From Phycisphaerae bacterium (GTDB taxonomy: Bacteria > Planctomycetota > Phycisphaerae > UBA1845 > UTPLA1): 64,000 bases of DNA. Position numbers and translations under genes: made by a program. Under the pieces are notes generated by a model, which saw nothing but the letters and a program-made list of their open reading frames with translations, had not been told where the DNA came from and did not search any database. Positions within the stretch are counted from its first letter, which is position 1, and every line of letters begins with the position of its first letter. The DNA is taken from positions 1 to 64,000 of the forward strand of contig DATEMU010000003.1 of assembly GCA_035275405.1 (NCBI GenBank), in the 5' to 3' direction. Of the stretch, positions 1 through 64,000 are shown one piece after another.

Positions 1-43
1 CGACAATTGCCCAGAGTCCGTCGTCGACGAGAGGCTTGGCCAT
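1..43 (-). mobile_element. IS5-type transposase, N-terminal fragment cut by the window edge
   Basis: Reading leftward from the ATG at 43, the first 14 codons give MAKPLVDDGLWAIV, which closely resembles the usual N-terminus of IS5-group transposases (MAKPL.DDELW...). A good ribosome-binding site (GGAGGA on the minus strand, 51-56) precedes it. Only the start lies in the window, so intactness and the exact IS family cannot be judged. No terminal inverted repeat could be defined in the flank to the right. Confidence 0.6.
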
Positions 44-363
44 ATGCGTGTCCTCCATGACACCCGGTGTCGTCGCATCCTGCAACACCCTGGCTATCGG
101 CACTCTTCGTCATTGTTTATGAAGTTCTTTTAGGGACTCTAACAACAATACGCACCGTTCACGGCTGTCGCGAATCATCGCGTCGCCTCCCTGCAACCGG
201 CGTCCACTCAACCAACGCGACAAAATGTACAAAACGGATTACTCTTCCCCAAGAAAAAAAACGGACTTTTCAACAGCCCCCCCTGTCCCTAGTTTCCAGT
301 TTTTCAACAGTCCCGCTGTCCCTAATTGTTATTGTCTGCGCCCAGCGTGGCGCTGCGCGAGAT
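44..363. repeat. Gene-free stretch with two direct repeats (267-291 and 301-324)
   Basis: No convincing gene is present. Two near-identical copies of a 24-25 base unit, beginning ttttcaacag and ending ctgtcccta, lie at 267-291 and 301-324 with a period of about 34 bases. An A-rich tract (about 251-261) precedes them. The repeats sit between the IS-like transposase start and a small membrane-protein gene, so they could be IS-flank or REP-like debris. Function unknown. Confidence 0.6.
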
Positions 364-819
364 TCATTTGCCGTACACTTCATTGACGATGGCCGTATAG
401 CAGGGGATGCAAAAACCTGAATTAATCCCCAATTCGACTGACAATATTCCGCACTTGGAAATCGCGCTGCGCAGTGCTTCCTTCTTGTCCACTCCTTTTA
501 CACGATACGCGTCGAAGCTTTCGAGTTCGCGAATAAGAGACGAGTCTGGCATTGGCTTTCCGTCGTAACTGCACGCCATCCGCAGCTCATCGTTGACAAC
601 AAACGGGCCATGAGGCGGCGTGTAATCACAATATCCCTTGAGTCCACCACCCACCACGATGCAAATGACGATTGCAATTACCTTGACCTTGGATACGTTT
701 CCCTGTCGATCCAGCCACAAAAAGGAAAACGGATGGTCCTTTGACAACGACATGATGCCGCAAACTGTAGCCCAGCCTCGCCATTTTGTCGATTCAACCG
801 CCGCCCCAATTCGATCCAC
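364..819 (-). CDS. Hypothetical protein with one membrane segment
   Basis: Encodes up to 151 residues of no recognised family. A hydrophobic stretch near residues 44-62 (KVKVIAIVICIVVGGG) looks like a signal anchor. The C-terminal part is polar and carries scattered cysteines, including a C-I-P-C pair near the end, so an extracytoplasmic disulfide or metal-binding role is possible. The start is uncertain: an internal ATG at 753 gives a 129-residue product with a more usual short cytoplasmic N-terminus. It lies next to IS-like debris, so accessory DNA is likely. Confidence 0.5.
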   Translation of the reverse strand: MDRIGAAVESTKWRGWATVCGIMSLSKDHPFSFLWLDRQGNVSKVKVIAIVICIVVGGGLKGYCDYTPPHGPFVVNDELRMACSYDGKPMPDSSLIRELESFDAYRVKGVDKKEALRSAISKCGILSVELGINSGFCIPCYTAIVNEVYGK

Positions 820-1311
820 GCCTCGTCATCGGCCTCGCGGGCGCAGTCGTCATCGTCGCCGCTTATTCCGTTGTCGCCCTAGTCCGCTGGATGGCGGCGT
901 AGCCCCGCCAAGGTCAGCATAGCCTTGACCGCCGCCTCGAAGTCCGCGCGGCGTGGGGGCGTCAAATCCACCGGGCAATTCTCAATCCAGACCGCCAGCG
1001 CCCCGTCGTCGGGCCATATTGGTATTTCAGGGCTTGAGCGCGCATCCGTTTGCAGCGCGCCGACCGATTCGCGCGATTTTCCTAATGATTTGCGGGTGTG
1101 TTCGAATCCTTGGGGGATTAAGAGCCAGGGCCGATCTTCGACTTGGGGCTTGTGGCTTGAGGGAACCTGGAAGGGGATGGAACGTCGGAAGCCCGCCGCG
1201 GCGGGCGGAGGAGGGGAGCGGGGGTGGGAGGATCGCGTCGTCCCGTGACCCATGGCTGAAGCCCTAGGCTAACAGCCCTCCGGGAAAGGCGGCTGAAACG
1301 GCCTGAAATGA
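820..1311. other. Low-information stretch with a possible gene remnant
   Basis: No well-supported gene. A minus-strand open frame at 879-1253 has an unconvincing Pro/Arg-rich first third, but its last 50 or so residues look protein-like (for example IWPDDGALAVWIENCPVDL, then an alanine-rich amphipathic stretch). This may be a real small C-terminal domain or a decayed gene. No ribosome-binding site or clear start was found for it. The GC-rich stretch 1185-1260 looks intergenic. Confidence 0.3.
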
Positions 1312-1941
1312 TCATCGTTTGAGATCATCGTCAACGGTAAATAGATACTCCTGCGTTTTGACCTTCGTGCCTTTTCTTCCGTCAAGCCAATCGACGAAGG
1401 CTTGGGCGACGCCCCATGCGAAATTTGATCTATGCGTGCGTGGCGAGGGATTCGATGACTCGTACGCGACCCTTTTCATGAATTCTTCTATGAGAGTTCC
1501 CTCGTCGGCCTTGGCATTAAGCCGCTCAGCGAACGCCTCGATGCTGCCCTCTGCGTTGCGATTCCTCGCAATTGCTTTTACCGCCTCGAATACCGGCAGA
1601 ACCTCTCGTAAAGTTTTTTTATCCACGGATTCGTGACTTATCAGCCATTGCTCCAAGACTTCCTTGGATACAGCGTCAGGTTGTTCTTTGTGGCACACTT
1701 CGCACAGCAGGACATAATTCTCGGGGCTATTTGCTCCTCCTCGGCGATCTGCAAGAACATGAGCTCGCTGGGGTTTGAAGTCCTTTGAATAATAACCACA
1801 GGCCCAACAGGTATGAGCGGCGTACTCAAATTCGATGTACTTCGCGTCCACGACCTCCGCGTTGATCGCCTCAATGAATTCCCTATTCGCCTTGGCTATT
1901 CGTGCATATCCCGGAGGTGGTGGTCGCCGTTCTCGGTTCAT
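1312..1941 (-). CDS. HNH endonuclease-like protein
   Basis: A 209-residue protein with a zinc-stabilised HNH nuclease core in its first half: a CWAC pair, then QRAHVLADRRGGANSPEN, then a CEVC pair followed by H. This is the Cys4-HNH arrangement in which the His and Asn residues act at the metal site. The C-terminal half is alpha-helical and unrecognised. An upstream ATG (2019) would overlap the previous gene by 76 bases; the ATG at 1941 starts 2 bases after that gene's stop and has a GGGGAGA box upstream, so it is preferred. It probably forms a two-gene operon with the DUF559 protein. Role in restriction, defence or mobility is inferred only. Confidence 0.75.
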   Translation of the reverse strand: MNRERRPPPPGYARIAKANREFIEAINAEVVDAKYIEFEYAAHTCWACGYYSKDFKPQRAHVLADRRGGANSPENYVLLCEVCHKEQPDAVSKEVLEQWLISHESVDKKTLREVLPVFEAVKAIARNRNAEGSIEAFAERLNAKADEGTLIEEFMKRVAYESSNPSPRTHRSNFAWGVAQAFVDWLDGRKGTKVKTQEYLFTVDDDLKR

Positions 1942-1943
1942 GG

Positions 1944-2351
1944 CTAATTTCTGTCTCCCCGGGGCTTTGGTTTCTGCAATGGGCGATTGCACGATTCGAT
2001 TAGGGAGAGGATCAGGCATTCTACTGCTGCCCGATCCTTCAACAAATCGGTATTGGGGATTCGCAGGATGTCCACGCCGCGAGCCTGCATGAAATGGTCA
2101 CGCTCGGCATCCTGCTTGCCGCGATTGGCGTGGGAGTGACCGTCCAGTTCCACGACGAGGGAGGCGGATTCGCAGAAGAAATCAGCGATGTAGGGGCCGA
2201 TCGGTTGCTGCCGTCGGAACTTGAGGCCGCCGAGGCGGCGGTTGCGGAGGCAGTGCCAGAGCATTCGCTCGGGGACGGTCATCCTGGCGCGAAGCTCTCG
2301 CGAAAACTTCTTGGTTCGTTCAGAAGACTTGGGTTGCTCGCGATGAAGCAC
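1944..2351 (-). CDS. DUF559 (Vsr/PD-(D/E)XK-like) protein
   Basis: About 135 residues matching DUF559: MTVPERMLWHCLRNRRLGG, then KFRRQQPIGPYIADFFC, then VVELDGHSH, and near the end a DILRIPN segment. These proteins have the Vsr-like endonuclease fold, with the E/D of the VELDG strand in the active site, but most have no tested function. The ATG at 2429 would place the N-terminus inside the palindromic repeat at 2358-2459, so a GTG at 2351 (residues VLHREQPKSSERT) is preferred; an ATG at 2282 is also possible but would cut off conserved residues. It sits just upstream of the HNH gene. Confidence 0.75.
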   Translation of the reverse strand: MLHREQPKSSERTKKFSRELRARMTVPERMLWHCLRNRRLGGLKFRRQQPIGPYIADFFCESASLVVELDGHSHANRGKQDAERDHFMQARGVDILRIPNTDLLKDRAAVECLILSLIESCNRPLQKPKPRGDRN

Positions 2352-2357
2352 CGTTGG

Positions 2358-2459
2358 CGCTCCATTAAGAAAATGCCTCGCCCTGGGGAGAGGAAGGGGA
2401 GAAGACCAAACCATGAGGTTAGCCCTCACCCCGTCCCTCTCCCAAGGGGAGAGGGGGGT
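2358..2459. repeat. Imperfect palindromic intergenic repeat; also groEL 3' hairpin
   Basis: The segment holds two G/C-rich arms (cgccctggggagagg... and ...ccctctcccaaggggagagg) that are roughly complementary. The right arm alone, 2435-2455, forms a 9-base-pair hairpin with a 3-base loop directly after the groEL stop codon (read on the minus strand). There is no T-run, so it would be a stabilising or factor-dependent 3' end rather than a classical terminator. Similar gene-flanking palindromes are common in many genomes. Confidence 0.6.
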
Positions 2460-4088
2460 TTACATTCCCATACCACCGCGCGGGCCGCCCTTGGGCTTCT
2501 CTTCCTTGATCTCGCTGACGACGCAGTCCGTCGTGAGCAGGAGTGTCGCCACGCTCGCGGCGTTCTGCAGCGCGATACGCTCGACTTTCGTCGGGACGAT
2601 CACGCCCATGTCGATCATGTCGCCGTACTCGCAGGTCAGGGCGTTGTAGCCGAAGTTGGCCTGCTTGGACTCAAAAACCTTCTGGGCGACGATTGAGCCG
2701 TCGAGACCGGCGTTCTCGGCGATGCACTTGATGGGGGCCCAGAGGGCGCGGCGGACGATGTCGACGCCGGTCTTCTGATCGCCCTTGAGCTTCTTCTCTT
2801 CCTTCTCCAGGACGGCCGCGAGCGCTCGCAGGGGAGCGACGCCGCCGCCGGGGAGGATGCCTTCTTCGACGGCCGCGCGGCAGGCGTGCATGGCGTCTTC
2901 GACGCGGGCCTTTTTCTCCTTCATCTCGACTTCCGTGGCCGCGCCGACGCGAATCTGCGCCACGCCGCCGGCCAGCTTGGCGAGCCGCTCGTCGAGCTTC
3001 TCCTTGTCGTAGTCGCTGGTCGTCTTGTCGATCGCGGTCCGAATCTGGGCGATGCGGCCTTTCACGTCGTTCGTGCTGCCGGCGCCCTCGATGATGGTGC
3101 AATTGTCCTTATCGACGACGACGCGCTTGGCCGAGCCGAGGTCCTTGAGTTCCAGGGCTTCGAGCGTGATGCCCAGGTCCTCAAAGATCGCCTTGCCGCC
3201 GGTCATGACGGCGATGTCCTCGAGCATCTCCTTGCGGCGATCGCCGAAGCCGGGGGCCTTGACGGCGCAGCACTGGAGCGTGCCGCGAAGCTTGTTCACG
3301 ACGAGCGTCGCCAGGGCCTCGCCCTCGGCGTCCTCGGCGATGATCAAGAGCGAGCGGCCGGCCTTCGCGACCTTCTCCAGGACGGGGATCAGGTCCTTGA
3401 TGGACGAGATTTTCTTCTCGTGGATCAGGATGTACGGCTTCTCCAGCCGGACTTCCATGCTCTCCGGGTTGGTGATGAAGTGCGGGGAGAGGTAGCCCTT
3501 GTCGAACTGCATGCCTTCGACGAGTTCGACGGTGGTCTCAAGTCCCTGGCCCTCTTCGACAGTGATTACGCCGTCCTTGCCGACCTTGTCCATCGCCTCG
3601 GCGATCTTCTTGCCGATCTCGGCGTCGTGGTTGGCGGCGCAGGTGCCGACCTGGGCGATCTGCTTGGATTCTTTGACCGGGCGGCTGATCCGCTTGTATT
3701 CCTCGACGATGGCTTCCACGGCGATATCGACGCCGCGCTTGAGTTCCATCACGTTCGCACCGGCGGCGACGTTCTTGAGTCCCTCGTTGAAGATGGACTC
3801 GACATAGACCGTCGCGGTCGTGGTGCCGTCGCCCGTGTCGCTGGAGGTCTTGCTGGCGACTTCCTTGACCATCTGGGCGCCCATGTTCTCGTACGGATCG
3901 TCGAGTTCGATCTCCTTGGCGACCGTGACGCCGTCCTTGGTGACGGTCGGCGAGCCGAAGGACTTTTCCAACACGACGTTTCGGCCGCAGGGGCCGAGGG
4001 TGACCTTTACCGCGCGGGCGAGTTGGTTGACGCCGCTGCGAATCGCCTCGCGGGCTTCCATCTCAAATGCAATTTTCTTTGCTGCCAT
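2460..4088 (-). CDS. groEL: Chaperonin GroEL (60 kDa)
   Basis: The 542-residue protein has full family length and starts [23 protein letters not shown]-site motifs are present: the GDGTTTATV segment near residue 87 and the [10 protein letters not shown] segment near residue 390. The C-terminus is a short Gly/Met tail ending GGMGM. GroEL forms the double-ring ATP-driven folding chamber capped by GroES. A purine-rich site (AGGGAGAAACAGGAA) precedes the ATG. Two unknown small genes separate it from groES, which is unusual. No CIRCE operator (the HrcA site) was found upstream. Confidence 0.98.
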
Positions 4089-4172
4089 TTCCTGTTTCTC
4101 CCTGTCGCTCTCTTGAGTTACTCGGTGCTAATTCTTGTTTTTGCGGGACGACGTGATCGCCGCCCGATACGC

Positions 4173-4448
4173 CTACTTGTTTTCCAGGATGAACTGCTGC
4201 GGGTCGTAGCCGATCCCGCGCGCCGCCGTGGCGGCCTTTTCGCGGATGATCATGAGCAGATCATCGGAACCGGCATCCACCACGCCTTTGGCGAGTTCGC
4301 TTTGATCGTCGAGCGACAGCGCCCGCCAGGTGCGCGTGATCGCCGGCTCGCCGATTCCCGCCGCCGCCTCGGCGCTGATCGCCAGGCAGCACGGTTTCAT
4401 CTTCGCCTGCTTGATAGCCGTCGTCGGAATGATCGGAGCATCAATCAT
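4173..4448 (-). CDS. Hypothetical 91-residue protein between groES and groEL
   Basis: No family recognised. The protein is small and mixed alpha/beta in character, with a Cys-Cys pair near residue 20 and an N-terminus reading MIDAPIIPTTAIKQAKMKPC. Its start overlaps the stop of the upstream 103-residue gene by 4 bases (ATGA), so the two are translationally coupled. Lying inside the chaperonin operon suggests co-expression with GroES/GroEL. Its role is unknown. Confidence 0.7.
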   Translation of the reverse strand: MIDAPIIPTTAIKQAKMKPCCLAISAEAAAGIGEPAITRTWRALSLDDQSELAKGVVDAGSDDLLMIIREKAATAARGIGYDPQQFILENK

Positions 4449-4756
4449 TGCTCGTCTCCTTCTTCGTCGATGCCTTGAAAGGGCTCGTCCTGCCAGACGC
4501 TGCCCTGCTGTTTCACCTGCAACTCGACGGTCTCAATCGCCCCGCAGTCGACAAAGACCACGTCGTCCACGACCTCGGCGTCGTCGTATTTCGAGACGCG
4601 GATTTCGATGCGAAAGCCGCCGTCCTCGATTTTGTTGTAGGCCAGCGGGTGGATGTGCATCGCGTCCTCGTTGCCGGGAAACGTGAGCACCAGTCGCGCC
4701 GCCGACCCGAACTTGATCGCCTCTTCCAACGCGGACTCAAACAGTTTTGATTTCAT
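4445..4756 (-). CDS. Hypothetical 103-residue protein between groES and groEL
   Basis: No family recognised. Acidic soluble protein with a beta-rich middle (GGFRIEIRVSKYDD, VVFVDCGAIETVELQV) and a very acidic C-terminus ending DEEGDEQ. It follows groES by about 50 bases that contain two short perfect palindromes and is coupled to the next gene by an ATGA overlap. The pair of small genes inside groESL may encode lineage-specific chaperonin-linked factors; that is inference from position alone. Confidence 0.7.
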   Translation of the reverse strand: MKSKLFESALEEAIKFGSAARLVLTFPGNEDAMHIHPLAYNKIEDGGFRIEIRVSKYDDAEVVDDVVFVDCGAIETVELQVKQQGSVWQDEPFQGIDEEGDEQ

Positions 4757-4765
4757 GGGTGCCAG

Positions 4766-4794
4766 CCAATAGGACCTATTGGGCCTATGGGCCC
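4766..4794. repeat. Two tandem palindromes between groES and the next gene
   Basis: ccaatagg-a-cctattgg (4766-4782) is a perfect 8-base-pair inverted repeat. It is followed at once by gggcc-tatg-ggccc (4781-4794). On the minus-strand transcript both hairpins would lie in the short gap after groES, where they could lower read-through or protect the upstream message, allowing more GroES than downstream product. Confidence 0.6.
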
Positions 4795-4805
4795 TTTGAT
4801 CCGCG

Positions 4806-5108
4806 TTAGTCCAAAATCGCCAGGATGTCCGACTCGTCCATGATGATCAGCTCTTCGCCGCTGACCTTCACTTCCGTCCCGGCATAGCTGGTAAAGAGCA
4901 CTTCGTCGCCCTTCTTCACCTGGAGCTTGGCGCGCTCGCCCGTGTCCAGCAGCTTGCCGTCGCCGACGGCCTGAATGCGGCCGCGCTTCGGCTTTTCCTT
5001 GGCGCTGTCCGGAAGGACGATCCCGCCCGCCGTCACCGCCTCCGCCTCGATCCGCTTGACCAGTACCTTGTCGCCCAGCGGGCGAATCTTTACTTTCGTC
5101 ACCGACAT
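4806..5108 (-). CDS. groES: Co-chaperonin GroES (10 kDa)
   Basis: A 100-residue protein with the GroES signature at the N-terminus ([20 protein letters not shown]) and the mobile loop segment [16 protein letters not shown]. It forms the seven-membered lid on GroEL. The open frame extends upstream to 5156, but the ATG at 5108 has an AAGGAG box 8 bases before it and gives the normal family length, so it is the start used here. It leads a minus-strand operon with two small genes and groEL. Confidence 0.97.
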
Positions 5109-5156
5109 GGAAGCTACTCCTTCTTTCACTCTTTCCAGAAAACTACGATTTCGCAC

Positions 5157-5588
5157 TTAATTCCGGTTTTCGGTCCCCGCCACGGGGGGCCAATCCACAT
5201 GATAGAAACGCTGAAACACCTTCAGCACCTGCGGGAGCAGGGAGGCCTGCGCCGTCCCCTCGTCCACCACGCTGAATACATCCAACTCCAGGGCCTCGCG
5301 CAGAATCCGTGGGTCCGGTCGCGGAGAGACCAGCAAGGCGGGCATCGCCAAGCCCAGCCGTCGAATCCGCCGCAAGAGCGCCAACCCGCCGATGCTCGGC
5401 ATCCGGTCATCGACGACCGCCAGGTGCACCGGACGCTCCGATACCACGCAGATCGCCTCCGTCTCGGAACGGGGCCAATGCAGGTCCACGGGCCGATCCG
5501 CCAGGAACCCGGCCAGGTCGGTCGCCCACGGATTCTGAGACCCATGGGCGATGAGGACATTCCAACGATTTTCGATATCGATGACCAT
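5157..5588 (-). CDS. Degenerate response-regulator receiver-like protein
   Basis: About 143 residues with a receiver-like central segment, HLAVVDDRMPSIGGLALLRR, matching the phosphoacceptor strand and the following turn (D-x-x-M-P...G). The acidic pair normally found near the first strand is absent (WNVLIAHGSQ) and the conserved late lysine is not evident, so it is probably a pseudo-receiver that cannot be phosphorylated normally. No output domain follows. The ATG at 5627 would add 13 basic residues; the start at 5588 is a guess. It is immediately upstream of groES, so a regulatory link with the chaperonin operon is possible but unproven. Confidence 0.55.
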   Translation of the reverse strand: MVIDIENRWNVLIAHGSQNPWATDLAGFLADRPVDLHWPRSETEAICVVSERPVHLAVVDDRMPSIGGLALLRRIRRLGLAMPALLVSPRPDPRILREALELDVFSVVDEGTAQASLLPQVLKVFQRFYHVDWPPVAGTENRN

Positions 5589-5854
5589 AGTTCGCAAGGC
5601 GCGGCCCGAGCGCCTACATCGGTTCAAAGCAACAGATATGCCAACCCGAACCTAAAGCAGGTCTCGGCCTGATTCTTTTATAACACCATGTCATATAAAT
5701 AGTTATGGCTAAGTTACTGATTGGTGGAATTGGCGTTTTCCCGCGCAGATAGGCCCATTTGGCAGGCCTTGTCGGAACTCACGTCAGGTAGCTGTCAATA
5801 TGGCACCTCCCGGCCCAGCGCCCGCCGCCCCCGCGACCGGCTAGCATTAGGCCA

Positions 5855-7312
5855 ATGTCCACCAGGGAACCGCTGCCCCCGAGTCTCCCTTATTGGCTGG
5901 CCAGCGAGTCGGTTGCCGCACCGGCGAATCTCTTCGTAACCGACAAGTTTACCGGCGAAACGTGTACGCGCGTCGCGCAGGCCGATTCCGCCGCCATCGA
6001 AAAGGCGATCACGCGTGCAGCGGCTGCCGTTGATGCATGCCGCAAGATGCCCAGCCACGCCCGCGCGGGCGTCCTTCATCATGTCGTGCGTCGGCTCGGC
6101 GAACGTGCCGAAGAATTCGCCAGGGTGCTGGCCGGCGAAGTCGGCAAGCCCATCCGCGACGCCCGGGGCGAAGTTGAACGGGCGATCGACACGTTTCGCA
6201 TTGCTGCCGAAGAGGCCACGCGGATCACCGGCGAGTATCTGCCGCTGGACATTTCCCCGCGCGCCGAGGGTTGCGAGGCGATCTGTAAGCGCGTGCCTAT
6301 CGGCGTCTGCGCTTTCATCACGCCGTTCAATTTCCCGCTCAATCTCGCCGCGCACAAGATCGCCCCGGCCATTGCCGCCGGCTGCCCCTGGCTGCTAAAG
6401 CCGGCATCGCTGACGCCCATCTCCGCCCTGATGCTCGGCGAAATCCTCGCTGAGACGGATTGGCCCCGCGGCGCGTTCAGCATTCTCCCCTGCAAGAGCG
6501 AAGACGCCGGACCCCTGACCACCGACGATCGGATCAAGCTCCTTTCCTTCACCGGCTCGCCCGAGGTCGGCTGGAGGCTGAAATCCAAAGCGGGCAAGAA
6601 GAGAGTCGTGCTCGAACTCGGCGGAAACGCCGCCTGCATCGTGGACGAGGGCGCGGACCTGGACTACGCCGTCAGCCGCCTCATCGTCGGGGCGTTCTAC
6701 CAATCCGGCCAATCCTGCATCAGCGTGCAGCGGATCATCGCGCACCGTTCGGTTTACGACCCACTCAAGACCAAGCTCGCCGCGGCGGCGGCAAAGCTCA
6801 AGTCCGGCGATCCCCTCGAAGAGGAGACCTTCCTCGGCCCCATGATCACGGAATCCGACGCTCAACGGGTCGAGCAATGGGTCGGCGACGCCGTTCAGCG
6901 CGGCGCAAGAGTCCTTTGCGGCGGCCGACGAAACGGCGGGTTTTATGACGCCACGCTCGTCGAGAATGTGCCCGACGACCTGCCCCTCTCCTGCCGCGAA
7001 GTTTTCGGCCCGGTCGCCATCCTGGAGCCCTTTGACGACTTTGCTGACGCCTGCCGCCGCGTCAACGCCAGTCGTTACGGCCTGCAGGCCGGCCTCTTCA
7101 CCAGAAATATCGATGCCGCCTTCTACGCCTTTAACGAGCTGGATGTCGGCGGCGTTATCCTCAACGACGTCCCGGCCTTCCGCGTGGACAGCATGCCCTA
7201 CGGCGGTGTAAAGGACAGCGGCCTGGGCCGCGAAGGGGTCCGCTACGCCATTGAAGAAATGACCGAACCCCGCCTCCTTGTCCTCAGTAAGGTGGGCAGG
7301 AAGCCGGGCTAA
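5855..7312 (+). CDS. NAD(P)-dependent aldehyde dehydrogenase
   Basis: The 485 residues have normal ALDH length. Visible motifs: FITPFNFPLN (cofactor strand), KPASLTP, the ELGG glutamate near residue 253, the catalytic cysteine in GQSCISVQR near residue 287, and EVFGPVAILEPFD. The CISVQR form and overall pattern resemble the subgroup acting on small phosphorylated or hydroxylated aldehydes (lactaldehyde, phosphonoacetaldehyde, non-phosphorylating GAPDH). The exact substrate cannot be told. A FIST-domain gene follows about 70 bases downstream. Confidence 0.92.
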   Translation: MSTREPLPPSLPYWLASESVAAPANLFVTDKFTGETCTRVAQADSAAIEKAITRAAAAVDACRKMPSHARAGVLHHVVRRLGERAEEFARVLAGEVGKPIRDARGEVERAIDTFRIAAEEATRITGEYLPLDISPRAEGCEAICKRVPIGVCAFITPFNFPLNLAAHKIAPAIAAGCPWLLKPASLTPISALMLGEILAETDWPRGAFSILPCKSEDAGPLTTDDRIKLLSFTGSPEVGWRLKSKAGKKRVVLELGGNAACIVDEGADLDYAVSRLIVGAFYQSGQSCISVQRIIAHRSVYDPLKTKLAAAAAKLKSGDPLEEETFLGPMITESDAQRVEQWVGDAVQRGARVLCGGRRNGGFYDATLVENVPDDLPLSCREVFGPVAILEPFDDFADACRRVNASRYGLQAGLFTRNIDAAFYAFNELDVGGVILNDVPAFRVDSMPYGGVKDSGLGREGVRYAIEEMTEPRLLVLSKVGRKPG

Positions 7313-7379
7313 GCTTCTCGCCGCTACAATGGGGCAGCGGCGCGGGCAAACTTGGCCCATGCACGATACGGAGCGAAAG

Positions 7380-8540
7380 ATGTATTTCAAATCCGCCATT
7401 ACGACCGAAGCGGATCCGACCGCCGCGGTCAGCCACCTGAAAAAATCCCTGGACGGCGTCCATCCGGACCTGCTCTTGATCTTCGTCTCGCATCACTACG
7501 GTCCGGATTACGACGAACTCCTGACCGCGATCCGCGACGCCATCAATACCCGCAATCTCATCGGCTGCACCGGCGAGAGCATCATCGGTCCCGACCGCGA
7601 GATCGAACGCGCCCCGGCCATCGCGGTGTGGGCGGCGAAGCTGCCTGACGTCCGCGTCCTTCCCTTCGTGGTGGATCAGAACGACGTCCAGTCCCTCGAC
7701 GGCGCCGAGGCCTGGCGCGATCACCTCGGCGTCAAGACCGACGAGGCACCCGGCTTCATCGTCCTGCCCGACCCGTTCTCCATCGATGCCGAATCCTGCC
7801 TCGAGCAGATGGACGACGCCTTCCCCGGCAGCAAGATCGTCGGCGGCCTGGCCAGCGGCGCGAACGCCCCTGGTCAGAACCGCCTCTTCCTCGGCGATCA
7901 AGTCCTGCGCCAGGGCTTGGTCGGCGTCTCGCTCTCCGGCCCCATCGCCATTCACGCGGTGGTGTCACAAGGCTGCCGTCCGATCGGCGAGCCTTTTGTT
8001 GTGACCAAGGCGGACCAAAACGTCATCTTTGAATTGCGCGGCAAGCCGGTTCTCGAAGTCCTCCGCCAGGTCTACAACGCCGCCCCGCCCGCCGATCAGG
8101 AACTGATGCAACAAGGGCTGCACGTCGGCCGCGTCGTCGATGAACGACTCGGCAAGTTCGGCCCCGGCGACTTCCTCATTCGAAATCTCATGGGCGTCGT
8201 CAACGATGAGGCCGTCGCCATCAACGCCCTCGTCCGCCCCGGTCAGACCATCCAGTTCCACGTCCGCGATTCCAAGACCGCCGACGAGGAGATGAAGAAC
8301 TTGCTGACCGGAAAGGTGACGACGATGCCCCGTCCGCCGATGGGCGGCCTCTTGTTCTCCTGCAATGGCAGGGGATCACGCCTCTTCGGCGCGGCGAATC
8401 ACGACATCGGGCTGGTCAACAAGATCGCGGGCAATTGCGAAGTGGCCGGCTTCTTTGCGGCGGGCGAGATCGGCCCCGTCGGCGACAAGACCTTCATCCA
8501 CGGCTTTACCAGCAGCCTGATTCTTTTCCACAAGGCGTGA
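7380..8540 (+). CDS. FIST domain-containing protein
   Basis: About 386 residues covering FIST N (roughly 15-215) and FIST C (215-370). Typical segments are IGCTGESIIGP near the start, SKIVGGLASG, and near the end MGGLLFSCNGRG and CEVAGFFAAGEIGPVG. FIST modules are thought to bind small ligands, often amino acids, in signalling proteins; here there is no kinase or transducer domain, so it would be a free-standing sensor. The start is set at 7380, with GGAG 6 bases upstream; ATGs at 7359 and 7329 are alternatives. Confidence 0.9.
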   Translation: MYFKSAITTEADPTAAVSHLKKSLDGVHPDLLLIFVSHHYGPDYDELLTAIRDAINTRNLIGCTGESIIGPDREIERAPAIAVWAAKLPDVRVLPFVVDQNDVQSLDGAEAWRDHLGVKTDEAPGFIVLPDPFSIDAESCLEQMDDAFPGSKIVGGLASGANAPGQNRLFLGDQVLRQGLVGVSLSGPIAIHAVVSQGCRPIGEPFVVTKADQNVIFELRGKPVLEVLRQVYNAAPPADQELMQQGLHVGRVVDERLGKFGPGDFLIRNLMGVVNDEAVAINALVRPGQTIQFHVRDSKTADEEMKNLLTGKVTTMPRPPMGGLLFSCNGRGSRLFGAANHDIGLVNKIAGNCEVAGFFAAGEIGPVGDKTFIHGFTSSLILFHKA

Positions 8541-8606
8541 GGCTAGAGCATTTCACGATTGCGCGGTTCGTGGTCCTTGACAGCTTCGCCGGTGATCCAC
8601 GGCCGG

Positions 8607-8639
8607 CGCCCTTGACATCGCTGCGCGACGTCAAGGGCG
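8607..8639. terminator. Hairpin between convergent genes
   Basis: cgcccttgac (8607-8616) and gtcaagggcg (8630-8639) form a perfect 10-base-pair stem with a 13-base loop between the FIST gene (plus) and the collagen-like lipoprotein gene (minus). There is no T-run on either strand, so it is probably a stabilising or factor-assisted 3' end shared by the two genes. Confidence 0.5.
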
Positions 8640-8676
8640 AGTGGCCGAAAAGCCCTACGGGCAAATATGAACTACT

Positions 8677-9810
8677 CTACTTGAGCGTGATCAGAACGCG
8701 AATCTTGCCCGTCCCCTTATCGAGCCCTTCGATGGCTTTTCCGAGGATCGCGCCGGTCGGGTACACCTCGGCGTCGCCGATTCGGATGGACTTTGCCTTC
8801 ATGGCGTGTCCGGGCGTCGTTGAGGTCGTCAACAAATCGCCGGGTGCGATGGGGCCGTTTTCGCAACTGACCTTCGTGGGAACAATTCCCGTGATCGCAA
8901 CGGGAATGTCCTGCGGATCGATCCGCGTTTCACCGTGTTTCTCCGCGCCGAGGACGCCGGGCCGCGTGGAATATGCGCCGGCCAATTTCGTGTCGGCTGG
9001 ACGCCTGCATTTCTCGACGGAGCCGGCGGCGGCGGCGCTGAACACGACGACGTCACCGGGTTCGAAGGACTTCCGATCTCCCGCGACCGGCAGGGCTTCG
9101 GCGAAGTCGCTGCCGGCTACGAATGTGCCAGCTCCATTGACGTGGAACTTGCGGACCGCGGCGTTGATCCCGTCCCAGGTGAGGCCATCGATGAAGTTGT
9201 TTGTGCCGGTCGGATGCCGGTGAAGCTTGACGACCGGCGTGGTATGGTCGGCGAGTCGCGTCCGCAGCCACATCGCCTCGCCCATGGTATTGCCTATTTC
9301 CGCCTGGATCACTGCCCTTGTAAACACCGCGGGGTCTGCGTCGACAGTAAATACGCCGGCTTGAGCATCCCCGGTCTGTTTGGTCTCGAGGGCCGCGGAA
9401 GTTCTGTTGACTTGAATATCCACCAGGCCCGAGAAAACGCTGTCTCCCGATTCGCTGATTCGCAGGCGCTCGACGGCATTTGTCCTGAGGGATAGCGGCC
9501 TGAAATCCGTAGTGCCAAAGTAGTCGCTGGCCGCGTCAATGTTCGTATTTCCCCCTAGCTTCCAATACAGCCCATCCGTGAAGGCCACGTCGAGCGCGAC
9601 CTCTCCGTTGTTCACAGTGATCCCGCTCCCGGCGGTAACGCTCGCATTGCTGCCGGGCGCTCCTGGAAGACCGGCCGGACCGGCTGGACCGGGCACCGGA
9701 CTGCCTGCGGGAAGCGTAGGCCCCGGGTCCGACGGGCAGGCTTGGCCCATCAAAACAAAAGCGCCGCACAGGGAAAGTAAAACCATGCTCAATGTACGTT
9801 TGGTGAACAT
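8677..9810 (-). CDS. Collagen-like lipoprotein with a conserved C-terminal domain
   Basis: 377 residues. The signal peptide ends in a lipobox (FVLMGQAC, Cys25), followed by a Pro/Gly linker with a short collagen-like run (PGPAGPAGLPGAPG). The middle (residues 60-240) is beta-rich and resembles the repeated stalk of tail-fibre-like surface proteins (GLYWKLGG, RLRISESG). The C-terminal 130 residues (GSDFAEALPVAG, GDVVVFSAAAAG, YSTRPGVLG, VPTKVSCENGPIAPGDLL) match a domain common at the end of such proteins in this lineage. Probably anchored and exposed at the cell envelope. It is followed by a convergent gene and has no operon partner. Confidence 0.8.
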   Translation of the reverse strand: MFTKRTLSMVLLSLCGAFVLMGQACPSDPGPTLPAGSPVPGPAGPAGLPGAPGSNASVTAGSGITVNNGEVALDVAFTDGLYWKLGGNTNIDAASDYFGTTDFRPLSLRTNAVERLRISESGDSVFSGLVDIQVNRTSAALETKQTGDAQAGVFTVDADPAVFTRAVIQAEIGNTMGEAMWLRTRLADHTTPVVKLHRHPTGTNNFIDGLTWDGINAAVRKFHVNGAGTFVAGSDFAEALPVAGDRKSFEPGDVVVFSAAAAGSVEKCRRPADTKLAGAYSTRPGVLGAEKHGETRIDPQDIPVAITGIVPTKVSCENGPIAPGDLLTTSTTPGHAMKAKSIRIGDAEVYPTGAILGKAIEGLDKGTGKIRVLITLK

Positions 9811-10077
9811 AGGACGGCTCCTTGAAAAAAGACCTGCCGGCTCGCAACAATATGCGATACCTCTTTTTTGCCACGGGGACGGCTGATAGCCCGGCCGCGG
9901 GTTTCAAGGACATAAAGGACATCGGGGCGGGGAGTTCTCCGGGTTTTTTGGAGAAAAAACGAAGCGGTGCTTCATTGCCGCAGGTTGAGGTGGAAACCGA
10001 GAATATGATCCAATAATCGGTCGATCTCTGCCGCTGGTGAAACCGACCCCCTCGGCTACAAGGCCTTTGCGGTAGCC

Positions 10078-10959
10078 TCACCTTGTTTCACGAAGCGCGG
10101 TAACCGAATCTCGCTTCTCGCTCACTGCCTTGTGGGCCGTGAAGAACAGCGCGCCCCCGCACTTCCCGGGAAACGTCTTTTCGATAAGGCGTATCGCCCA
10201 GCGCGGATAGAGCCGCCACCAAATCCGGTAGGGCACCGATTGATACTTCTTTCCGGGCTTGATCAGCAACAAATCCCCGAAACTGATCTTCGCGATCACT
10301 TTCTCGACGGTGAAACCTGAGGCCGTCAACAGGTCTCCGGCCTCTTTGCGCGTATAGACCTTCGTCCCCGGGCTCTCCAGGTTCTCGAAGACGGCCTGAC
10401 GAACGGATTTGAACGGCCGGCCGGCCAGGAGACCGTAGCGCAGCCACATCATAAACATGACCGGTGAGTACAGGTGGTAGATCATCCCGCGGAAGATGCC
10501 TCCCGGCCTTAGCACGCGATAGACCTCCCGAAAGGTCCGCGCCGTATCCGGCGAATGGTGCAGAACCCCGAAGGAGTAAACGATGTCAAAGGATTCGTCC
10601 TTGATCGCGAGGTTCTCGGCGTCGCCGACCAACAGGCGATAAGTTCGCGGGTCGAACTGCTTTTGGGCAAGATAGGTGCGGGCCATTCGGATGCCCGCCT
10701 CCGTCAAGTCCACGCCGGTCGCATCCGCCCCGTTCGAGACCCAGCCTGAGAAATCGACCCCTCCGCCGATCCCGAGTTCCAGCACGCGCTTGCCGCGGGC
10801 CGATGGAAAATCGGCAAAAGGCGGAATATAGGGTTCCAGCCGATACCGAGTCTCGGCCATTCGATCCAGGTCGACGGCGCCATCCGGGCTCGCGCGGCCA
10901 TACGTCGCCCCACAGACCTTGGCTTCCCAGTAATCCTTAACCGCGCTCTTGGTGGCCAC
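10078..10959 (-). CDS. SAM-dependent class I methyltransferase
   Basis: About 293 residues with the Rossmann methyltransferase core: motif I VLELGIGGGVDFS, the acidic residue in TGVDLTEAG, the DAENLAIKDESFDIVYS segment, and the post-I motif HHSPDTARTFREVYRVLRPGG. The C-terminal 100 residues are basic and hydrophobic, suggesting a membrane-near substrate. An ATG at 11037 would overlap the preceding gene by 47 bases; a GTG at 10959 (VATKSAVKDYWEAK) avoids this. It ends the long minus-strand biosynthetic run. Confidence 0.85.
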   Translation of the reverse strand: MATKSAVKDYWEAKVCGATYGRASPDGAVDLDRMAETRYRLEPYIPPFADFPSARGKRVLELGIGGGVDFSGWVSNGADATGVDLTEAGIRMARTYLAQKQFDPRTYRLLVGDAENLAIKDESFDIVYSFGVLHHSPDTARTFREVYRVLRPGGIFRGMIYHLYSPVMFMMWLRYGLLAGRPFKSVRQAVFENLESPGTKVYTRKEAGDLLTASGFTVEKVIAKISFGDLLLIKPGKKYQSVPYRIWWRLYPRWAIRLIEKTFPGKCGGALFFTAHKAVSEKRDSVTALRETR

Positions 10960-10990
10960 GCTCGTCTTTTTCCGCCTCGACAATCGCTCG

Positions 10991-11323
10991 TCAGCCTCTG
11001 GGCAGCTTGTCAATCTTCGCCGCCAGGATGAAATCATTCTCCGTCAGCCCGTTGATCGCGTGCGTCCACGTCTCCACCCGGACCATGCCCCACGACAGAT
11101 AGATGTCGGGATGATGGCCTTCCGCTTCTGCCACTTCGCCGACCTTGTTCACGAAGGAAAGGGCCTTCTTGAAATCCGGAAACGTAAACGTCCGCAGGAG
11201 ATGGTGATTTTTCTCCACTCCCCATCCGTCCAGCCGCCCAAGCAGTTCGCGCACTTTTTCGTCACTCAACGGAGGAACACCGCCCTCGCAAGGCACACAT
11301 TTCTGACTTGCCAAATCCGCCAT
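10991..11323 (-). CDS. Pterin-4a-carbinolamine dehydratase
   Basis: 110 residues with the diagnostic motif EAEGHHPDIYLSWG (His70-His71-Pro72) and WTHAINGLTENDF at the end. The family dehydrates 4a-hydroxytetrahydropterin to recycle tetrahydrobiopterin-type cofactors. No aromatic amino-acid hydroxylase is nearby, so it may serve another pterin enzyme or, as proposed for other stand-alone members, molybdopterin metabolism. It is tightly packed between the methyltransferase and a membrane protein gene. Confidence 0.93.
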   Translation of the reverse strand: MADLASQKCVPCEGGVPPLSDEKVRELLGRLDGWGVEKNHHLLRTFTFPDFKKALSFVNKVGEVAEAEGHHPDIYLSWGMVRVETWTHAINGLTENDFILAAKIDKLPRG

Positions 11324-11327
11324 GCGT

Positions 11328-12911
11328 CTACCTCCTCACCGCTCCCTTTTCCACGATTCGATACACGACACCGACTGGCGACAGATCATAGACCTGCCCG
11401 AACCAGGGTGGTAGGTAGGCCGGCGCGTCCGTACAGGAAAACGCGGTCCCCTGCCAGACAAATGGGCCGATCGTCTCCGGTCGCAACCTCCGAACGACGG
11501 GAGCCGCGGGCCGCACGTCGGCCGTGGCGCCCACCGCCACGCCGTGACAGACACCCAGTACATCCCGCACATAGATGATGGCGTTGAGAATTGTCGCGTC
11601 ACCGATGAGCAGGCCTTTGGGAGCGGCTGTCGCGAGTGCCTCGCGCGCGAAGCGCTCCGCTCCGCCGTCGCCATTCTTGCGCGGTCGAAGAAAGAAGGAA
11701 TAGGGGTCCCGGTAGGGAAGGTGTCGGTTCTGTCCCAAGGCCAGGCCGCGATCCCGCGCCAGTTTCGGGGCAATTTCGTACACGCCGGCCGGCAGTAGCG
11801 CGAAGATGAGGCACATCACCTGCAAGGACCGCGACCGCGCGACGCTCGGAATTGCCAGGGCCGCGAAGAGGGCGAATGTCACGTAGCACGGAAAATAAAA
11901 AACGAACTGGTCGGGCACTCGATACCGGAATGCGAAAACAAAACCGACGAGAAAGATACCGCCTGCGAAGAGGGCCATCCTCCGTAGCGCAGCATGGCGG
12001 CAGGCGGCCCAGAATCCAATCGGCGCCAGGATCACCAGAGGCGTCGGAAAATTCAGCGTGAAATATTGAACCGCCTTCACCAACTGCTCCGCCAGCGAGA
12101 ATGAATGAGTGAGGACGACCTCCGCGCGCTCCGGTGGGCCGACCAATGCCTCGGTCAGCGTGCTGCCGATCGGTCGGCCGGCGAGGATCTTGGCGGCGAC
12201 AAGCGCCAGATACTGCAACCCGCCAAAGAGCACGATCAAGGGGAGCAGGGGCAGCCACCGAAGGGTCAGGGCCCTGGCGCGCACCGCCCAGATGATGATT
12301 CCCACATAGGCCGGCCAATGCAGGATCGCCAGGAGATGATTGGAGAGATTCAGCCCGTTGAGAAAAAGCGCGGCGAACAACCACACGCGCCGGCGCGTCA
12401 AGCAGAACCGTTCGACGAGCCACAATTCGCCGAGCAGCGCCAGGGCGTAGAGGCTGTAGACCTCCGCGATCACGGCGTGCATCCAAAAGGTATGGCTGAC
12501 TCCCAGGAGGACCGCCCCGCAGACGGCCGACCACTTCGATCGCGTCAGCGAGTAAAGCAGGTCCGCCAGGATTCCCAGAGCCACTGCCGCGCAGACGCCG
12601 GAAAACAGGTTCACGCGGAACGCAAACGGCCCGAGCGGCAGCCAGCAAAAAGCCCTGGCCAGGAGGATGTACAACGGGTGCGCCAGCGGCAGCCCCTGTA
12701 TCCCCGCGACATCGCCGTGCCACACACGAAACTGAAACATCCCGCTGTCCTGCCACAATACGCCCGGCGCGCAGGTCAGGGCGTAGAGCAAGAGGAAAGC
12801 AAGCGTGACAGGAATGGCCGGAGAATGACGAATGGCAAATGGCGAATAGCGAATTGAAGAGAGGGTCAAAGGGTCAGTGGCGTGTGAAACGATCCTATCG
12901 CTATTCGCCAT
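11328..12911 (-). CDS. DUF2723 (TMEM260-like) polytopic membrane protein
   Basis: About 527 residues and about ten membrane segments. The N-terminal loop GVLWQDSGMFQFRVW...LAHPLYILLARAF matches DUF2723, whose eukaryotic relative TMEM260 is an O-mannosyltransferase with a GT-C-like fold; the acidic residue in the WQDSG loop would be catalytic. The C-terminal region from about residue 400 is a soluble extracytoplasmic tail. The true start is unclear because the first 30 codons fall inside the inverted repeat at 12829-12924. It likely transfers a sugar in the envelope. Confidence 0.8.
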   Translation of the reverse strand: MANSDRIVSHATDPLTLSSIRYSPFAIRHSPAIPVTLAFLLLYALTCAPGVLWQDSGMFQFRVWHGDVAGIQGLPLAHPLYILLARAFCWLPLGPFAFRVNLFSGVCAAVALGILADLLYSLTRSKWSAVCGAVLLGVSHTFWMHAVIAEVYSLYALALLGELWLVERFCLTRRRVWLFAALFLNGLNLSNHLLAILHWPAYVGIIIWAVRARALTLRWLPLLPLIVLFGGLQYLALVAAKILAGRPIGSTLTEALVGPPERAEVVLTHSFSLAEQLVKAVQYFTLNFPTPLVILAPIGFWAACRHAALRRMALFAGGIFLVGFVFAFRYRVPDQFVFYFPCYVTFALFAALAIPSVARSRSLQVMCLIFALLPAGVYEIAPKLARDRGLALGQNRHLPYRDPYSFFLRPRKNGDGGAERFAREALATAAPKGLLIGDATILNAIIYVRDVLGVCHGVAVGATADVRPAAPVVRRLRPETIGPFVWQGTAFSCTDAPAYLPPWFGQVYDLSPVGVVYRIVEKGAVRR

Positions 12912-12924
12912 TCGCCATTCGCTA
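12829..12924. repeat. Inverted repeat made of gaatggcgaatagc-type units
   Basis: Left arm 12829-12853 (cgaatggcaaatggcgaatagcga) and right arm 12899-12924 are complementary over about 25 bases with a single mismatch, with a loop of about 45 bases. Each arm is itself built of short AATGGCG/AATAGCG units. The right arm carries the stop codon of the acyl-carrier-protein gene, and the left arm lies in the N-terminal coding region of the DUF2723 gene. It may be a miniature mobile element or a REP-like hairpin placed between two operon genes. Confidence 0.75.
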
Positions 12925-13170
12925 TTCGATGTTGACCCCATGTTGCCCAAGCAGCCGCTTCAACCCCGCGACGGATTGATAGTCCGCCAGATTCTCCGCG
13001 GTCAGATGGACGCTGAACTCCTGCTCCAGCGCCCCGATCAGATTGATTTGGTTCAGCGAGTCCCACGTGTCGACCGTATCGGGCGAAAGCCTCTCGCCAA
13101 CCTCCTCGGGGCGGACTCCCAGCACGGCGCAGACCACGGATCGAAATCGGTCATCAGCGGAAGGCATCAT
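12922..13170 (-). CDS. Acyl carrier protein (stand-alone)
   Basis: 82 residues; the 4'-phosphopantetheine serine is Ser38 in WDSLNQINLIGALEQEF, and the protein has the four-helix ACP length. It overlaps the FkbH-like gene by 4 bases (ATGA-type), a strong sign that the two proteins act together. The family shuttles acyl groups as thioesters; in FkbH systems the ACP carries the glyceryl unit made from 1,3-bisphosphoglycerate. It is not the housekeeping fatty-acid ACP, judging from context. Confidence 0.9.
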   Translation of the reverse strand: MMPSADDRFRSVVCAVLGVRPEEVGERLSPDTVDTWDSLNQINLIGALEQEFSVHLTAENLADYQSVAGLKRLLGQHGVNIE

Positions 13171-15029
13171 CTACTCTCGTCGGCGTTGTTTACGGTGATC
13201 TTCAACCAATCAGGCAGCGTCGGCGACCGGCCATCCAGCGGCTTCATCCATCGCTGCAGCGTCCCCTCCGCAGGACCTGCCGCGAACCCACAGGAACCGT
13301 AGAACCCGGCGAAGGGAGCATTCTTTTTGGTCGGCACGAATTCACCCACCAGCTTGCTTGCGCCCGAGGCGCTCGCCCGCGCGGCGATCCAATCCACAAA
13401 TGCCTGTTCGACGGTTCGGCCCAGGATGCGACAACTCATCAGCAGCAAATGAAGGACCCATTCGTCGCGGCCGCGCCTCACAACGGCCAGCCCGACCGTC
13501 CCATTGTCCCCGAATCGATCCTTCAGGGCAAGCGTGACCACCAGGCTGTCGCCGGACGCCATGAAGCGGCGGATGTCATCCTCACTGCACCGGATCGTGT
13601 GCATGTTGAACTGATTGGTTCGCTGCGTCATCTGCGCCGCCCGTGAAACGGCCGCCGGCTCATTGACGCCGAGCGTCATCTCCATTTCAAGCTGTCGATA
13701 GAACGTCGGCATATCCACCGCCGCTGTTTGCAGCGAACGCCGGCCCGCCTCCGCGCGATACAGCGCGCCGCGCTGCCGGTCTTCGGCCGAGATCGACCAC
13801 TGCTCGAAGCAATCCAGCGCCTCGATCGCCGCCGCATACTCCGCCGGCTCCGCCGGCAGCGCCACCGTCAATACCGAAGGCAACGTCGTACGCACCAAAT
13901 CGCACTCGACGGGGCTGTCATCCACGAACACAAAACTGTCGATCCCCAGGTTGAGTTCCGCCGCCATATCCTGCAAATTTTCCGGCTTTGACCGCCAGTT
14001 GATCCGCATCGCCGAGAAATGCTCGCGCCGCAGGACCATCTCCGGATGCCGGTCCAGGACTTCCTCGACGCTGCCCGGCTCATTCTTGCTAGCGATGCAC
14101 AACACAATGCCGCGATGATAAAGCTCCAGCGCCCGCCGCTGCATCGCGACATACGCGCTGCCGGGATAATCCGGCCCCAGGGCGATGCCTTCCATCCCGA
14201 CATCACCCACCACGCCGCCCCACAGCGTGTTGTCCGCGTCCAACACGAGCACCTTCTTCGACAATCCGTACAGCGGCCGAAGGTGCTGTACATAAAAACC
14301 CGCCAGCGCCCAATAGTTCTCCGCCGACACGGGAATCCGCGCATAGAGGGCCATCCGCCGGTCGGTCCACCGCGCCCGACCGTGCCGCGCGACAAGGGCG
14401 TCGTAATCCATTACGTAGACATTTTCCATCGACGACGCCAATTCACGGAGTGCCTGGCCGGCCCTCTCAATCAACGCCGCTTGCGACAGTGGGGCGGCCG
14501 CGCCCGCGATCCCCAGCGCCGGCCAGGCCGGCACTTCGTAATTCTGAAGGAGCACTGTCGCTGCCGAGTGCTGACGAAACGTCGTCAACGCCGAACGCAG
14601 CCGTGCCATCCAATCGTCTATCCGTTGCTCGGCCTCAACGGACGACAGGGAATTAAACCCGTCGTAAATCGCCGGCGATACGTCGTGCAATCGAACGGCG
14701 AGCAGGACCACATCGGGCTTGAAGGCCGTCGTCCCCGATGCGGGATCAATCAACTCACGATCGAACTGCCCGTACGGCCCGATGTGTACATCGAACGCGA
14801 AACCCGCGCGCAATCCCTGGAGTTCCAGCGCCGACTTGAGTGGATCGAAAGTGAACGACGACAGACACGCCACCCGCACCGGCGCCGTCGCAAGTGCCGA
14901 TCGGTGGGGCCCGAGAACCCGCGCCGCCTGAGCGATCTTCGCGATGGTCGGCTGCCGATGGACCTCGTCCAGCAGCGCGTTCGCTTGTCGCGGATCGAAT
15001 TCCCCCCCGAGTGGTTTGGACGACGCCAT
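13167..15029 (-). CDS. FkbH-like HAD-IIIC phosphatase/acyl-loading enzyme
   Basis: 620 residues in three parts: an SGNH-like region (about 50-250), a HAD-IIIC phosphatase core with DADNTLWGG near residues 263-271 and FVFVDDSPVECD near 370, and a GNAT-like domain at 480-600 (TQRTNQFN, then KDRFGDNGTVGL). The arrangement is that of FkbH-like proteins. In polyketide pathways FkbH dephosphorylates 1,3-bisphosphoglycerate and loads a glyceryl group onto an ACP. Here no polyketide synthase is present; an ACP follows directly, with VOC and acyltransferase genes upstream. Confidence 0.92.
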   Translation of the reverse strand: MASSKPLGGEFDPRQANALLDEVHRQPTIAKIAQAARVLGPHRSALATAPVRVACLSSFTFDPLKSALELQGLRAGFAFDVHIGPYGQFDRELIDPASGTTAFKPDVVLLAVRLHDVSPAIYDGFNSLSSVEAEQRIDDWMARLRSALTTFRQHSAATVLLQNYEVPAWPALGIAGAAAPLSQAALIERAGQALRELASSMENVYVMDYDALVARHGRARWTDRRMALYARIPVSAENYWALAGFYVQHLRPLYGLSKKVLVLDADNTLWGGVVGDVGMEGIALGPDYPGSAYVAMQRRALELYHRGIVLCIASKNEPGSVEEVLDRHPEMVLRREHFSAMRINWRSKPENLQDMAAELNLGIDSFVFVDDSPVECDLVRTTLPSVLTVALPAEPAEYAAAIEALDCFEQWSISAEDRQRGALYRAEAGRRSLQTAAVDMPTFYRQLEMEMTLGVNEPAAVSRAAQMTQRTNQFNMHTIRCSEDDIRRFMASGDSLVVTLALKDRFGDNGTVGLAVVRRGRDEWVLHLLLMSCRILGRTVEQAFVDWIAARASASGASKLVGEFVPTKKNAPFAGFYGSCGFAAGPAEGTLQRWMKPLDGRSPTLPDWLKITVNNADESR

Positions 15030-15033
15030 CAGC

Positions 15034-15441
15034 CTATTCGCCCTCCACGAGCTCGATCATCAGTCCCTGCACCATCACAAATGCGACCCGCCGACCGCCG
15101 AACGCGACGGCCGGCTTGGGCGCGGACAGTAAATTCGCCCCACCGTTCACCAGGCCAAGCAACCGCTCATCCAGATCGTCGACTTCGTAACAAATATGAT
15201 AGAGAGCGATGCCGCGCCGCAGGATCGAGTCCAGTGGCCCGGGCGATCCCGCCGGCTCCAGCAGTTCGATTCGCAAGTCCGCCGCGCGGAGAAACTGAAC
15301 GAATACGCCTTGATTCGAATCTTCGTACCGCGGTCCTTCCGGCTCCGCCCCCAACAGCGCGCGCAAAAGTCCCATCGCCTGTCCCGTGTTTTGCACGGCC
15401 ATCCCCACATGGTGAAATCGTCCGAAGGGTGTTCCTGTCAT
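15034..15441 (-). CDS. VOC (glyoxalase/epimerase-like) protein
   Basis: About 135 residues of the vicinal-oxygen-chelate fold: FHHVGMAVQNTG at the N-terminus, IALYHICYEVDDLDERL in the middle and GLMIELVEGE at the end. The two His and Glu residues are placed as metal ligands, as in methylmalonyl-CoA epimerase-like members. The open frame reaches 15732 but overlaps the acyltransferase gene; the ATG at 15441 fits the family N-terminus. It lies between the acyltransferase and FkbH-like genes, so it may act on the ACP-bound unit; the substrate is unknown. Confidence 0.8.
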   Translation of the reverse strand: MTGTPFGRFHHVGMAVQNTGQAMGLLRALLGAEPEGPRYEDSNQGVFVQFLRAADLRIELLEPAGSPGPLDSILRRGIALYHICYEVDDLDERLLGLVNGGANLLSAPKPAVAFGGRRVAFVMVQGLMIELVEGE

Positions 15442-15466
15442 GCCGTAGCCTTGATGGGTGCCCTCG

Positions 15467-16489
15467 TCATGATTTCGATCGCTGCGAGGATTCATTGCGT
15501 TCGTCGATCGCCGGGGAATTTGATCCCTGGGGGGTTGTGCGCTCCGTTGTCTTCTGCGGCGACTTGCCCCACTCCGACAAATTTCCATTTCCATCCGTTC
15601 CCAAAAGGAGGCTTCGCCGCAGCGGTTTTCGCCAGCCGATGTGACGGCCCCGCGGGGTGCCCCCGAAGTTGGAAAAGGCAGGCACGCTACGGGCGAGCTC
15701 GGTATTCGCATGAATGATCGCCCCGCGGCCAATGGTCACTCCGGGCATGATGCGAGCCATGATTCCGATGAAGGCATAGTCTTCGATCAGCACGGGCGCT
15801 TCGTTGACCAATTGTTGATCCTTCGGGGCCATGTGCGACATGCTGACGAGCAGGCCGGGATCGCTGGGAATCATGGCCACTCCCGTCGCACTGTAGATGT
15901 GCGCGTTGGCCGAGACACCGACGAGATCGCCGATCTTCACGCCCCCGCGACCGGCAATGTGTACGCCGGGCCCGAGATGGACGTAGTTGCCGATTTCGAT
16001 CGAGCCCCGTTGGCCCTGTTTGCGATTGCCGGCCCCCAGGCGAACGAAGGTGTCGATGTGGCAATGCGATCCGATCGTCACGTTTTCGGCGCCCCAGATT
16101 TCGACGTTCTGATCGATGATGGTGTTCTGGCCGAGGGACTTCAGCTGCCCTTTCCAATAGGCGCTCCGCAGAAAGAAGCCAAAGCCATTGCGAGTAAAGG
16201 TACGGGCAATTATCTCAACGGCCCAAGATAAAACAGGGATTCTCGCCAGACCAATGATTATCGCCTGAAGCACGGCCATGACGGCCATGACGATCCGCGT
16301 CAGCAGCATCCACGGGCCGGTCGGCCGGGCCAGTGTCGGATCGGCCATGCAGCCCTGCAGCGCGGCGAGGACAAAGTCTTTATTAAAGACCAGCCAGCCA
16401 CGTGGCGGCGGAGGCGTCGGAGCGGTGTACCACTGCCGCCCAATGGAATCTGATTCCTGCTGGATCGGATCAGCGGTCATCGTGAACAC
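15467..16489 (-). CDS. Left-handed beta-helix acyltransferase
   Basis: 340 residues. The N-terminal 100 contain two hydrophobic segments (LLTRIVMAVMAVLQAIIIGLA), so the enzyme is membrane-attached. Hexapeptide repeats run from about 120 to 290 (IIDQNVEIWGAENVTIGSHCHID, GNYVHLGPGVHIAGRG and VTIGRGAIIHANTELA, in that order with gaps), with the acyl-CoA/ACP site likely at SHMAPKD. Its C-terminus is polar and low-complexity. It resembles sugar O-acetyltransferases of the WbbJ type and is a good candidate for the enzyme that uses the ACP-bound group. Confidence 0.85.
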   Translation of the reverse strand: MFTMTADPIQQESDSIGRQWYTAPTPPPPRGWLVFNKDFVLAALQGCMADPTLARPTGPWMLLTRIVMAVMAVLQAIIIGLARIPVLSWAVEIIARTFTRNGFGFFLRSAYWKGQLKSLGQNTIIDQNVEIWGAENVTIGSHCHIDTFVRLGAGNRKQGQRGSIEIGNYVHLGPGVHIAGRGGVKIGDLVGVSANAHIYSATGVAMIPSDPGLLVSMSHMAPKDQQLVNEAPVLIEDYAFIGIMARIMPGVTIGRGAIIHANTELARSVPAFSNFGGTPRGRHIGWRKPLRRSLLLGTDGNGNLSEWGKSPQKTTERTTPQGSNSPAIDERNESSQRSKS

Positions 16490-16501
16490 CCATCTCCCTC
16501 C

Positions 16502-17281
16502 TCAGATTTCCCGGCCGGCGCGATCTTGGGGCAATTCACCATTTGAGGCCGGCGCCTTAATGACGAAGCACTGGCCATTCCGAAGCGAAATCGGATTCTC
16601 CGGCTTGTCGGCAAAGAACTCGTCGACCGCCAGTTTCGCAGCACGGATGTAGGCCGGTGCGCCGTAGTCGTCGCAAACCATGATGCCGCCGGGAACGACT
16701 CGGGAATAAAAGAACTCGAAGGCGTCGCGAGTAGATTGGTAAAGATCGAGGTCGATGTGAACCATCGCAAAACGTCGATCCTTGACCACGCCGAGCGTGT
16801 GCGGAATGAAACCGGGATTAAACGTGATATTTGGATAGTCGCGCAACAGGGACTTTACATGGTCCAGGCTGGTGTTGCCGAAATCCCCTTGTCGGTGGGA
16901 ACTGGCATCGCCATCCGCGGACTTCGGCATCCCCTCGAATGTGTCAAATAGATGGATCTGCTTGTCGGTCTCCCCGGATTCACGCAGCGTCGAGGCCAAC
17001 AGAAGCGCCGTTCCGCCGCGGAAGACGCCGCACTCCGCCAGGTCGCCAGGCAGCCTGGCGCAATGCTGGCAAAACCGGTAAAGCGAGTAACAGCGGTCCT
17101 CCTTCACGCAGGTGTGGTCTTGGATGCGGCGATACTTCTCTTGGAACCACTCTTCGAACCACGGCGCGTAGGTGAAGTAGCCGTAGGGCGGGCAAAGCGT
17201 GTAGGTCTCCGGCGTCCCGCGGCGGGTGATTTCGTAGCCAAGGGCACGGACACATCTCTGAATAATGCCCTTCCACGACAT
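16502..17281 (-). CDS. TylF/MycF-type O-methyltransferase
   Basis: 259 residues with the family's marks: GDLAECGVFRGGTALLLA (SAM site), HLFDTFEGMPKSADGD, VHIDLDLYQSTRDAFEFF and MVCDDYGAPA. Acidic residues of the last two are the metal ligands in this family, which O-methylates deoxysugars in macrolides and also occurs in polysaccharide loci. It is the first gene of the packed run down to the acyl carrier protein and is preceded by a leader of about 300 bases. Confidence 0.92.
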   Translation of the reverse strand: MSWKGIIQRCVRALGYEITRRGTPETYTLCPPYGYFTYAPWFEEWFQEKYRRIQDHTCVKEDRCYSLYRFCQHCARLPGDLAECGVFRGGTALLLASTLRESGETDKQIHLFDTFEGMPKSADGDASSHRQGDFGNTSLDHVKSLLRDYPNITFNPGFIPHTLGVVKDRRFAMVHIDLDLYQSTRDAFEFFYSRVVPGGIMVCDDYGAPAYIRAAKLAVDEFFADKPENPISLRNGQCFVIKAPASNGELPQDRAGREI

Positions 17282-17581
17282 GTCTGAACATTAGCTCCTA
17301 AGAGATAGAGGGCGTCGCGGCGAACCTGCGCGGCGACGCTTTTCGCTTAATTCCACTCTTGTTGTACAAATCGTAATGGCGACATTTGCACGTGTCCAGA
17401 ATAGTCCGGCCGCGCCGACGCATCCTCCGAAACATCCAACGCGTTCCGCGCGCTGCGAATGCGATCGAAAACCTGTATCGCTGACGTATCCCCCCCGACG
17501 GACCCGGATCGGCCGTGAATTCGCAATACACCCGCCGGGTGGCTACCAGTCGTTTCGATTTCCGTCGAATCACCCCCACGG
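17282..17581 (-). other. Leader region upstream of the TylF-like gene, with a hairpin
   Basis: About 300 bases without a gene between the deacetylase and the TylF-like gene, both on the minus strand. A stem of gcgtcgc (17312-17318) with gcgacgc (17333-17339) lies about 30 bases before the start codon, and an AGGAG box follows at about 17295-17299. The operon promoter probably lies here, but no strong -35/-10 pair could be assigned. Confidence 0.4.
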
Positions 17582-18493
17582 TCAGTTTACCGCCGACGGT
17601 CGGCCACACTCGGCCGTGACCAGCGCCTCGCGGCGCGCGGGGAGTGCCCGCGCAATCACCTCGCCCAGCGGACCGAATTGATTCCGAGACAGGATCGCCC
17701 GCAACTTCGGCTCCACCGTCTCCCGATTGCGCATCTGCATCGCGTGCATTCGATGGAACCTCCGCGCCTCCTCCACTGAAAGCATGCTCGCATCCAATTG
17801 CGCCGGGCATGTCGTCTCAATCTCGTAGGGATGTAAATACACAATCGCCGGTCGCTCGCGCCCGATCCGCCGCAGCGCCCATTGCGTATAGGCCGCGGGA
17901 AAATGCCGAAAATAGCCGCCGCCGCACGCCGGCAGCCTCTTGCCGAACAAGACCACGGGCGTCATCGGCGCCTCGACGATCGTCCGCCCACCGGACAACT
18001 GCATCTCGTGGATATCCAATGGAAATTCCGGCCACCCATACCGCCGCCCCTTGATCGGAAACACGCTCGAATCGTATCGAAACCCCAGATCGACCAGCAC
18101 CTCCAGCGCCCAACGCGTCTCCGGCATGATGGAGAACGCCGGCGCCCGATGCCCCTCCGTCGCCGTCCCCGTGATATCTTCAATGAGCTTCTTGGCCGGT
18201 TCCACCTCCCGCCGAAATCCCTCCGGCGTGAGCTTGAAGACCTGCCGGTGATAGTACCCGTGGACCCCCAACTCGTGACCGGCTGCCGCAATTTCCCGGA
18301 TCAGCTCGGGAAACGTCTCCGCCACTTCCCCCAGCACAAAAAAGGTCGCTCGCACAGAATGATCCGCCAGACACGCCAACAGCCGTTGCGTATTCTCCAC
18401 CACCGCCCGCGTCGGCCGGCCATCACCCTTCTGCCAGTCGCGCGCCGTCACGCTGTGGTAGTCTTCAACGTCGATGGTCAAGGCATGAATCAT
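17582..18493 (-). CDS. Polysaccharide deacetylase with DUF3473 C-terminal domain
   Basis: 303 residues. The NodB region opens with MIHALTIDVEDYHSV (metal-binding Asp), continues with TFFVLGEVAE and the GHELGVHGYYH histidine motif, and the C-terminal half (EFPLDIHEMQ, LPACGGGYFRHFPA, IVYLHPYEIE) matches DUF3473, the form linked to XrtA/PEP-CTERM exopolysaccharide loci. An upstream open frame overlaps the next gene, so the ATG at 18493 is used. It deacetylates N-acetylated polysaccharide outside the cytoplasm. No exosortase lies in the window. Confidence 0.92.
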   Translation of the reverse strand: MIHALTIDVEDYHSVTARDWQKGDGRPTRAVVENTQRLLACLADHSVRATFFVLGEVAETFPELIREIAAAGHELGVHGYYHRQVFKLTPEGFRREVEPAKKLIEDITGTATEGHRAPAFSIMPETRWALEVLVDLGFRYDSSVFPIKGRRYGWPEFPLDIHEMQLSGGRTIVEAPMTPVVLFGKRLPACGGGYFRHFPAAYTQWALRRIGRERPAIVYLHPYEIETTCPAQLDASMLSVEEARRFHRMHAMQMRNRETVEPKLRAILSRNQFGPLGEVIARALPARREALVTAECGRPSAVN

Positions 18494-18658
18494 GCGATGA
18501 GGGTATCGTCCCGCAGAAAGGCCGACCGAACTCTCGCCTTGGGGACGACGCGTCCCCTTCAGCATTACCATTATAGTTACGTTTAGCGGTTCATGCGTAT
18601 CGGACGTTCGATCAGAGCCGCGTGGTGCGAGCCCGCGGTTTGAACTCCAGGTGACCTC

Positions 18659-19300
18659 ATGACAAACAAGAATTCCCCTGAATCTGCCCCGCCGCCTCCT
18701 CCCCCAGTCCGACCGCGCCGCCGTTGGCTTCGCTGGATCGAGCACGCCCTCGCCCTTATCGGCGGCGGTCTGCTCCTGATGGTCTTCACCCCTGCGACTC
18801 AATGGCTCTACGATGCCCTCGATCGCCAGACCGCACTCGCCAAGTCCAAATACGTCATCTGTCTCGGCGGCGATCCCGCGCGGGTGATCGAAGCCTGTCG
18901 CCTTCTGAACGAAGGTTACGGCGAGAATCTCATCCTTAGCAATCACGGCGAAAACACCGACCGCATGCGCGACCTCGCCCTCGAATGGGGCGCCCCCGCC
19001 GATCGCATCCTCCTTGACCACCGGTCACAAAAAACCAGCGACCACGCCCCGGCAATCCGCGACGGCCTGCACGTCGACCCCGCCAACGACCTCTGCATCG
19101 TCGTCACCAGCTACACCCACCTGGCCCGCAGCAAGGCCTGTTTTGAAAAGGCCGGCTATCGCCATTTGATCCTGCGCGAGCCCCGCTGGGAGCGCCAGTT
19201 CCGCGCCGCCGGCGGTTGGAAGTACCGCTTTCGCGTCCTTCCCACCGTCGTCTACGAGTATGCCGCCTGGCTCGAGTATTACGTCCGCGGCGCTGTGTAG
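18659..19300 (+). CDS. YdcF/SanA-like (DUF218) membrane protein
   Basis: 213 residues. A Pro/Arg-rich cytoplasmic N-terminus and one membrane segment (ALALIGGGLLLMVF) are followed by a DUF218 domain: KYVICLGGDPARVIEACRLL, NHGENT, ILLDHRSQKTSDHA and VVTSYTHLARSKACF. DUF218 proteins act near the envelope and are linked to peptidoglycan or polysaccharide precursor handling, without a settled reaction. It is divergent from the deacetylase gene, sharing a 165-base intergenic space. Confidence 0.85.
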   Translation: MTNKNSPESAPPPPPPVRPRRRWLRWIEHALALIGGGLLLMVFTPATQWLYDALDRQTALAKSKYVICLGGDPARVIEACRLLNEGYGENLILSNHGENTDRMRDLALEWGAPADRILLDHRSQKTSDHAPAIRDGLHVDPANDLCIVVTSYTHLARSKACFEKAGYRHLILREPRWERQFRAAGGWKYRFRVLPTVVYEYAAWLEYYVRGAV

Positions 19301-19305
19301 GATTC

Positions 19306-19406
19306 ACCACAGAGGCTCAGAGACGGACGAGATCTCGTTAAGAGAACTCACTGTTGCCAAACCAACAACAATTGTCTTCGTCTCTGTGTCTCTCTGCCTC
19401 TGTGGT
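19306..19406. repeat. Inverted repeat with accacagaggc arms
   Basis: accacagaggctcagagacgga (19306-19327) and the complementary stretch near 19378-19406 (tctctgtgtctctctgcctctgtggt) form long, imperfect arms around a 50-base loop. It sits between two plus-strand genes. Repeats built from cacagaggcacagag units are seen dispersed between genes in several bacterial phyla. It may act as a hairpin at the end of the DUF218 transcript. Confidence 0.7.
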
Positions 19407-19447
19407 TAGACTTTCTTCTTTTGGCGTTTTGTCGTTTCGGCGTTTTA

Positions 19448-20269
19448 ATGGTCCCCATGGCCCCGCACGAACCCGCCTCCGCCGACGACCACGCCTCCGC
19501 CGTCTCACTCGGCGAACTGCCCCCTGACGAACTCCTCCGCTATGCCCACGCCCTCGGTCTCGAACTCGACGCCGGCGCTTCAGCCCCCGAAATGGTCCGC
19601 CTTATTCGCAAACGCCAGGAACTCCTCATCGAGCTCGACCGCGATGCCATGCTCGACATTATCGTCTGGGCCCGCCGTCCCATCCGCCAATCCGCCGGCA
19701 AGGAGGAGCTGGCCCGCGAGATCGCTCGCGTCCAGCGGCTGGACTACGACCGGCTCTCCCCTCGTGGTCTGGCCTCCCTCGCCAGGCTTCGGGGCGTGTC
19801 GTGCCGTGAATCCGACACGCCCGATCGGCTTGTCGACGCGCTTAAGCACCAGGACGGCTTCTGGAAGCGGCTCTCGGGCAAGCGCCGTGCGTGGGTCGGC
19901 TCCATGCTCACCAAGATGATCGAGGGCAAGAGCGAATCGGAGAGCGATTATCGCTTCCTCCCGGAGGACAAGGGCGCCGCCGCCGAATTGAATCGCCGCA
20001 CCCTGAAGACCCACGTCGAGGAGCGCGGCATCGTCGGCGGCATCGCCGAGCGCCTCCGCGGCGCGGCCGACGACTACATCCGCGTCAAGCTCGACGAGAT
20101 CGAAACGCGGATCGACGAGAAGCTCGATCAGATCGACGCCCGCCTCGCCGAATGGCGCGACCGCGAAATCGCCAACCGCCTGAAAATCCTCCGCATTACT
20201 CTCGTCTTCACCGTCCTTGTCGCCGCCCTTAGTTTGGGGTACAATTGGCTCAAGCATCTTTGGCAGTAA
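19448..20269 (+). CDS. Hypothetical C-terminally membrane-anchored protein
   Basis: About 273 residues of no recognised family. The N-terminal two thirds are charged and helical with a helix-hairpin character (LPPDELLRYAHALGLEL; LSPRGLASLARLRGVSC), then a coiled-coil-like stretch (VKLDEIETRIDEKLDQIDAR) and a terminal membrane helix (LRITLVFTVLVAALSLGY). The ATG at 19421 is in the repeat region; 19448 or 19457 fits better. The topology suggests a cytoplasmic tail-anchored scaffold. Confidence 0.7.
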   Translation: MVPMAPHEPASADDHASAVSLGELPPDELLRYAHALGLELDAGASAPEMVRLIRKRQELLIELDRDAMLDIIVWARRPIRQSAGKEELAREIARVQRLDYDRLSPRGLASLARLRGVSCRESDTPDRLVDALKHQDGFWKRLSGKRRAWVGSMLTKMIEGKSESESDYRFLPEDKGAAAELNRRTLKTHVEERGIVGGIAERLRGAADDYIRVKLDEIETRIDEKLDQIDARLAEWRDREIANRLKILRITLVFTVLVAALSLGYNWLKHLWQ

Positions 20270-20348
20270 TTGATGTGGTGGGCGGGTTGGGTCATTGAGT
20301 CCCGCCGCCGATTTGAAGCGCATAGCTAAAGGCTAACGGCTTATTCCG

Positions 20349-20819
20349 ATGTACGAAAAACTCACCCCGCGAATGGAACAGGTCATCAAGCTCTCGCAGC
20401 AGATCGCGCGGGACTACGAGCAGGACTACGTCGGTACGGAGCACCTGCTCCTCGCCATCCTCCGCGAGGGCACCGGTCTTGGCGTCGCCGTCCTCCGCGA
20501 GCTGCGAATCGATGAGGCCAAGGCCAAGGAACACATCGACCGTTTCATCAAGAACAGCCTGGAGGACACGTGGGTCTTCGGCCGCCTTCCCGGCACGCCG
20601 CACTTCCGTAACGTAATGGCCGTGGCCATCGAGGAAGCCCGGCAACTGGAGAGCAAGCAAATCGACAGCGAACACCTGCTCATCGCCCTCGCCCGCGAAG
20701 ACGGCAGCGTCGCCCAGGCCACACTCAACGAACTCGGCGCCAAGGCCGGCACCCTCCGCGCCCGCCTCCGCGAACACATGGACCGCACCCCGGCCAATCC
20801 CCCCAAGCCCGAAATGTAG
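20349..20819 (+). CDS. Stand-alone Clp N-terminal (ClpC/ClpA R-domain) protein
   Basis: 156 residues: two Clp_N repeats, the first at MEQVIKLSQQIARDY...GTEHLLLAILRE and the second at RNVMAVAIEEARQLESKQI...SEHLLIALAREDG. The length covers just the N-domain; no AAA+ module follows. In ClpA/ClpC this domain recognises adaptors and substrates, so a free copy (as in plant ClpT/ClpS-type accessory proteins) could serve as an adaptor or decoy for a Clp protease. An intrinsic terminator follows immediately, so the gene is a single-gene unit. Confidence 0.88.
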   Translation: MYEKLTPRMEQVIKLSQQIARDYEQDYVGTEHLLLAILREGTGLGVAVLRELRIDEAKAKEHIDRFIKNSLEDTWVFGRLPGTPHFRNVMAVAIEEARQLESKQIDSEHLLIALAREDGSVAQATLNELGAKAGTLRARLREHMDRTPANPPKPEM

Positions 20820-20845
20820 CTCAGCCGCCCTTGGCTGAGTTTTCT
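20820..20845 (+). terminator. Intrinsic terminator after the Clp N-domain gene
   Basis: ctcagcc (20820-20826) pairs with ggctgag (20833-20839) around a 6-base loop and is followed by ttttctt. It begins one base after the stop codon. Confidence 0.85.
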
Positions 20846-21079
20846 TGCTCAACAAATCGATGCGCTTCGATCAAAGCCGCGACCGTGGCGCAGCGCCTTC
20901 CGTAACTTGAACGCGGAACGCTTGTCGCCAGCGGCGCGATCATCGCCCCGTTATCGGCCGCGCCGCGCGCAACATTCGCGCCCTTTGCTTAAGCGACGTG
21001 CCGCATGGGCCGAAATGACGAGGGCGACAGGCCCGCCGCAGCGCGGAGGGAACGCGGGAAGCGGCAGGAGAGAAGCAAA

Positions 21080-21865
21080 GTGGATATTGCCAGTCTTATC
21101 GGCGTCCTCCTCGGCATCGGTGCCCTCGGCTGGGTCGGCTTCGAGGCCTCGCACGGCCATTGGGGAATGTTCTACTCCTCCGAAGGCGTGCTCATGGTCT
21201 TCGGCGGCTCCATCAGCGTCACTTTCATGGCGATGCCCATGGACAAGCTCAAGTGTATCCCCGGCTATCTCAAGCGCTTTATGTTCAACAAGGGCCGCAG
21301 CTCCACGGAGACCATCAAGCTCCTCACCAACCTCGCCGACAAGGCCCGCCGCGAAGGCATCCTCTCCCTCGAATCCGAATACGACGGCATCAAGGACACC
21401 GATCCGTTCCTCGCCTCCGGACTGCGCATGGCCATCGACGGCGTCGAGGCCTCCAACGTCAACACCACACTGCGCATGGAAATCCTCGCCATGCAGGACC
21501 GCCACAAGGCCGGCAAGAAGTTCTTCGACCTCATCAAGCTCTACGGCCCCGGCTACGGGCTGGTCGGCACGCTGGTCGGCCAGATCGGCATGTTCGGCCA
21601 ATTGGGCGGCGACGTCGGCACGATGGGGCACATGCTCGCCGTCGCCGTTGTCGCCACGATGTACGGCACGATTTTGGCGAACGCCGTCGCCGGCCCCATC
21701 GGCGACAAGCTCTCGCTGCGCTCTTCCGAGGAGATGCTCAATCGAGAGATGATTCTCCAGGGCATTCTCTCGATCCAGTCCGGCGACAACCCGCGAATCA
21801 CCGTGGACAAGATGATGGCGTTCATCCCGCTGGCCAGCCGCCAGCGTCTGAGAGCCGCCGCGTGA
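21080..21865 (+). CDS. motA: MotA-type flagellar/proton-channel stator protein
   Basis: About 261 residues from a GTG at 21080, which has AGGAG about 10 bases upstream. Four membrane segments are visible (IASLIGVLLGIGALGW; MVFGGSISVTFMA; YGLVGTLVGQIGMF; MLAVAVVATMYGTILANAVAGP). The proline-glycine pattern before segment 3 and the cytoplasmic loop with ARREGILSLE match MotA. It works with MotB to drive torque by ion flow. Other flagellar genes are absent from the window, so a different partner cannot be excluded. Confidence 0.93.
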   Translation: MDIASLIGVLLGIGALGWVGFEASHGHWGMFYSSEGVLMVFGGSISVTFMAMPMDKLKCIPGYLKRFMFNKGRSSTETIKLLTNLADKARREGILSLESEYDGIKDTDPFLASGLRMAIDGVEASNVNTTLRMEILAMQDRHKAGKKFFDLIKLYGPGYGLVGTLVGQIGMFGQLGGDVGTMGHMLAVAVVATMYGTILANAVAGPIGDKLSLRSSEEMLNREMILQGILSIQSGDNPRITVDKMMAFIPLASRQRLRAAA

Positions 21866-21911
21866 CACTGGCCACTAACCCTGATCCCGGCGCGCCGGGA
21901 CCACGAATCCC

Positions 21912-22733
21912 ATGGCCGATCAAGAACACGACAAAGAACACAAAGACCACGGCGCCCACGACCACGGCCCTCCGCACGGCGGCGGTCACGAGGAAGGACA
22001 CGAGGGCGCGCCGGAATGGCTCATCTCCTTCGCCGATAACGTCACGCTCATGATGGGCTTCTTCGTGATCCTCCTGGCGATCAACATGAAGCCTGATGCG
22101 CCTGCAGCCGCCGCCGCCGCATCGCCGCCGGGAACGCCCTCGGCCGCGGCGCTGGACATGGCCATTGCCGTCCGTGACGCGTTCAACAACCCCGTCGATC
22201 TCAACTCGACCAACCCCAACGACCTGCCGCTCATCGCCCGCATCCGCCAGCGCCGCATGGACGGCCTCGCCGAAAACCCCAATGCCGAAGGCACGGAACA
22301 CGACGTGCAGACCGTGCGGCCCGGCGAGCGGCATGACATGGGCGGAAATCTGCCGTTTGAAGAGGACTCCGCTGATTTAACCTCTGCGGCCCGCGACGCC
22401 GCGGGCAAGCTCGCCGCCGAGCTGCGCGGCAAACGCACCATGATCGACGTCCGAGGCCACGTCAGCGCCGCTGAGGCCTTCAGTTCCGACGACAAAGGAA
22501 TGCGCCTCTCCTTCGATCGTGCGCTGGTGGTCGCCCGCTATCTGACCCAGCAGGGCCTCGATTGGCGGCAGCTCCGCCTCGTCGCCTGCGGCGAAAATGA
22601 TCGCGTTAGGCCGATCGCCTATGAGAAGACCGGCCATCACGCCAACGCGCACGTCGAAGTCATCGCCACCGACGAGATCATGCCGGTCTATACGCCGCGC
22701 GACGCGGCGGCGACGAGTTCGCCCGCGGATTGA
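21912..22733 (+). CDS. motB: MotB-type stator protein, His-rich N-terminus
   Basis: 273 residues. After a 34-residue segment containing eight histidines comes the plug and membrane helix PEWLISFADNVTLMMGFFVILLAIN with the ion-carrying Asp42. The C-terminal OmpA-like peptidoglycan-binding region contains IDVRGHVSAAEAF and GMRLSFDRALVVARYL. It follows motA by 46 bases. The His-rich cytoplasmic tail is unlike the usual basic MotB N-terminus and could bind metal. Alanine/proline-rich linker at about 62-85. Confidence 0.92.
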   Translation: MADQEHDKEHKDHGAHDHGPPHGGGHEEGHEGAPEWLISFADNVTLMMGFFVILLAINMKPDAPAAAAAASPPGTPSAAALDMAIAVRDAFNNPVDLNSTNPNDLPLIARIRQRRMDGLAENPNAEGTEHDVQTVRPGERHDMGGNLPFEEDSADLTSAARDAAGKLAAELRGKRTMIDVRGHVSAAEAFSSDDKGMRLSFDRALVVARYLTQQGLDWRQLRLVACGENDRVRPIAYEKTGHHANAHVEVIATDEIMPVYTPRDAAATSSPAD

Positions 22734-22744
22734 CTCACGATAAG

Positions 22745-24061
22745 TCACTCACCCAAATCATTTACGATCTCATCCAACAACCGCTGCGCGAGGGCGTCGG
22801 GCACGGCGGACGTAATGTACGACAACATCAGGTTGATCCGGCCCGAGAACTGGTTCACCTGAATCGTCACGCCCGGCGGCGAGAGCGCGGTGTTAAACGT
22901 ATAGACATTTTTAACGGGGATCCCGCAGAAGCGCGTCAACTCCTTGATCACCGGTCCGAGGTAACTGAAGCCCAGCGTGAAGGGGCGGCGCTTCATCCGC
23001 GTGATAATGTGCGAGCGCAGCAGCGGCGCGAAGCGGCACATGACGGCCATCATTTGCAGGTTTCCCACATCGATTCCCCGACGAAGTTGGTCGCGCATTT
23101 GCGCGCTGAGCCGCCGCGTGGCTTCGTCGCGGTCGGCCAGGTCGCCCTGCCGCGCGCAGATCTGAATGAACGACATGAAGTTCCTGAACATCGGCTCGCG
23201 CGTGCCCGGTGGCCGGAGATTCAACGGACAATCGGTCTGATACACGGTCCGATCCGTCGTAGGATGCGGCGTGCAGCGGGATATCGCGCGGAAGATACTC
23301 GCGGCAAGGGCGGGAGTGAGGTTGGGGAAACCACAAATCCGTTTGACGCGATCGGATAGCTTTGCCGCCGCCGCCTCGTCAATCGTGCGTGCTAATACTC
23401 CGAAGGGGCTGACGCACCATTCCTTTTGCTCCGGTGGGGCCAGAGTGACCGGCGTCACGGGCAGCCCGATTTGGCTGCGAATCACTCGGCCGGCCCAGCG
23501 CGCGCGTTGCCATCGATCAAATCGGCGGAGGTGGGCGTTTATTGCGTCAAGCGGTCCGCAGGCGTCGCACATCGCGTCATTTTCGGCGCGATCATCGAAG
23601 CATTCGTCCAGCGCCCGCAGCGTCCACTCGGGAGATTTTCCATCCATGAGGACGTGGCTGAAGCGAAGTACGAGCGTATCGCGGCCGTCCGGCGCATGCA
23701 GCAGGTGAAAGGAGATGGGCGATTCGCGCTCCAGATCGAGTGGCGCTTCCAGAAGCCGCGCCGATTCGCGCCATCGATCCGACTCCGACTCGATCGTCAA
23801 CTCTTGCAATTCGGGAGGCGCGCCGGTCGGTTCCCAGTACGGTAAGCCGTGTTCGTCCCGCCGCAGCCGGGCGGAGACGACGGGGTGCTTCAACGTCAAA
23901 CGGTCCACCGCGGCGCGAAGTGCGCCAAAATCGACTCGGCTTTCGAGGAGAATCTGCGATTGACAGACGAAGCCAGGATGCCCGATGCCGCGCATGCCGT
24001 CATGACCGACCAGCATGAGCCGGTCGGCGGCGTTGAGATAACGTGCTCCGTCGGCGCGCAT
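22745..24061 (-). CDS. Condensation-fold (CAT-like) acyltransferase
   Basis: 438 residues with the two-lobed condensation/wax-ester-synthase fold: RYLNAADRLMLVGHDG at the N-terminus, LRFSHVLMDGKSPEW near residue 137 and a later FSYLGPVIKELTRF segment. The catalytic HHxxxDG motif is SHVLMDG here, with the second (catalytic) His kept and the first replaced by Ser. Members join acyl groups to alcohols or amines. The downstream lipoprotein hydrolase is on the same strand, but 6 bases separate them, so they may be co-transcribed. Confidence 0.8.
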   Translation of the reverse strand: MRADGARYLNAADRLMLVGHDGMRGIGHPGFVCQSQILLESRVDFGALRAAVDRLTLKHPVVSARLRRDEHGLPYWEPTGAPPELQELTIESESDRWRESARLLEAPLDLERESPISFHLLHAPDGRDTLVLRFSHVLMDGKSPEWTLRALDECFDDRAENDAMCDACGPLDAINAHLRRFDRWQRARWAGRVIRSQIGLPVTPVTLAPPEQKEWCVSPFGVLARTIDEAAAAKLSDRVKRICGFPNLTPALAASIFRAISRCTPHPTTDRTVYQTDCPLNLRPPGTREPMFRNFMSFIQICARQGDLADRDEATRRLSAQMRDQLRRGIDVGNLQMMAVMCRFAPLLRSHIITRMKRRPFTLGFSYLGPVIKELTRFCGIPVKNVYTFNTALSPPGVTIQVNQFSGRINLMLSYITSAVPDALAQRLLDEIVNDLGE

Positions 24062-24067
24062 GACAGG

Positions 24068-25474
24068 CTAGTGTAGGGTCGGGCCGTCGGGATCGGGATG
24101 GCGCTGGAAAAAGTTGAGGATCAGGCTGAAATAGTAGGCCCGCGCGTAGGCGGCGAATCCAACATGCCCGCCGCCGGGTAGAACGATAGCGGCGACATGG
24201 GGATTCGGCGTCTTGGCGATCAGGACGGCCACGTCCTGCGCACAGGCCAACGGGTCATTGGCCGCCTGCACGATAAGCACGGGCACGCGGGCGCTGGCGA
24301 GTTTTTCGCCGTCCGGCTTGTCTTTGTAGGGAAGAAACCGGTTCATGCGAAAGGTATCCTCCACGCAGCCGGGATAATAAATCTCCGATCGCTGGATTTC
24401 GTAATCGATCAATTTTCGCAGGCTGCCGGCGCAGGCGCGAGGATCGAAGCCGGGAAATTTGTCGTGCGACTTCTCCACGACGCGGCTCTGAACCGTCGCC
24501 TGCAGGTTCGTGAGCACGGGATTCACAAAGATCGATCGCTCGGTGTCCAACGCGTCGATGATCTCTTCAAATCGCAGGACGGGGGAAAACGCCATGATCC
24601 CTGCTTCGTAGTGCCGCGCCGCCGACACCGGTCCCAACGCAGACGCCATGCCCGGCGTCAGGCTCGGATGGGACTCGGACCGTCCGTCGAACCACGCGGC
24701 GAGCAAGGCCTGGTTCGCCCCCCAGCAATAACCGATCAGTCCCGTCCGGCGGATATGCGGTCGGCTCTGCAGCCATTCGGAGACGATCATCAGGTCGCGG
24801 GTCTCGATCGTGCAGAAGTTGTAATACACATCCGGATACTTGACGCCGGTCTGACCGTGGGAGCGCAGCTCAATCGCCAGGACGTGCAGCCCGGCGCCCA
24901 CCAGCGCGGCGGTCAGATCGCGTGTCCGCCGGGAGCCGTTGTGACCCAGAAGGCCAGGCAACAACACAATGCAATCGGCGTCCCGAAATTCGCCGTGTTC
25001 GTCGCGGGCATAGCACAAGAGACCGTGCAAAGAGAGATCGTCGCCGACGGGTATCCAGACATCCTCGCAGCCGGGCAAGGTTGTTGGCGGCCGATTTGGA
25101 TTGAAATCGGGCCCCGTCAGTTGGGCGGAGTGTTCCAGTCCCTTGCAGTTGCCGACTAACGATTCCAGCGTGTCGCGATTGACGTGAAAGTGCTGGAGGA
25201 CATCGATCGGGCGCCCTTGCGCGTCGAGCAGGTCTTCGGTGAGCAGCGCCTTGGGGCGTCGGCGCGGCAGCAGGTGATGGAGTTCCTGGTGCGCGCTTCG
25301 GAGCCATTCGCGCGTCGAGGCCGGGTCGTCCGCCACATCGCCGTGAGACGACAACCGCACGTAATCGCCGTGGCGCATGGGAAACGACTGTTCCGAGAAA
25401 CAGCCGGTCGAGATGACCAAGAAGCAGGCCATCAACACCGCGACGAGAGTGGCGCGAACTTTGACGTGAATCAT
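24068..25474 (-). CDS. Alpha/beta-hydrolase lipoprotein with Cys nucleophile
   Basis: 468 residues. The signal peptide ends with a lipobox (LVISTGC, Cys25). The hydrolase core has ADCIVLLPGLLGHNGS (oxyanion strand), the nucleophile elbow GYCWGANQALLAAW near Cys249, the acid in IVQAANDPL and a late histidine in LPGGGHVGFAAYA. The elbow has Cys rather than Ser, as in dienelactone hydrolases. Resembles the YheT/EMB8 group of hydrolases. It overlaps the next gene upstream by 4 bases (25471-25474). Confidence 0.82.
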   Translation of the reverse strand: MIHVKVRATLVAVLMACFLVISTGCFSEQSFPMRHGDYVRLSSHGDVADDPASTREWLRSAHQELHHLLPRRRPKALLTEDLLDAQGRPIDVLQHFHVNRDTLESLVGNCKGLEHSAQLTGPDFNPNRPPTTLPGCEDVWIPVGDDLSLHGLLCYARDEHGEFRDADCIVLLPGLLGHNGSRRTRDLTAALVGAGLHVLAIELRSHGQTGVKYPDVYYNFCTIETRDLMIVSEWLQSRPHIRRTGLIGYCWGANQALLAAWFDGRSESHPSLTPGMASALGPVSAARHYEAGIMAFSPVLRFEEIIDALDTERSIFVNPVLTNLQATVQSRVVEKSHDKFPGFDPRACAGSLRKLIDYEIQRSEIYYPGCVEDTFRMNRFLPYKDKPDGEKLASARVPVLIVQAANDPLACAQDVAVLIAKTPNPHVAAIVLPGGGHVGFAAYARAYYFSLILNFFQRHPDPDGPTLH

Positions 25475-27771
25475 GTGCGTGGGCGAGGGCCGTCGTAAGG
25501 CGGGCCGGTCATGTAGAGGTCCGAGTTGAAAATAAAGCTGGCCAGATAGCGATCCCAGTCGAACTCGCTTCGCAGGTAGGTAAGGTCATCGAAATCGTGG
25601 CGATGCAGCCAGAGTTCGCGAAGCTGCTGGTCGTCGATGCTCGTTTGCCACCAGTCGCGGAGCCGCTGCCAGTCCTCGCGGCTAAGCTGCGGACGATCGA
25701 GGATCGATTGCACCGGCGCGCCGGTCGCGCGGGCCATGTATTGGACGACGGGGAATAGCGATTCGGAGGCCTTGCCGGCGGGTTCGACTTCGTTCGACAA
25801 CACGGCCCCAAAGAGCGGCATCGCCGCGGAGGCATGTCCGGCGTCCAACTGGGCGCCGGCTTCAATTAAGTTCAAAGAGCTGGGGACGTCCGCAAGTTGT
25901 TGGCCGGTCGTACGAAAGCGAAGCCGCGCCGCGCCGCAATCGACACTGGTTAGATAAAAACAATAGCTCGGATCGTTGAGGGGCCTGGGGAAGGTGAACA
26001 TCATCTTCCATACCCCCTCTACGTCAGCCTCCACTATCTTCACATCGAAGGCCTTGCCCGCGAAATCCTGTCCCTGCAAGAAGGTCCCCTTTCCGCGAAA
26101 CGCCTCGAGGAGGAAGCGGCCGAGCAGACGCGAGAAGTAGGGCTGGCCCTGGATCGCGACAGTAAACCGGCGATCATCCATTTGCTCGACGATGGTCGTC
26201 AGCCGGGTTTCGTCGACCCCGGTGGCCAGCGAAGTCCGACGGTCCAATGCGTGCGGCTGCGGCGCGTAGGTAAGCACATGGACCGTCGTATCTTCAAACC
26301 ACGGCCCCAGCCGCGCGACGAGATTCGGTTTGCAGTAAATATTGACAAAGGGCATGTTGATGAAAAAGACGTCGCGGGCCTCGCGCGGCGGGGGCGAAAC
26401 CATTACCCAACTGGGAAGATGGCGCTCAGCGGAATAGGTCGCGACCCATTGAAGGCGATTAACCGGCGACATGAAGGCCATGCCGAGGATTAAGAGCACG
26501 ATCAAACCCCCGGCGGTTCGGACGAGCCATTTCTGGGAGACGGCCTGTAGGCACGCCCCGGTCAGGGCCATCCCGACGCCGAAGCCGACGCCGCACATGT
26601 AACCGGAGTGCGGCGTGGCGATAACAGCCGTGACAGGCAGGACGGAGAGGCCGATCCAGAGCGGCCAGATCCACCAGCCGCGGGCGCGGCGCGTTACGAG
26701 CGCATAGACCGTGCCGATTGCGGCAATAATGGAAAGCATGAGCAGGCAATCGCCCGGGACGGTGCTCCACGGATTGAAACGGCCGGTCGGACCAATGGTC
26801 ATCGGCGCGGGCCAGATGGAGACGCAAACGTAATGCAGGAATTTGGCCGCAAGCCAACCGGCGTATTCGAGATTGTCGCCATCCGGTCGGCGGCAGTACA
26901 CGTCGGGCAAGGGGTGAATCTGCATCCACTCGCGCCAGGCCATGAAGGCGGCGACGACCACACCAGCGACGACGTAAAGCCGGCGCCTGGCCCAGAGCCG
27001 CCGCCATGATCCGAAGGCGACCTCAAAGGAGGCGAGAATCGCCGGAAGGAGGATGGCGTTTTCCCGCGTGAAGATGGCCAGGAGCCAGAAGATCGCCGCG
27101 AATGCGAGGGGACGGCGAGCAACCGGTGGAATGGACATCGCGGGATCGTCGTGATCGCGATCAGCGAGCCGGAGGCCGACGTCGAGCTGCGAGGCGCGAA
27201 GATAGCAGAGTATCGTCCCCAGCAGGAGCGTTGTTTGTATCACGCAATTCAGCGATGAAGGCCAGGCCACGCTGATGATCGAGTGCGGATAGATGACAAA
27301 CATCAGTCCGCCGATGAGGCTCCACGGTTCATTGCGCGTCAACTTTCGGCAGAGTTGCCAGACCAACAGGCCGGAAATCGTGTGCAGCAGGATGCTGAAG
27401 GCGTGCAGGGCAACGGGGTTTTGGCCCCCGAGGAAATACACGGTCTTCATGCAAACGATGAAGAACGGTCGCAGGTAATGCCAGCAGACGTCTTTCGTCT
27501 GCCACCAGGTTTCGAGGAAGTCCACGGGGGCAATATTGAGGGTGCGGAGCAGTTCGGAGAAAGACCAGCCGTGTTCGCGAAGGCCCTTTTGATGCCAGAA
27601 GTCGTCGAGCACGACACCGTCGAAAAGGGCCAGACCGTGCGCGGCGAGGGTAATCGCGACGAGCAGCAGCGCGCGGCCGATGGTATGAGGACGTTTTCGG
27701 CGCGAGGGCGTATGGATGTCGGGCGTCGGCGCGACGGAGACGCGGGTTGGGATGGGCTCGGCGGTAATCAA
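25471..27771 (-). CDS. GT-C-type membrane glycosyltransferase-like protein
   Basis: 766 residues, about eleven membrane segments in the first 430 residues and a 330-residue soluble C-terminal region. The first extracytoplasmic loop has the acidic pair DGVVLDDFWHQKG that marks GT-C enzymes, which use lipid-linked sugars on the outside of the membrane. The downstream loops YPHSIISVAWPSSLN and TRENAILLPAILA also fit the family. The predicted start at 27771 is TTG without a strong ribosome-binding site. It overlaps the lipoprotein hydrolase gene (ATGA), so the two are co-translated. Confidence 0.75.
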   Translation of the reverse strand: MITAEPIPTRVSVAPTPDIHTPSRRKRPHTIGRALLLVAITLAAHGLALFDGVVLDDFWHQKGLREHGWSFSELLRTLNIAPVDFLETWWQTKDVCWHYLRPFFIVCMKTVYFLGGQNPVALHAFSILLHTISGLLVWQLCRKLTRNEPWSLIGGLMFVIYPHSIISVAWPSSLNCVIQTTLLLGTILCYLRASQLDVGLRLADRDHDDPAMSIPPVARRPLAFAAIFWLLAIFTRENAILLPAILASFEVAFGSWRRLWARRRLYVVAGVVVAAFMAWREWMQIHPLPDVYCRRPDGDNLEYAGWLAAKFLHYVCVSIWPAPMTIGPTGRFNPWSTVPGDCLLMLSIIAAIGTVYALVTRRARGWWIWPLWIGLSVLPVTAVIATPHSGYMCGVGFGVGMALTGACLQAVSQKWLVRTAGGLIVLLILGMAFMSPVNRLQWVATYSAERHLPSWVMVSPPPREARDVFFINMPFVNIYCKPNLVARLGPWFEDTTVHVLTYAPQPHALDRRTSLATGVDETRLTTIVEQMDDRRFTVAIQGQPYFSRLLGRFLLEAFRGKGTFLQGQDFAGKAFDVKIVEADVEGVWKMMFTFPRPLNDPSYCFYLTSVDCGAARLRFRTTGQQLADVPSSLNLIEAGAQLDAGHASAAMPLFGAVLSNEVEPAGKASESLFPVVQYMARATGAPVQSILDRPQLSREDWQRLRDWWQTSIDDQQLRELWLHRHDFDDLTYLRSEFDWDRYLASFIFNSDLYMTGPPYDGPRPRT

Positions 27772-27850
27772 GGGTGAATAACCCTGGTATCAAGGGGTAC
27801 GATACTATAACCGCGGAGGACCGGCCCGGCAATCCATGCAGATGAGGCGA

Positions 27851-28861
27851 TCAAGAGGTCAAATGGTGTGCGAGCGACGCCGACGAGCCGCGACCGGGTT
27901 CGGCGCGCGGCGACAAACCGTCGACGTACGTTTCGTATGCGCTCCATAACATATCCGCGTCGGAGTAGTGCGGCCGCCATCCGAGTAGTTGCATCGCCCG
28001 CGACGTATCCAGGACATAATCGACGTCCGCGATGCGGAATTGTTCCGGTGACAACGGCGCGGCGCGGAAGGCGTGCAGTCCCCATAGGCCCCCGCGAGCG
28101 AGAAGGCGCGGCCACGCGCGCGGCCTCGAATGCGACCCGGCGCGTTCGCAGAGCGACTCCAGCAGAGCGCGGACCGTCGGCGGGTCCGCGGAGCCGAGAT
28201 TGAGCGTGGCATCGACCGGCTTCTCGATCGCGAGCCGGCATGCCGCGACGACGTCGGAGACCGCGACCATTTGATAGCGATTGCGGCCGTCGCCGAGCAT
28301 GGGCACGGAGAGGCCGGCGCGAATCCGATCGAACAGCTTCTGGAGGACGCCGAGGCGGCCGGGGCCGATGATGAGGCGGGGGCGGAAGATGGTCACCTTA
28401 AGGCCGCGGTCGCGCGCGGCGGAGCAGATCGCTTCGGAGGCGACCTTGCTTTCGCCGTAGGGTCCGATGGGTCGGGGGGTGTCGGATTCGGTAAATGGGC
28501 GGCCAAGGGGAAGGCCGTAGACCATGTCGCTGGAGATGAAGACCAAATGACCCGCGCCTGCGGCGAGTGCGGCGTCAACGAGATTGCGGGTCATCCCACG
28601 ATTGGCGTCGAAGAAATGGCGGCGGCCCCATCGAGGGACGTTGCTGTGGTATTGCCGCGCGGCGGTGTGGACGATCGTCCGCGCGTCGACGCAAGCACGG
28701 GTGCACACACCGGCGTCGAGCAGATCGCCGACCATCTGGTCCGCGCCGCCCGCTGATTCCATCGGTCGAAGGTCCACCGCGCGAACGCGGGCACCGGCGG
28801 CGGCTAATTGGCCGACCAGTTCTCGCCCCACCAGACCCGCCGCGCCGGTGACAAGGATCAT
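27851..28861 (-). CDS. NAD-dependent nucleotide-sugar epimerase/dehydratase
   Basis: About 336 residues of the extended SDR type: MILVTGAAGLVGRELV (NAD site), IVHTAARQYHS, then FISSDMVYG with the catalytic Ser and GPYGESKVASE with Tyr-x3-Lys, and RYQMVAVSDVVAAC. The ATG at 28861 starts with the NAD-binding strand and is preferred over 28897. It lies among GT-C genes and probably makes a modified nucleotide sugar for them. Confidence 0.9.
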   Translation of the reverse strand: MILVTGAAGLVGRELVGQLAAAGARVRAVDLRPMESAGGADQMVGDLLDAGVCTRACVDARTIVHTAARQYHSNVPRWGRRHFFDANRGMTRNLVDAALAAGAGHLVFISSDMVYGLPLGRPFTESDTPRPIGPYGESKVASEAICSAARDRGLKVTIFRPRLIIGPGRLGVLQKLFDRIRAGLSVPMLGDGRNRYQMVAVSDVVAACRLAIEKPVDATLNLGSADPPTVRALLESLCERAGSHSRPRAWPRLLARGGLWGLHAFRAAPLSPEQFRIADVDYVLDTSRAMQLLGWRPHYSDADMLWSAYETYVDGLSPRAEPGRGSSASLAHHLTS

Positions 28862-28923
28862 GCGGATGATTTGAGGCGCGGCGGGCGGTATGGTCAAGCC
28901 GCATTACACAGCGGCGGCGTAAT

Positions 28924-30618
28924 TCAGAAGGCCACTTCGAAAAGCACGATGGAAAGATTTCCGTAGGCGTCGTCGAATCGGGCGACCGGCCGGCCGGGGA
29001 CCGCGATGTCCGGTCGCTCGACCACAAGAACTCTGGCGCGCGGCGGCAGGCGCCGGGCTACCTGGTCCAGTTGCTCGCTGGACACGAAATAGAACTTGCC
29101 GAACTGCACCAGGTAATCTCCGCTTTCGATGGGTTGGTAGCGGGGATCGGAATGAAGAAAAGTAGCCGGATCGGTCGCGCTCCAGAAGAGATAGAAGACG
29201 CCGGCGTTCCCGCTTCCGAACTCCGTGATCATGACGGCGTCGTAGTGTGATTCAATTCGTGCGACCTCCTGGAAGGCTGGTCCCCACTCGGCGAGGAAAT
29301 CGTGCGCGGCCTCCACCGGATAACGCACGAAAAAGTGGTACCCGAAGTGCGCGGCGGAAGCGACGACCACTGACAGCGCCGCGGCGCGGGCGGAGCCAAG
29401 GACCGGAGGCCAGAGGCGGCAGGCGGCATCCAGAAGGACGCCTATTCCAAGCGCCGCCAATATGTCGTACGCGGGCACGGCGCCGGCGGCCCGGAGGCAA
29501 TGGCCGGACGATTCACCAATTTGCGTCAGGGCGGCGGGGATCGGGGCGAGAACGATCCAACAGATGATGAAGCGACCAAAGCGCTCCTGCCGCCATCGGC
29601 CGATCACGCGAACAAGTCCCAGCGGCAGCAGGAGCGCATAAAGATGGTGCAACTGCCCGTAACGGGAAACGGACTGCATGAGCGACCGGTCACCTTCCAG
29701 AAAGAGAAACGAGGGCGAGAAGTGGCGGAAGTAATTGGCGGCGACTTGTTGTGCGGCGGACATGGCGTCCGGGGCCTGGCGGAAGAGGGACTGCGACGAC
29801 GCCCGCGTCCAGACCTGCTCAGGTGTGCGGATTGACGCCCAGGCAAATGGGGCAACGCCGATGCAGAAACCGATGAACAATGCCGACAACGCCGCGCGGC
29901 TGCCGCGCCGCTTCATGAAGGCGTGAATTCGACGCCAGCCGATCAGCACGGCGGCGAACAACAGCAGGGGGACAAAAACGATCATCGCATGATAGGTCCA
30001 GGGAGTCACACCGAATGCCAGCCCGGCACCGGCCAACGCCAGCATCGTTCCTCGATTCACCGGGGAATCACCGGCACCGCCGCGCATCCGACTGGCGACC
30101 AGATAGATACCGAGGGTGATGAGACAGAGCGCAATGGCGATACCAAAGGCCAGGCGCGAAAGGTGAATATGCCACGGCGAGACCGCCAGCAGAGCGGCCG
30201 CCCAAAACGCGGAGCGCTGGCCGTAGAACATACGGACCAGCAGGTAAGTGAAGACGATGTGCGCGATGCCAAACAAAGCATCGGGCAATCGCGTGCTCCA
30301 GATGTTTATCCCGAGGACTGCCTGAAACGGGATTTGAAGGTAGATGGGCAGCCCTGGGTGGTAGTCTCCAAAGGACCGAAAGAAGATGGGCCAGGGTGTG
30401 CCATAGTGATCCGTGCCAGTCTTGAGGATGCAATACGCGTCGTAGGCATTGACCGCCTCATCCTGACCGATGGCCGGGGGGACGCGATCGAGCGCGATCA
30501 ACCGCAGCGCGGCGCCGAGGAGGACGATGACACCCACGGCCAGCCGAGCGGAGGGAGTCGGTCCCGAGGTAGGAGCGACAGACGGCGCGAGGGGTCCATG
30601 AGCATCCGTTGCGATCAT
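28924..30618 (-). CDS. GT-C/ArnT-like membrane glycosyltransferase (copy 2)
   Basis: 564 residues with about eleven membrane helices. The acidic loop IGQDEAVNAYDAYCILKTG near residues 50-70 carries the GT-C catalytic D/E pair. The soluble C-terminus from about 430 is beta-rich. It is clearly a tandem duplicate of the next gene (30660-32336): the segments ALRLIALDRVPPAI, GTDHYGTPWP, FFRSFGDYHPG, IYLQIPFQA and SPWHIHLSRLAFGI are shared. It probably transfers a lipid-linked sugar to an envelope acceptor. Confidence 0.85.
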   Translation of the reverse strand: MIATDAHGPLAPSVAPTSGPTPSARLAVGVIVLLGAALRLIALDRVPPAIGQDEAVNAYDAYCILKTGTDHYGTPWPIFFRSFGDYHPGLPIYLQIPFQAVLGINIWSTRLPDALFGIAHIVFTYLLVRMFYGQRSAFWAAALLAVSPWHIHLSRLAFGIAIALCLITLGIYLVASRMRGGAGDSPVNRGTMLALAGAGLAFGVTPWTYHAMIVFVPLLLFAAVLIGWRRIHAFMKRRGSRAALSALFIGFCIGVAPFAWASIRTPEQVWTRASSQSLFRQAPDAMSAAQQVAANYFRHFSPSFLFLEGDRSLMQSVSRYGQLHHLYALLLPLGLVRVIGRWRQERFGRFIICWIVLAPIPAALTQIGESSGHCLRAAGAVPAYDILAALGIGVLLDAACRLWPPVLGSARAAALSVVVASAAHFGYHFFVRYPVEAAHDFLAEWGPAFQEVARIESHYDAVMITEFGSGNAGVFYLFWSATDPATFLHSDPRYQPIESGDYLVQFGKFYFVSSEQLDQVARRLPPRARVLVVERPDIAVPGRPVARFDDAYGNLSIVLFEVAF

Positions 30619-30659
30619 GAGTCTCTGAAGTATGCCGATTCGCGGCCTCGCCCGATAGG

Positions 30660-32336
30660 TTATTGAGTTCGCACTTCGTATAGAACGGCCATGGGGTTGC
30701 CCTTACGGTCCAGGAACTGTTTGAGTACGTTGCCGGGTACGGGGAGTCCCGGCCGCTCAACCACGAAGAGCCTCGTTCCCGGGCGAAGCACCGCGACCAC
30801 TTCGTCGATCCTTTGTGCACTGGTAAAAAAGGTCGTGCCTACTTGTATCAGGAAGTCCGCCTCAGGCCCCGTGACAATGTTCGGTCTGGCTTTGAAGTAG
30901 GCGATAGGATCCGTCTTGCTCCAAAACAGGTAGTGTGCGCTGATGTGTCCGTTTCCAATATTCGTGATGATCACGGCATCGGAGGATGTACGACGCCGTT
31001 CGATGTCCGTTATGATCGGGCCCCAATCTCCGTTGAAATACAGCGCCGCTTCATCGGGATAGCGAAAGAAAAACTGATACCCGAAATATGCCGTGCCCAA
31101 AGCCATCGGAGCCAGGACAAGGGCGGCGGCCACGGTCGCGGCTCTGCGGAACCGGCGAGCCAGGGCACGCACGAGAAGATCGGCGCCCATCGCGGCGAGG
31201 ATGTCGTATGCCGGCAGCACACCCGCCGCCCTGAGACAATGCCCCGACGGCGTATCCAGTCGGGCCAGCGCGGCTGGAATCGGCGCGATCACAATCCACC
31301 ACAGGACGAAACGACCGAATCGCTCCGTCCGCCAATGGCGGATCACTCGATAAAGTCCGAAAGGCAGAAAAAGGGCATAAACGTGATGAAGCTCGCCATA
31401 GCCAGGGATGGATTGCACAAGCGAGTGATCGCCTTCCAGAAAGAGAAATGACGGCGTGAAATGGGCGGAGTAGTTGTGGATCACGAGCTTCATTGCCGCG
31501 AACCAATCGGCGGACTGATGAAAGGGCGACAGCGAGGAAGCCCGCGCCCAAACTTCCTGCGGCGCATGTGCCCACGTCCAGAAGAAGGGGAAGGTTCCCA
31601 CGGCAAGTCCGCCTGCCATTGCGGCGCCGGCCATGATTCCGCCCGGCGTTCGCGCGAGCGTCCGCAGCCGCCCAAGGTTGAGCAGGATGCCGCCTGCTAA
31701 CAGAAGCGGCACGACCGCGCGCATCGCGTGGTACGTCCACGAAGCGGCGCCGAGGGCCACCCCCGCCCCGGCCAGCTCCAAATACGCCGCTGCGGAGAAG
31801 CGTTTCGAAGCCGATTTGCCGCCGATCCGTCGCGCGATGAGCAGCAAGCCGAGGGTCGTGAGGGAGGTTGAAATGCCGATGCCGAACGCCAGCCGCGAGA
31901 GGTGAATGTGCCAGGGAGAAACGGCGAGGAATGCGGCTGAAAGGAGCCCCACCCCATCGCCGTAGAATCGCCGGACGAGAAGGAAGACCCAGAGAACCAG
32001 GGCCGTACCGAACAGGGCGTCGGGCAGGCGTGTGCTCCAGACGTTCAGCCCCAGGATCGCCTGGAAGGGGATTTGCAGGTAAATCGGTATGCCCGGGTGG
32101 TAGTCTCCGAAGGAGCGGAAGAAGACGGGCCACGGCGTGCCATAGTGGTCGGTCCCCGTCTTGAGTAGGCAATACGCGTCGTAAGCGTTGACCGCCTCGT
32201 CCTGATTGATTGCGGGCGGCACGCGATCGAGGGCGATCAGGCGTAGCGCGGCGGCGAGCAGCACGATCAACAGGATTGCTCCGCGCGACGTGCGTTCGAT
32301 CGGCCCGACGGGAGCGATGTGATCCGGCGCGATCAT
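30660..32336 (-). CDS. GT-C/ArnT-like membrane glycosyltransferase (copy 1)
   Basis: 558 residues from the ATG at 32336, whose first bases overlap the stop of the upstream methyltransferase gene (ATGA). A longer open frame upstream is only a shadow of that gene. Acidic loop INQDEAVNAYDAYCLLKTG, membrane helices in the first 430 residues, and a soluble C-terminus with the DFLIQVGTTFFT and RLFVVERPGLPVPG segments. Tandem paralogue of 28924-30618. Confidence 0.87.
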   Translation of the reverse strand: MIAPDHIAPVGPIERTSRGAILLIVLLAAALRLIALDRVPPAINQDEAVNAYDAYCLLKTGTDHYGTPWPVFFRSFGDYHPGIPIYLQIPFQAILGLNVWSTRLPDALFGTALVLWVFLLVRRFYGDGVGLLSAAFLAVSPWHIHLSRLAFGIGISTSLTTLGLLLIARRIGGKSASKRFSAAAYLELAGAGVALGAASWTYHAMRAVVPLLLAGGILLNLGRLRTLARTPGGIMAGAAMAGGLAVGTFPFFWTWAHAPQEVWARASSLSPFHQSADWFAAMKLVIHNYSAHFTPSFLFLEGDHSLVQSIPGYGELHHVYALFLPFGLYRVIRHWRTERFGRFVLWWIVIAPIPAALARLDTPSGHCLRAAGVLPAYDILAAMGADLLVRALARRFRRAATVAAALVLAPMALGTAYFGYQFFFRYPDEAALYFNGDWGPIITDIERRRTSSDAVIITNIGNGHISAHYLFWSKTDPIAYFKARPNIVTGPEADFLIQVGTTFFTSAQRIDEVVAVLRPGTRLFVVERPGLPVPGNVLKQFLDRKGNPMAVLYEVRTQ

Positions 32337-33394
32337 GTCGCGATCGTACGCCGGGCGGCGGCGTAGAGCGACAGGCCGTTGATGACGCTCAAGTTCGTGA
32401 CTGTGAATCCCTGTCCGGCGAGCACGCGCCGGAGATGCCGCTTCGCGAAGTGGTTCACGTGACCGCAACGGTAACGGTGATAGCGACTGCCCTTGACATA
32501 GCCTTGATAGAGACAGTTGATGTTGAAGAGGATGAAAAAGGGGCCCAGGAAAAAATCGTAGGGGACGGTAATCAGAAACGTGCCGTCGGGCTTGAGGATC
32601 CGGCGGACTTCGGCGAGTACGCGGTCGACGTCCAGCAGATGCTCCAGCGTCTCGGACATGATGACGATATCGAACGCGGCGGCGGGCAGTCCCGTATTGC
32701 CGAGGTCGGTGCAGATGCGGTATTCGCTGACGCGGCCGTGCGCCTGGGCCCAGCGGAGCATGTTTTCGTTGATATCCGCGCCGGTGACCGGCAACCGGGA
32801 GTTGTTCCACCAGCAGTTTCCGCAGCCGAGATCGGCGATCGTCATACCCGGCCGGTAGCGCGCCGCCACCCAGCGCTCCAGTTCTTCGTATCGGGCGCGA
32901 TGAAACCAGGCGCGGAAGCGGCCGACCTTGCCGGCGTCGGTCTGGTCGTCGTAGAACGTCTCGCCCATTTCACGGTACTCGACCTCAGCGAGTTGGGCGG
33001 AGCTGAAGGTGGAAATGCGAATCAGGAGAGAATTGAGCAAGGAGAGGAGGATGATGGTGGACAGCACCGCGGTGATGAATTTCAGCCCCACGACATTGAG
33101 AAAGAACCAGAGCGGGGCCTGCGCGAGGATCGCTACGAGGACATACATCGCGAACAGGACGAGCAGTGAGTTGCGGAGCTTGATCTCCTGGTTGACGTGG
33201 ACGAGGTGGTAGTAGAGGTAATGGAAAAGCTGGTTGCCCATTGTGCCGGCGAAGAAGGCAGCGTAGTGGTTGAGGCCAAGCCACGAGTGCAGGGCCGCGC
33301 TAAGAGCGAGGTTCAGTCCCGAACCGAGAAATCCGCCCAAAAGAAAAATGAGAATGGCGGGGTGGCGCAGGCGCTGGGGACGAAGAGAGTTCAT
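32333..33394 (-). CDS. GtrA-like membrane domain fused to a SAM methyltransferase
   Basis: About 353 residues. The first 130 form four membrane helices of GtrA type (FLLGGFLGSGLNLALSAAL, then HYAAFFAGTMGNQLFHYLYY and two more), a family that flips or retains lipid-linked sugars. The rest is a class I methyltransferase: MTIADLGCGNCWWNN, VTGADINENML, FDIVIMSETLEHLLDVDRV, ILKPDGTFLITVPYD. The start at 33394 is preferred over 33592, whose first 66 residues look non-coding. Fused GtrA-methyltransferase proteins suggest methylation of a membrane-bound glycolipid. It leads the GT-C run. Confidence 0.8.
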   Translation of the reverse strand: MNSLRPQRLRHPAILIFLLGGFLGSGLNLALSAALHSWLGLNHYAAFFAGTMGNQLFHYLYYHLVHVNQEIKLRNSLLVLFAMYVLVAILAQAPLWFFLNVVGLKFITAVLSTIILLSLLNSLLIRISTFSSAQLAEVEYREMGETFYDDQTDAGKVGRFRAWFHRARYEELERWVAARYRPGMTIADLGCGNCWWNNSRLPVTGADINENMLRWAQAHGRVSEYRICTDLGNTGLPAAAFDIVIMSETLEHLLDVDRVLAEVRRILKPDGTFLITVPYDFFLGPFFILFNINCLYQGYVKGSRYHRYRCGHVNHFAKRHLRRVLAGQGFTVTNLSVINGLSLYAAARRTIAT

Positions 33395-33810
33395 GGAAGG
33401 AGCTATTCGGATACCTGCTTCGCGCGGCGCGTGGGATTGTCCATTAAAAGTCGAAAGATTGCGACCTGAAGTTGGAGGGCGTGAAGCGATCGGTGTTTTG
33501 CCAGCGGAGCGAATCGACCGGCGACGCGAGGAGGCCCGCCACGGCCCGGCGTGGGCGCTTTCGCGCCGGCCAATGACGGCCAAAAAGTACAAAGGAGCGT
33601 GGCGGCGGCGAGTTTCAAGCCAGAAATTCGATGGGGCGCGAGGAATGGTTTCACCGATAACTACCTACATGGAAGCGAGATACGATTCGCGACGGACGGG
33701 CTCTGGACATTGCCACGCCGCGCGTCAAAAATATAGTGAATCGGCGGCGTTGAGGGGAGCCCGCGCCTATCGCCGAACCACCTCGCGCTTCAAAGGGTAA
33801 GGACTCGACC
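33395..33810. other. Intergenic region, divergent promoters expected
   Basis: The 416 bases lie between the GtrA-methyltransferase gene (minus) and the surface-protein gene (plus). A minus-strand open frame at 33403-33654 has a signal-peptide-like start (LKLAAATLLCTFWPSLAG) but a poor remainder and no ribosome-binding site, so it is not called. TAAGGA, about 8 bases before the ATG at 33811, is the ribosome-binding site of the next gene. No clear -35/-10 pair. Confidence 0.4.
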
Positions 33811-34896
33811 ATGGATCTCGGTCTTCGGCATCGGGCGGCTTGGAGCCTAGCGGCGTTGACATTGCTTCTCGTCGTCGGTCCCGGAAGGGGCGACGTCACC
33901 GGCGTTCGCGGCAGCGCGACGGCGCGCGTCATTCAGTTCACCAACGGAATCTCCGTGCAGACGGATTTCGGGCAGGAGATCGTCCCGCTCACGAAGGCCA
34001 CTCCCCCGGCGATCGCCCGCGCGCGGCTGGAGCAACTTAACGAGTTGGAAGAGGCCACGGCGGTTGGCCAGGGCGTCACGGTCATGACGGAACCGAACAT
34101 GGCGCTGTTTGGGAACCCGAACGATGTCGGAATGAGCATCGGCGGTTTCTCCGACGACGAAAAAACCAGTTGGACGATTGAGGGCGGCGCCACATCGACG
34201 CGCACGCTGATCCTTTCGATCGCCGACGTGGGCGGACGAGTCGGCCTGGGAGACACGGGTCAGGCGAAAAGCACCCTGGTTCTATCCGGATTCCTCATCC
34301 TCTTTTCCCAGGATGCGGCGGCCGATTTGACCGGCAATCAAGTGGACTTCTCTTTCAGCCTTTCGCGCCATCAAGCCGGACGCGAGAGTACCACGCCGCT
34401 GACCGGCAACATGACCATGGCCGGCGGTCCGAACGGCGAAGTCGTGTTTCCCGTCCGCGCCGGCGCGCTGAACACGATCGACGTCCCAGTGGCCGATTTT
34501 CCCCTGGGGGACGAGTTTCCGCTGGTACGGGCCGTGATTTTTCAGGGCGTGCAGTTCCCCTTCGAGTACGACTTTACCGTGGGGGAGTCCTTCGATCTCG
34601 AATTGAACGTGGCGGCGAAAGTGGCGACGACGCCGGGTGGGGTCGGGGCATGGGCCCTGTTCGGTCTGCCACAGGATGAGATCGCTTCCATCATCGACAA
34701 GGTAAAGAAGGATGATCGGGGGCAACGCCTGACGCGTATGCTCGCCGAGCACGTCGACACTACCGGGGCGGCCTATGTGAACCGGCCGCCCGTGAGTTTT
34801 TTGCCCGCCTGCGGGGTGCTGGGATTCGAGTTGGCGGGAATGTCGGTGGTCGGCGGGTTTCTCGCCGCGCGGCGCCGCAACCGCCGCCGAAGGTGA
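33811..34896 (+). CDS. Secreted surface protein with hydrophobic, Arg-rich C-terminal tail
   Basis: 361 residues of no recognised family. A signal peptide (AAWSLAALTLLLVVGPGRG) is followed by a beta-rich body. The last 30 residues form a short membrane helix ending in a basic run: LPACGVLGFELAGMSVVGGF, then LAARRRNRRRR. This organisation (short motif, helix, Arg cluster) is that of C-terminal sorting signals such as PEP-CTERM. The motif is not PEP but PACG, so the processing enzyme is unknown. A gene with a SHOCT-like domain follows 9 bases later. Confidence 0.7.
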   Translation: MDLGLRHRAAWSLAALTLLLVVGPGRGDVTGVRGSATARVIQFTNGISVQTDFGQEIVPLTKATPPAIARARLEQLNELEEATAVGQGVTVMTEPNMALFGNPNDVGMSIGGFSDDEKTSWTIEGGATSTRTLILSIADVGGRVGLGDTGQAKSTLVLSGFLILFSQDAAADLTGNQVDFSFSLSRHQAGRESTTPLTGNMTMAGGPNGEVVFPVRAGALNTIDVPVADFPLGDEFPLVRAVIFQGVQFPFEYDFTVGESFDLELNVAAKVATTPGGVGAWALFGLPQDEIASIIDKVKKDDRGQRLTRMLAEHVDTTGAAYVNRPPVSFLPACGVLGFELAGMSVVGGFLAARRRNRRRR

Positions 34897-34905
34897 CGTC
34901 GCGCC

Positions 34906-35220
34906 GTGCCGTCGAAAAGCACAGACGCGATCGACGCAGCCCTGTGGGGGGCCGTCCTGATCTTCGCCATCGTCGTTCTGGCGCTGGCCGTCTGGCTTTT
35001 GAAACGCCGGCTCTTTTCCACACCAGACCGGACTGAGCAATTCGATGTGCTGTCGCTGCAGCAATTGCGCAAGATGCTGGCGGACGGTCAGATAACGAAC
35101 GATGAATTCGAACGTCTGAAGACTACGGCCATTGGCGAGGCGCAGCGTCCGGCCATCGGCAAAAGCGGCGGCGCGCGATCGGCGCCGCGCGGCGAGGGCG
35201 GCGCGAAAGGCGTAAAGTAA
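34906..35220 (+). CDS. Small SHOCT-like membrane protein
   Basis: 104 residues from a GTG. One N-terminal membrane helix (ALWGAVLIFAIVVLALAVWLL) is followed by a short two-helix SHOCT-like domain (LQQLRKMLADGQITNDEFERL) and a basic Gly/Ala-rich tail. SHOCT domains often cap membrane or regulatory proteins and may mediate oligomerisation. It is 9 bases after the previous gene, so co-expressed. Confidence 0.75.
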   Translation: MPSKSTDAIDAALWGAVLIFAIVVLALAVWLLKRRLFSTPDRTEQFDVLSLQQLRKMLADGQITNDEFERLKTTAIGEAQRPAIGKSGGARSAPRGEGGAKGVK

Positions 35221-35335
35221 CCCTGTTAGGCCAGTCGATATGTTGCAAGCCGCGCGATAGAATACCGTAACAGGCCCGGAGTGTCGGGCGGCGAGCACCA
35301 ATCGCCTCGGCGAGATAATCGAAGGAAACCCTCCC

Positions 35336-36673
35336 TTGAAAAATGGATCGAAAGACGGCGGCGGAATGGGCGGCGACTCCAATCGCGGCGGCGGCCTGCC
35401 CCCACCCGGCGGCATGAAGCGTCGCCGGGCGAGCACGTGCAGCTTCTGCGGCAAGACGCATCGCGAGGTCGGCCCGATGGTCGAGGGGCCGAACGACGCG
35501 TACATCTGCTCGAACTGCGTCGACCTGTGCCACAACATCATCCGTCAGGAGAAGCGCCGCTCGACGGGGCTTCGCCCGCTGTTTCACAAGATCCCCACCC
35601 CCCGGGAGATCATGGAATTCCTCGAACGCTACGTCGTCGGCCAGGAATACGCCAAGAAGACACTCTCGGTGGCCGTACACAACCACTACAAGCGCCTGAC
35701 CTACGCCGAGCGGACCGAAGCGGAAGACATTGAGATCGACAAAAGCAACATCCTGTTGATCGGTCCGACCGGCTCGGGCAAGACGCTGCTGGCCAAGAGC
35801 CTCGCCCGGTTGCTCGATGTGCCCATCGCCATCGGCGACGCGACGACGCTCACCGAGGCCGGGTATGTCGGCGAGGACGTGGAGAACATTCTCCTCCGCT
35901 TGCTGCAGTGCGCCGACTTCGATCTGGAGTCCGCCCAGCGCGGAATCGTCTATATCGACGAGATCGACAAGATCGCGCGGAGCGCGGGCAATGTCTCCAT
36001 CACTCGCGACGTATCGGGCGAAGGCGTGCAGCAGGCGCTGCTCAAGATGCTCGAAGGGACGATCGCCAACATCCCGCCCCAGGGCGGCCGCAAGCATCCC
36101 GAACAGCAGTACATCCAGATGGACACGTCGCAGATCCTCTTCATCTGTGCGGGGACCTTCTCCGGCGTCGAGGAGGTCATCAAGCGCCGCATCGGCGGCA
36201 AGAACATCGGCTTTGCCAGCGAGGCCAACGGCGAGGAGGAATCCGCCAACGCCCGGTCCGAACTGTTGCACCAGATCGCGCCGGAAGACCTGATCGAATC
36301 CGGCATGATTCCCGAGTTCGTCGGCCGCCTGCCGGTCGTGGCGACCCTCGGCCCCCTCGACGAAAAGGCGATGGTTCAGGTCCTGACGGACCCGAAGAAC
36401 GCCCTGTGCCGGCAGTATCAGAAGATGTTCGAGCTCTCCGGCAGCACGCTCGAATTCACCGACGGCGCGCTGCACGAAATCGCCAAGAAGGCCCTCAAGC
36501 GCGACACCGGCGCCCGCGCCCTCCGCGGCGTCGTCGAGGATTTGATGATGGACATCATGTTCCACCTCCCGGAGGAGAACATGCGCGGTCATTACGTCAT
36601 CACCGAAGCCATCGCCCGCGGCGATGAGCCCGTCATGGACGCTCGAACGGCGCTGCGCAAAGAATCCGCCTGA
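35336..36673 (+). CDS. clpX: ClpX, ATP-dependent Clp protease unfoldase subunit
   Basis: 445 residues from a TTG at 35336 (GAAGGAAA box before it). The zinc-binding domain has a CSFC pair and a CSNC pair (near residues 35-60). Walker A GPTGSGKT lies near residue 142, Walker B VYIDEIDK near 204, and a sensor-2-like segment ([13 protein letters not shown]) near 395. ClpX unfolds tagged proteins and feeds ClpP. clpP is not adjacent. The N-terminal Gly-rich 20 residues are extra. A terminator follows after about 180 bases. Confidence 0.97.
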
Positions 36674-36854
36674 GGGCGATCCTGCCAAAACCCGTTGAAT
36701 GAGCCAGCGTCCGCTTTCGTTGCGATGAAAGTGCGGACGTTGACGATCGGGCGATTTAACTCCCGTCCCGCGGTCGCATTTCATCAATTTCTCGGACCGC
36801 CGGATCGCCCGTCATCGACTTGAGATAAATCGTAGAATTGACTCGCTTACGTTT

Positions 36855-36898
36855 GCGGCTGGCCGATAGTAATGACGAAGCCGGCCGCTGTTTTTTTT
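36855..36898 (+). terminator. Intrinsic terminator downstream of clpX
   Basis: gcggctggc (36855-36863) pairs with gccggccgc (36880-36888), a 9-base-pair stem with one G-T wobble and a 16-base loop, followed by tg and eight T residues (36891-36898). It ends the clpX transcript; a further weak palindrome (36709-36741, cgtccgc...gcggacg) lies upstream. Confidence 0.85.
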
Positions 36899-36926
36899 GA
36901 AGGCCCGCTGCCCCTCGGAGGCGCCC

Positions 36927-37115
36927 ATGGAAGCTACTACCTCTACTGCTCCAACCGTGATGATGATCTGCCCGAACTTGAAGTGCCGGAAGGTCTTGCA
37001 GGTCCCCGCGCAATACCGCGGTCTGCAGGTCCGGTGCCACTATTGCAACATGACGTTCGCCGTACCGACGGGGAAGGCGAATGAGAAAAGCGGCGGCGAG
37101 GGGAAGGATCAGTAG
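36927..37115 (+). CDS. Small zinc-ribbon protein
   Basis: 62 residues with a two-Cys-pair zinc ribbon: ICPNLKCRKVLQVPAQYRG (CPxxxC) and VRCHYCNMTFAVP (CxxC), similar to MJ0042-type zinc fingers. A GGAGG box lies 5 bases before the ATG at 36927. A frame extending to 36897 is less likely. The function is unknown; the ribbon may bind nucleic acid or a protein partner. It follows the clpX terminator, so it has its own promoter. Confidence 0.8.
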   Translation: MEATTSTAPTVMMICPNLKCRKVLQVPAQYRGLQVRCHYCNMTFAVPTGKANEKSGGEGKDQ

Positions 37116-37154
37116 AGCAAGCTCACGTCCAGAAATCGGCGGGCAGTGCCCGCC

Positions 37155-38228
37155 CTACGTTATTTTCAATTCCAACGGCGCCGGCTGCGTGGCCGCCTTG
37201 ATGCTGACCTGACCCGCAAGGCGGCGGACGTAGTTCATGACCGCCTCCTGCGTGGCGGCGTCGGTCTTCTCGAAAACATCCGCCGGAGTGCCCTCGTCTC
37301 CGCTCGTGCGGATGAAGACGTTGACGGGAATCTCGCCGAGAAACGGCACGCCGACGCGCTCGGCTTCCGCTTTCGCCCTGCCCCGGCCGAAGAGGTCGTA
37401 TTCCTTGCCGGTATCGGGGGCCTTGAAGTAACTCATGTTCTCGACGATGCCGAGGATGGGGACATTGAGCTGCTGATACATCCGTAGCGCCTTGATCGAG
37501 TCGAGCAGCGCGACGGCCTGCGGCATGCACACCACGACCGCCCCGGTCATGGGGATCGACTGCGCCAGCGTCAGCGGGACGTCGCCGGTGCCCGGCGGCA
37601 GGTCGATGATCATGTAATCGAGTTCGCCCCAGTCGACCTGGTCGAGGAATTGCTTGAGCACGCCGTGGACCATGGGCCCGCGCCAGATCACGGCTTTTTC
37701 GGGATCGACCATGAAACCCATCGACATCACCTTAAGACCGGCGGCTTCCAGCGGCATGAGCTTCTCGCCGCGGACGCGGGGCTTTTCGTGTTGCAGCCCG
37801 ACCATCATGGGGATCGATGGTCCATACACGTCGGCGTCCAGCAGGCCGACCTTCGCTCCCTCGCGGGCGAGACCGACGGCGGAGAGGACCGCGATCGTCG
37901 ATTTTCCGACGCCGCCCTTGCCCGCGCCGACGGCGATGACGTTTTTGACTCCCGGCAGGCGCTGGGAGAGGTTGGGCGTCGCGCGGACCTGCGCGGACCA
38001 TTCGATCTCGACGGCCGCCGCGCCGATCTTCTTTAATTCGCGCTCGACGTCCTTTTGGATCTGGTCCTTCATCGGGCAGGCGGGCGTGGTCAGCTCGATA
38101 CCGATCTTGACGCGATCGCCGGACAAGTCGACGCGCTTGACCATGTTGAGCGTGACGAGGTCCTTGCCGAGTTCGGGGTCCTTGACGCCGCGCATGGCGG
38201 TCGTGACTTGGTCGTTGGTGATATTCAT
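37155..38228 (-). CDS. mrp: Mrp/NBP35-type Fe-S carrier P-loop ATPase
   Basis: 357 residues. An N-terminal MIP18/DUF59 domain (VKDPELGKDLVTLNMV) is followed by the P-loop VGAGKGGVGKSTIAVLSA near residue 100 and by DADVYGPSIP, IIDLPPGTGD and ENMSYFKAPDTGKEYDLFG. Family members assemble or transfer Fe-S clusters. The CxxC pair that many Mrp proteins carry after ENMSYF is absent (APDT). The ATG overlaps the stop of the secreted repeat-protein gene by one base (TAATG). Confidence 0.93.
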   Translation of the reverse strand: MNITNDQVTTAMRGVKDPELGKDLVTLNMVKRVDLSGDRVKIGIELTTPACPMKDQIQKDVERELKKIGAAAVEIEWSAQVRATPNLSQRLPGVKNVIAVGAGKGGVGKSTIAVLSAVGLAREGAKVGLLDADVYGPSIPMMVGLQHEKPRVRGEKLMPLEAAGLKVMSMGFMVDPEKAVIWRGPMVHGVLKQFLDQVDWGELDYMIIDLPPGTGDVPLTLAQSIPMTGAVVVCMPQAVALLDSIKALRMYQQLNVPILGIVENMSYFKAPDTGKEYDLFGRGRAKAEAERVGVPFLGEIPVNVFIRTSGDEGTPADVFEKTDAATQEAVMNYVRRLAGQVSIKAATQPAPLELKIT

Positions 38229-39496
38229 TAGATTCCCGAAAGTATGGCGTCGACGAAGGGTTGCAGGTCCGCCGTGGTCACGGAACCGCTCGCGTTGAGA
38301 TCGCCGCGGAGGAGGCTGCAACAGGGACATGATAGCGCGGCGGCGGGCGGGTCGAGCAGGGCGAGGACAAATCGATCCACATCGTCGAAGTCGGTCGCGC
38401 CGTCGCAATTCATGTCGCCCGGCATCTGCGCGAACGAGGGGCAGTCGAGTTCGGAGATAAAGAGGGAGGATTCGCCATTCGCCGCGGTAAAGAAACCGCC
38501 GGTAAAGACGTCCGAATCGGAAACGGCCAGCGCGCGGACGCTGTCGTTCGTTCCTTCACCGATCGCGAACCAGCCGGCGCCATCCCAATAGGCGATATGC
38601 GCGGCCGTCACGCCGCCCGCCGTCGTAAAGGAGCCGCCCGCGTAAAGCCGGCCGCCGATGGCCGCGAGGGCGAAGACGCTGTCGTTCGTTCCGGTCCCGA
38701 GCGCGTGCCATCCATGGCCGTCCCAGCGAGCGATATTGTTCGCCGGTGTGCCGGTCGCGGAAATAAAATCGCCGGCGACGATCAAATCGCCGTTGTAAGT
38801 TGCCAAAGCGTAGACATAGCCGCCGATCCAGCCGTAATAGGGCGTCAGATTCGCGCCGTCATACTGCGCGATGCCCATCGCTGGTGAGTGATTGACCTGA
38901 GTAAACGATCCGCCGACAACGAGCACGCCGCCATATTCCAGAAATGCGTACACATATGGAAATGCACCGCCGGTTATGCCTTGACCGAGCGGCGCCCAAT
39001 TGAACCCGTCCCACCGAGCGATGCTTCCGATGTTCGTGAACCAGCCTCCGATAAAGAGTTCGCCGTCGAAGACGCGAACCGCGCGGACGGTTGCGTTGAC
39101 GCCGCCGCCAAAAGCAGCCCAGGCGTTTCCGTTCCACGCGGCAACGCGGTTGACCGTGAGCGCACCAGCATTGGAAAAATTGCCGACGGCGATCAATTGA
39201 CTCTCAAAAACATCGAGCCCGAAGACCGGCCCGTTTACGCCGGTCACCAGGGCCGACCAACTCGTCCCATCCCATTTCGCAATGTTGCCGACAGGCTGCC
39301 CGCCGGCAAGGGCAAACTGACCGCCGACGAAAAGCGCGGGGCCATTGCCGTCGTCGTAAATCGCCAGTGCATGGATGGGCGCATTGGTGCCGGGCGCGAG
39401 GTCGCCAAATGACCAATCGGGTTCGCAATCTTGCCCGACCGCACGGCCCAGGGACAAGAGAAGCTCGATGGCCGCGATCACGAAAGCGTTTCGCAT
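38228..39496 (-). CDS. Secreted repeat (propeller-like) protein with dockerin-like tail
   Basis: About 422 residues. A signal peptide (AFVIAAIELLLSLGRAVG) is followed by about seven repeats of 40 residues with the pattern (V/A)xGxFxxAxGxxxxNIAxWDGxxWxALGxG, for example NIAKWDGTSWSAL and NIARWDGHGWHAL, a delta-60/kelch-like propeller. The C-terminal 70 residues have two Ca-binding-like loops, PGDMNCDGATDFDDVDRF and GDLNASGSVTTADLQPF, which form a dockerin-like module; they are split by a CPCCS linker. Probably extracellular and possibly scaffolded. The ATG at 39496 fits the signal peptide. Confidence 0.8.
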   Translation of the reverse strand: MRNAFVIAAIELLLSLGRAVGQDCEPDWSFGDLAPGTNAPIHALAIYDDGNGPALFVGGQFALAGGQPVGNIAKWDGTSWSALVTGVNGPVFGLDVFESQLIAVGNFSNAGALTVNRVAAWNGNAWAAFGGGVNATVRAVRVFDGELFIGGWFTNIGSIARWDGFNWAPLGQGITGGAFPYVYAFLEYGGVLVVGGSFTQVNHSPAMGIAQYDGANLTPYYGWIGGYVYALATYNGDLIVAGDFISATGTPANNIARWDGHGWHALGTGTNDSVFALAAIGGRLYAGGSFTTAGGVTAAHIAYWDGAGWFAIGEGTNDSVRALAVSDSDVFTGGFFTAANGESSLFISELDCPSFAQMPGDMNCDGATDFDDVDRFVLALLDPPAAALSCPCCSLLRGDLNASGSVTTADLQPFVDAILSGI

Positions 39497-39547
39497 GATG
39501 CCAGTGTACCGCACGAGGCGGGGCGAATCCAAGAGTTGCGACGCGCG

Positions 39548-40051
39548 TTATTCGCCGACATCGTCGGGCGTGTGCGGCACCCCGCATCGGCGGGCCATGG
39601 CCTTGAGGCGTTGATAGTGGTCCGCGCCCTCCTCCGCAAGTTCCTGGAAGAGCGCACGAAGATGCGCCGGGGGAATGATCTTGGCGTGGTGCGCATAAAA
39701 GGCCGCGGTCTTGCGCTCGGTCTGGAGAATCATGCGCATGGCCTCGTGGAAGGAGGCCTCGTCGCGAACATCGAGCAGACGCGTGCCGGTCACGACGAGT
39801 TCCTTGTCTTCGGGAGTCAGCACGAAGTCGGCCTGCGGATACATCTCGGCGAGGAGCGCTTGCAGACGCTGTTTGTGGCCCTGTTCCTCGTCGGCCATCT
39901 CGGCGAATTCGCGGCGGTCCTGCGGGTTCGGCGCCTTCTCGGAGAGGACGAGATAGCGATAGGCGGCGACGGTCTCACCGTAGGCCCCGATGGCCAGGAG
40001 CTTGTCGGGCCCGCGGCCTTGCGCGGCATCGGGAGTGGGGTCTTCGGACAT
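39548..40051 (-). CDS. Rubrerythrin/ferritin-like diiron protein
   Basis: 167 residues with paired E...ExxH motifs: GAYGETVAAYRYLVLSE, FAEMADEEQGHKQRL, MILQTERKTAAFYA and ELAEEGADHYQRL, matching a four-helix diiron bundle. No rubredoxin tail is present. Such proteins reduce peroxide or store iron. It is divergent from bipA, sharing about 120 bases. Confidence 0.88.
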   Translation of the reverse strand: MSEDPTPDAAQGRGPDKLLAIGAYGETVAAYRYLVLSEKAPNPQDRREFAEMADEEQGHKQRLQALLAEMYPQADFVLTPEDKELVVTGTRLLDVRDEASFHEAMRMILQTERKTAAFYAHHAKIIPPAHLRALFQELAEEGADHYQRLKAMARRCGVPHTPDDVGE

Positions 40052-40173
40052 GGCATTATTCTGCCCTAACGATCAGTCAAGAGCAATTCCAACATCACGC
40101 GATTCGCCAAAGTGAAAGATCTCGCTTAGAATTGCGGGGCTGAACACATTGCCATTCAACAGGAAAACACACC

Positions 40174-41982
40174 ATGCAGTTTCGCAACCTTGCCATTATC
40201 GCCCACGTCGACCACGGGAAGACCTCGCTGGTCGATTGCCTCCTGCGCCAGTCCGGTACGTTCCGAGAAGGGACGATGACCGGCGATTTGATTATGGACT
40301 CCAACCCGCAGGAGCGCGAGCGGGGCATCACCATCTTCGCCAAGAACTGCGCGATTCACTACAAGGATTACAAGATCAATCTCATCGACACGCCCGGTCA
40401 CGCGGACTTCGGCGGCGAGGTCGAGCGCGTGCTCAAGATGGCGGACGGGTGTTTGCTGGTGGTCGATGCCTTTGAAGGCCCGATGCCGCAAACTCGGTTC
40501 GTGCTCAAGAAGGCGTTTGAGTATCACCTCAAGCCGATCCTGGTCATCAACAAGATCGACCGCCCCGACGCGCGGCCCAAGGAAGTCCTCGACGAGACGC
40601 ACGACTTGTTCATCGATTTGGGGGCCGATGAGCACTGTCTGGAGTGGCCGGTGATCTACTCCAGCGCGAAGCTCGCCTTCGCGAGGCGGCATCTCTCGGA
40701 CAAAAACGAGGACATCGCGCCGCTTTTCGAGGAGATCATCCGCAGCGTCCCGCCTCCGACCGGCTCCGAGAGTGCGCCGGTACAGATGCTCGTCGCGTCG
40801 CTGGACTATTCCGACTACGTCGGACGGATCGCCGTCGGCCGGGTCTTCAACGGCGTGCTGCGCAGCGGACAGGAACTGATGCTGATTTCGCGCACCGGTC
40901 ACCGCAGCAAAATCAAGATCGACACCCTGTTCACTTACGAAGGTCTGGGGCGCAAGAAGACCGACGCCGCGGTCTCCGGCGATATTGTGGCGGTCACGGG
41001 CATTCCCGACGTGGGCATTGGCGACACGATCGCCGATGCGGATGACCCGCATCCTCTGCCGATCATCCCGGTGGACGAGCCGACGCTCACGATGGTTTTT
41101 TCCGTCAATACATCCCCGTTCGCGGGGCGCGAGGGTGAATTCCTTACGACGCGGCACGTCCGCGACCGGCTGATGAAGGAGTTGCAATCGAACGTCGCGC
41201 TGCGTGTGGAGGAGATGCAGCAAAAGGACAGCTTCCGCGTATCGGGTCGAGGACTTTTGCACTTGGGCGTCTTGATCGAGACGATGCGCCGCGAGGGTTA
41301 TGAACTCATGGTAGGCAAGCCCAAAGTGATCTACCGCGAGATCGGCGGGAAGAAGTGCGAGCCGGTCGAGTACCTGGTCGTGGATGTCCCCGCCTCCGCG
41401 GCCGGCTCGGTGATCGAACTCGTCGGCGGCCGGCGCGGCGAGATGCTCAAGATGGACACGAAGGAAAATATGTGCCACCTGGAGTTCACGATCCCCGCCC
41501 GCGGGCTGATCGGCCTGCGCACGCGGATGCTGAACGCGACGCGGGGCGAGGCGGTCATGCACCATTCATTCTACGAGTACGAGCATTTGCGCGGCTCGAT
41601 CCCGACTCGCCACGCCGGCGTCATGGTGGCGATGGAAACGGGGCGCGTGACGGCGTTCGCCCTGGAAAATCTGTCGGATCGGGGGATGATGTTCGTGAAG
41701 CCCGGCGACGAGGTCTACAAGGGCCAGGTGGTCGGCGAGCATTGCAAGGACGATGACATCGATGTGAACGTCGCCAAGCTGAAGAAGCTGTCGAACATCC
41801 GCGTGGCGTCTGCGGATAAGACGGTCGTGCTCAAGCCCGCCCGGGAGCTTTCGCTGGAGGCGATGCTCGAATTCATCGAGGATGACGAGTGGGTCGAGGC
41901 GACGCCGAAGAGCTGCCGAATGCGTAAACGGATACTCGATCCGGTAGAGCGCAAGCGGGCGAACCGGGCGGCGGAAGAATAG
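40174..41982 (+). CDS. bipA: Ribosome-associated GTPase BipA/TypA
   Basis: 602 residues with EF-G-like GTPase motifs: [18 protein letters not shown] (G1), [26 protein letters not shown] (G3) and [10 protein letters not shown] (G4). It has the BipA-specific C-terminal region. BipA assists 50S assembly and stress adaptation. The ATG follows CAGGAAAACACACC closely enough to be used. A single-gene unit. Confidence 0.97.
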
Positions 41983-42034
41983 CCATTCGTGGCGCGGGTG
42001 GCGGTGGGGCCAATCTGTTCGTATAATTGAGTGT

Positions 42035-42280
42035 ATGACCGTAGCTCTTCCGGATAACGTGTTGCGGCAGGCCGGACTTGATGAGCGACAGGCAAGGATC
42101 GAGTTTGCCTGTTGGCTATTTGATTCCGGGCGAGTGGATCTTTGGCCAGCCGCCCAGATGGCAGGATTGGCGCGGGTGGAATTTGAGGCCGAACTATTGA
42201 AACGCGGCATTGCGATATACCGCTACAGCGAAGTGGACTTCGTGCAAGACATGGCGACAGCCGAGAAGCTCGGTCTATAG
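42035..42280 (+). CDS. UPF0175 family antitoxin-like protein
   Basis: 81 residues matching UPF0175: ARIEFACWLFDSGRVDLWPAA at about residues 20-40, then AGLARVEFEAELLKRGIAIYRYS and DFVQDMATAEKLG. These small winged-helix-like proteins pair with DUF3368 PIN toxins. The following gene (42311-42576) is a broken DUF3368-type toxin, so this may be an orphan antitoxin left after decay. Confidence 0.85.
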   Translation: MTVALPDNVLRQAGLDERQARIEFACWLFDSGRVDLWPAAQMAGLARVEFEAELLKRGIAIYRYSEVDFVQDMATAEKLGL

Positions 42281-42310
42281 CACCGTCGCCACCATCAATC
42301 AGGGCTCCTT

Positions 42311-42576
42311 GTGCTCGCCGTCGTCAGTGATACCTCACCACTCCGATGCCTCGCTCATGTCGGTCAATTGGCACTGCTCGAACGACTTTTTACTTCGGTC
42401 GTAATCCCTCCAGCCGTCCTGGAGGAATTACGAAATGCCCTGCGAGGAGACGTTTCGGATGCCGTATTGAAGGTGTCGTGCGTTTGATGATGGACTCTCT
42501 TCGGACAACCGGTGGGTTTTATGTCTCGGACGCGCTTCGTCGTAATGTGCTGCAGCAATGCGGCGAAGCGATTTGA
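42311..42576 (+). pseudogene. DUF3368-type PIN toxin, truncated and frameshifted remnant
   Basis: The GTG at 42311 starts a PIN-like N-terminus (VVSDTSPLRCLAHVGQLALL, then VIPPAVLEELRNAL) that stops at 42485-42487 after about 58 residues. The C-terminal signature of the family, MMDSLRTTGGFYVSDALRRN, follows in another frame from 42487 to the stop at 42576. About 60 middle residues, which carry the second set of acidic active-site residues, are missing. The toxin is therefore inactive, having suffered a deletion and frameshift. Confidence 0.75.
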
Positions 42577-42591
42577 TAGACCCTGAAACGA

Positions 42592-43356
42592 ATGTCCAAC
42601 ACCGTCGGCATTCTCTCTACGGTCCGCCGATCAGATCGAGCGCTCGCCGAACAAGTCTCGACGTGGGAATCGTTGGAGTTCGGCGTCGCCCATAGTTCGG
42701 TGAGCTTTCCAACGGTTCTCGGCGCCAATCAACTTCGGGATGCCTGGCTCGTGGAGGTGGATGCGGCGACGGCATACGAGCGGGCCGAGACGTATTATCG
42801 CGAACGCAACCTGACGTGCCTTGCCTGGACGCCGGCAGTGGATCAGGCGATGGAGCCAATAGAGGCGCTGCTCATGCCAAAGGGCTGGCGGCGAGTGGAC
42901 TCCCTGGCCATGCACATGACCGACTGGAGCGCGCTGGACGCCCCTTCAGACCAGGCGATCCGCGTATTGCCGGCACGGGCGATGCCAAAGGCCCTTCGGC
43001 GCAGCTTGACCGAATCAGGGGCGAGTGAGGAAGAGACCAACGCCGCCTTCGAGCGCTTGAACGATTCGAATTACGACGCCTTCGTCGCCATGTCGGGAGA
43101 CCAGCCCGTCGGTCGCGCGGCGTATCTGGAGGTCGGCGACATCGGCCGCCTGGCGGAGCTCTTCGTGGCGCCGGCCCGGCGCGGACAGGGCATCGGCCGC
43201 GGCCTGCTTTTTCATGTCATGCAGCTTGTGCGCCGGCTGGGGCCGCGGGCCTTTGTTGCGAGCGTCCCCACCGGGGACGATCCCGGCGCGTCTTTTCTGC
43301 AACGCACCGGGTTTTCCCAGGCGGGCACGCTCACGCAATTTGTTCGACCGACCTGA
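42592..43356 (+). CDS. GNAT-family N-acetyltransferase
   Basis: 254 residues. The C-terminal half holds the acetyl-CoA motif: ELFVAPARRGQGIGRGLLFHVM with R-x-x-G-x-G-R, then FVASVPTGDDPGASFLQRTGF. The N-terminal half is a poorly conserved GNAT-like lobe, so this may be a double-GNAT protein. Substrate unknown. It directly follows the toxin remnant. Confidence 0.85.
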   Translation: MSNTVGILSTVRRSDRALAEQVSTWESLEFGVAHSSVSFPTVLGANQLRDAWLVEVDAATAYERAETYYRERNLTCLAWTPAVDQAMEPIEALLMPKGWRRVDSLAMHMTDWSALDAPSDQAIRVLPARAMPKALRRSLTESGASEEETNAAFERLNDSNYDAFVAMSGDQPVGRAAYLEVGDIGRLAELFVAPARRGQGIGRGLLFHVMQLVRRLGPRAFVASVPTGDDPGASFLQRTGFSQAGTLTQFVRPT

Positions 43357-43362
43357 TCGCGA

Positions 43363-44130
43363 TTACCGCGACGCGCCCATCGTTTTCGTCGGCTCGTCAG
43401 GGCCACTGGCCGTCCACTGGCGGCCGAGGTCTTTGATTGACTTGGCCGGAGGGATTTGCGGAACCTGGAAGCCGTACGACTTTCGGCGCTGACGGATGGC
43501 GTCCGTCGAGATGCCGAACTGCGCGTCGCGCTTGCTGATGAGCTTCGGATCGATCTGGTTGTCGCCGTTGGCCGACCACATCAGGATCGGTTCGCCCATG
43601 GGGATCGGCGTCGAGGGGTCCGGCCAGGTATGCCACGTCTTGCCCCACGTCGTAATCAAACCCGGGAAGATCGCGTCGCCCTGGTTGGGCATGTCCGCGG
43701 CGATGAGTTGCCCGGAGAGGATCTCGTAGGCGTGCGGGTGCCAGTACTTCTTCTCTTCGTCCGGCAGCTTGCGATAGGTCTCGTCGCTGACGATGTACTC
43801 GGTACCCAGCATCTTGGGAGTGCCGCCGCGCGCGTCGTAGATCACGCACTGATGCAGATCGCCGGCCACCGGTGCGCAATAATGATGTGCCTCGATCTGG
43901 AAGTTGGGATTCTCCTTGGCGACGTGGAACGCGCACAGGTACAGGTGCATCTTGTCCACCGGCGCCCAGTTCGCCGCGTTGCGGCCGCCGTGGTCATGAC
44001 CGGCATGAGGGTCCGGCGATTTGTCGTCCGCGGAAATCGCTGCCGGTCGGCCCAGAAGCGTCGCCAGCGCGAAGCCCGCCGCAACGCCGACGCCGACAAG
44101 TCCTGCTTTGCTGAGTAAAAAGCCTCTCAT
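43363..44130 (-). CDS. DUF1264 (OBAP-like) secreted protein
   Basis: About 255 residues from the ATG at 44130 (AAGGA 8 bases before). A twin-hydrophobic signal-like segment (AGLVGVGVAAGFALATLLG) is followed by a His-rich linker (DPHAGHDHGGRN), then DUF1264: MHLYLCAFHVAKENPNFQIE, HHYCAPVAGDLHQCVIYDA, LGTEYIVSDETYRKLPDEEK and YWHPHAYEILSGQLIAADMP. DUF1264 occurs in plant oil-body-associated proteins and bacterial stress proteins. A metal-linked role is possible given the His/Cys content and the adjacent efflux island. Confidence 0.85.
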   Translation of the reverse strand: MRGFLLSKAGLVGVGVAAGFALATLLGRPAAISADDKSPDPHAGHDHGGRNAANWAPVDKMHLYLCAFHVAKENPNFQIEAHHYCAPVAGDLHQCVIYDARGGTPKMLGTEYIVSDETYRKLPDEEKKYWHPHAYEILSGQLIAADMPNQGDAIFPGLITTWGKTWHTWPDPSTPIPMGEPILMWSANGDNQIDPKLISKRDAQFGISTDAIRQRRKSYGFQVPQIPPAKSIKDLGRQWTASGPDEPTKTMGASR

Positions 44131-44496
44131 ATCGTCCGTCCTTTCTTCTAATAAATGCCGCTGCCCGCCCACCGTGCCCGAACACGGGGCTCGCTGAAAA
44201 CGATAACTCATGCATCAACCTTCGAAAAGTAGGCTATCTGTGCGGGTGGCATCTGAAGCTCCCTGAAGGAGTAGCCTGCTCGTGTAAGACATGGCCAATG
44301 TGAAAGTTAGCACAGGGTGTCGGACGAGCGGAGAGAGAGTGACGATGCCGCGGGGGTCGGTATAAATACCGATGAATTACAATCGCAGAATATTGAAGCT
44401 GACTATTGCGAGGACCAATGTCGGGCGGTGTAATGACCTGCCACATTGCGGTTTCTGGCGCGTGAAAGTCCTGGTGCCCCTTCGGAGGATCAAATC
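44131..44496. other. Divergent intergenic region with the system-1 promoter
   Basis: 366 bases between the DUF1264 gene (minus) and the paralogous secreted protein (plus). The right end holds the promoter described at 44400-44434 and the ribosome-binding site GGAGGATC before the ATG at 44497. A weak palindrome (aggctatctg... agtagcct, 44230-44277) is also present. No gene is seen. Confidence 0.6.
44400..44434 (+). promoter_or_regulatory. Sigma-70-type promoter with conserved TGACTATTGCG element
   Basis: -35 TTGCGA (44406-44411), 17-base spacer, -10 TGTAAT (44429-44434; one mismatch to TATAAT). The 11 bases tgactattgcg (44400-44410) and the -10 region recur at exactly the same distance (97 bases) before the start of the paralogous gene at 51887. 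The rest of the two upstream regions is not conserved apart from the -10 GTGTAAT and a GGTTTC block at matching positions, so the element is probably functional. Confidence 0.75.
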
Positions 44497-45438
44497 ATGC
44501 ACGCAAACAAAACTCTTGTGTGGGTTCTGGTCGTTGTTGTCGCAGATTTGCTATACGCCGCTCCAAAACGGACAGGCGACCAGCCTTTGAGCCTGAATCG
44601 CACGCCGCAAACGACTGAGACGGAGACCGGCGCGACGACAACCGAAACGACCGAGACAACCACGACCGTAACGACGGAATGCGATTACGGCTTCAAAGGG
44701 GTCAACGACTTCTTCAACATCCGCGAGGCGAATTCCGACGTGAAGGCCTGCGAGTGGGAGTTCATGCTGGGCAGCGCCTGGTCCACCTTCCATAGCCGCA
44801 AACATCGCGATGATGATTTCACGTTGACCCCCAGCGTCAAGTACGGGATTACCGACGATCTGTTCGCCGAGCTTGAACTTCTTCCTGTGAACATTGGGGA
44901 TGGCCTGAACCTACCCGACAGCGATGGGGCGGATGGCACCGGAGATACGGCCTTGAAGTTGTTCTGGCAGTTTCTCCACGAGGACGGATGCCTGCCGGCC
45001 ATGGCGGTCTGGGGTGAGATGCGGATGCCGACCGGAGAAAACTCGGAGAAGGTCGATGGCACTCTCAATTTGAACATCACGAAGACAATCTGTGGACCGT
45101 TGCGGGCTCACTTGGGGGGCTTCGTCCAGACGGCCAACGGCTCGCGCGGCGACTGGGATCGCGAGGAATTCGGCGACCGCCGGCACTTCCAGTGGGGCGT
45201 CGGCCCGGGGCTGGATTATGCCATCAACGAATGCAACATGATTGTCTTCAACTACCTGAATCGCAGCAGCGAATATTACGGCTCACAAAACAACAACATC
45301 CTGGAACTTGGCTATGTTTACACGATAAACGAATGCTCGTATTTGCGGGCTGCGGTTGACACGGAATTACATGCCGACGCCGATGGGCCGCATTGGACCG
45401 CCAAAGTGCAGTACGCCTACAGCATTGGGGGCCGATGA
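44497..45438 (+). CDS. Secreted beta-rich channel-like protein (paralogue 1)
   Basis: About 313 residues from the ATG at 44497 (GGAGGATCAAATC before it). Signal peptide (LVWVLVVVVADLLYA), a Thr/Glu-rich stretch (TTETETGATTTETTETTTTV), then a beta-rich body. Shared segments with the paralogue at 51887 include DFFNIREAN, CEWEFxLG, KYGITDD, RRHFQWGVGPG and NYLNRSSE. The beta-strand pattern suggests an outer-membrane pore or a periplasmic sensor. It lies beside the RND systems and shares a promoter type with its paralogue. The reaction or ligand is unknown. Confidence 0.75.
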   Translation: MHANKTLVWVLVVVVADLLYAAPKRTGDQPLSLNRTPQTTETETGATTTETTETTTTVTTECDYGFKGVNDFFNIREANSDVKACEWEFMLGSAWSTFHSRKHRDDDFTLTPSVKYGITDDLFAELELLPVNIGDGLNLPDSDGADGTGDTALKLFWQFLHEDGCLPAMAVWGEMRMPTGENSEKVDGTLNLNITKTICGPLRAHLGGFVQTANGSRGDWDREEFGDRRHFQWGVGPGLDYAINECNMIVFNYLNRSSEYYGSQNNNILELGYVYTINECSYLRAAVDTELHADADGPHWTAKVQYAYSIGGR

Positions 45439-45473
45439 TAGGTATTACGTGACCGCCCGGCCCCTGCGCTAAT

Positions 45474-45932
45474 CTACATCTTAAGTGGGAACGAGGTCAT
45501 TTGTTTTCCGGCCTCCTTGGTTTCGATCTCGACCCAAAGCTTGCTGCTGACGGGTAGAGGGTCCGGCACCTCCGCGTGGGTATGCCAATGACCGGCTTCC
45601 ACGTCGGCCTTGGCCTTGACCGAGCCCTTGGCATCCTCGGCGCCGATCCAGAAGCGCACCGCCGCCGCATTTCCAAGTCCGCCGTCAATCCAGATGTCGA
45701 TGGGAGAATCGCCACCGGGTTTGATCTCTCCCTTGTCGCGCGAAGCCTTGACCTTGATACCGTCAATGGTCGTTTCTCCAAGCTCAATCACTTCCCCGGA
45801 GTGCCCGGCCGCGGGTGGCTCGGCCTTCGGCGCGGGGCTTGGCGTGGGCTCGGAGGTTTCGGGTTTGCGCTCGCAGCCGATCAATAGCGCGGCAGCGGCG
45901 AACACGGCGATTGGAAACAGGGCAATTCTCAT
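45474..45932 (-). CDS. Small lipoprotein of the RND system 1 operon
   Basis: 152 residues. The signal peptide ends at lipobox LLIGC (Cys20), then a Pro/Glu-rich linker and a beta-rich domain (GDSPIDIWIDGG, AVRFWIGAEDAKG) with a histidine-containing loop (AGHWHTHAEVPDPLP). Periplasmic and metal-linked by context: it lies 3 bases after the RND gene. The two His motifs could bind the exported metal. No family recognised. Confidence 0.75.
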   Translation of the reverse strand: MRIALFPIAVFAAAALLIGCERKPETSEPTPSPAPKAEPPAAGHSGEVIELGETTIDGIKVKASRDKGEIKPGGDSPIDIWIDGGLGNAAAVRFWIGAEDAKGSVKAKADVEAGHWHTHAEVPDPLPVSSKLWVEIETKEAGKQMTSFPLKM

Positions 45933-45935
45933 CAG

Positions 45936-48900
45936 TCAAGCTCCTTCAATTTGGGTCGCCCTAGGCGACACAGGAACAATGGACGGCTCCGGCCCCACCT
46001 TGACGCCGAACACAAGCGAGTACCCGGCGGGTACAACGACGACGTTCAGAAACGTCGAGGTAATCAGCCCTCCCAGGACGACGATGGCAAGCGGCGCGAG
46101 GAGTTCACTGCCTGGCTCTCCTTTGGCGATGGCCAGCGGGAGCAAACCCAACGCCGCACATAGTGCGGTCATCAGGATGGGCACAAGACGCTCCATCGAG
46201 CCCTGAATGATCGCTTCGCTGAGCGCTTTCGATTCCTGCACAATGAGATGCTGGTAGTGATTAACGAGCAGGATGCCGTTGCGAACCGCGATGCCGAATA
46301 AGGTGACGAAGCCGACCATGCTGGCGATGGAAATGACGGGGGCCTCATACCGCGCACTGGAGAGCCCGAAGAGCGCAAGAGTGTTGCGGAACGGGTTGTC
46401 ACATTCCGTCAGATAGACGGCCACGATTCCGCCGATCAGGGCCAGCGGCAGGTTGACCATCACCAGCAATGCGGCCCGCCATGAGCCGCTGGAGACTTGC
46501 AGCAACAGGAGCATTAACAGGATGACGCCTGCGCCGGCGACGTAAATGGTGCGGGCCGCTGATTGCTGAGCCTCGAACTGACCGCCGTAATGAATCGTGT
46601 AGCCCGCGCCATGCGCGATCGGGTCGATGCGTTGGCGCACGGTCTCCACGATGTCCCCGAGGTTGTAGCCCTCCGCCACGTTGCAGGAGATCACCGCTTT
46701 GCGACGCGCGTTTTCTCGTGCGATGAGATTGGATGTCTGTTCCGGACCGATGGTCGCGACTTCTGCCAGTCGCACGAGCGCGCCGTCCTGTCCGCGGAGC
46801 TGGAGGCGACGGACCTGTTCGATGGTCTGGCGATCCTCGGCGGCGAGTCGGACGACCATGTCGTACCGGCGAATGCCCTGATGCACCTCCGCCACGCGCT
46901 CGCCGTAGAGCGCCTGTTGCACCTGGGTCGCGGCCGAAGCCGGCGTCAAGCCGGCGGCCGCGAGGTCCTCCAGGCGATAGCGCACCGGCAGAGATGTGAT
47001 CATGACTTCCCGCGCCGCATTCACGTCCCGCACCCCCGGGGCCTTGTTTAATTCCGCTTCAACCTGGCGCGCGATCTCGCGAAGTTTCGAAAGATCGTCG
47101 CCGTAGATACTCATGGCGATGGCGGCCGGCGTTCCCGAGAGGATATGTGACAGACGATGTTCGATCGGCTGGCCGACGCTGGTCACGATGGCGGGCACAT
47201 CCTGGAGAATGTCTTGAACATGCCCGCGGACCTCTTCCTTGTCGGCTTCCGGATCAAGGACGACATCGATTTCCGAGTCGCTGGGCGGCTGGGCGTGTTC
47301 ATCACGTTCCGCGCGGCCGGTGCGCCGCGTCACGCTGGTTACGCCGGAAATCGCCGTCAGCCGCGCCTCGATGCCGCGAGCGACGCGGTCGCTTTCGACC
47401 AGGGACGTGCCCGGCGGATTCATCAGGAAGACGGTGAATGTGCCCTCGTTGAATCCGGGCAGAAAACTGGTGCCAAAGGATGAGGCGAGCCACAAGGAGA
47501 GCGCGGTCGCCCCTACCGCAGATGACAGCACCCATTTTCGATGCCGGATCGCATATCGGAGAGAGGGCTCGTAACGTTGCTTGAGCCAGCGGACCAGAAG
47601 GCCGTCGCTTTGACTCCCGACCGCTTCGTCGTCTTCACCCGTACGGCGTCTAAGCAGGAATCGACAGAGCGCCGGCGTCAGGGTCAAAGCCACGACCAGC
47701 GACGCGAGAATCGAGACGATATAGGTGATCCCCAGCGGACGGAAAAAGCGCCCCTCCAGGCCCTGAAGGAACAGCAGCGGAACAAAGACCATGACAATGA
47801 TGATGGTCGCGAACACGACGGCGCTGCGGATTTCATTGCTGGCGTCAAAAATCACCTGAAGATCAGGCCGGCGCTCATCCCTCGGTCGCTGTCTGTTCTC
47901 GCGCAGGCGGCGGTATACATTTTCCACATCGATAATCGCGTCGTCGACGAGTTCACCAATAGCGATAGCCAGCCCACCCAGTGTCATGACGTTGATCGAC
48001 AGGCCCCAGATCCACAGCACGAGCAGCGCCACCGCGATCGAAATCGGCAGCGCGGTCAGGGTGATGATGGTCGTACGGACATTCATCAGGAATAGTACAA
48101 GGATGATGGCCACAATGATCGTGGCGTCACGCAGCACATGCCGGACATTCCGAACCGCGCGATCGATGAAATCAGCCTGCCGGAACACCTTGCGGTTAAG
48201 CACGATTCCTGCCGGGAGACTCTTTTCAATCTCATCCAGCGCACGATCCACGTCTTCCGTGAGCGCCAGCGTGTTGGTGCCCGGCGACTTCTGAATTGTG
48301 AGGACGACGGCCGAGCGCCCCTGGTCGGCTGCGGTGCCTCGCTTGGGTGAAGCACCGAGCACGACCTCGGCCACACTTCCGATCAGGACCGGAGTACCCT
48401 CGTAGTACTTGATGATCGTGCCCTTGATGTCCTCGACGCCCTTGACGCGGGCGGACTGTCGGATGGGCAGCTCGCGGCGCTCGACATTGGGCAGATATCC
48501 CGCGCTCGCTGTGCTGTGCGCCGCCCGCGCGGCCTCCACAACATTCGCAATGGTCAATCCGAAGAGATGCAGCCTGTCCTGGTGAACGTTGATCTGGTAT
48601 TCGGGCAGCTCTCCACCAATGGCCACGACCTGCGAGATCCCGGGAATGGACAGCAGTCGGTTGCGGAGATCGAATTCCGCATAGGCGCGCAGGTCGAGAT
48701 CGTTCACCCGGCCGTCGGGCGACGAAAGCGCCAACAACATGATTTCGCCCGTGATGGAAGTGATGGGCGTGATTTCTGCGTGGGCGTCGGGCGGCAGCGA
48801 CTCACGCACCGCCGCAAGTCGCTCGGTGACGAGCTGCCGCGCACGATAAATGTCCGTCCCCCAGTCAAACTCCACCCACACGAGCGACAGGCCGCCGGCA

Positions 48901-49157
48901 CTGCCGCTGCGCACACGCCGCACGCCCGGCAGGCCGTTGACCGAGGCTTCAATGGGAAAGGTCACATACTGTTCCATCTCGTCGGCCGCCAGGCCGCCGC
49001 TATCGGTCATGATGACGACCGTCGGAGCATTCAGTTCGGGAAAGACATCGACCGGCATCTGAGGAAGGATGTACCCCACGAATGCAAGGAGCAGTCCGCA
49101 TGCGATCAGGACTAGCGTCGAGTACTTAAGGGAGAGGTCGATCAGCTTTGAAAGCAT
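45936..49157 (-). CDS. Heavy-metal-efflux RND pump (system 1), CzcA/CusA-like
   Basis: About 1073 residues from the ATG at 49157 (GGGAGAGGCAG upstream). Twelve membrane helices in two halves with large periplasmic loops. The HME-RND proton-relay motif is GELVDDAIIDVENVYRRLREN near residues 400-412, and the second half has VRNGILLVNHYQHL. The family exports divalent or monovalent heavy metals (Zn/Co/Cd or Cu/Ag) with an adaptor and TolC-like channel. The metal cannot be told from this sequence alone. It forms an operon with the His-rich protein, adaptor and lipoprotein. Confidence 0.93.
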   Translation of the reverse strand: MLSKLIDLSLKYSTLVLIACGLLLAFVGYILPQMPVDVFPELNAPTVVIMTDSGGLAADEMEQYVTFPIEASVNGLPGVRRVRSGSAGGLSLVWVEFDWGTDIYRARQLVTERLAAVRESLPPDAHAEITPITSITGEIMLLALSSPDGRVNDLDLRAYAEFDLRNRLLSIPGISQVVAIGGELPEYQINVHQDRLHLFGLTIANVVEAARAAHSTASAGYLPNVERRELPIRQSARVKGVEDIKGTIIKYYEGTPVLIGSVAEVVLGASPKRGTAADQGRSAVVLTIQKSPGTNTLALTEDVDRALDEIEKSLPAGIVLNRKVFRQADFIDRAVRNVRHVLRDATIIVAIILVLFLMNVRTTIITLTALPISIAVALLVLWIWGLSINVMTLGGLAIAIGELVDDAIIDVENVYRRLRENRQRPRDERRPDLQVIFDASNEIRSAVVFATIIIVMVFVPLLFLQGLEGRFFRPLGITYIVSILASLVVALTLTPALCRFLLRRRTGEDDEAVGSQSDGLLVRWLKQRYEPSLRYAIRHRKWVLSSAVGATALSLWLASSFGTSFLPGFNEGTFTVFLMNPPGTSLVESDRVARGIEARLTAISGVTSVTRRTGRAERDEHAQPPSDSEIDVVLDPEADKEEVRGHVQDILQDVPAIVTSVGQPIEHRLSHILSGTPAAIAMSIYGDDLSKLREIARQVEAELNKAPGVRDVNAAREVMITSLPVRYRLEDLAAAGLTPASAATQVQQALYGERVAEVHQGIRRYDMVVRLAAEDRQTIEQVRRLQLRGQDGALVRLAEVATIGPEQTSNLIARENARRKAVISCNVAEGYNLGDIVETVRQRIDPIAHGAGYTIHYGGQFEAQQSAARTIYVAGAGVILLMLLLLQVSSGSWRAALLVMVNLPLALIGGIVAVYLTECDNPFRNTLALFGLSSARYEAPVISIASMVGFVTLFGIAVRNGILLVNHYQHLIVQESKALSEAIIQGSMERLVPILMTALCAALGLLPLAIAKGEPGSELLAPLAIVVLGGLITSTFLNVVVVPAGYSLVFGVKVGPEPSIVPVSPRATQIEGA

Positions 49158-49251
49158 CTGCCTCTCCCTTTGCCGGGTTGGTTCGAGCAATTCATCCGGT
49201 GCTCCCGACTTTCAAATCCGGCTTCCACGGTCACCTGCGTTTGCAACTTTC

Positions 49252-50679
49252 TCATTCGTTCCCTTCGTGGAAGGTCCCATCAGGATGAAAATGACCGCCC
49301 TTTGGCGACCCGGCCGAGGTGGCCAACATGAGCTGGTAAATGCCATCCAGCACCACTTCGTCTCCTTCGCCCAAACCGCTCAATACCGCGACCCAGCGGT
49401 CGTCACTTACACCAAGATCCGGCTCCATGCGGATGACCTTGTTCGGATCTTTGGGATCGCGTCGAAAAATGATTTTTGACAGGCCGTCCTGAATGACGGC
49501 GCCGGTGGGGATGGCGAGTTCTTCCGTCGATCCGGCAAGCGTCACTTCGAGATAGGCGGTGACGCCGGGTCGTGCCCAATTACTCAGGGATGTTGGCGTG
49601 ACGTAAAGGTCCATCGTCCGCTGCTGCGGATCGGCGGAGATACCGAGCATGAGCTTTCCTTCCATGGTGTCCTGAAGCGCGATGCTGCCACCGCGTGGGG
49701 GAACGACGCGCGCAGGCAGGCCTTCGCTTAGTTGTTGGAGATCGCTTTGCATTCCGTGGGCGTGGAAGCGAATGCGCTCCGGCTGGACTGTTGTGAGCAC
49801 CAGGCTTGTGGCGTCGGCCCATGCCCCGTTGGTCAGCGTAATCGAATCGACGTAGCCCGGCGCGCCGGCGGCGACCTCTACGTGCTCGCGCGTGCGCCAC
49901 ATCGGCGCGGAAGTATCGCCATCTCCGTTTGGCTGTAGCAAGCGGCTCTTCGGGACATCGAGCAAGGTCGCGGCCGACTCGAGCAGCAGGTTAAACCGCG
50001 TTCGCGCGGTATCCAGCCTGGCCTGCACCTCCACGCGCATCACGTTGAGTTCCGCCTCTTTTTCCTTGGTTTCCGCCAATTTGATGTTGGCCTCGGCCAG
50101 CGACACCTGCGCTTGGGCCAGTGCCGCTGCGCTTATGCTGCCGGTTTCCGATCCTTTTGCGAGCTGCGCCGCTCGGGTGGTCAGGATATCGACCTGTCTC
50201 TCGATGCTGCGATGATGTTGTTCATGTGCTTCCCGGAGCGGGCCCATCATCTCAACCCGCTTTTCCGATTCTCGAATCTGCGCTTCGGCCTCGGCGAGTT
50301 TTTGCTGAAGCTCACGCCAGGGCGGAGAATCGAGGCGATACATCGGCGTTCCGAGATCGACGCGCTGAAATTGGCCGACCAGCAACTCGACGCGGCCAGA
50401 AAGCATCGTGCGATATTCCCGCCTGGCGTCCGGCAGGAATTCGAACTTTCCGGGAACACGCAACGTCCTGGCAACGGCCCGCGATTCAACCCTGGCGAAG
50501 GTAATGCCGAGGTTCTTTCGCACCGCGTCGGGAACATCGACGCGGTTGGTGATCGCTGCGCCGCTGCTTCCCGCAGCGGGTATCGTATCGCGCTGCTCCG
50601 CGGGCCCGTCATTCGGAGAGCGATCGCACCCTCCGATGAAACCGGCCGTCGCAAGAACAAGTATCAAAAAATATTGCAT
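49252..50679 (-). CDS. RND efflux periplasmic adaptor (system 1), CzcB/CusB-like lipoprotein
   Basis: About 475 residues. The ATG at 50679 gives a signal peptide with lipobox FIGGC (Cys18). The architecture is a membrane-fusion protein: N-terminal beta strands (ARTLRVPGKFEFLPDAR), a long coiled coil (about 130-240; LQQKLAEAEAQIRESEKRVEMM...), then the lipoyl and beta-barrel parts and a C-terminal tail with GGHFHPDG and HEGNE. It couples the RND pump to an outer-membrane channel. The system-1 channel gene is missing; see the remnant at 51424. Confidence 0.9.
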   Translation of the reverse strand: MQYFLILVLATAGFIGGCDRSPNDGPAEQRDTIPAAGSSGAAITNRVDVPDAVRKNLGITFARVESRAVARTLRVPGKFEFLPDARREYRTMLSGRVELLVGQFQRVDLGTPMYRLDSPPWRELQQKLAEAEAQIRESEKRVEMMGPLREAHEQHHRSIERQVDILTTRAAQLAKGSETGSISAAALAQAQVSLAEANIKLAETKEKEAELNVMRVEVQARLDTARTRFNLLLESAATLLDVPKSRLLQPNGDGDTSAPMWRTREHVEVAAGAPGYVDSITLTNGAWADATSLVLTTVQPERIRFHAHGMQSDLQQLSEGLPARVVPPRGGSIALQDTMEGKLMLGISADPQQRTMDLYVTPTSLSNWARPGVTAYLEVTLAGSTEELAIPTGAVIQDGLSKIIFRRDPKDPNKVIRMEPDLGVSDDRWVAVLSGLGEGDEVVLDGIYQLMLATSAGSPKGGHFHPDGTFHEGNE

Positions 50680-50785
50680 AGGAGCACTTTGATTCCCGCA
50701 CAGGCGGGGCGCTCGTTGAGCGCGAATGCTCAACGATGACGCAAACTAAATCACTTGTTTGTAGTAATGCGCAGGAGGGCAGGAA

Positions 50786-51301
50786 TCAGATCAACAAGGC
50801 GTTGCTGGAGCTCAAGATCATCGCCAGAGAATTGCCGGCGCGGTGATCCAACGGACAGCCTCGCGAATCGGGCGGATGCCATGCGGGCTTCGGCGCGATT
50901 CCATTCGTTGTTCCGGCGTAGATTTGAATCGGTGCGTCTTTTATGATCAGATCACCACGGCGCGGTGATGCAATATCAACGGGAACAACAAAGTAAAGCA
51001 GACTCGTCGATTCCTCGATCGCCGATGAGTTTGGAAGTTCGTTCGGCGCCGATCCGTCATGCGAATGTCGATGCGCTTCGCGCAAAAAGGTCGTCCCGTT
51101 TGTTCGGCCGACGGCGTCGGGGACGAGCGGAATATGAACATGAAGGCCGTGGTCGTCGTGATCGTGCAGAAGGACGGGGTTTCCCGATAAAGGAGCAAGC
51201 AGCAAGTGCGGCATGCACGCCAGGATCGGCAACCAGCGGATCAATGGGCGATTGAACATGAAACTAGAAAGTTCGCGACGGTCCAGCATTTTGGTCATCA
51301 A
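50786..51301 (-). CDS. Histidine-rich membrane-anchored protein
   Basis: Up to 171 residues. One hydrophobic segment (WLPILACMPHLLLAPLSG) precedes a histidine cluster HDHDDHGLHVHIP and a second REAHRHSHDGS. The rest is unrecognised. The His clusters suggest periplasmic metal capture or sensing. It is first in the minus-strand operon with the adaptor and pump, separated by about 106 bases. An ATG at 51259 is an alternative start. Confidence 0.65.
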   Translation of the reverse strand: MMTKMLDRRELSSFMFNRPLIRWLPILACMPHLLLAPLSGNPVLLHDHDDHGLHVHIPLVPDAVGRTNGTTFLREAHRHSHDGSAPNELPNSSAIEESTSLLYFVVPVDIASPRRGDLIIKDAPIQIYAGTTNGIAPKPAWHPPDSRGCPLDHRAGNSLAMILSSSNALLI

Positions 51302-51423
51302 TGAAACCCGGCACTTGAGATTACTTTATACGATAACCACGAAGCACAATTTGGTCAATCGCCGGTGTTGCGGATATCGCCGCCAACCAGGCGTCAAATT
51401 TGTTCTTTGCGACCGATAAGCCG

Positions 51424-51718
51424 CCTCATCCTTGTCGTCGGGACCCTGTCAGCCGGTTGCGCCCGCGTTTCACCGGAGGGGGACGACGAGGACGCCGCCC
51501 GGTTCGTAACCGAGCGAACGGGGGTGGAGTAAGTCTACGATCCAAGCGCGGACGCTGAAGCTGGGCAGGCCGTGAGCGCGCTGCTCGAGGGCGGGCTGAC
51601 CTTGGATGAAGCCGTTCGCGTTGCGCTCCTGAACAACAGAGACTTCCAATCGGTGTTCGCCGAGGTGAGCGGCTTGGGACCTCTGCGGCTCTCATACACC
51701 GCGGCACTCATCATGTAA
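51424..51718 (+). pseudogene. Truncated, nonsense-containing copy of the TolC-like gene
   Basis: The frame beginning LILVVGTLSAGCARVSPEGD is homologous to the N-terminal part of the TolC-like protein at 52836 (shared ARFVTERTGVE and VYDPSADAE, then ALLEGGLT and EAVRVALLNN). A TAA at 51530-51532 replaces the CAG at 52997-52999, and homology ends near 51668, after which the frame runs out at 51718. About 215 bases of similarity remain. It lies between the two RND systems and looks like the vestige of the system-1 channel gene or of a duplication. Confidence 0.85.
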
Positions 51719-51789
51719 GTCCAAGTAGATACGAAGGTTGCTGGTAGCGTTTGGGCTTACGGCTGGACGAGCGTAATGCCCGATATTTA

Positions 51790-51824
51790 TGACTATTGCG
51801 TACGAGAGGGCACAGATGTGTAAT
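51790..51824 (+). promoter_or_regulatory. Sigma-70-type promoter with conserved TGACTATTGCG element
   Basis: -35 TTGCGT (51796-51801), 17-base spacer, -10 TGTAAT (51819-51824), and the same tgactattgcg block (51790-51800) as at 44400. The distance to the ATG (97 bases) is identical to that of the paralogue at 44497, giving leaders of about 55 bases. It probably drives the system-2 operon. Confidence 0.75.
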
Positions 51825-51886
51825 CGTTGGTGGCGTAATGGTTTCCCGATGTGCGCTAGCTCTTTTCAAACCTGGAGTTTTCGATC

Positions 51887-52807
51887 ATGTCCAGAAAAAA
51901 AATAATTGCGCGAGCTGTGATTGCTGCGGCACCTATTTTTTGGCTTTCCGCTCCGAGCCGAGCGGATGAGCCGATGAGCCTGGGTCAATTTCCCCAGGAC
52001 TCGAGGGCAGAGGGGGGTTCCACGGCTTCCGAGACCACAACGGAGACGACCGTCGAAACAAAGTCGGAGATATGTGACATCTATGGGTACAAGGAGGTCA
52101 GCGACTTCTTCAACATTCGCGAGGCCAATCCCCAGGTAAGTGCATGCGAGTGGGAATTCGAGCTTGGAGCGGATTGGGCGACTCGATCGGATGGCGAAGA
52201 TGACGAGTTCGGTCTCGAGCAAACAATAAAATACGGGATCACCGACGACATTTTCGTCGAGTTGGAAGTGCAGGAGCCCAGCCTGGGGGACGGTGGGGAC
52301 CAGGGCACCGGCGACCTGAACTTGATCCTCTTTGAACGGGTATTGAAGGAAACCGAGTGCCTCCCGGCGATCGGGCTCCAGCAGGAGATGCGAATTCCGT
52401 CGGGGGACGGCTCCAGTGGCGTGGATGGTAGGTTCCACCTGGTGTTAACGAAGCACATCATTGACAAGCTGCGTGTCCACTTGGATGGCTACATTGAAAC
52501 CGCCAACGGATCGCAGGGGGCCAGCGACGAGGACGAAGATAGGCGGCACTTCCAATGGGGCGTCGGTCCCGGTTTTGATTATGAGATCGACGAACAGACG
52601 CTGGTGCTAATCAACTATCTGAATCGCAGCAGCGAGGAGTACGGCCATCACAACCAGAACATTCTTGAGCTCGGCGCAGTCCGTGAGATCGCACGGACGG
52701 AGTGCACCGCACAGCACGTGAAAATCGCCGCCGACATTGGACTCGACGGACAGGAAGAAACGCCCAACTTTGGCGCGAAGCTCATGTGGTCCATCGACTG
52801 GAAGTAA
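51887..52807 (+). CDS. Secreted beta-rich channel-like protein (paralogue 2)
   Basis: 306 residues. Signal peptide (AVIAAAPIFWLSAPSRA), a Thr/Glu/Ser-rich stretch (STASETTTETTVETKSE), then a beta-rich body sharing DFFNIREAN, CEWEFELG, KYGITDDIF, RRHFQWGVGPG and NYLNRSSEE with the copy at 44497. Alternating hydrophobic residues and the aromatic ends of strands fit an outer-membrane barrel. First gene of the system-2 operon, with the TolC-like gene 28 bases downstream. Confidence 0.75.
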   Translation: MSRKKIIARAVIAAAPIFWLSAPSRADEPMSLGQFPQDSRAEGGSTASETTTETTVETKSEICDIYGYKEVSDFFNIREANPQVSACEWEFELGADWATRSDGEDDEFGLEQTIKYGITDDIFVELEVQEPSLGDGGDQGTGDLNLILFERVLKETECLPAIGLQQEMRIPSGDGSSGVDGRFHLVLTKHIIDKLRVHLDGYIETANGSQGASDEDEDRRHFQWGVGPGFDYEIDEQTLVLINYLNRSSEEYGHHNQNILELGAVREIARTECTAQHVKIAADIGLDGQEETPNFGAKLMWSIDWK

Positions 52808-52835
52808 CCTCCTGCAAAAGGGCCATGGATCGGCC

Positions 52836-54380
52836 ATGATTTCACCGACTAGGTTGATGGTCTTGGCCTCACGTCGACTTTTCGAACTCTTTTCGTCGGC
52901 AGCTTTTCTTGCAGTAGCGGGCTGCGCGCGGGTGGCACCGGAGGGGGACTATCAGGAGGCCGCGCGTTTCGTGACCGAGCGAACGGGGGTGGAGCAGGTC
53001 TACGATCCAAGCGCGGACGCTGAAGTCGGGCAGGCCGTGCGCGCGCTGCTCGAGGGCGGGCTGACCCAGGATGAAGCCGTTCGCGTTGCGCTCCTGAACA
53101 ACAAAGACTTCCAATCGCTGTTTGCCGAACTCGGCGCGTCGCGGGCCGACGTGGTGCAGTCCGGGCTCCTGACCAACCCTTCACTTTCACTTCTCGTCCA
53201 ATTCCCCGAAGGGGGAGGGCGCAGCAAGCTGACGTTCGGCTTCGGCCAGCAACTGGTCGACCTGTGGCAAATACCCGTCCGTAAGAACATCGCCGAAGCC
53301 CAGCTCGAGCAGGCCGTGCTCGCGATTGTCCGCCGGGCGGTCGATCTCGCGGCGGACGTGCGCGTGCGCTACAGCCGCCTGGCCGCGCTGCTACGCGCCG
53401 AGGCGATCACCCGCGAGAATCTGCAGCTCGTCGAGCGGTCCCTGCAGCTCGCCCAGGCGCGTTACACCGCGGGCGAGTCGGGTCAGCTCGACGTGTTCCT
53501 GGTTCGGGGGACCCTTCTGGACGTTCAGGTCGCCTTGATCAACCTGGCGCGCGATCGTCGCGTCGCCCTCGCGGACCTGGAGCGGTCGATGGGGTTGACT
53601 CGGTCAACTCAGCGCGTCGAACTCACCGAGGAACTCAAGCCGCCACCGCCCATCGTCTTTGAAGAGTCGGAACTCGTGTCGTTCGCCCTCCACGAGCGGC
53701 TCGATGCGCAATCGGCGGCCGCCCAGGTTCGCGCGGCGGAAGCCGAACTCCGCCGACAATACCTCAACATATTTCCCAGCGTGGTGGCGGGCGCAGAAGT
53801 GGAACGTACGGACCGCCGGTCGCTGCCCGGCAGAGACATCGTCGCCGACACGTTGCGTACATCCATCGCCAATGGTGGACTGACGGCGCCGGAAATTCAG
53901 TCCAAGGACCAGCGCGACCAGGAACGACGACAGATCATCGATTCAATCATCGGGCCGTCCCTGGCCATTACGCTTCCCATTTGGGATCAGAATCAAGCGC
54001 AGATTGCCAAGGCCGATTTCACGGTCCGCCAGCGGCGAAAGTCCTTTGAAGACCTGCTGGACCAGGTGGCGCTGGATGTTCAGCAGTCCAGCGCGGCCAT
54101 GCGGACGGCGCAGGAACTCGTGAGTTTTTATGAGAAAGAGACGCTGCCCCAAGCGCAAAAAAACGTCGACGCCGCCACCCGGAGCTACCAGGCCGGCGAG
54201 CAGAGCGTCGTTGCGCTCATTGAGGCGCAGCGATCCCTGATCGACCAGCGCCGAACTTTCGTCGATATTGTTCGAGACAGCGCAATTGCCAAGGCGGAAT
54301 TGGAACGCGCCGTGGGCGGCCGGCTCCCGCGCAGCGCGACCACGCAGGCGACACCGAACCAGCCGGCGTCGATCGAATAG
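52836..54380 (+). CDS. TolC/CusC-like outer-membrane efflux factor (system 2)
   Basis: About 514 residues. The signal peptide ends with lipobox FLAVAGC (Cys30). Long coiled-coil helices (about 80-260 and 350-500) and the repeated OEP pattern (LLTNPSLSLLVQFPEGG; ATRSYQAGEQSVVALIEAQRS) identify an outer-membrane-factor trimer subunit. It forms the exit duct for the system-2 RND pump. An upstream frame (52737) overlaps the previous gene, so the ATG at 52836 is used. Confidence 0.92.
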   Translation: MISPTRLMVLASRRLFELFSSAAFLAVAGCARVAPEGDYQEAARFVTERTGVEQVYDPSADAEVGQAVRALLEGGLTQDEAVRVALLNNKDFQSLFAELGASRADVVQSGLLTNPSLSLLVQFPEGGGRSKLTFGFGQQLVDLWQIPVRKNIAEAQLEQAVLAIVRRAVDLAADVRVRYSRLAALLRAEAITRENLQLVERSLQLAQARYTAGESGQLDVFLVRGTLLDVQVALINLARDRRVALADLERSMGLTRSTQRVELTEELKPPPPIVFEESELVSFALHERLDAQSAAAQVRAAEAELRRQYLNIFPSVVAGAEVERTDRRSLPGRDIVADTLRTSIANGGLTAPEIQSKDQRDQERRQIIDSIIGPSLAITLPIWDQNQAQIAKADFTVRQRRKSFEDLLDQVALDVQQSSAAMRTAQELVSFYEKETLPQAQKNVDAATRSYQAGEQSVVALIEAQRSLIDQRRTFVDIVRDSAIAKAELERAVGGRLPRSATTQATPNQPASIE

Positions 54381-54402
54381 TAAGAAAGGAAAGGTAGACG
54401 AA

Positions 54403-54510
54403 ATGGACACATCAACGTTCTTCACCGACCTGATTGGCTTGTTTTTTTCCGGTTTCCTCTCCTTCGGTCTCGACTTTATTCTGCAGTTCCTCGCTGCGTT
54501 TCTCGTCTAA
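54403..54510 (+). CDS. 35-residue hydrophobic microprotein
   Basis: An ATG at 54403, preceded by AAAGGAAAGGTAGACGA, opens a 35-codon frame ending at 54510. The product has a short polar N-terminus (MDTSTFF) and one almost continuous hydrophobic stretch containing LIGLFFSGFLSFGLDFILQF and ending in FLAAFLV. It sits between the outer-membrane-factor and adaptor genes, 9 bases before the latter. Its placement suggests a small RND-associated subunit (compare AcrZ-like microproteins), but this is inference. Confidence 0.7.
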   Translation: MDTSTFFTDLIGLFFSGFLSFGLDFILQFLAAFLV

Positions 54511-54519
54511 GGCGGCGGA

Positions 54520-55755
54520 ATGACTCGCGACGTTTTACGATGGTTCGTGTTGGCGATCACGCTCGGGCTGTCGATTCCAGGCTGCTCACCTGACGACGAC
54601 GAGGAGGAAGCGGGCGAGACGCACCACGCGGAATCACAGCCCGTCGCGCGCAACGAACGCGGCGAGACCGTGGTTACGCTCGACGTTGAGGACCAGAAAA
54701 ACGCGGGAATCGTCACTCAGCCTCTCGTCGCCGGCGCCTTGCAGCCGGAATTGACCGCCTACGGCCGCCTCGAAGAGGACCCCTCGCAATCGTTCACCCT
54801 TCGGGCCCCGGTCGCCGGGATGGTCAAACCGCCCGACTCCGGCACGTGGCCCCGCCTCGGACAGACTCAGGAGGACGGCGTCCTTATCGGCCGAATTGAG
54901 CCTCGGCTCAGCCCCGTGGAGCGGGCGGACCTTGCGTCGCGCCTCTCCGCGGCCCACGGCGAAATGGAGGAAGTTTCTGCGGAACTGTCGGCGGCGCAGG
55001 CGTCGTACGAAAGTAAGAAGCAGCTTAACATCCAGGGCCATATTGTCTCCGACCGAGCCATGGAAGAGGCAGAAGCCAGGGTCAAAGGGGCCGAGGCGCG
55101 CCTGAAAACGGCGGTGGAGACCATTCGACTGATTGAGGCGTCGCTTACCGCTACATCGGGACCAACGGAGCCCCTCGTATTGCGCCTGGTGTCCGGCGGT
55201 GAGGTCGTCGAAGTGGGCGCGCAGCCCGGCGAGTCGCTCGAGGCCGGACAGACCATCCTTCGCGTTGCGCGATACGACCGACTGCTGGCGCGGGTGGAAT
55301 TGCCTGTTGGCGAATTCGTCAGGCCTCCGCCAAGACACGCGCGGGTCGTGGTGGTGGGCCGCGACGAGCGCCCCTGGCAAGCCCAGGCCGCTGCGATCGC
55401 GCCGGCGATCAATCCGCTCACGGGCGGAGAGGCGTTCCTGTTTCTATTCACTTCGGACGATCCAACGCTACGCCCCGGATTGGCGATCGTCGCCTACATT
55501 GCACTGACCGGCGAAGCACAAAAAGGCGCGATCATCCCACGATCAGCGGTGGTGCGTCTCGAGGGCGGCACTTGGATTTATGTAAAAAGCGGCGAACAAG
55601 AGTTTACGCGACGCGCGGTAAACGACTTGCGCCCCACTGAGGCAGGGTGGTTCGCCGCCGGCCTCGATCCGGATCAAATCGTCGTGGTCACCGGGGCGCA
55701 GGCGCTTCTTTCAACGGAGTTCACTTCCCGCGCGGTAGAAGAGGAAGAAGAATGA
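54520..55755 (+). CDS. RND efflux periplasmic adaptor (system 2) lipoprotein
   Basis: 411 residues. Signal peptide with lipobox LSIPGC (Cys22), an acidic linker (PDDDEEEAGETHH), a hydrophobic beta domain, a coiled coil (about 120-210; ADLASRLSAAHGEMEEVSAEL) and a lipoyl/barrel region (SGGEVVEVGAQPGESLEAGQ). This is a membrane-fusion protein of the CusB/CzcB type; it joins the RND pump to the TolC-like factor. 9 bases after the microprotein gene. Confidence 0.9.
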   Translation: MTRDVLRWFVLAITLGLSIPGCSPDDDEEEAGETHHAESQPVARNERGETVVTLDVEDQKNAGIVTQPLVAGALQPELTAYGRLEEDPSQSFTLRAPVAGMVKPPDSGTWPRLGQTQEDGVLIGRIEPRLSPVERADLASRLSAAHGEMEEVSAELSAAQASYESKKQLNIQGHIVSDRAMEEAEARVKGAEARLKTAVETIRLIEASLTATSGPTEPLVLRLVSGGEVVEVGAQPGESLEAGQTILRVARYDRLLARVELPVGEFVRPPPRHARVVVVGRDERPWQAQAAAIAPAINPLTGGEAFLFLFTSDDPTLRPGLAIVAYIALTGEAQKGAIIPRSAVVRLEGGTWIYVKSGEQEFTRRAVNDLRPTEAGWFAAGLDPDQIVVVTGAQALLSTEFTSRAVEEEEE

Positions 55756-55817
55756 TCCCTCTTTCGCCCTGACGCCCCGACAAGTCGGCGAAGATCGGGA
55801 ACAAGGCACTCCGGCTC

Positions 55818-58800
55818 ATGCTCAGCAAGATCGTCGATTTCTCGATTCGCTTCCGCGTCGTTGTCGTCGCCCTCGCCGCGCTTTTGGTCGCTTACGGCGT
55901 TTATGTCGCCTACCACGCCAAGCTCGATGTCTTTCCCGACTTCGTTTCGCCGCAGGCCTCGATCCAAACCGAAGCGCCCGGCCTTTCCGCCGAGCAGGTC
56001 GAGGCGCTGGTCACGCGGCCCGTGGAAAGTGCGCTTTCCGGCGTTTCCAGTCTCGAATCGATCCGTTCGCAGTCGATCCAGGGCCTTTCGGTCATCACGG
56101 TGTATTTCCGCGAAGGGACGGAAATCTTCGTCGCCCGACAGATGCTCAATGAACGGCTCAGCGAAATCCGCGCCCTGCCTGCGGGCGTTCAAACGCCGAG
56201 GCTACGTCCGATCACCTCTTCGACGATGGACCTGCTCAAAATCGGATTGGTCTGCGACAAGCTCACGCCAATGGAATTGCGCACTTTTGCAGATTGGACG
56301 GTCAAGCCCCGCCTGCTTGCGGTGCAAGGTGTAGCCGGCATCAGCATCTATGGCGGAGACGTTCGCCAACTGCAGATTCGCGTTCGCCCCGATCGGCTGG
56401 CGGCCTTCAATCTTTCCTTGGACGACGTCCTGGCGGCCGCGCGAAACTCCACGGGCGTCCGCGGGGCGGGTTTTGCCGAGACGCCGGCCCAGCGAATCCC
56501 CATCCAGACGGAAGGTCAATCGCTGACGCCCGAGCAGCTCGGCGAAGTTGTGGTCCGCCGCGATCGCGGTGTGAGCCTCCGCCTCAAGGACGTCGCCGAT
56601 GTGGTCGTCGGTGCGGAGCCTAAGTTTGGCGACTGCGTCATCATGGGACGTTCCGGCGTACTCCTCACCATGTTGAGCCAGTATGGGGCCAACACCATGG
56701 AAGTGACTCGGGCGGTCGAGGCGGCGCTGGAGGAGATGAAACCCGCCTTAGCCGCCCAGGGCATTACGCTCTATCCGCGACTGCACCGGCCGGCTACCTT
56801 CATCGAGACGGCGATCGGCCACATGCGTTTTTCGCTGCTCTTGGGCGGCATCCTCGTGGCGGCCGTGCTGTTTCTATTCCTGTTCAACCTCCGGGCCGCC
56901 TTCATTTCGCTGACGGCCATACCGCTGTCGCTTTTGGTTGCCGTCATCATCCTCGATTACTTCGGCGTGACGCTCAATACAATCACCCTTGGCGGCCTGG
57001 CGATCGCCATCGGCGAGGTCGTTGACGATGCGATCATCGATGTGGAGAACATCCTCCGGCGGCTCCGCGAAAATGCTGCGGGCCCCCAGCCCCGCTCACC
57101 GCTCGCCGTTGTATTTCAGGCTTCGCTTGAAGTCCGCAGCGCCGTCGTCTATGCCACCTTCGTCGTGGCGCTCGTTTTCCTTCCGGTCCTGACGATGTCC
57201 GGCCTGCAAGGCCGGCTCTTCGCACCGCTCGGTGCGGCCTACATCCTGGCGATCGCGGCCTCGCTCGTGGTCGCACTCACACTGACGCCCGCGCTTTCCC
57301 TTTTGTTGTTGCCGCAGCGCGCCGACCGAGCCGTCGAACCGGCCTTCATCGAACGGCTCAAGGAGCGCTATCGCCGGCTGTTGGCGCGAATCGGCGGCAG
57401 ACCGCGAATGGTCATCGTCTCTAGCGCTATTCTGTGTGTGCTTGCGGCCGGCCTCTTTTTCAGCCTCGGCGGCGAATTCCTGCCCGAGTTTCGCGAGGGG
57501 CACTTTGTCTGCCAGGTCTCGGGACTTCCCGGCACCTCACTCCCCGAGATGATGCGGATCGGCAAACAGGCCACCAATGAGCTGCTCAAATTGCCGGAGA
57601 TAGACACCGTCGAACAGCAGGTCGGCCGGGCTGAACTCGGCGAGGACCCCTGGGGTCCCCATCGCAGTGAGTTACACATCGAATTGAAGCCCACCACCGG
57701 AAAAAGACAGGATTTGGTGCAGAACGAAATACGCGAGGTCCTGTCCAAGATCCCCGGAATCAATTTCGAGGTCCTTACGTTCCTGGGAGATCGCATCAGC
57801 GAGACGATCACCGGTGAGACGTCGTCCGTTGTGGTGAGCCTCTTCGGTGACGATCTCGACGTGCTCGACGCCAACGCAGAGGAAGTCGCGCGCGTCCTCT
57901 CGAGTGTTCGCGGGGCCGTCGATGTCCGCGTCTCGGCCCCGCCGGGGATTCCCCAGACGATCGTGCAGCTTCGCCCGGACCGGCTTCGGCAATTCGGCTT
58001 TCAGCCGGTCGGCGTCCTGGACGCGCTCCAGACTGCCTATCAGGGAACGACGACGGCACAAGTGTACGAAGGCAATCGCGTCTTCGATGTCGTGGTCATC
58101 ATGGACCCGTCGCTGCGGCAGGATCCCGAGCAATTGGGCTCGTTTCTGTTGCGCAACAGCGAAGGCGCGATGTTGCGTTTGGATCAGCTCGCGGACGTCA
58201 CTCTCGTGTCGGGCCGCTTTATGATCCTGCACGATGATGCCCGTCGCCGGCAGACGATTACTTGTAACATCGAGGGCCGCGACCTCGCCTCGTTCGTTGG
58301 GGAAGCCAAGGCGGCCGCCGCGAAGCTCCATTTCCCACCTGGAGTTTATGCCCAGTTCGGCGGCACGGCGGAATTGCGCGAACAAGCGCAGAGCGAACTT
58401 CTGCTCCATTCCGGCCTCGCCGGTCTCGGCATACTGATCTTGCTCTGGGCGGTCTTCCGCAATGGGCGCAACCTGTTACTGGTCTTGGCCAACTTGCCGT
58501 TCGCCCTCGTCGGTGGAGTCCTGGCGGCCTTCGTGACCGGCGGCAATCTATCGCTGGGATCGCTCGTGGGGTTTGTTACGCTCTTCGGTATCAGCACGCG
58601 AAACTCCATCATGATGATTTCGCACTTCGAGCACCTTGTCACTGTCGAAGGACAGCCTTGGTCGTTCAATACCGCACTTCGCGGCGCCTCGGAGCGCGTT
58701 CTCCCGGTAGTGATGACGGCCTTGGTCACCGGACTGGGACTGCTGCCCATCGCGCTCGGGACAGGAGAACCCGGCCGAGAAATAGAAGGGCCAATGGCCG

Positions 58801-58913
58801 TCGTGATCCTGGGCGGGTTGATTACTTCAACCATCCTTAATCTGCTCGTCCTTCCCACCCTCGCCATTCAATTTGGGTCGTTTCGCCAACAACCGGCGGA
58901 TGCTCGGCCATAA
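55818..58913 (+). CDS. Heavy-metal-efflux RND pump (system 2), CzcA/CusA-like
   Basis: 1031 residues. Twelve-helix RND layout with the HME motif GEVVDDAIIDVENILRRLREN near residue 398 and a second-half helix FGISTRNSIMMISHFEHL. Shares the motif with system 1 but is about 40 residues shorter. It probably exports a heavy metal; the specificity is unknown. It ends the plus-strand operon that starts at 51887. Confidence 0.93.
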   Translation: MLSKIVDFSIRFRVVVVALAALLVAYGVYVAYHAKLDVFPDFVSPQASIQTEAPGLSAEQVEALVTRPVESALSGVSSLESIRSQSIQGLSVITVYFREGTEIFVARQMLNERLSEIRALPAGVQTPRLRPITSSTMDLLKIGLVCDKLTPMELRTFADWTVKPRLLAVQGVAGISIYGGDVRQLQIRVRPDRLAAFNLSLDDVLAAARNSTGVRGAGFAETPAQRIPIQTEGQSLTPEQLGEVVVRRDRGVSLRLKDVADVVVGAEPKFGDCVIMGRSGVLLTMLSQYGANTMEVTRAVEAALEEMKPALAAQGITLYPRLHRPATFIETAIGHMRFSLLLGGILVAAVLFLFLFNLRAAFISLTAIPLSLLVAVIILDYFGVTLNTITLGGLAIAIGEVVDDAIIDVENILRRLRENAAGPQPRSPLAVVFQASLEVRSAVVYATFVVALVFLPVLTMSGLQGRLFAPLGAAYILAIAASLVVALTLTPALSLLLLPQRADRAVEPAFIERLKERYRRLLARIGGRPRMVIVSSAILCVLAAGLFFSLGGEFLPEFREGHFVCQVSGLPGTSLPEMMRIGKQATNELLKLPEIDTVEQQVGRAELGEDPWGPHRSELHIELKPTTGKRQDLVQNEIREVLSKIPGINFEVLTFLGDRISETITGETSSVVVSLFGDDLDVLDANAEEVARVLSSVRGAVDVRVSAPPGIPQTIVQLRPDRLRQFGFQPVGVLDALQTAYQGTTTAQVYEGNRVFDVVVIMDPSLRQDPEQLGSFLLRNSEGAMLRLDQLADVTLVSGRFMILHDDARRRQTITCNIEGRDLASFVGEAKAAAAKLHFPPGVYAQFGGTAELREQAQSELLLHSGLAGLGILILLWAVFRNGRNLLLVLANLPFALVGGVLAAFVTGGNLSLGSLVGFVTLFGISTRNSIMMISHFEHLVTVEGQPWSFNTALRGASERVLPVVMTALVTGLGLLPIALGTGEPGREIEGPMAVVILGGLITSTILNLLVLPTLAIQFGSFRQQPADARP

Positions 58914-59058
58914 GATTCCTAACCTTCTTCATGGCACGGTGTTGCTGCCAGCGACACGACATTGGAAGCGTCCCGGAATCTGGATTGACGGGAACTCCTA
59001 TCGCCTTATAATTCCATGCCTTAGGGCAAGACAGCCACGCTGCCCAACGTGTAACCCT

Positions 59059-60180
59059 ATGGCTCGCGTGACTTTAACCGACGTGACCAAGGTTTACCCC
59101 GGCGGCGTAAAGGCGGTGGACCGCGTCTCGCTGGCGATCGCGGACCAGGAATTCATCGTCCTCGTTGGCCCCTCGGGGTGCGGCAAGAGCACCACCCTGC
59201 GGATGGTGGCCGGTTTGGAGGAGATTAGTTCCGGCACGGTGCGGATCGACGATCGCATCGTGAACGACACCCCGCCGAAAGACCGCGATATCGCGATGGT
59301 CTTCCAGAACTACGCCTTGTACCCGCACATGTCGGTGTACAAGAACATGGCCTTCAGCTTGAAGCTCCGCCGACGCGAACTGGGGCTGAAGCGGGCTGAG
59401 ATCGATGCCAAGGTCCGGGAGACGGCCGCCCTGCTCGGCATCACGGATCTGCTCGATCGCAGGCCCAGAGCCTTGTCCGGCGGTCAACGGCAGCGAGTGG
59501 CCGTGGGCCGGGCGATCGTGCGGAGCCCGCGGGCGTTCCTCTTCGACGAGCCGCTGTCGAACCTGGACGCGAAGTTGCGCGTGGAGATGCGCAGCGAGAT
59601 TAAGCGGCTCCAGCGCCGCCTGCGGACGACGACGATTTACGTCACGCACGACCAGGAAGAGGCGATGACGCTGGGCGATCGCGTGGTGGTGATGAAAGAC
59701 GGCGTAGTGCTGCAAAGCGCTCCGCCGCTGGAAATATACGAGCGGCCCGTCAATCGGTTTGTGGCGGGCTTCATCGGGACGCCGCCGATGAGTTTCATCG
59801 ACGGGCGGCTGACGCAAACGAACGGCACGACGTCGTTCGAGGACGGTGCGACGAGTTTGACGCTCGATCGCCGTCTGGCCGAGGCCGGCGCCGAATACGC
59901 CGGACGGCCGATGGTGCTGGGGCTTCGGCCCGACGCCTTCGCGTTGGAGGCGGTTCCGGGAGCGGCGCGGATGAGCGTGCGGATCACGCTCGTCGAGACG
60001 CTGGGCGACCGGAAGGATGTGTACATGACCACCCGATCGGGTCGGCCTGTCGTGGGACGCGTCGATTCGCGGGCGGACGTGAGGGAAGGCCAGGAGCGAG
60101 AGATGTATGTCGAGTTGTGTCGCGTGCATCTCTTCGAGCCCGGCGAGTTAGGTCGCAATGTGACGGCGGTTCGCCCGTGA
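59059..60180 (+). CDS. UgpC/MsmK-type ABC transporter ATPase
   Basis: About 373 residues, full MalK-type length. Walker A GPSGCGKSTTLRMVAGLEE near residue 37, Q-loop MVFQNYALYPHMSVYKN, signature LSGGQRQRVAVGRAI, Walker B FLFDEPLSNLD, and the switch histidine in YVTHDQEEAMTLGD. The C-terminus has the TOBE/OB-type regulatory domain (MVLGLRPDAF, VGRVDSRADVRE). These ATPases serve several carbohydrate permeases; none lies nearby. A start at 58873 would overlap the RND gene, so the ATG at 59059 is used. Confidence 0.93.
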   Translation: MARVTLTDVTKVYPGGVKAVDRVSLAIADQEFIVLVGPSGCGKSTTLRMVAGLEEISSGTVRIDDRIVNDTPPKDRDIAMVFQNYALYPHMSVYKNMAFSLKLRRRELGLKRAEIDAKVRETAALLGITDLLDRRPRALSGGQRQRVAVGRAIVRSPRAFLFDEPLSNLDAKLRVEMRSEIKRLQRRLRTTTIYVTHDQEEAMTLGDRVVVMKDGVVLQSAPPLEIYERPVNRFVAGFIGTPPMSFIDGRLTQTNGTTSFEDGATSLTLDRRLAEAGAEYAGRPMVLGLRPDAFALEAVPGAARMSVRITLVETLGDRKDVYMTTRSGRPVVGRVDSRADVREGQEREMYVELCRVHLFEPGELGRNVTAVRP

Positions 60181-60306
60181 GGCGGCGGTCCATGCGAACT
60201 AGAAGCGGCTCCGACGAAGCCGGCGAGCTCTTGTGGGGCGCGCCGCGCGTCGGATGCGGGAGACGATCCATGCGTTGATCGATCCTGCCTCGGAAAGACG
60301 GAGCCC

Positions 60307-60325
60307 GCGGGAGGACCGCTCCCGC
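60307..60325 (+). other. Hairpin upstream of the nusA terminator
   Basis: gcgggag (60307-60313) pairs with ctcccgc (60319-60325) around a 5-base loop, followed by aaaaag. It sits just before the stronger terminator at 60332-60364 and could form an alternative or accessory structure. Confidence 0.5.
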
Positions 60326-60331
60326 AAAAAG

Positions 60332-60364
60332 AAAGTGGGAACGCACGACGGCCCACTTTTTTGT
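60332..60364 (+). terminator. Intrinsic terminator in the nusA upstream region
   Basis: aaagtggg (60332-60339) and cccacttt (60352-60359) form an 8-base-pair stem with a 12-base loop, followed by a T-rich run (ttttgttt, 60360-60367). It ends the ABC ATPase transcript. Being about 90 bases before the nusA start codon, it could also attenuate nusA, which is often autoregulated. Confidence 0.8.
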
Positions 60365-60454
60365 TTGGCGAAACGCGGCCAATGGGGCCGTCCGCAAAGA
60401 CAAGGCGTGTGCGGCCGCCGGAAGCCGTGCGACAAGTGAATAAGGAAGCGAAAC

Positions 60455-61852
60455 GTGAATGCAGAACTAATTCGAATCGTCGACGGGCTCTCCCGCGACA
60501 AGAACATAGACAAAGACCTCGTCCTGGGCGACCTCGAGGTGGCGATGGAATCCGCCATCCGGAAGCGCTACGGCCAGGAAGAGGAAGTGAAGGTCGAGAT
60601 CGACCGCCTGAGCGGCGACATTGCCGCCACGCTCAATGGCGAGGCCATCTCGCTGACGGAGCTGGGCCGCATCGCCGCCCAGACCGCCAAGCAGGTGATG
60701 ATCCAGAAGATTCGCGAGGCCGAGCGCGGAAGCATCTTCGAGGAATTCACCGAGCGCAAGGGGACGATCATCACCGGTACGGTCTCGCGATTCGAAGGCG
60801 GCGCGCTGGTGGTGAACATCGGCCGGACGGAGGGGTTCCTTCCGCGGAGCGAACAGATTCCCGGCGAGACGCACCAACCCGGCGAGCGAATTCGCACGCT
60901 GATCCTTGAAGTCCGCGAGGCCCCGCACCAGGTCAAGATCATCCTTTCGCGGAGCCATCCGGACTTCATCCGGCGCCTGTTCGAACTGGAAGTGCCCGAG
61001 GTCGCCGAGAAGATCATCGAAATGAAGGCCCTTGCCCGCGAGGCGGGTTACCGAACAAAGGTCGCCGTTTCTTCGATCGACACCAAGGTCGATGCCGTCG
61101 GCGCCTGTGTCGGCGTTCGGGGAAGCCGCATCAAGAACATCGTCGAAGAACTGGGCGGCGAGAAGATCGACATCGTCCGCTGGAACGAATCGTCGCAGAT
61201 TCTCATCTCCAACGCCCTCAAGCCCGCCGAGATTCAGGACACCGCCCTCTGCTTCGAGTTGGGCCGAGCGACGGTTGTCGTGCCGGACGAGCAGCTTTCC
61301 CTGGCCATCGGCAAGCGCGGCCAAAACGTCCGACTCGCCGCGCGATTGACCGGCTGGGACATCGATATTCTCACGCCCAAGGAATACAACCGCGGCCTGG
61401 ACCGCCTGGCGACGACGCTGCGGAAGATCGAAGGCGTGGACGAGATGATGGCCGAGCGGATTTCGCTGCTCGGCATGATCAGCGTGATGGATGTCGAAGA
61501 AGTCGGCGCCGCGACGCTGGTGGAGGAGTTGGAGCTGACACAGGAGTTGGCGGACAAGATCGTCGAAGTCTGCTCCGCCGAGGCCAAGATCGTTCAGGTG
61601 GAACTGGCAGAAGAAAAGGCCCAGAAGGAAGCCGACAAGAAGGCGGCCGCCGCAGCGGCCGCGGCCGGGTTGACCACGCCGGCCGGCGAAGATCCTGCTC
61701 CGGCGACGGAAGGTACACCCGACGCTGCGCCTCCGGTGTTCGAGTTGGCAGAGCCGCCGAGCGACGTCGCGGGGACGACGGACACGGAATCGTCACCGGA
61801 CGCCGAACCGTCCGTGGCGCCCACCGAGGAGCAACCGACGCCCGCCTCATAA
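60455..61852 (+). CDS. nusA: Transcription termination/antitermination factor NusA
   Basis: 465 residues from a GTG (MNAELIRIVDGLSRDKNIDKD, shown in two parts: MNAELIRIVDGL and SRDKNIDKD). N-terminal RNA-polymerase-binding domain (1-125), S1 domain (GTIITGTVSRFEGGALVVNI), and KH1/KH2 (about 200-345; GACVGVRGSRIKNIVEELGG; LSLAIGKRGQNVRLAARLTG). The C-terminal 60 residues are low-complexity and acidic. rimP is not found immediately upstream, unlike the common rimP-nusA-infB order. Confidence 0.97.
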   Translation: MNAELIRIVDGLSRDKNIDKDLVLGDLEVAMESAIRKRYGQEEEVKVEIDRLSGDIAATLNGEAISLTELGRIAAQTAKQVMIQKIREAERGSIFEEFTERKGTIITGTVSRFEGGALVVNIGRTEGFLPRSEQIPGETHQPGERIRTLILEVREAPHQVKIILSRSHPDFIRRLFELEVPEVAEKIIEMKALAREAGYRTKVAVSSIDTKVDAVGACVGVRGSRIKNIVEELGGEKIDIVRWNESSQILISNALKPAEIQDTALCFELGRATVVVPDEQLSLAIGKRGQNVRLAARLTGWDIDILTPKEYNRGLDRLATTLRKIEGVDEMMAERISLLGMISVMDVEEVGAATLVEELELTQELADKIVEVCSAEAKIVQVELAEEKAQKEADKKAAAAAAAAGLTTPAGEDPAPATEGTPDAAPPVFELAEPPSDVAGTTDTESSPDAEPSVAPTEEQPTPAS

Positions 61853-61946
61853 AGCGCGCGAGACGGCGACTCCGCGGAGGTGATTGCCGTACAGAGACTC
61901 AGCCGAGGTCGGCTGGGCTGAACTCAGGGATCGTGGAGAAGACCCG

Positions 61947-64000
61947 TTGGCTGAAAAGAAAGTGCGAGTGCACAACCTGGCGAAGGAGCTGGATGTCAGC
62001 AGCCAGGACATTATCGAGAAATGCCGCGCCGAAGGCATCGAGATCAAGAACCACATGCACGTGGTCTCGGCCGGCCTCGAAGCCACGATTCGCGAGTGGT
62101 TCAGTGAAGGTACGCACGCGACGACTTTGGAGGAATCCAAGCGCGTCGATCTGACCACTGTTCGAAAGCCTGCGCGCCGCAAGAAAAAAGCGGAGTCCGC
62201 CCCCACGGACGAAGGCGGCATCGCCGTCATGGAACCGCCGCCGGAGGAAGCAAAGCCGGCGGAACCCACTGTCAAGAAGCCGTCGGTTCGCAAGGCCGCG
62301 GAAGAAGAATCGCCGACGGTCCCGGCGGAACCGATGGTCCAGGTGCCGAGCGTCGTCGGAGAGCCGCCGGCGGCGCCCTCCCCGGAAGAGGCCCCTGCTC
62401 AACCGCAAGAGCCCCTTGCCGCGCCTGCTCCCGAAGTTCTCAAACCCGCCGCCAAGGTCCAACCTCCGGCGCCGCCCGCAAAGCCGGCCACCGCCGGGCC
62501 CCAGAACATACCGCGGCCCGCGAAGCTCTCCGGACCCAAGGTCGTCCGCATGGACAAACCTGAGACGATCGAGCCGCGGCGGAGTTTTCGCCCGCCGCCT
62601 CGGCCGCCGGTCGGTCCTCCGCCGCGCGCGGAGACGGAAGAGGAGCGCCGGGTCCGGGCGCGCGGACCGCTCCCGGCAAAAGGTCGCACGGGCGATAAGG
62701 ACGAAGGTCCCGCCGACACGCGCGTCCATCCGCGCCGCGGCATTCGCGATCAGCGCGAAGAAGTCAACGAGAAGCTCAAAGAATGGCGCGACCGCGACCT
62801 CGTCGAGCGAAAGGACCGTCTGGCCCACGCCTCCGGCCGGGGCATCGGGGGACTTCGCGCCATCGAGGGGAAACAGTCCAGCCGCCGTCCCGGTCAGCGG
62901 GCCGCCGCTCCCGTCACGGTCAAGAAAGACAAGGTCGAGTTGACCGAGCCGATTCTCATCAAGGATTTTTCCCGCGAGACGGGCATCGCCGCCGCGCAGG
63001 TCATCAAGAAGTTGATGGAGGAGCATGCCCAGCTCGCCGGCATCAACAGCGTCGTCCCTACGGAAGTGGCCCAGGCGATGGCTCTGGAAAACGGCATCGA
63101 GCTGACTGTCGCAAAGGCCAAGACCGCCCTGGATCTGCTCCAGGACGAATTCGCCGCCCTCGAGCGAAAACACGTGCGTACGCGTCCGCCCGTTGTCACG
63201 GTCCTCGGACACGTCGACCACGGAAAGACGAGCCTGCTCGATCGAATTCGGAATGCAAAAGTGGCGGCCGGCGAAGCGGGCGGAATCACCCAGCACATCG
63301 GCGCCTATCAGGCCCACGTCGGCGACAAGGCGGTCACGTTCCTGGATACGCCCGGCCATACGGCGTTCACCGCCATGCGCGCCCGTGGGACGCACCTGAC
63401 CGACGTGGTCGTGCTGGTCGTCGCGGCGGACGATGGGGTGATGCCCACGACCGTCGAAGCGATCAACCACGCCAAGGCGGCGGATACGACGATCGTCGTG
63501 GCGCTCAACAAGATCGACCTGCCGCACGATATCAACAAGATCTACGGCCAGCTCACCGAGCAGGGCCTGACGCCCAGCGGAGACTGGGGCGGCCATACCG
63601 ACGTCATCAAGACCTCGGCCATTAGCGGCGAGGGCATCGATGAATTGCTGACGCACCTGGCCACGCTCAGCGAGGTCATGGATCTCAAGGCCGATGCGAA
63701 GATTCCGGCGACGGGCACCGTGATTGAGGCCGAGCGCAGCGAAGGCCTCGGCAACGTCGCCCGCGTCCTGGTCCAGGAGGGTACGCTTCGCGCCGGTGAC
63801 CTTATCGTTTGCGGCCCCGGCTATGGCCGCGTGCGCAACATCAAGGACGACCACGGCCGCTCGCTCAAGGAAGCCGGCCCCTCGACGCCGGTCGAAATGA
63901 CGGGCCTCTCCGACGTGCCGGACGTGGGCGATCGCTTCTTCGTGGTGGACAGCGCGCAGCGCGCCAAGGAGATCGCCGAGGACACCGCCGCCCGCCGCCG
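61947..64000 (+). CDS. infB: Translation initiation factor IF-2 (cut by window end)
   Basis: Open from a TTG at 61947 to the window edge (684 codons so far). An IF2-N domain ([19 protein letters not shown]) is followed by a long Pro/Ala/Lys/Glu-rich linker (about 90-330), then the GTPase: [14 protein letters not shown] near 421, [15 protein letters not shown], and NKIDLPHD. Domains II-IV lie beyond the window. The start is TTG with GGAG about 10 bases before. Follows nusA, as in most bacteria. Confidence 0.95.

Follow-up and report, generated by a model that had tools for sequence, protein, structure and literature searches.

Does the 35-codon open reading frame that separates the genes for the outer-membrane factor (OMF) and the adaptor in a Phycisphaerae RND operon encode a protein, and if so, which component of the efflux machinery does that protein serve? 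The window analysed here is a DNA stretch of 64,000 nucleotides, and the features of the operon are collected in Table 1. The preliminary description of this locus had placed a short, easily missed gene with a good ribosome-binding site inside an RND operon, and had likened its product, in size and hydrophobicity only, to AcrZ-type regulators of the pump.

Table 1 Features of the operon in the window
Feature	Position	Strand	Evidence
OMF gene, TolC/OprM/CusC fold, PF02321; proposed partner	52836..54380	+	Pfam, alignment, AlphaFold2, Foldseek
Predicted extracellular loop formed by the insert in beta-hairpin 2 of the OMF (TDRRSLPGRDIVADTLRTSIANGGLTAPEIQSKDQRDQERRQIID; mature residues ~295-341)	53805..53945	+	
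Shine-Dalgarno-like AAGGAAAGG	54386..54394	+	8 nt upstream of the microprotein ATG; from sequence
OMF-coupled microprotein of 35 aa with C-terminal motif SFGLDFILQFLAAFLV; the short form, not a lipoprotein	54403..54510	+	ORF, leave-one-out profile, relatives
Periplasmic adaptor (HlyD/CusB type)	54520..55755	+	Pfam, NCBIfam
CusA/CzcA-family heavy-metal RND permease	55818..58913	+	TIGR00914 above cut-off

The translation signals and the operon setting bear out the preliminary description. The ORF (ATG at 54403, TAA at 54508-54510; MDTSTFFTDLIGLFFSGFLSFGLDFILQFLAAFLV) starts 22 nt 3' of the OMF stop and is preceded by the Shine-Dalgarno-like element of Table 1, and the ATG of the adaptor follows 9 nt after its end. 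Pfam and NCBIfam upheld the OMF, adaptor and RND annotations, with PF02321 matching the OMF over two stretches (E 8.3e-39). The AlphaFold2 model of the OMF (pLDDT 83.8) matches CusC, OprM and SilC in Foldseek (CusC, E 1.4e-15), and the OMF has a lipobox cysteine of its own at 52923. Upstream of the operon, a 213-bp segment (51451-51663) shares 89% identity with the 5' portion of the OMF gene (52916-53128) and contains an in-frame stop; it is a decayed partial duplicate of the start of that gene. A second RND permease and adaptor adjoin the operon on the minus strand (45936-50733), and no OMF gene was seen beside this pair.

A search with the 35-aa protein alone gave only weak matches (E 0.02-1), because the family is short and divergent. 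Homologues were instead reached via the adaptor, by reading the OMF-adaptor space of related genomes for small ORFs. A small ORF occupies the equivalent site in seven genomes from the window's family and order; all of these ORFs share a C-terminal motif, and several start with a signal peptide and lipobox. The nearest relatives of the window copy are only ~30-40% identical to it. Between close relatives in the family, pN/pS is 0.1-0.6, indicating purifying selection, with exact values that lean low because the pairs were picked by amino-acid identity. A full-length profile (A1) drew in unrelated lipoprotein signal peptides at weak E-values, and therefore a C-terminal profile (A2) was used instead. 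With a profile built without the window sequence, the window microprotein scored 17.9 bits, whereas none of 20,000 composition-preserving shuffles exceeded 13.0 bits; the microprotein was also the sole C-end-anchored match among the 1,429 stop-terminated segments of the window. Our computational results show that the ORF is a real, conserved coding gene. The outcome that the preliminary description had named as fatal, a lack of conservation in relatives, clearly failed to materialise, since homologous small ORFs occupy the same position in related genomes. Its remark that such genes escape notice also holds: the gene is genuine, and its product matches no family in Pfam or NCBIfam.

The microproteins form a family of very small proteins that are predicted to be held by a membrane helix or a lipid. 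The family is new, in that our literature searches found no account of one like it. All members end in the motif LxxFxxDFxRQxLAA[FW]L[LF]-stop. The 48 distinct C-termini give the consensus Lx[TAG]FxxDFxRQxLAA[FW]L[LF]-stop, with an invariant Ala at -4 and a constant stop position. The window copy follows the pattern LxxFxxDFxRQxLAAxL[LF]-stop except at -9, where it has Leu and 43 of 48 relatives have Arg; Lys and Arg are both absent from it. Members range from 32 to 70 aa. Most are lipoproteins of 50-70 aa with a signal peptide, lipobox and linker (a lipobox-like site is found in 43 of 53 genes), from which a mature lipopeptide of roughly 25-45 residues is estimated. A minority of 32-40 aa, including the window copy, has neither signal peptide nor lipobox. 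AlphaFold2 predicts the window microprotein as one helix over residues 3-34 (pLDDT 89.9).

In the genomes sampled, the family is confined to a single order. Among a class sample of 298 genomes, 39 match, and all 39 belong to the Phycisphaerae order of the window, which includes MAG UBA1845. Across 392 genomes of the phylum, no convincing family match was found outside the window's own genome. Genomes of the order carry several copies in the profile search. On a tree of 94 OMFs, every main branch includes OMFs with the microprotein gene, absences recur, and the short form has more than one origin. The sister OMFs L149 and L153 differ in this respect, the former having the lipoprotein form and the latter the short form; thus lipidation can be replaced and the C-terminal helix cannot. 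A record named 'Nevskiales bacterium PRO7' (L175, L189) has OMF genes of the Phycisphaerae type together with microprotein genes and nests within the window's order on the tree; it is probably a mislabelled MAG.

We then analyzed where the gene stands. Of the 49 loci mapped, 44 have it immediately behind an OMF gene, and this OMF-first arrangement holds in different layouts: operons of the order OMF, microprotein, adaptor and RND permease, and operons that end in the OMF and microprotein genes. At three loci (L088, L097 and L099) no same-strand pump gene follows the pair. Five loci lack an OMF gene directly upstream (L089, L092, L103, L112 and L120). At L092, L120 and L089, the microprotein gene sits beside adaptor or RND genes. 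The window's own genome holds three copies, each behind a different OMF gene, so that three of its five PF02321 genes are accompanied by a microprotein gene; the third copy is more diverged and was recovered later by the profile. In this genome three further OMF genes are clustered (G000:C3:866000-899000), two with a microprotein gene and the third followed by an ORF resembling multicopper oxidase. Five near-complete relatives have the gene at 12 of 15 OMF genes.

An independent set, obtained by scanning named genomes, comprised 80 OMF loci. The C-end-anchored HMM found the gene behind the OMF in 53 of them and inspection by eye added two, so that 55 of the 77 OMF genes with enough downstream sequence carry it. 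The best of 1,369 control segments reached -1.5 bits. Screening the loci of gene-less OMFs for copies elsewhere yielded none, and no second match occurred in the loci. The start of the microprotein gene overlaps the OMF stop in 25 of 53 cases (-4/-1) and follows within 0-30 nt in another 24. With this geometry, translation of the gene would coincide with that of the OMF or closely follow it, in many cases from a start that overlaps the OMF stop, so that both would be produced together. Because the gene follows the OMF gene whatever the layout of the pump genes, its partner is probably the OMF rather than the RND pump.

The OMFs in question differ from their structural relatives in one region. 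They share the fold of CusC, OprM and SilC, but the planctomycete proteins have a conserved insert of ~47 residues in beta-hairpin 2, where OprM has ~25 residues. In the AlphaFold2 model the insert lies between strands 286-294 and 342-350, and the loop itself is modelled with low confidence in the monomer (pLDDT 44-60). By homology with TolC, the hairpin-2 loop is predicted to be extracellular. The OMF alignment gives the insert consensus ERxERRALPGRxILADTARASIAAGxLTAPxIQSRGQRxxERRQxID.

The presence of the microprotein gene follows this loop. Measured in the alignment from the conserved ER to GP, a span that includes the insert, the stretch is 48-53 residues long in every one of the 68 gene-bearing OMFs, and also in 12 of the 26 without the gene; in the other gene-less OMFs it is deleted (L230, L232 and L235), truncated or altered. 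Controlling for overall divergence, we measured an identity of the loop to its consensus of 0.82 with the gene versus 0.49 without, whereas the remainder of the OMF is equal (0.67 and 0.69, respectively). In a sliding conservation scan, only mature residues ~264-360 track gene presence, and windows away from them give p>0.5. L230 and L232 are nested in gene-bearing clades and have lost both loop and gene. Related OMFs elsewhere in the phylum, found via the LPIFDQNQAQ motif, have neither the insert nor the microprotein gene; loop and microprotein are both order-specific. Among independent tree pairs, 4-6 changed loop and gene in the same way and none in the opposite way (p ~0.06-0.13, with presence scored in the neighbourhood only). 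The window OMF (L124) has a loop within 48-53 aa, and its microprotein gene lies directly behind a gene with an intact insert. At L157 the loop is intact and the microprotein gene is displaced within the cluster. An intact insert with no microprotein gene found nearby was seen at L176, L199, L209, L212, L226 and L151; a diverged or unlinked microprotein copy is possible for gene-less OMFs of this kind.

We then propose a model for the microprotein, in which it serves as a dedicated subunit or assembly factor of OMF hairpin 2 in this Phycisphaerae order. We favour this reading with some confidence. Production together with the OMF, occurrence only with the insert and a helix with one conserved face would all point to a dedicated partner of hairpin 2. 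The computed properties behind the model are the conserved coding gene, its position behind the OMF gene, the geometry of the coupling, the restriction to one order and the dependence on the OMF loop; from these we infer physical binding, membrane placement and an assembly or stabilising role. The microprotein and the lipidated TolC-like OMF would be co-produced, with the microprotein dedicated to this OMF subfamily. The product would form one hydrophobic helix, conserved along one face (F-15, D-12/F-11, Q-8, A-4 and L/F-1). Most members would be anchored at the N-terminus by a lipid attached to a cleaved Cys, and in the short form, as in the window, a longer hydrophobic helix would hold the protein instead. 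The conserved helix may then pack on beta-hairpin 2 and the ~47-residue loop insert. It could either help the large, charged loop and its strands to assemble across the outer membrane, or remain attached to the OMF, a small subunit that would keep the loop ordered above the exit of the channel. The short form is seemingly confined to a membrane and has no export signal, which would fit an assembly role at the inner membrane better; the lipoprotein form is compatible with either a transient assembly role or a lasting subunit.

Four findings count against a role at the OMF hairpin. No microprotein gene lies near twelve of the OMFs whose loop is intact, five loci of the family have no OMF upstream (three of them adjoining adaptor or RND genes), the independent tree pairs that link loop and gene are few (the 4-6 given above), and the short form has no signal peptide while its target loop would be at the outer membrane.

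It is tempting to speculate further that the channel includes the peptide as a stoichiometric, alpha-helical subunit, whose conserved C-terminal helix would span the outer membrane next to the barrel trimer and whose C-terminus would order the inserted extracellular loops as a lid or gate. The anchor would then be the lipid or the N-terminal helix, and insert and peptide would have arisen together in this lineage and been lost together. We regard this more specific picture as tentative in all its parts. If true, it would be the first peptide partner dedicated to a surface loop of an OMF.

Another possible explanation takes up the comparison made in the preliminary description: the protein would be an AcrZ-like regulator in the inner membrane, bound to the transmembrane region of the RND permease and modulating the export of substrates. 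AcrZ of E. coli AcrAB-TolC binds the inner-membrane permease AcrB, as described in PMC7267776, and provides a precedent. Both are very small hydrophobic proteins tied to an RND tripartite pump, RND operons make up most of the loci, the three loci mentioned above retain the gene beside adaptor or RND genes without an OMF, and the predicted helix of the short form (residues 3-34, pLDDT 90) is in keeping with such a role. The likeness in size and hydrophobicity thus stands, although a single hydrophobic helix is not specific to AcrZ. The regulatory role is not supported. The window protein and six relatives matched no family in Pfam or NCBIfam, AcrZ included (E up to 0.001-1). The gene tracks the OMF gene and not the permease gene, even at operon ends and where no same-strand pump follows; most members are lipoproteins with another conserved motif, and gene presence follows the OMF loop. 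Together, these results make a regulator of the RND pump unlikely.

We consider it similarly improbable that the protein is an accessory of the whole pump, such as a peptide that senses metal or envelope stress for the tripartite complex, and was placed behind the OMF by happenstance. The operons are mainly of the heavy-metal RND type, with HMBD domains and P-type ATPases nearby, as such an accessory would suggest. However, the conserved C-terminus has no metal ligands, and the specific link to the OMF loop would be unexpected.

A role as supplier of a lipid anchor, giving the OMF an acyl anchor that it lacks, as proposed for YbjP on TolC, is very unlikely. YbjP is a lipoprotein partner of the E. 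coli outer-membrane channel TolC (PMC13082787, PMC13095208, PMC13016604); it has a globular DUF3828 domain and in some Enterobacterales lies on the periplasmic surface of a non-lipidated TolC (PMC13082787). It is thus a precedent for lipoprotein partners of OMFs (PMC13082787), most microproteins have a lipobox, and YbjP may be the nearest functional parallel, as both would partner an outer-membrane channel. However, the mature microprotein is one short helix, the 35-70-aa proteins have no Pfam match and hence no DUF3828 domain, and the microprotein and OMF genes are coupled, with a link to the hairpin-2 loop of the OMF. The OMF itself is lipidated: its lipobox Cys is invariant in the alignments. 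We also considered complementarity, with a microprotein lipid only where the OMF is unlipidated, and ruled it out, as all these OMFs have a lipobox. In addition, the lipid-free short form, to which the window copy belongs, replaces the lipid form even between the sister OMFs L149 and L153, and the authors of PMC13082787 report that even YbjP is not required as a substitute for absent lipidation.

Finally, a chance ORF or non-coding translational spacer between the OMF and adaptor genes, which the shortness of the window copy and its low identity to its closest relatives might suggest, is hardly credible for the window and is refuted at the family level by the motif exactly at the C-terminus, purifying selection, the lipobox forms and the control searches.

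Accessory proteins of tripartite efflux pumps are still coming to light, with AcrZ (for the permease) and YbjP (for TolC) as the models. The family described here is lineage-wide, operon-encoded and unannotated, with genes short enough for routine annotation to overlook and products that match nothing in the libraries searched (Pfam and NCBIfam), and it points to a specific part of the exit channel. The dedicated OMF partner that we propose offers a direct test of whether extracellular loops of OMFs depend on a partner of their own to assemble or to gate the channel. Since lipid-anchored and purely hydrophobic forms both occur naturally, the family could separate anchoring from function.
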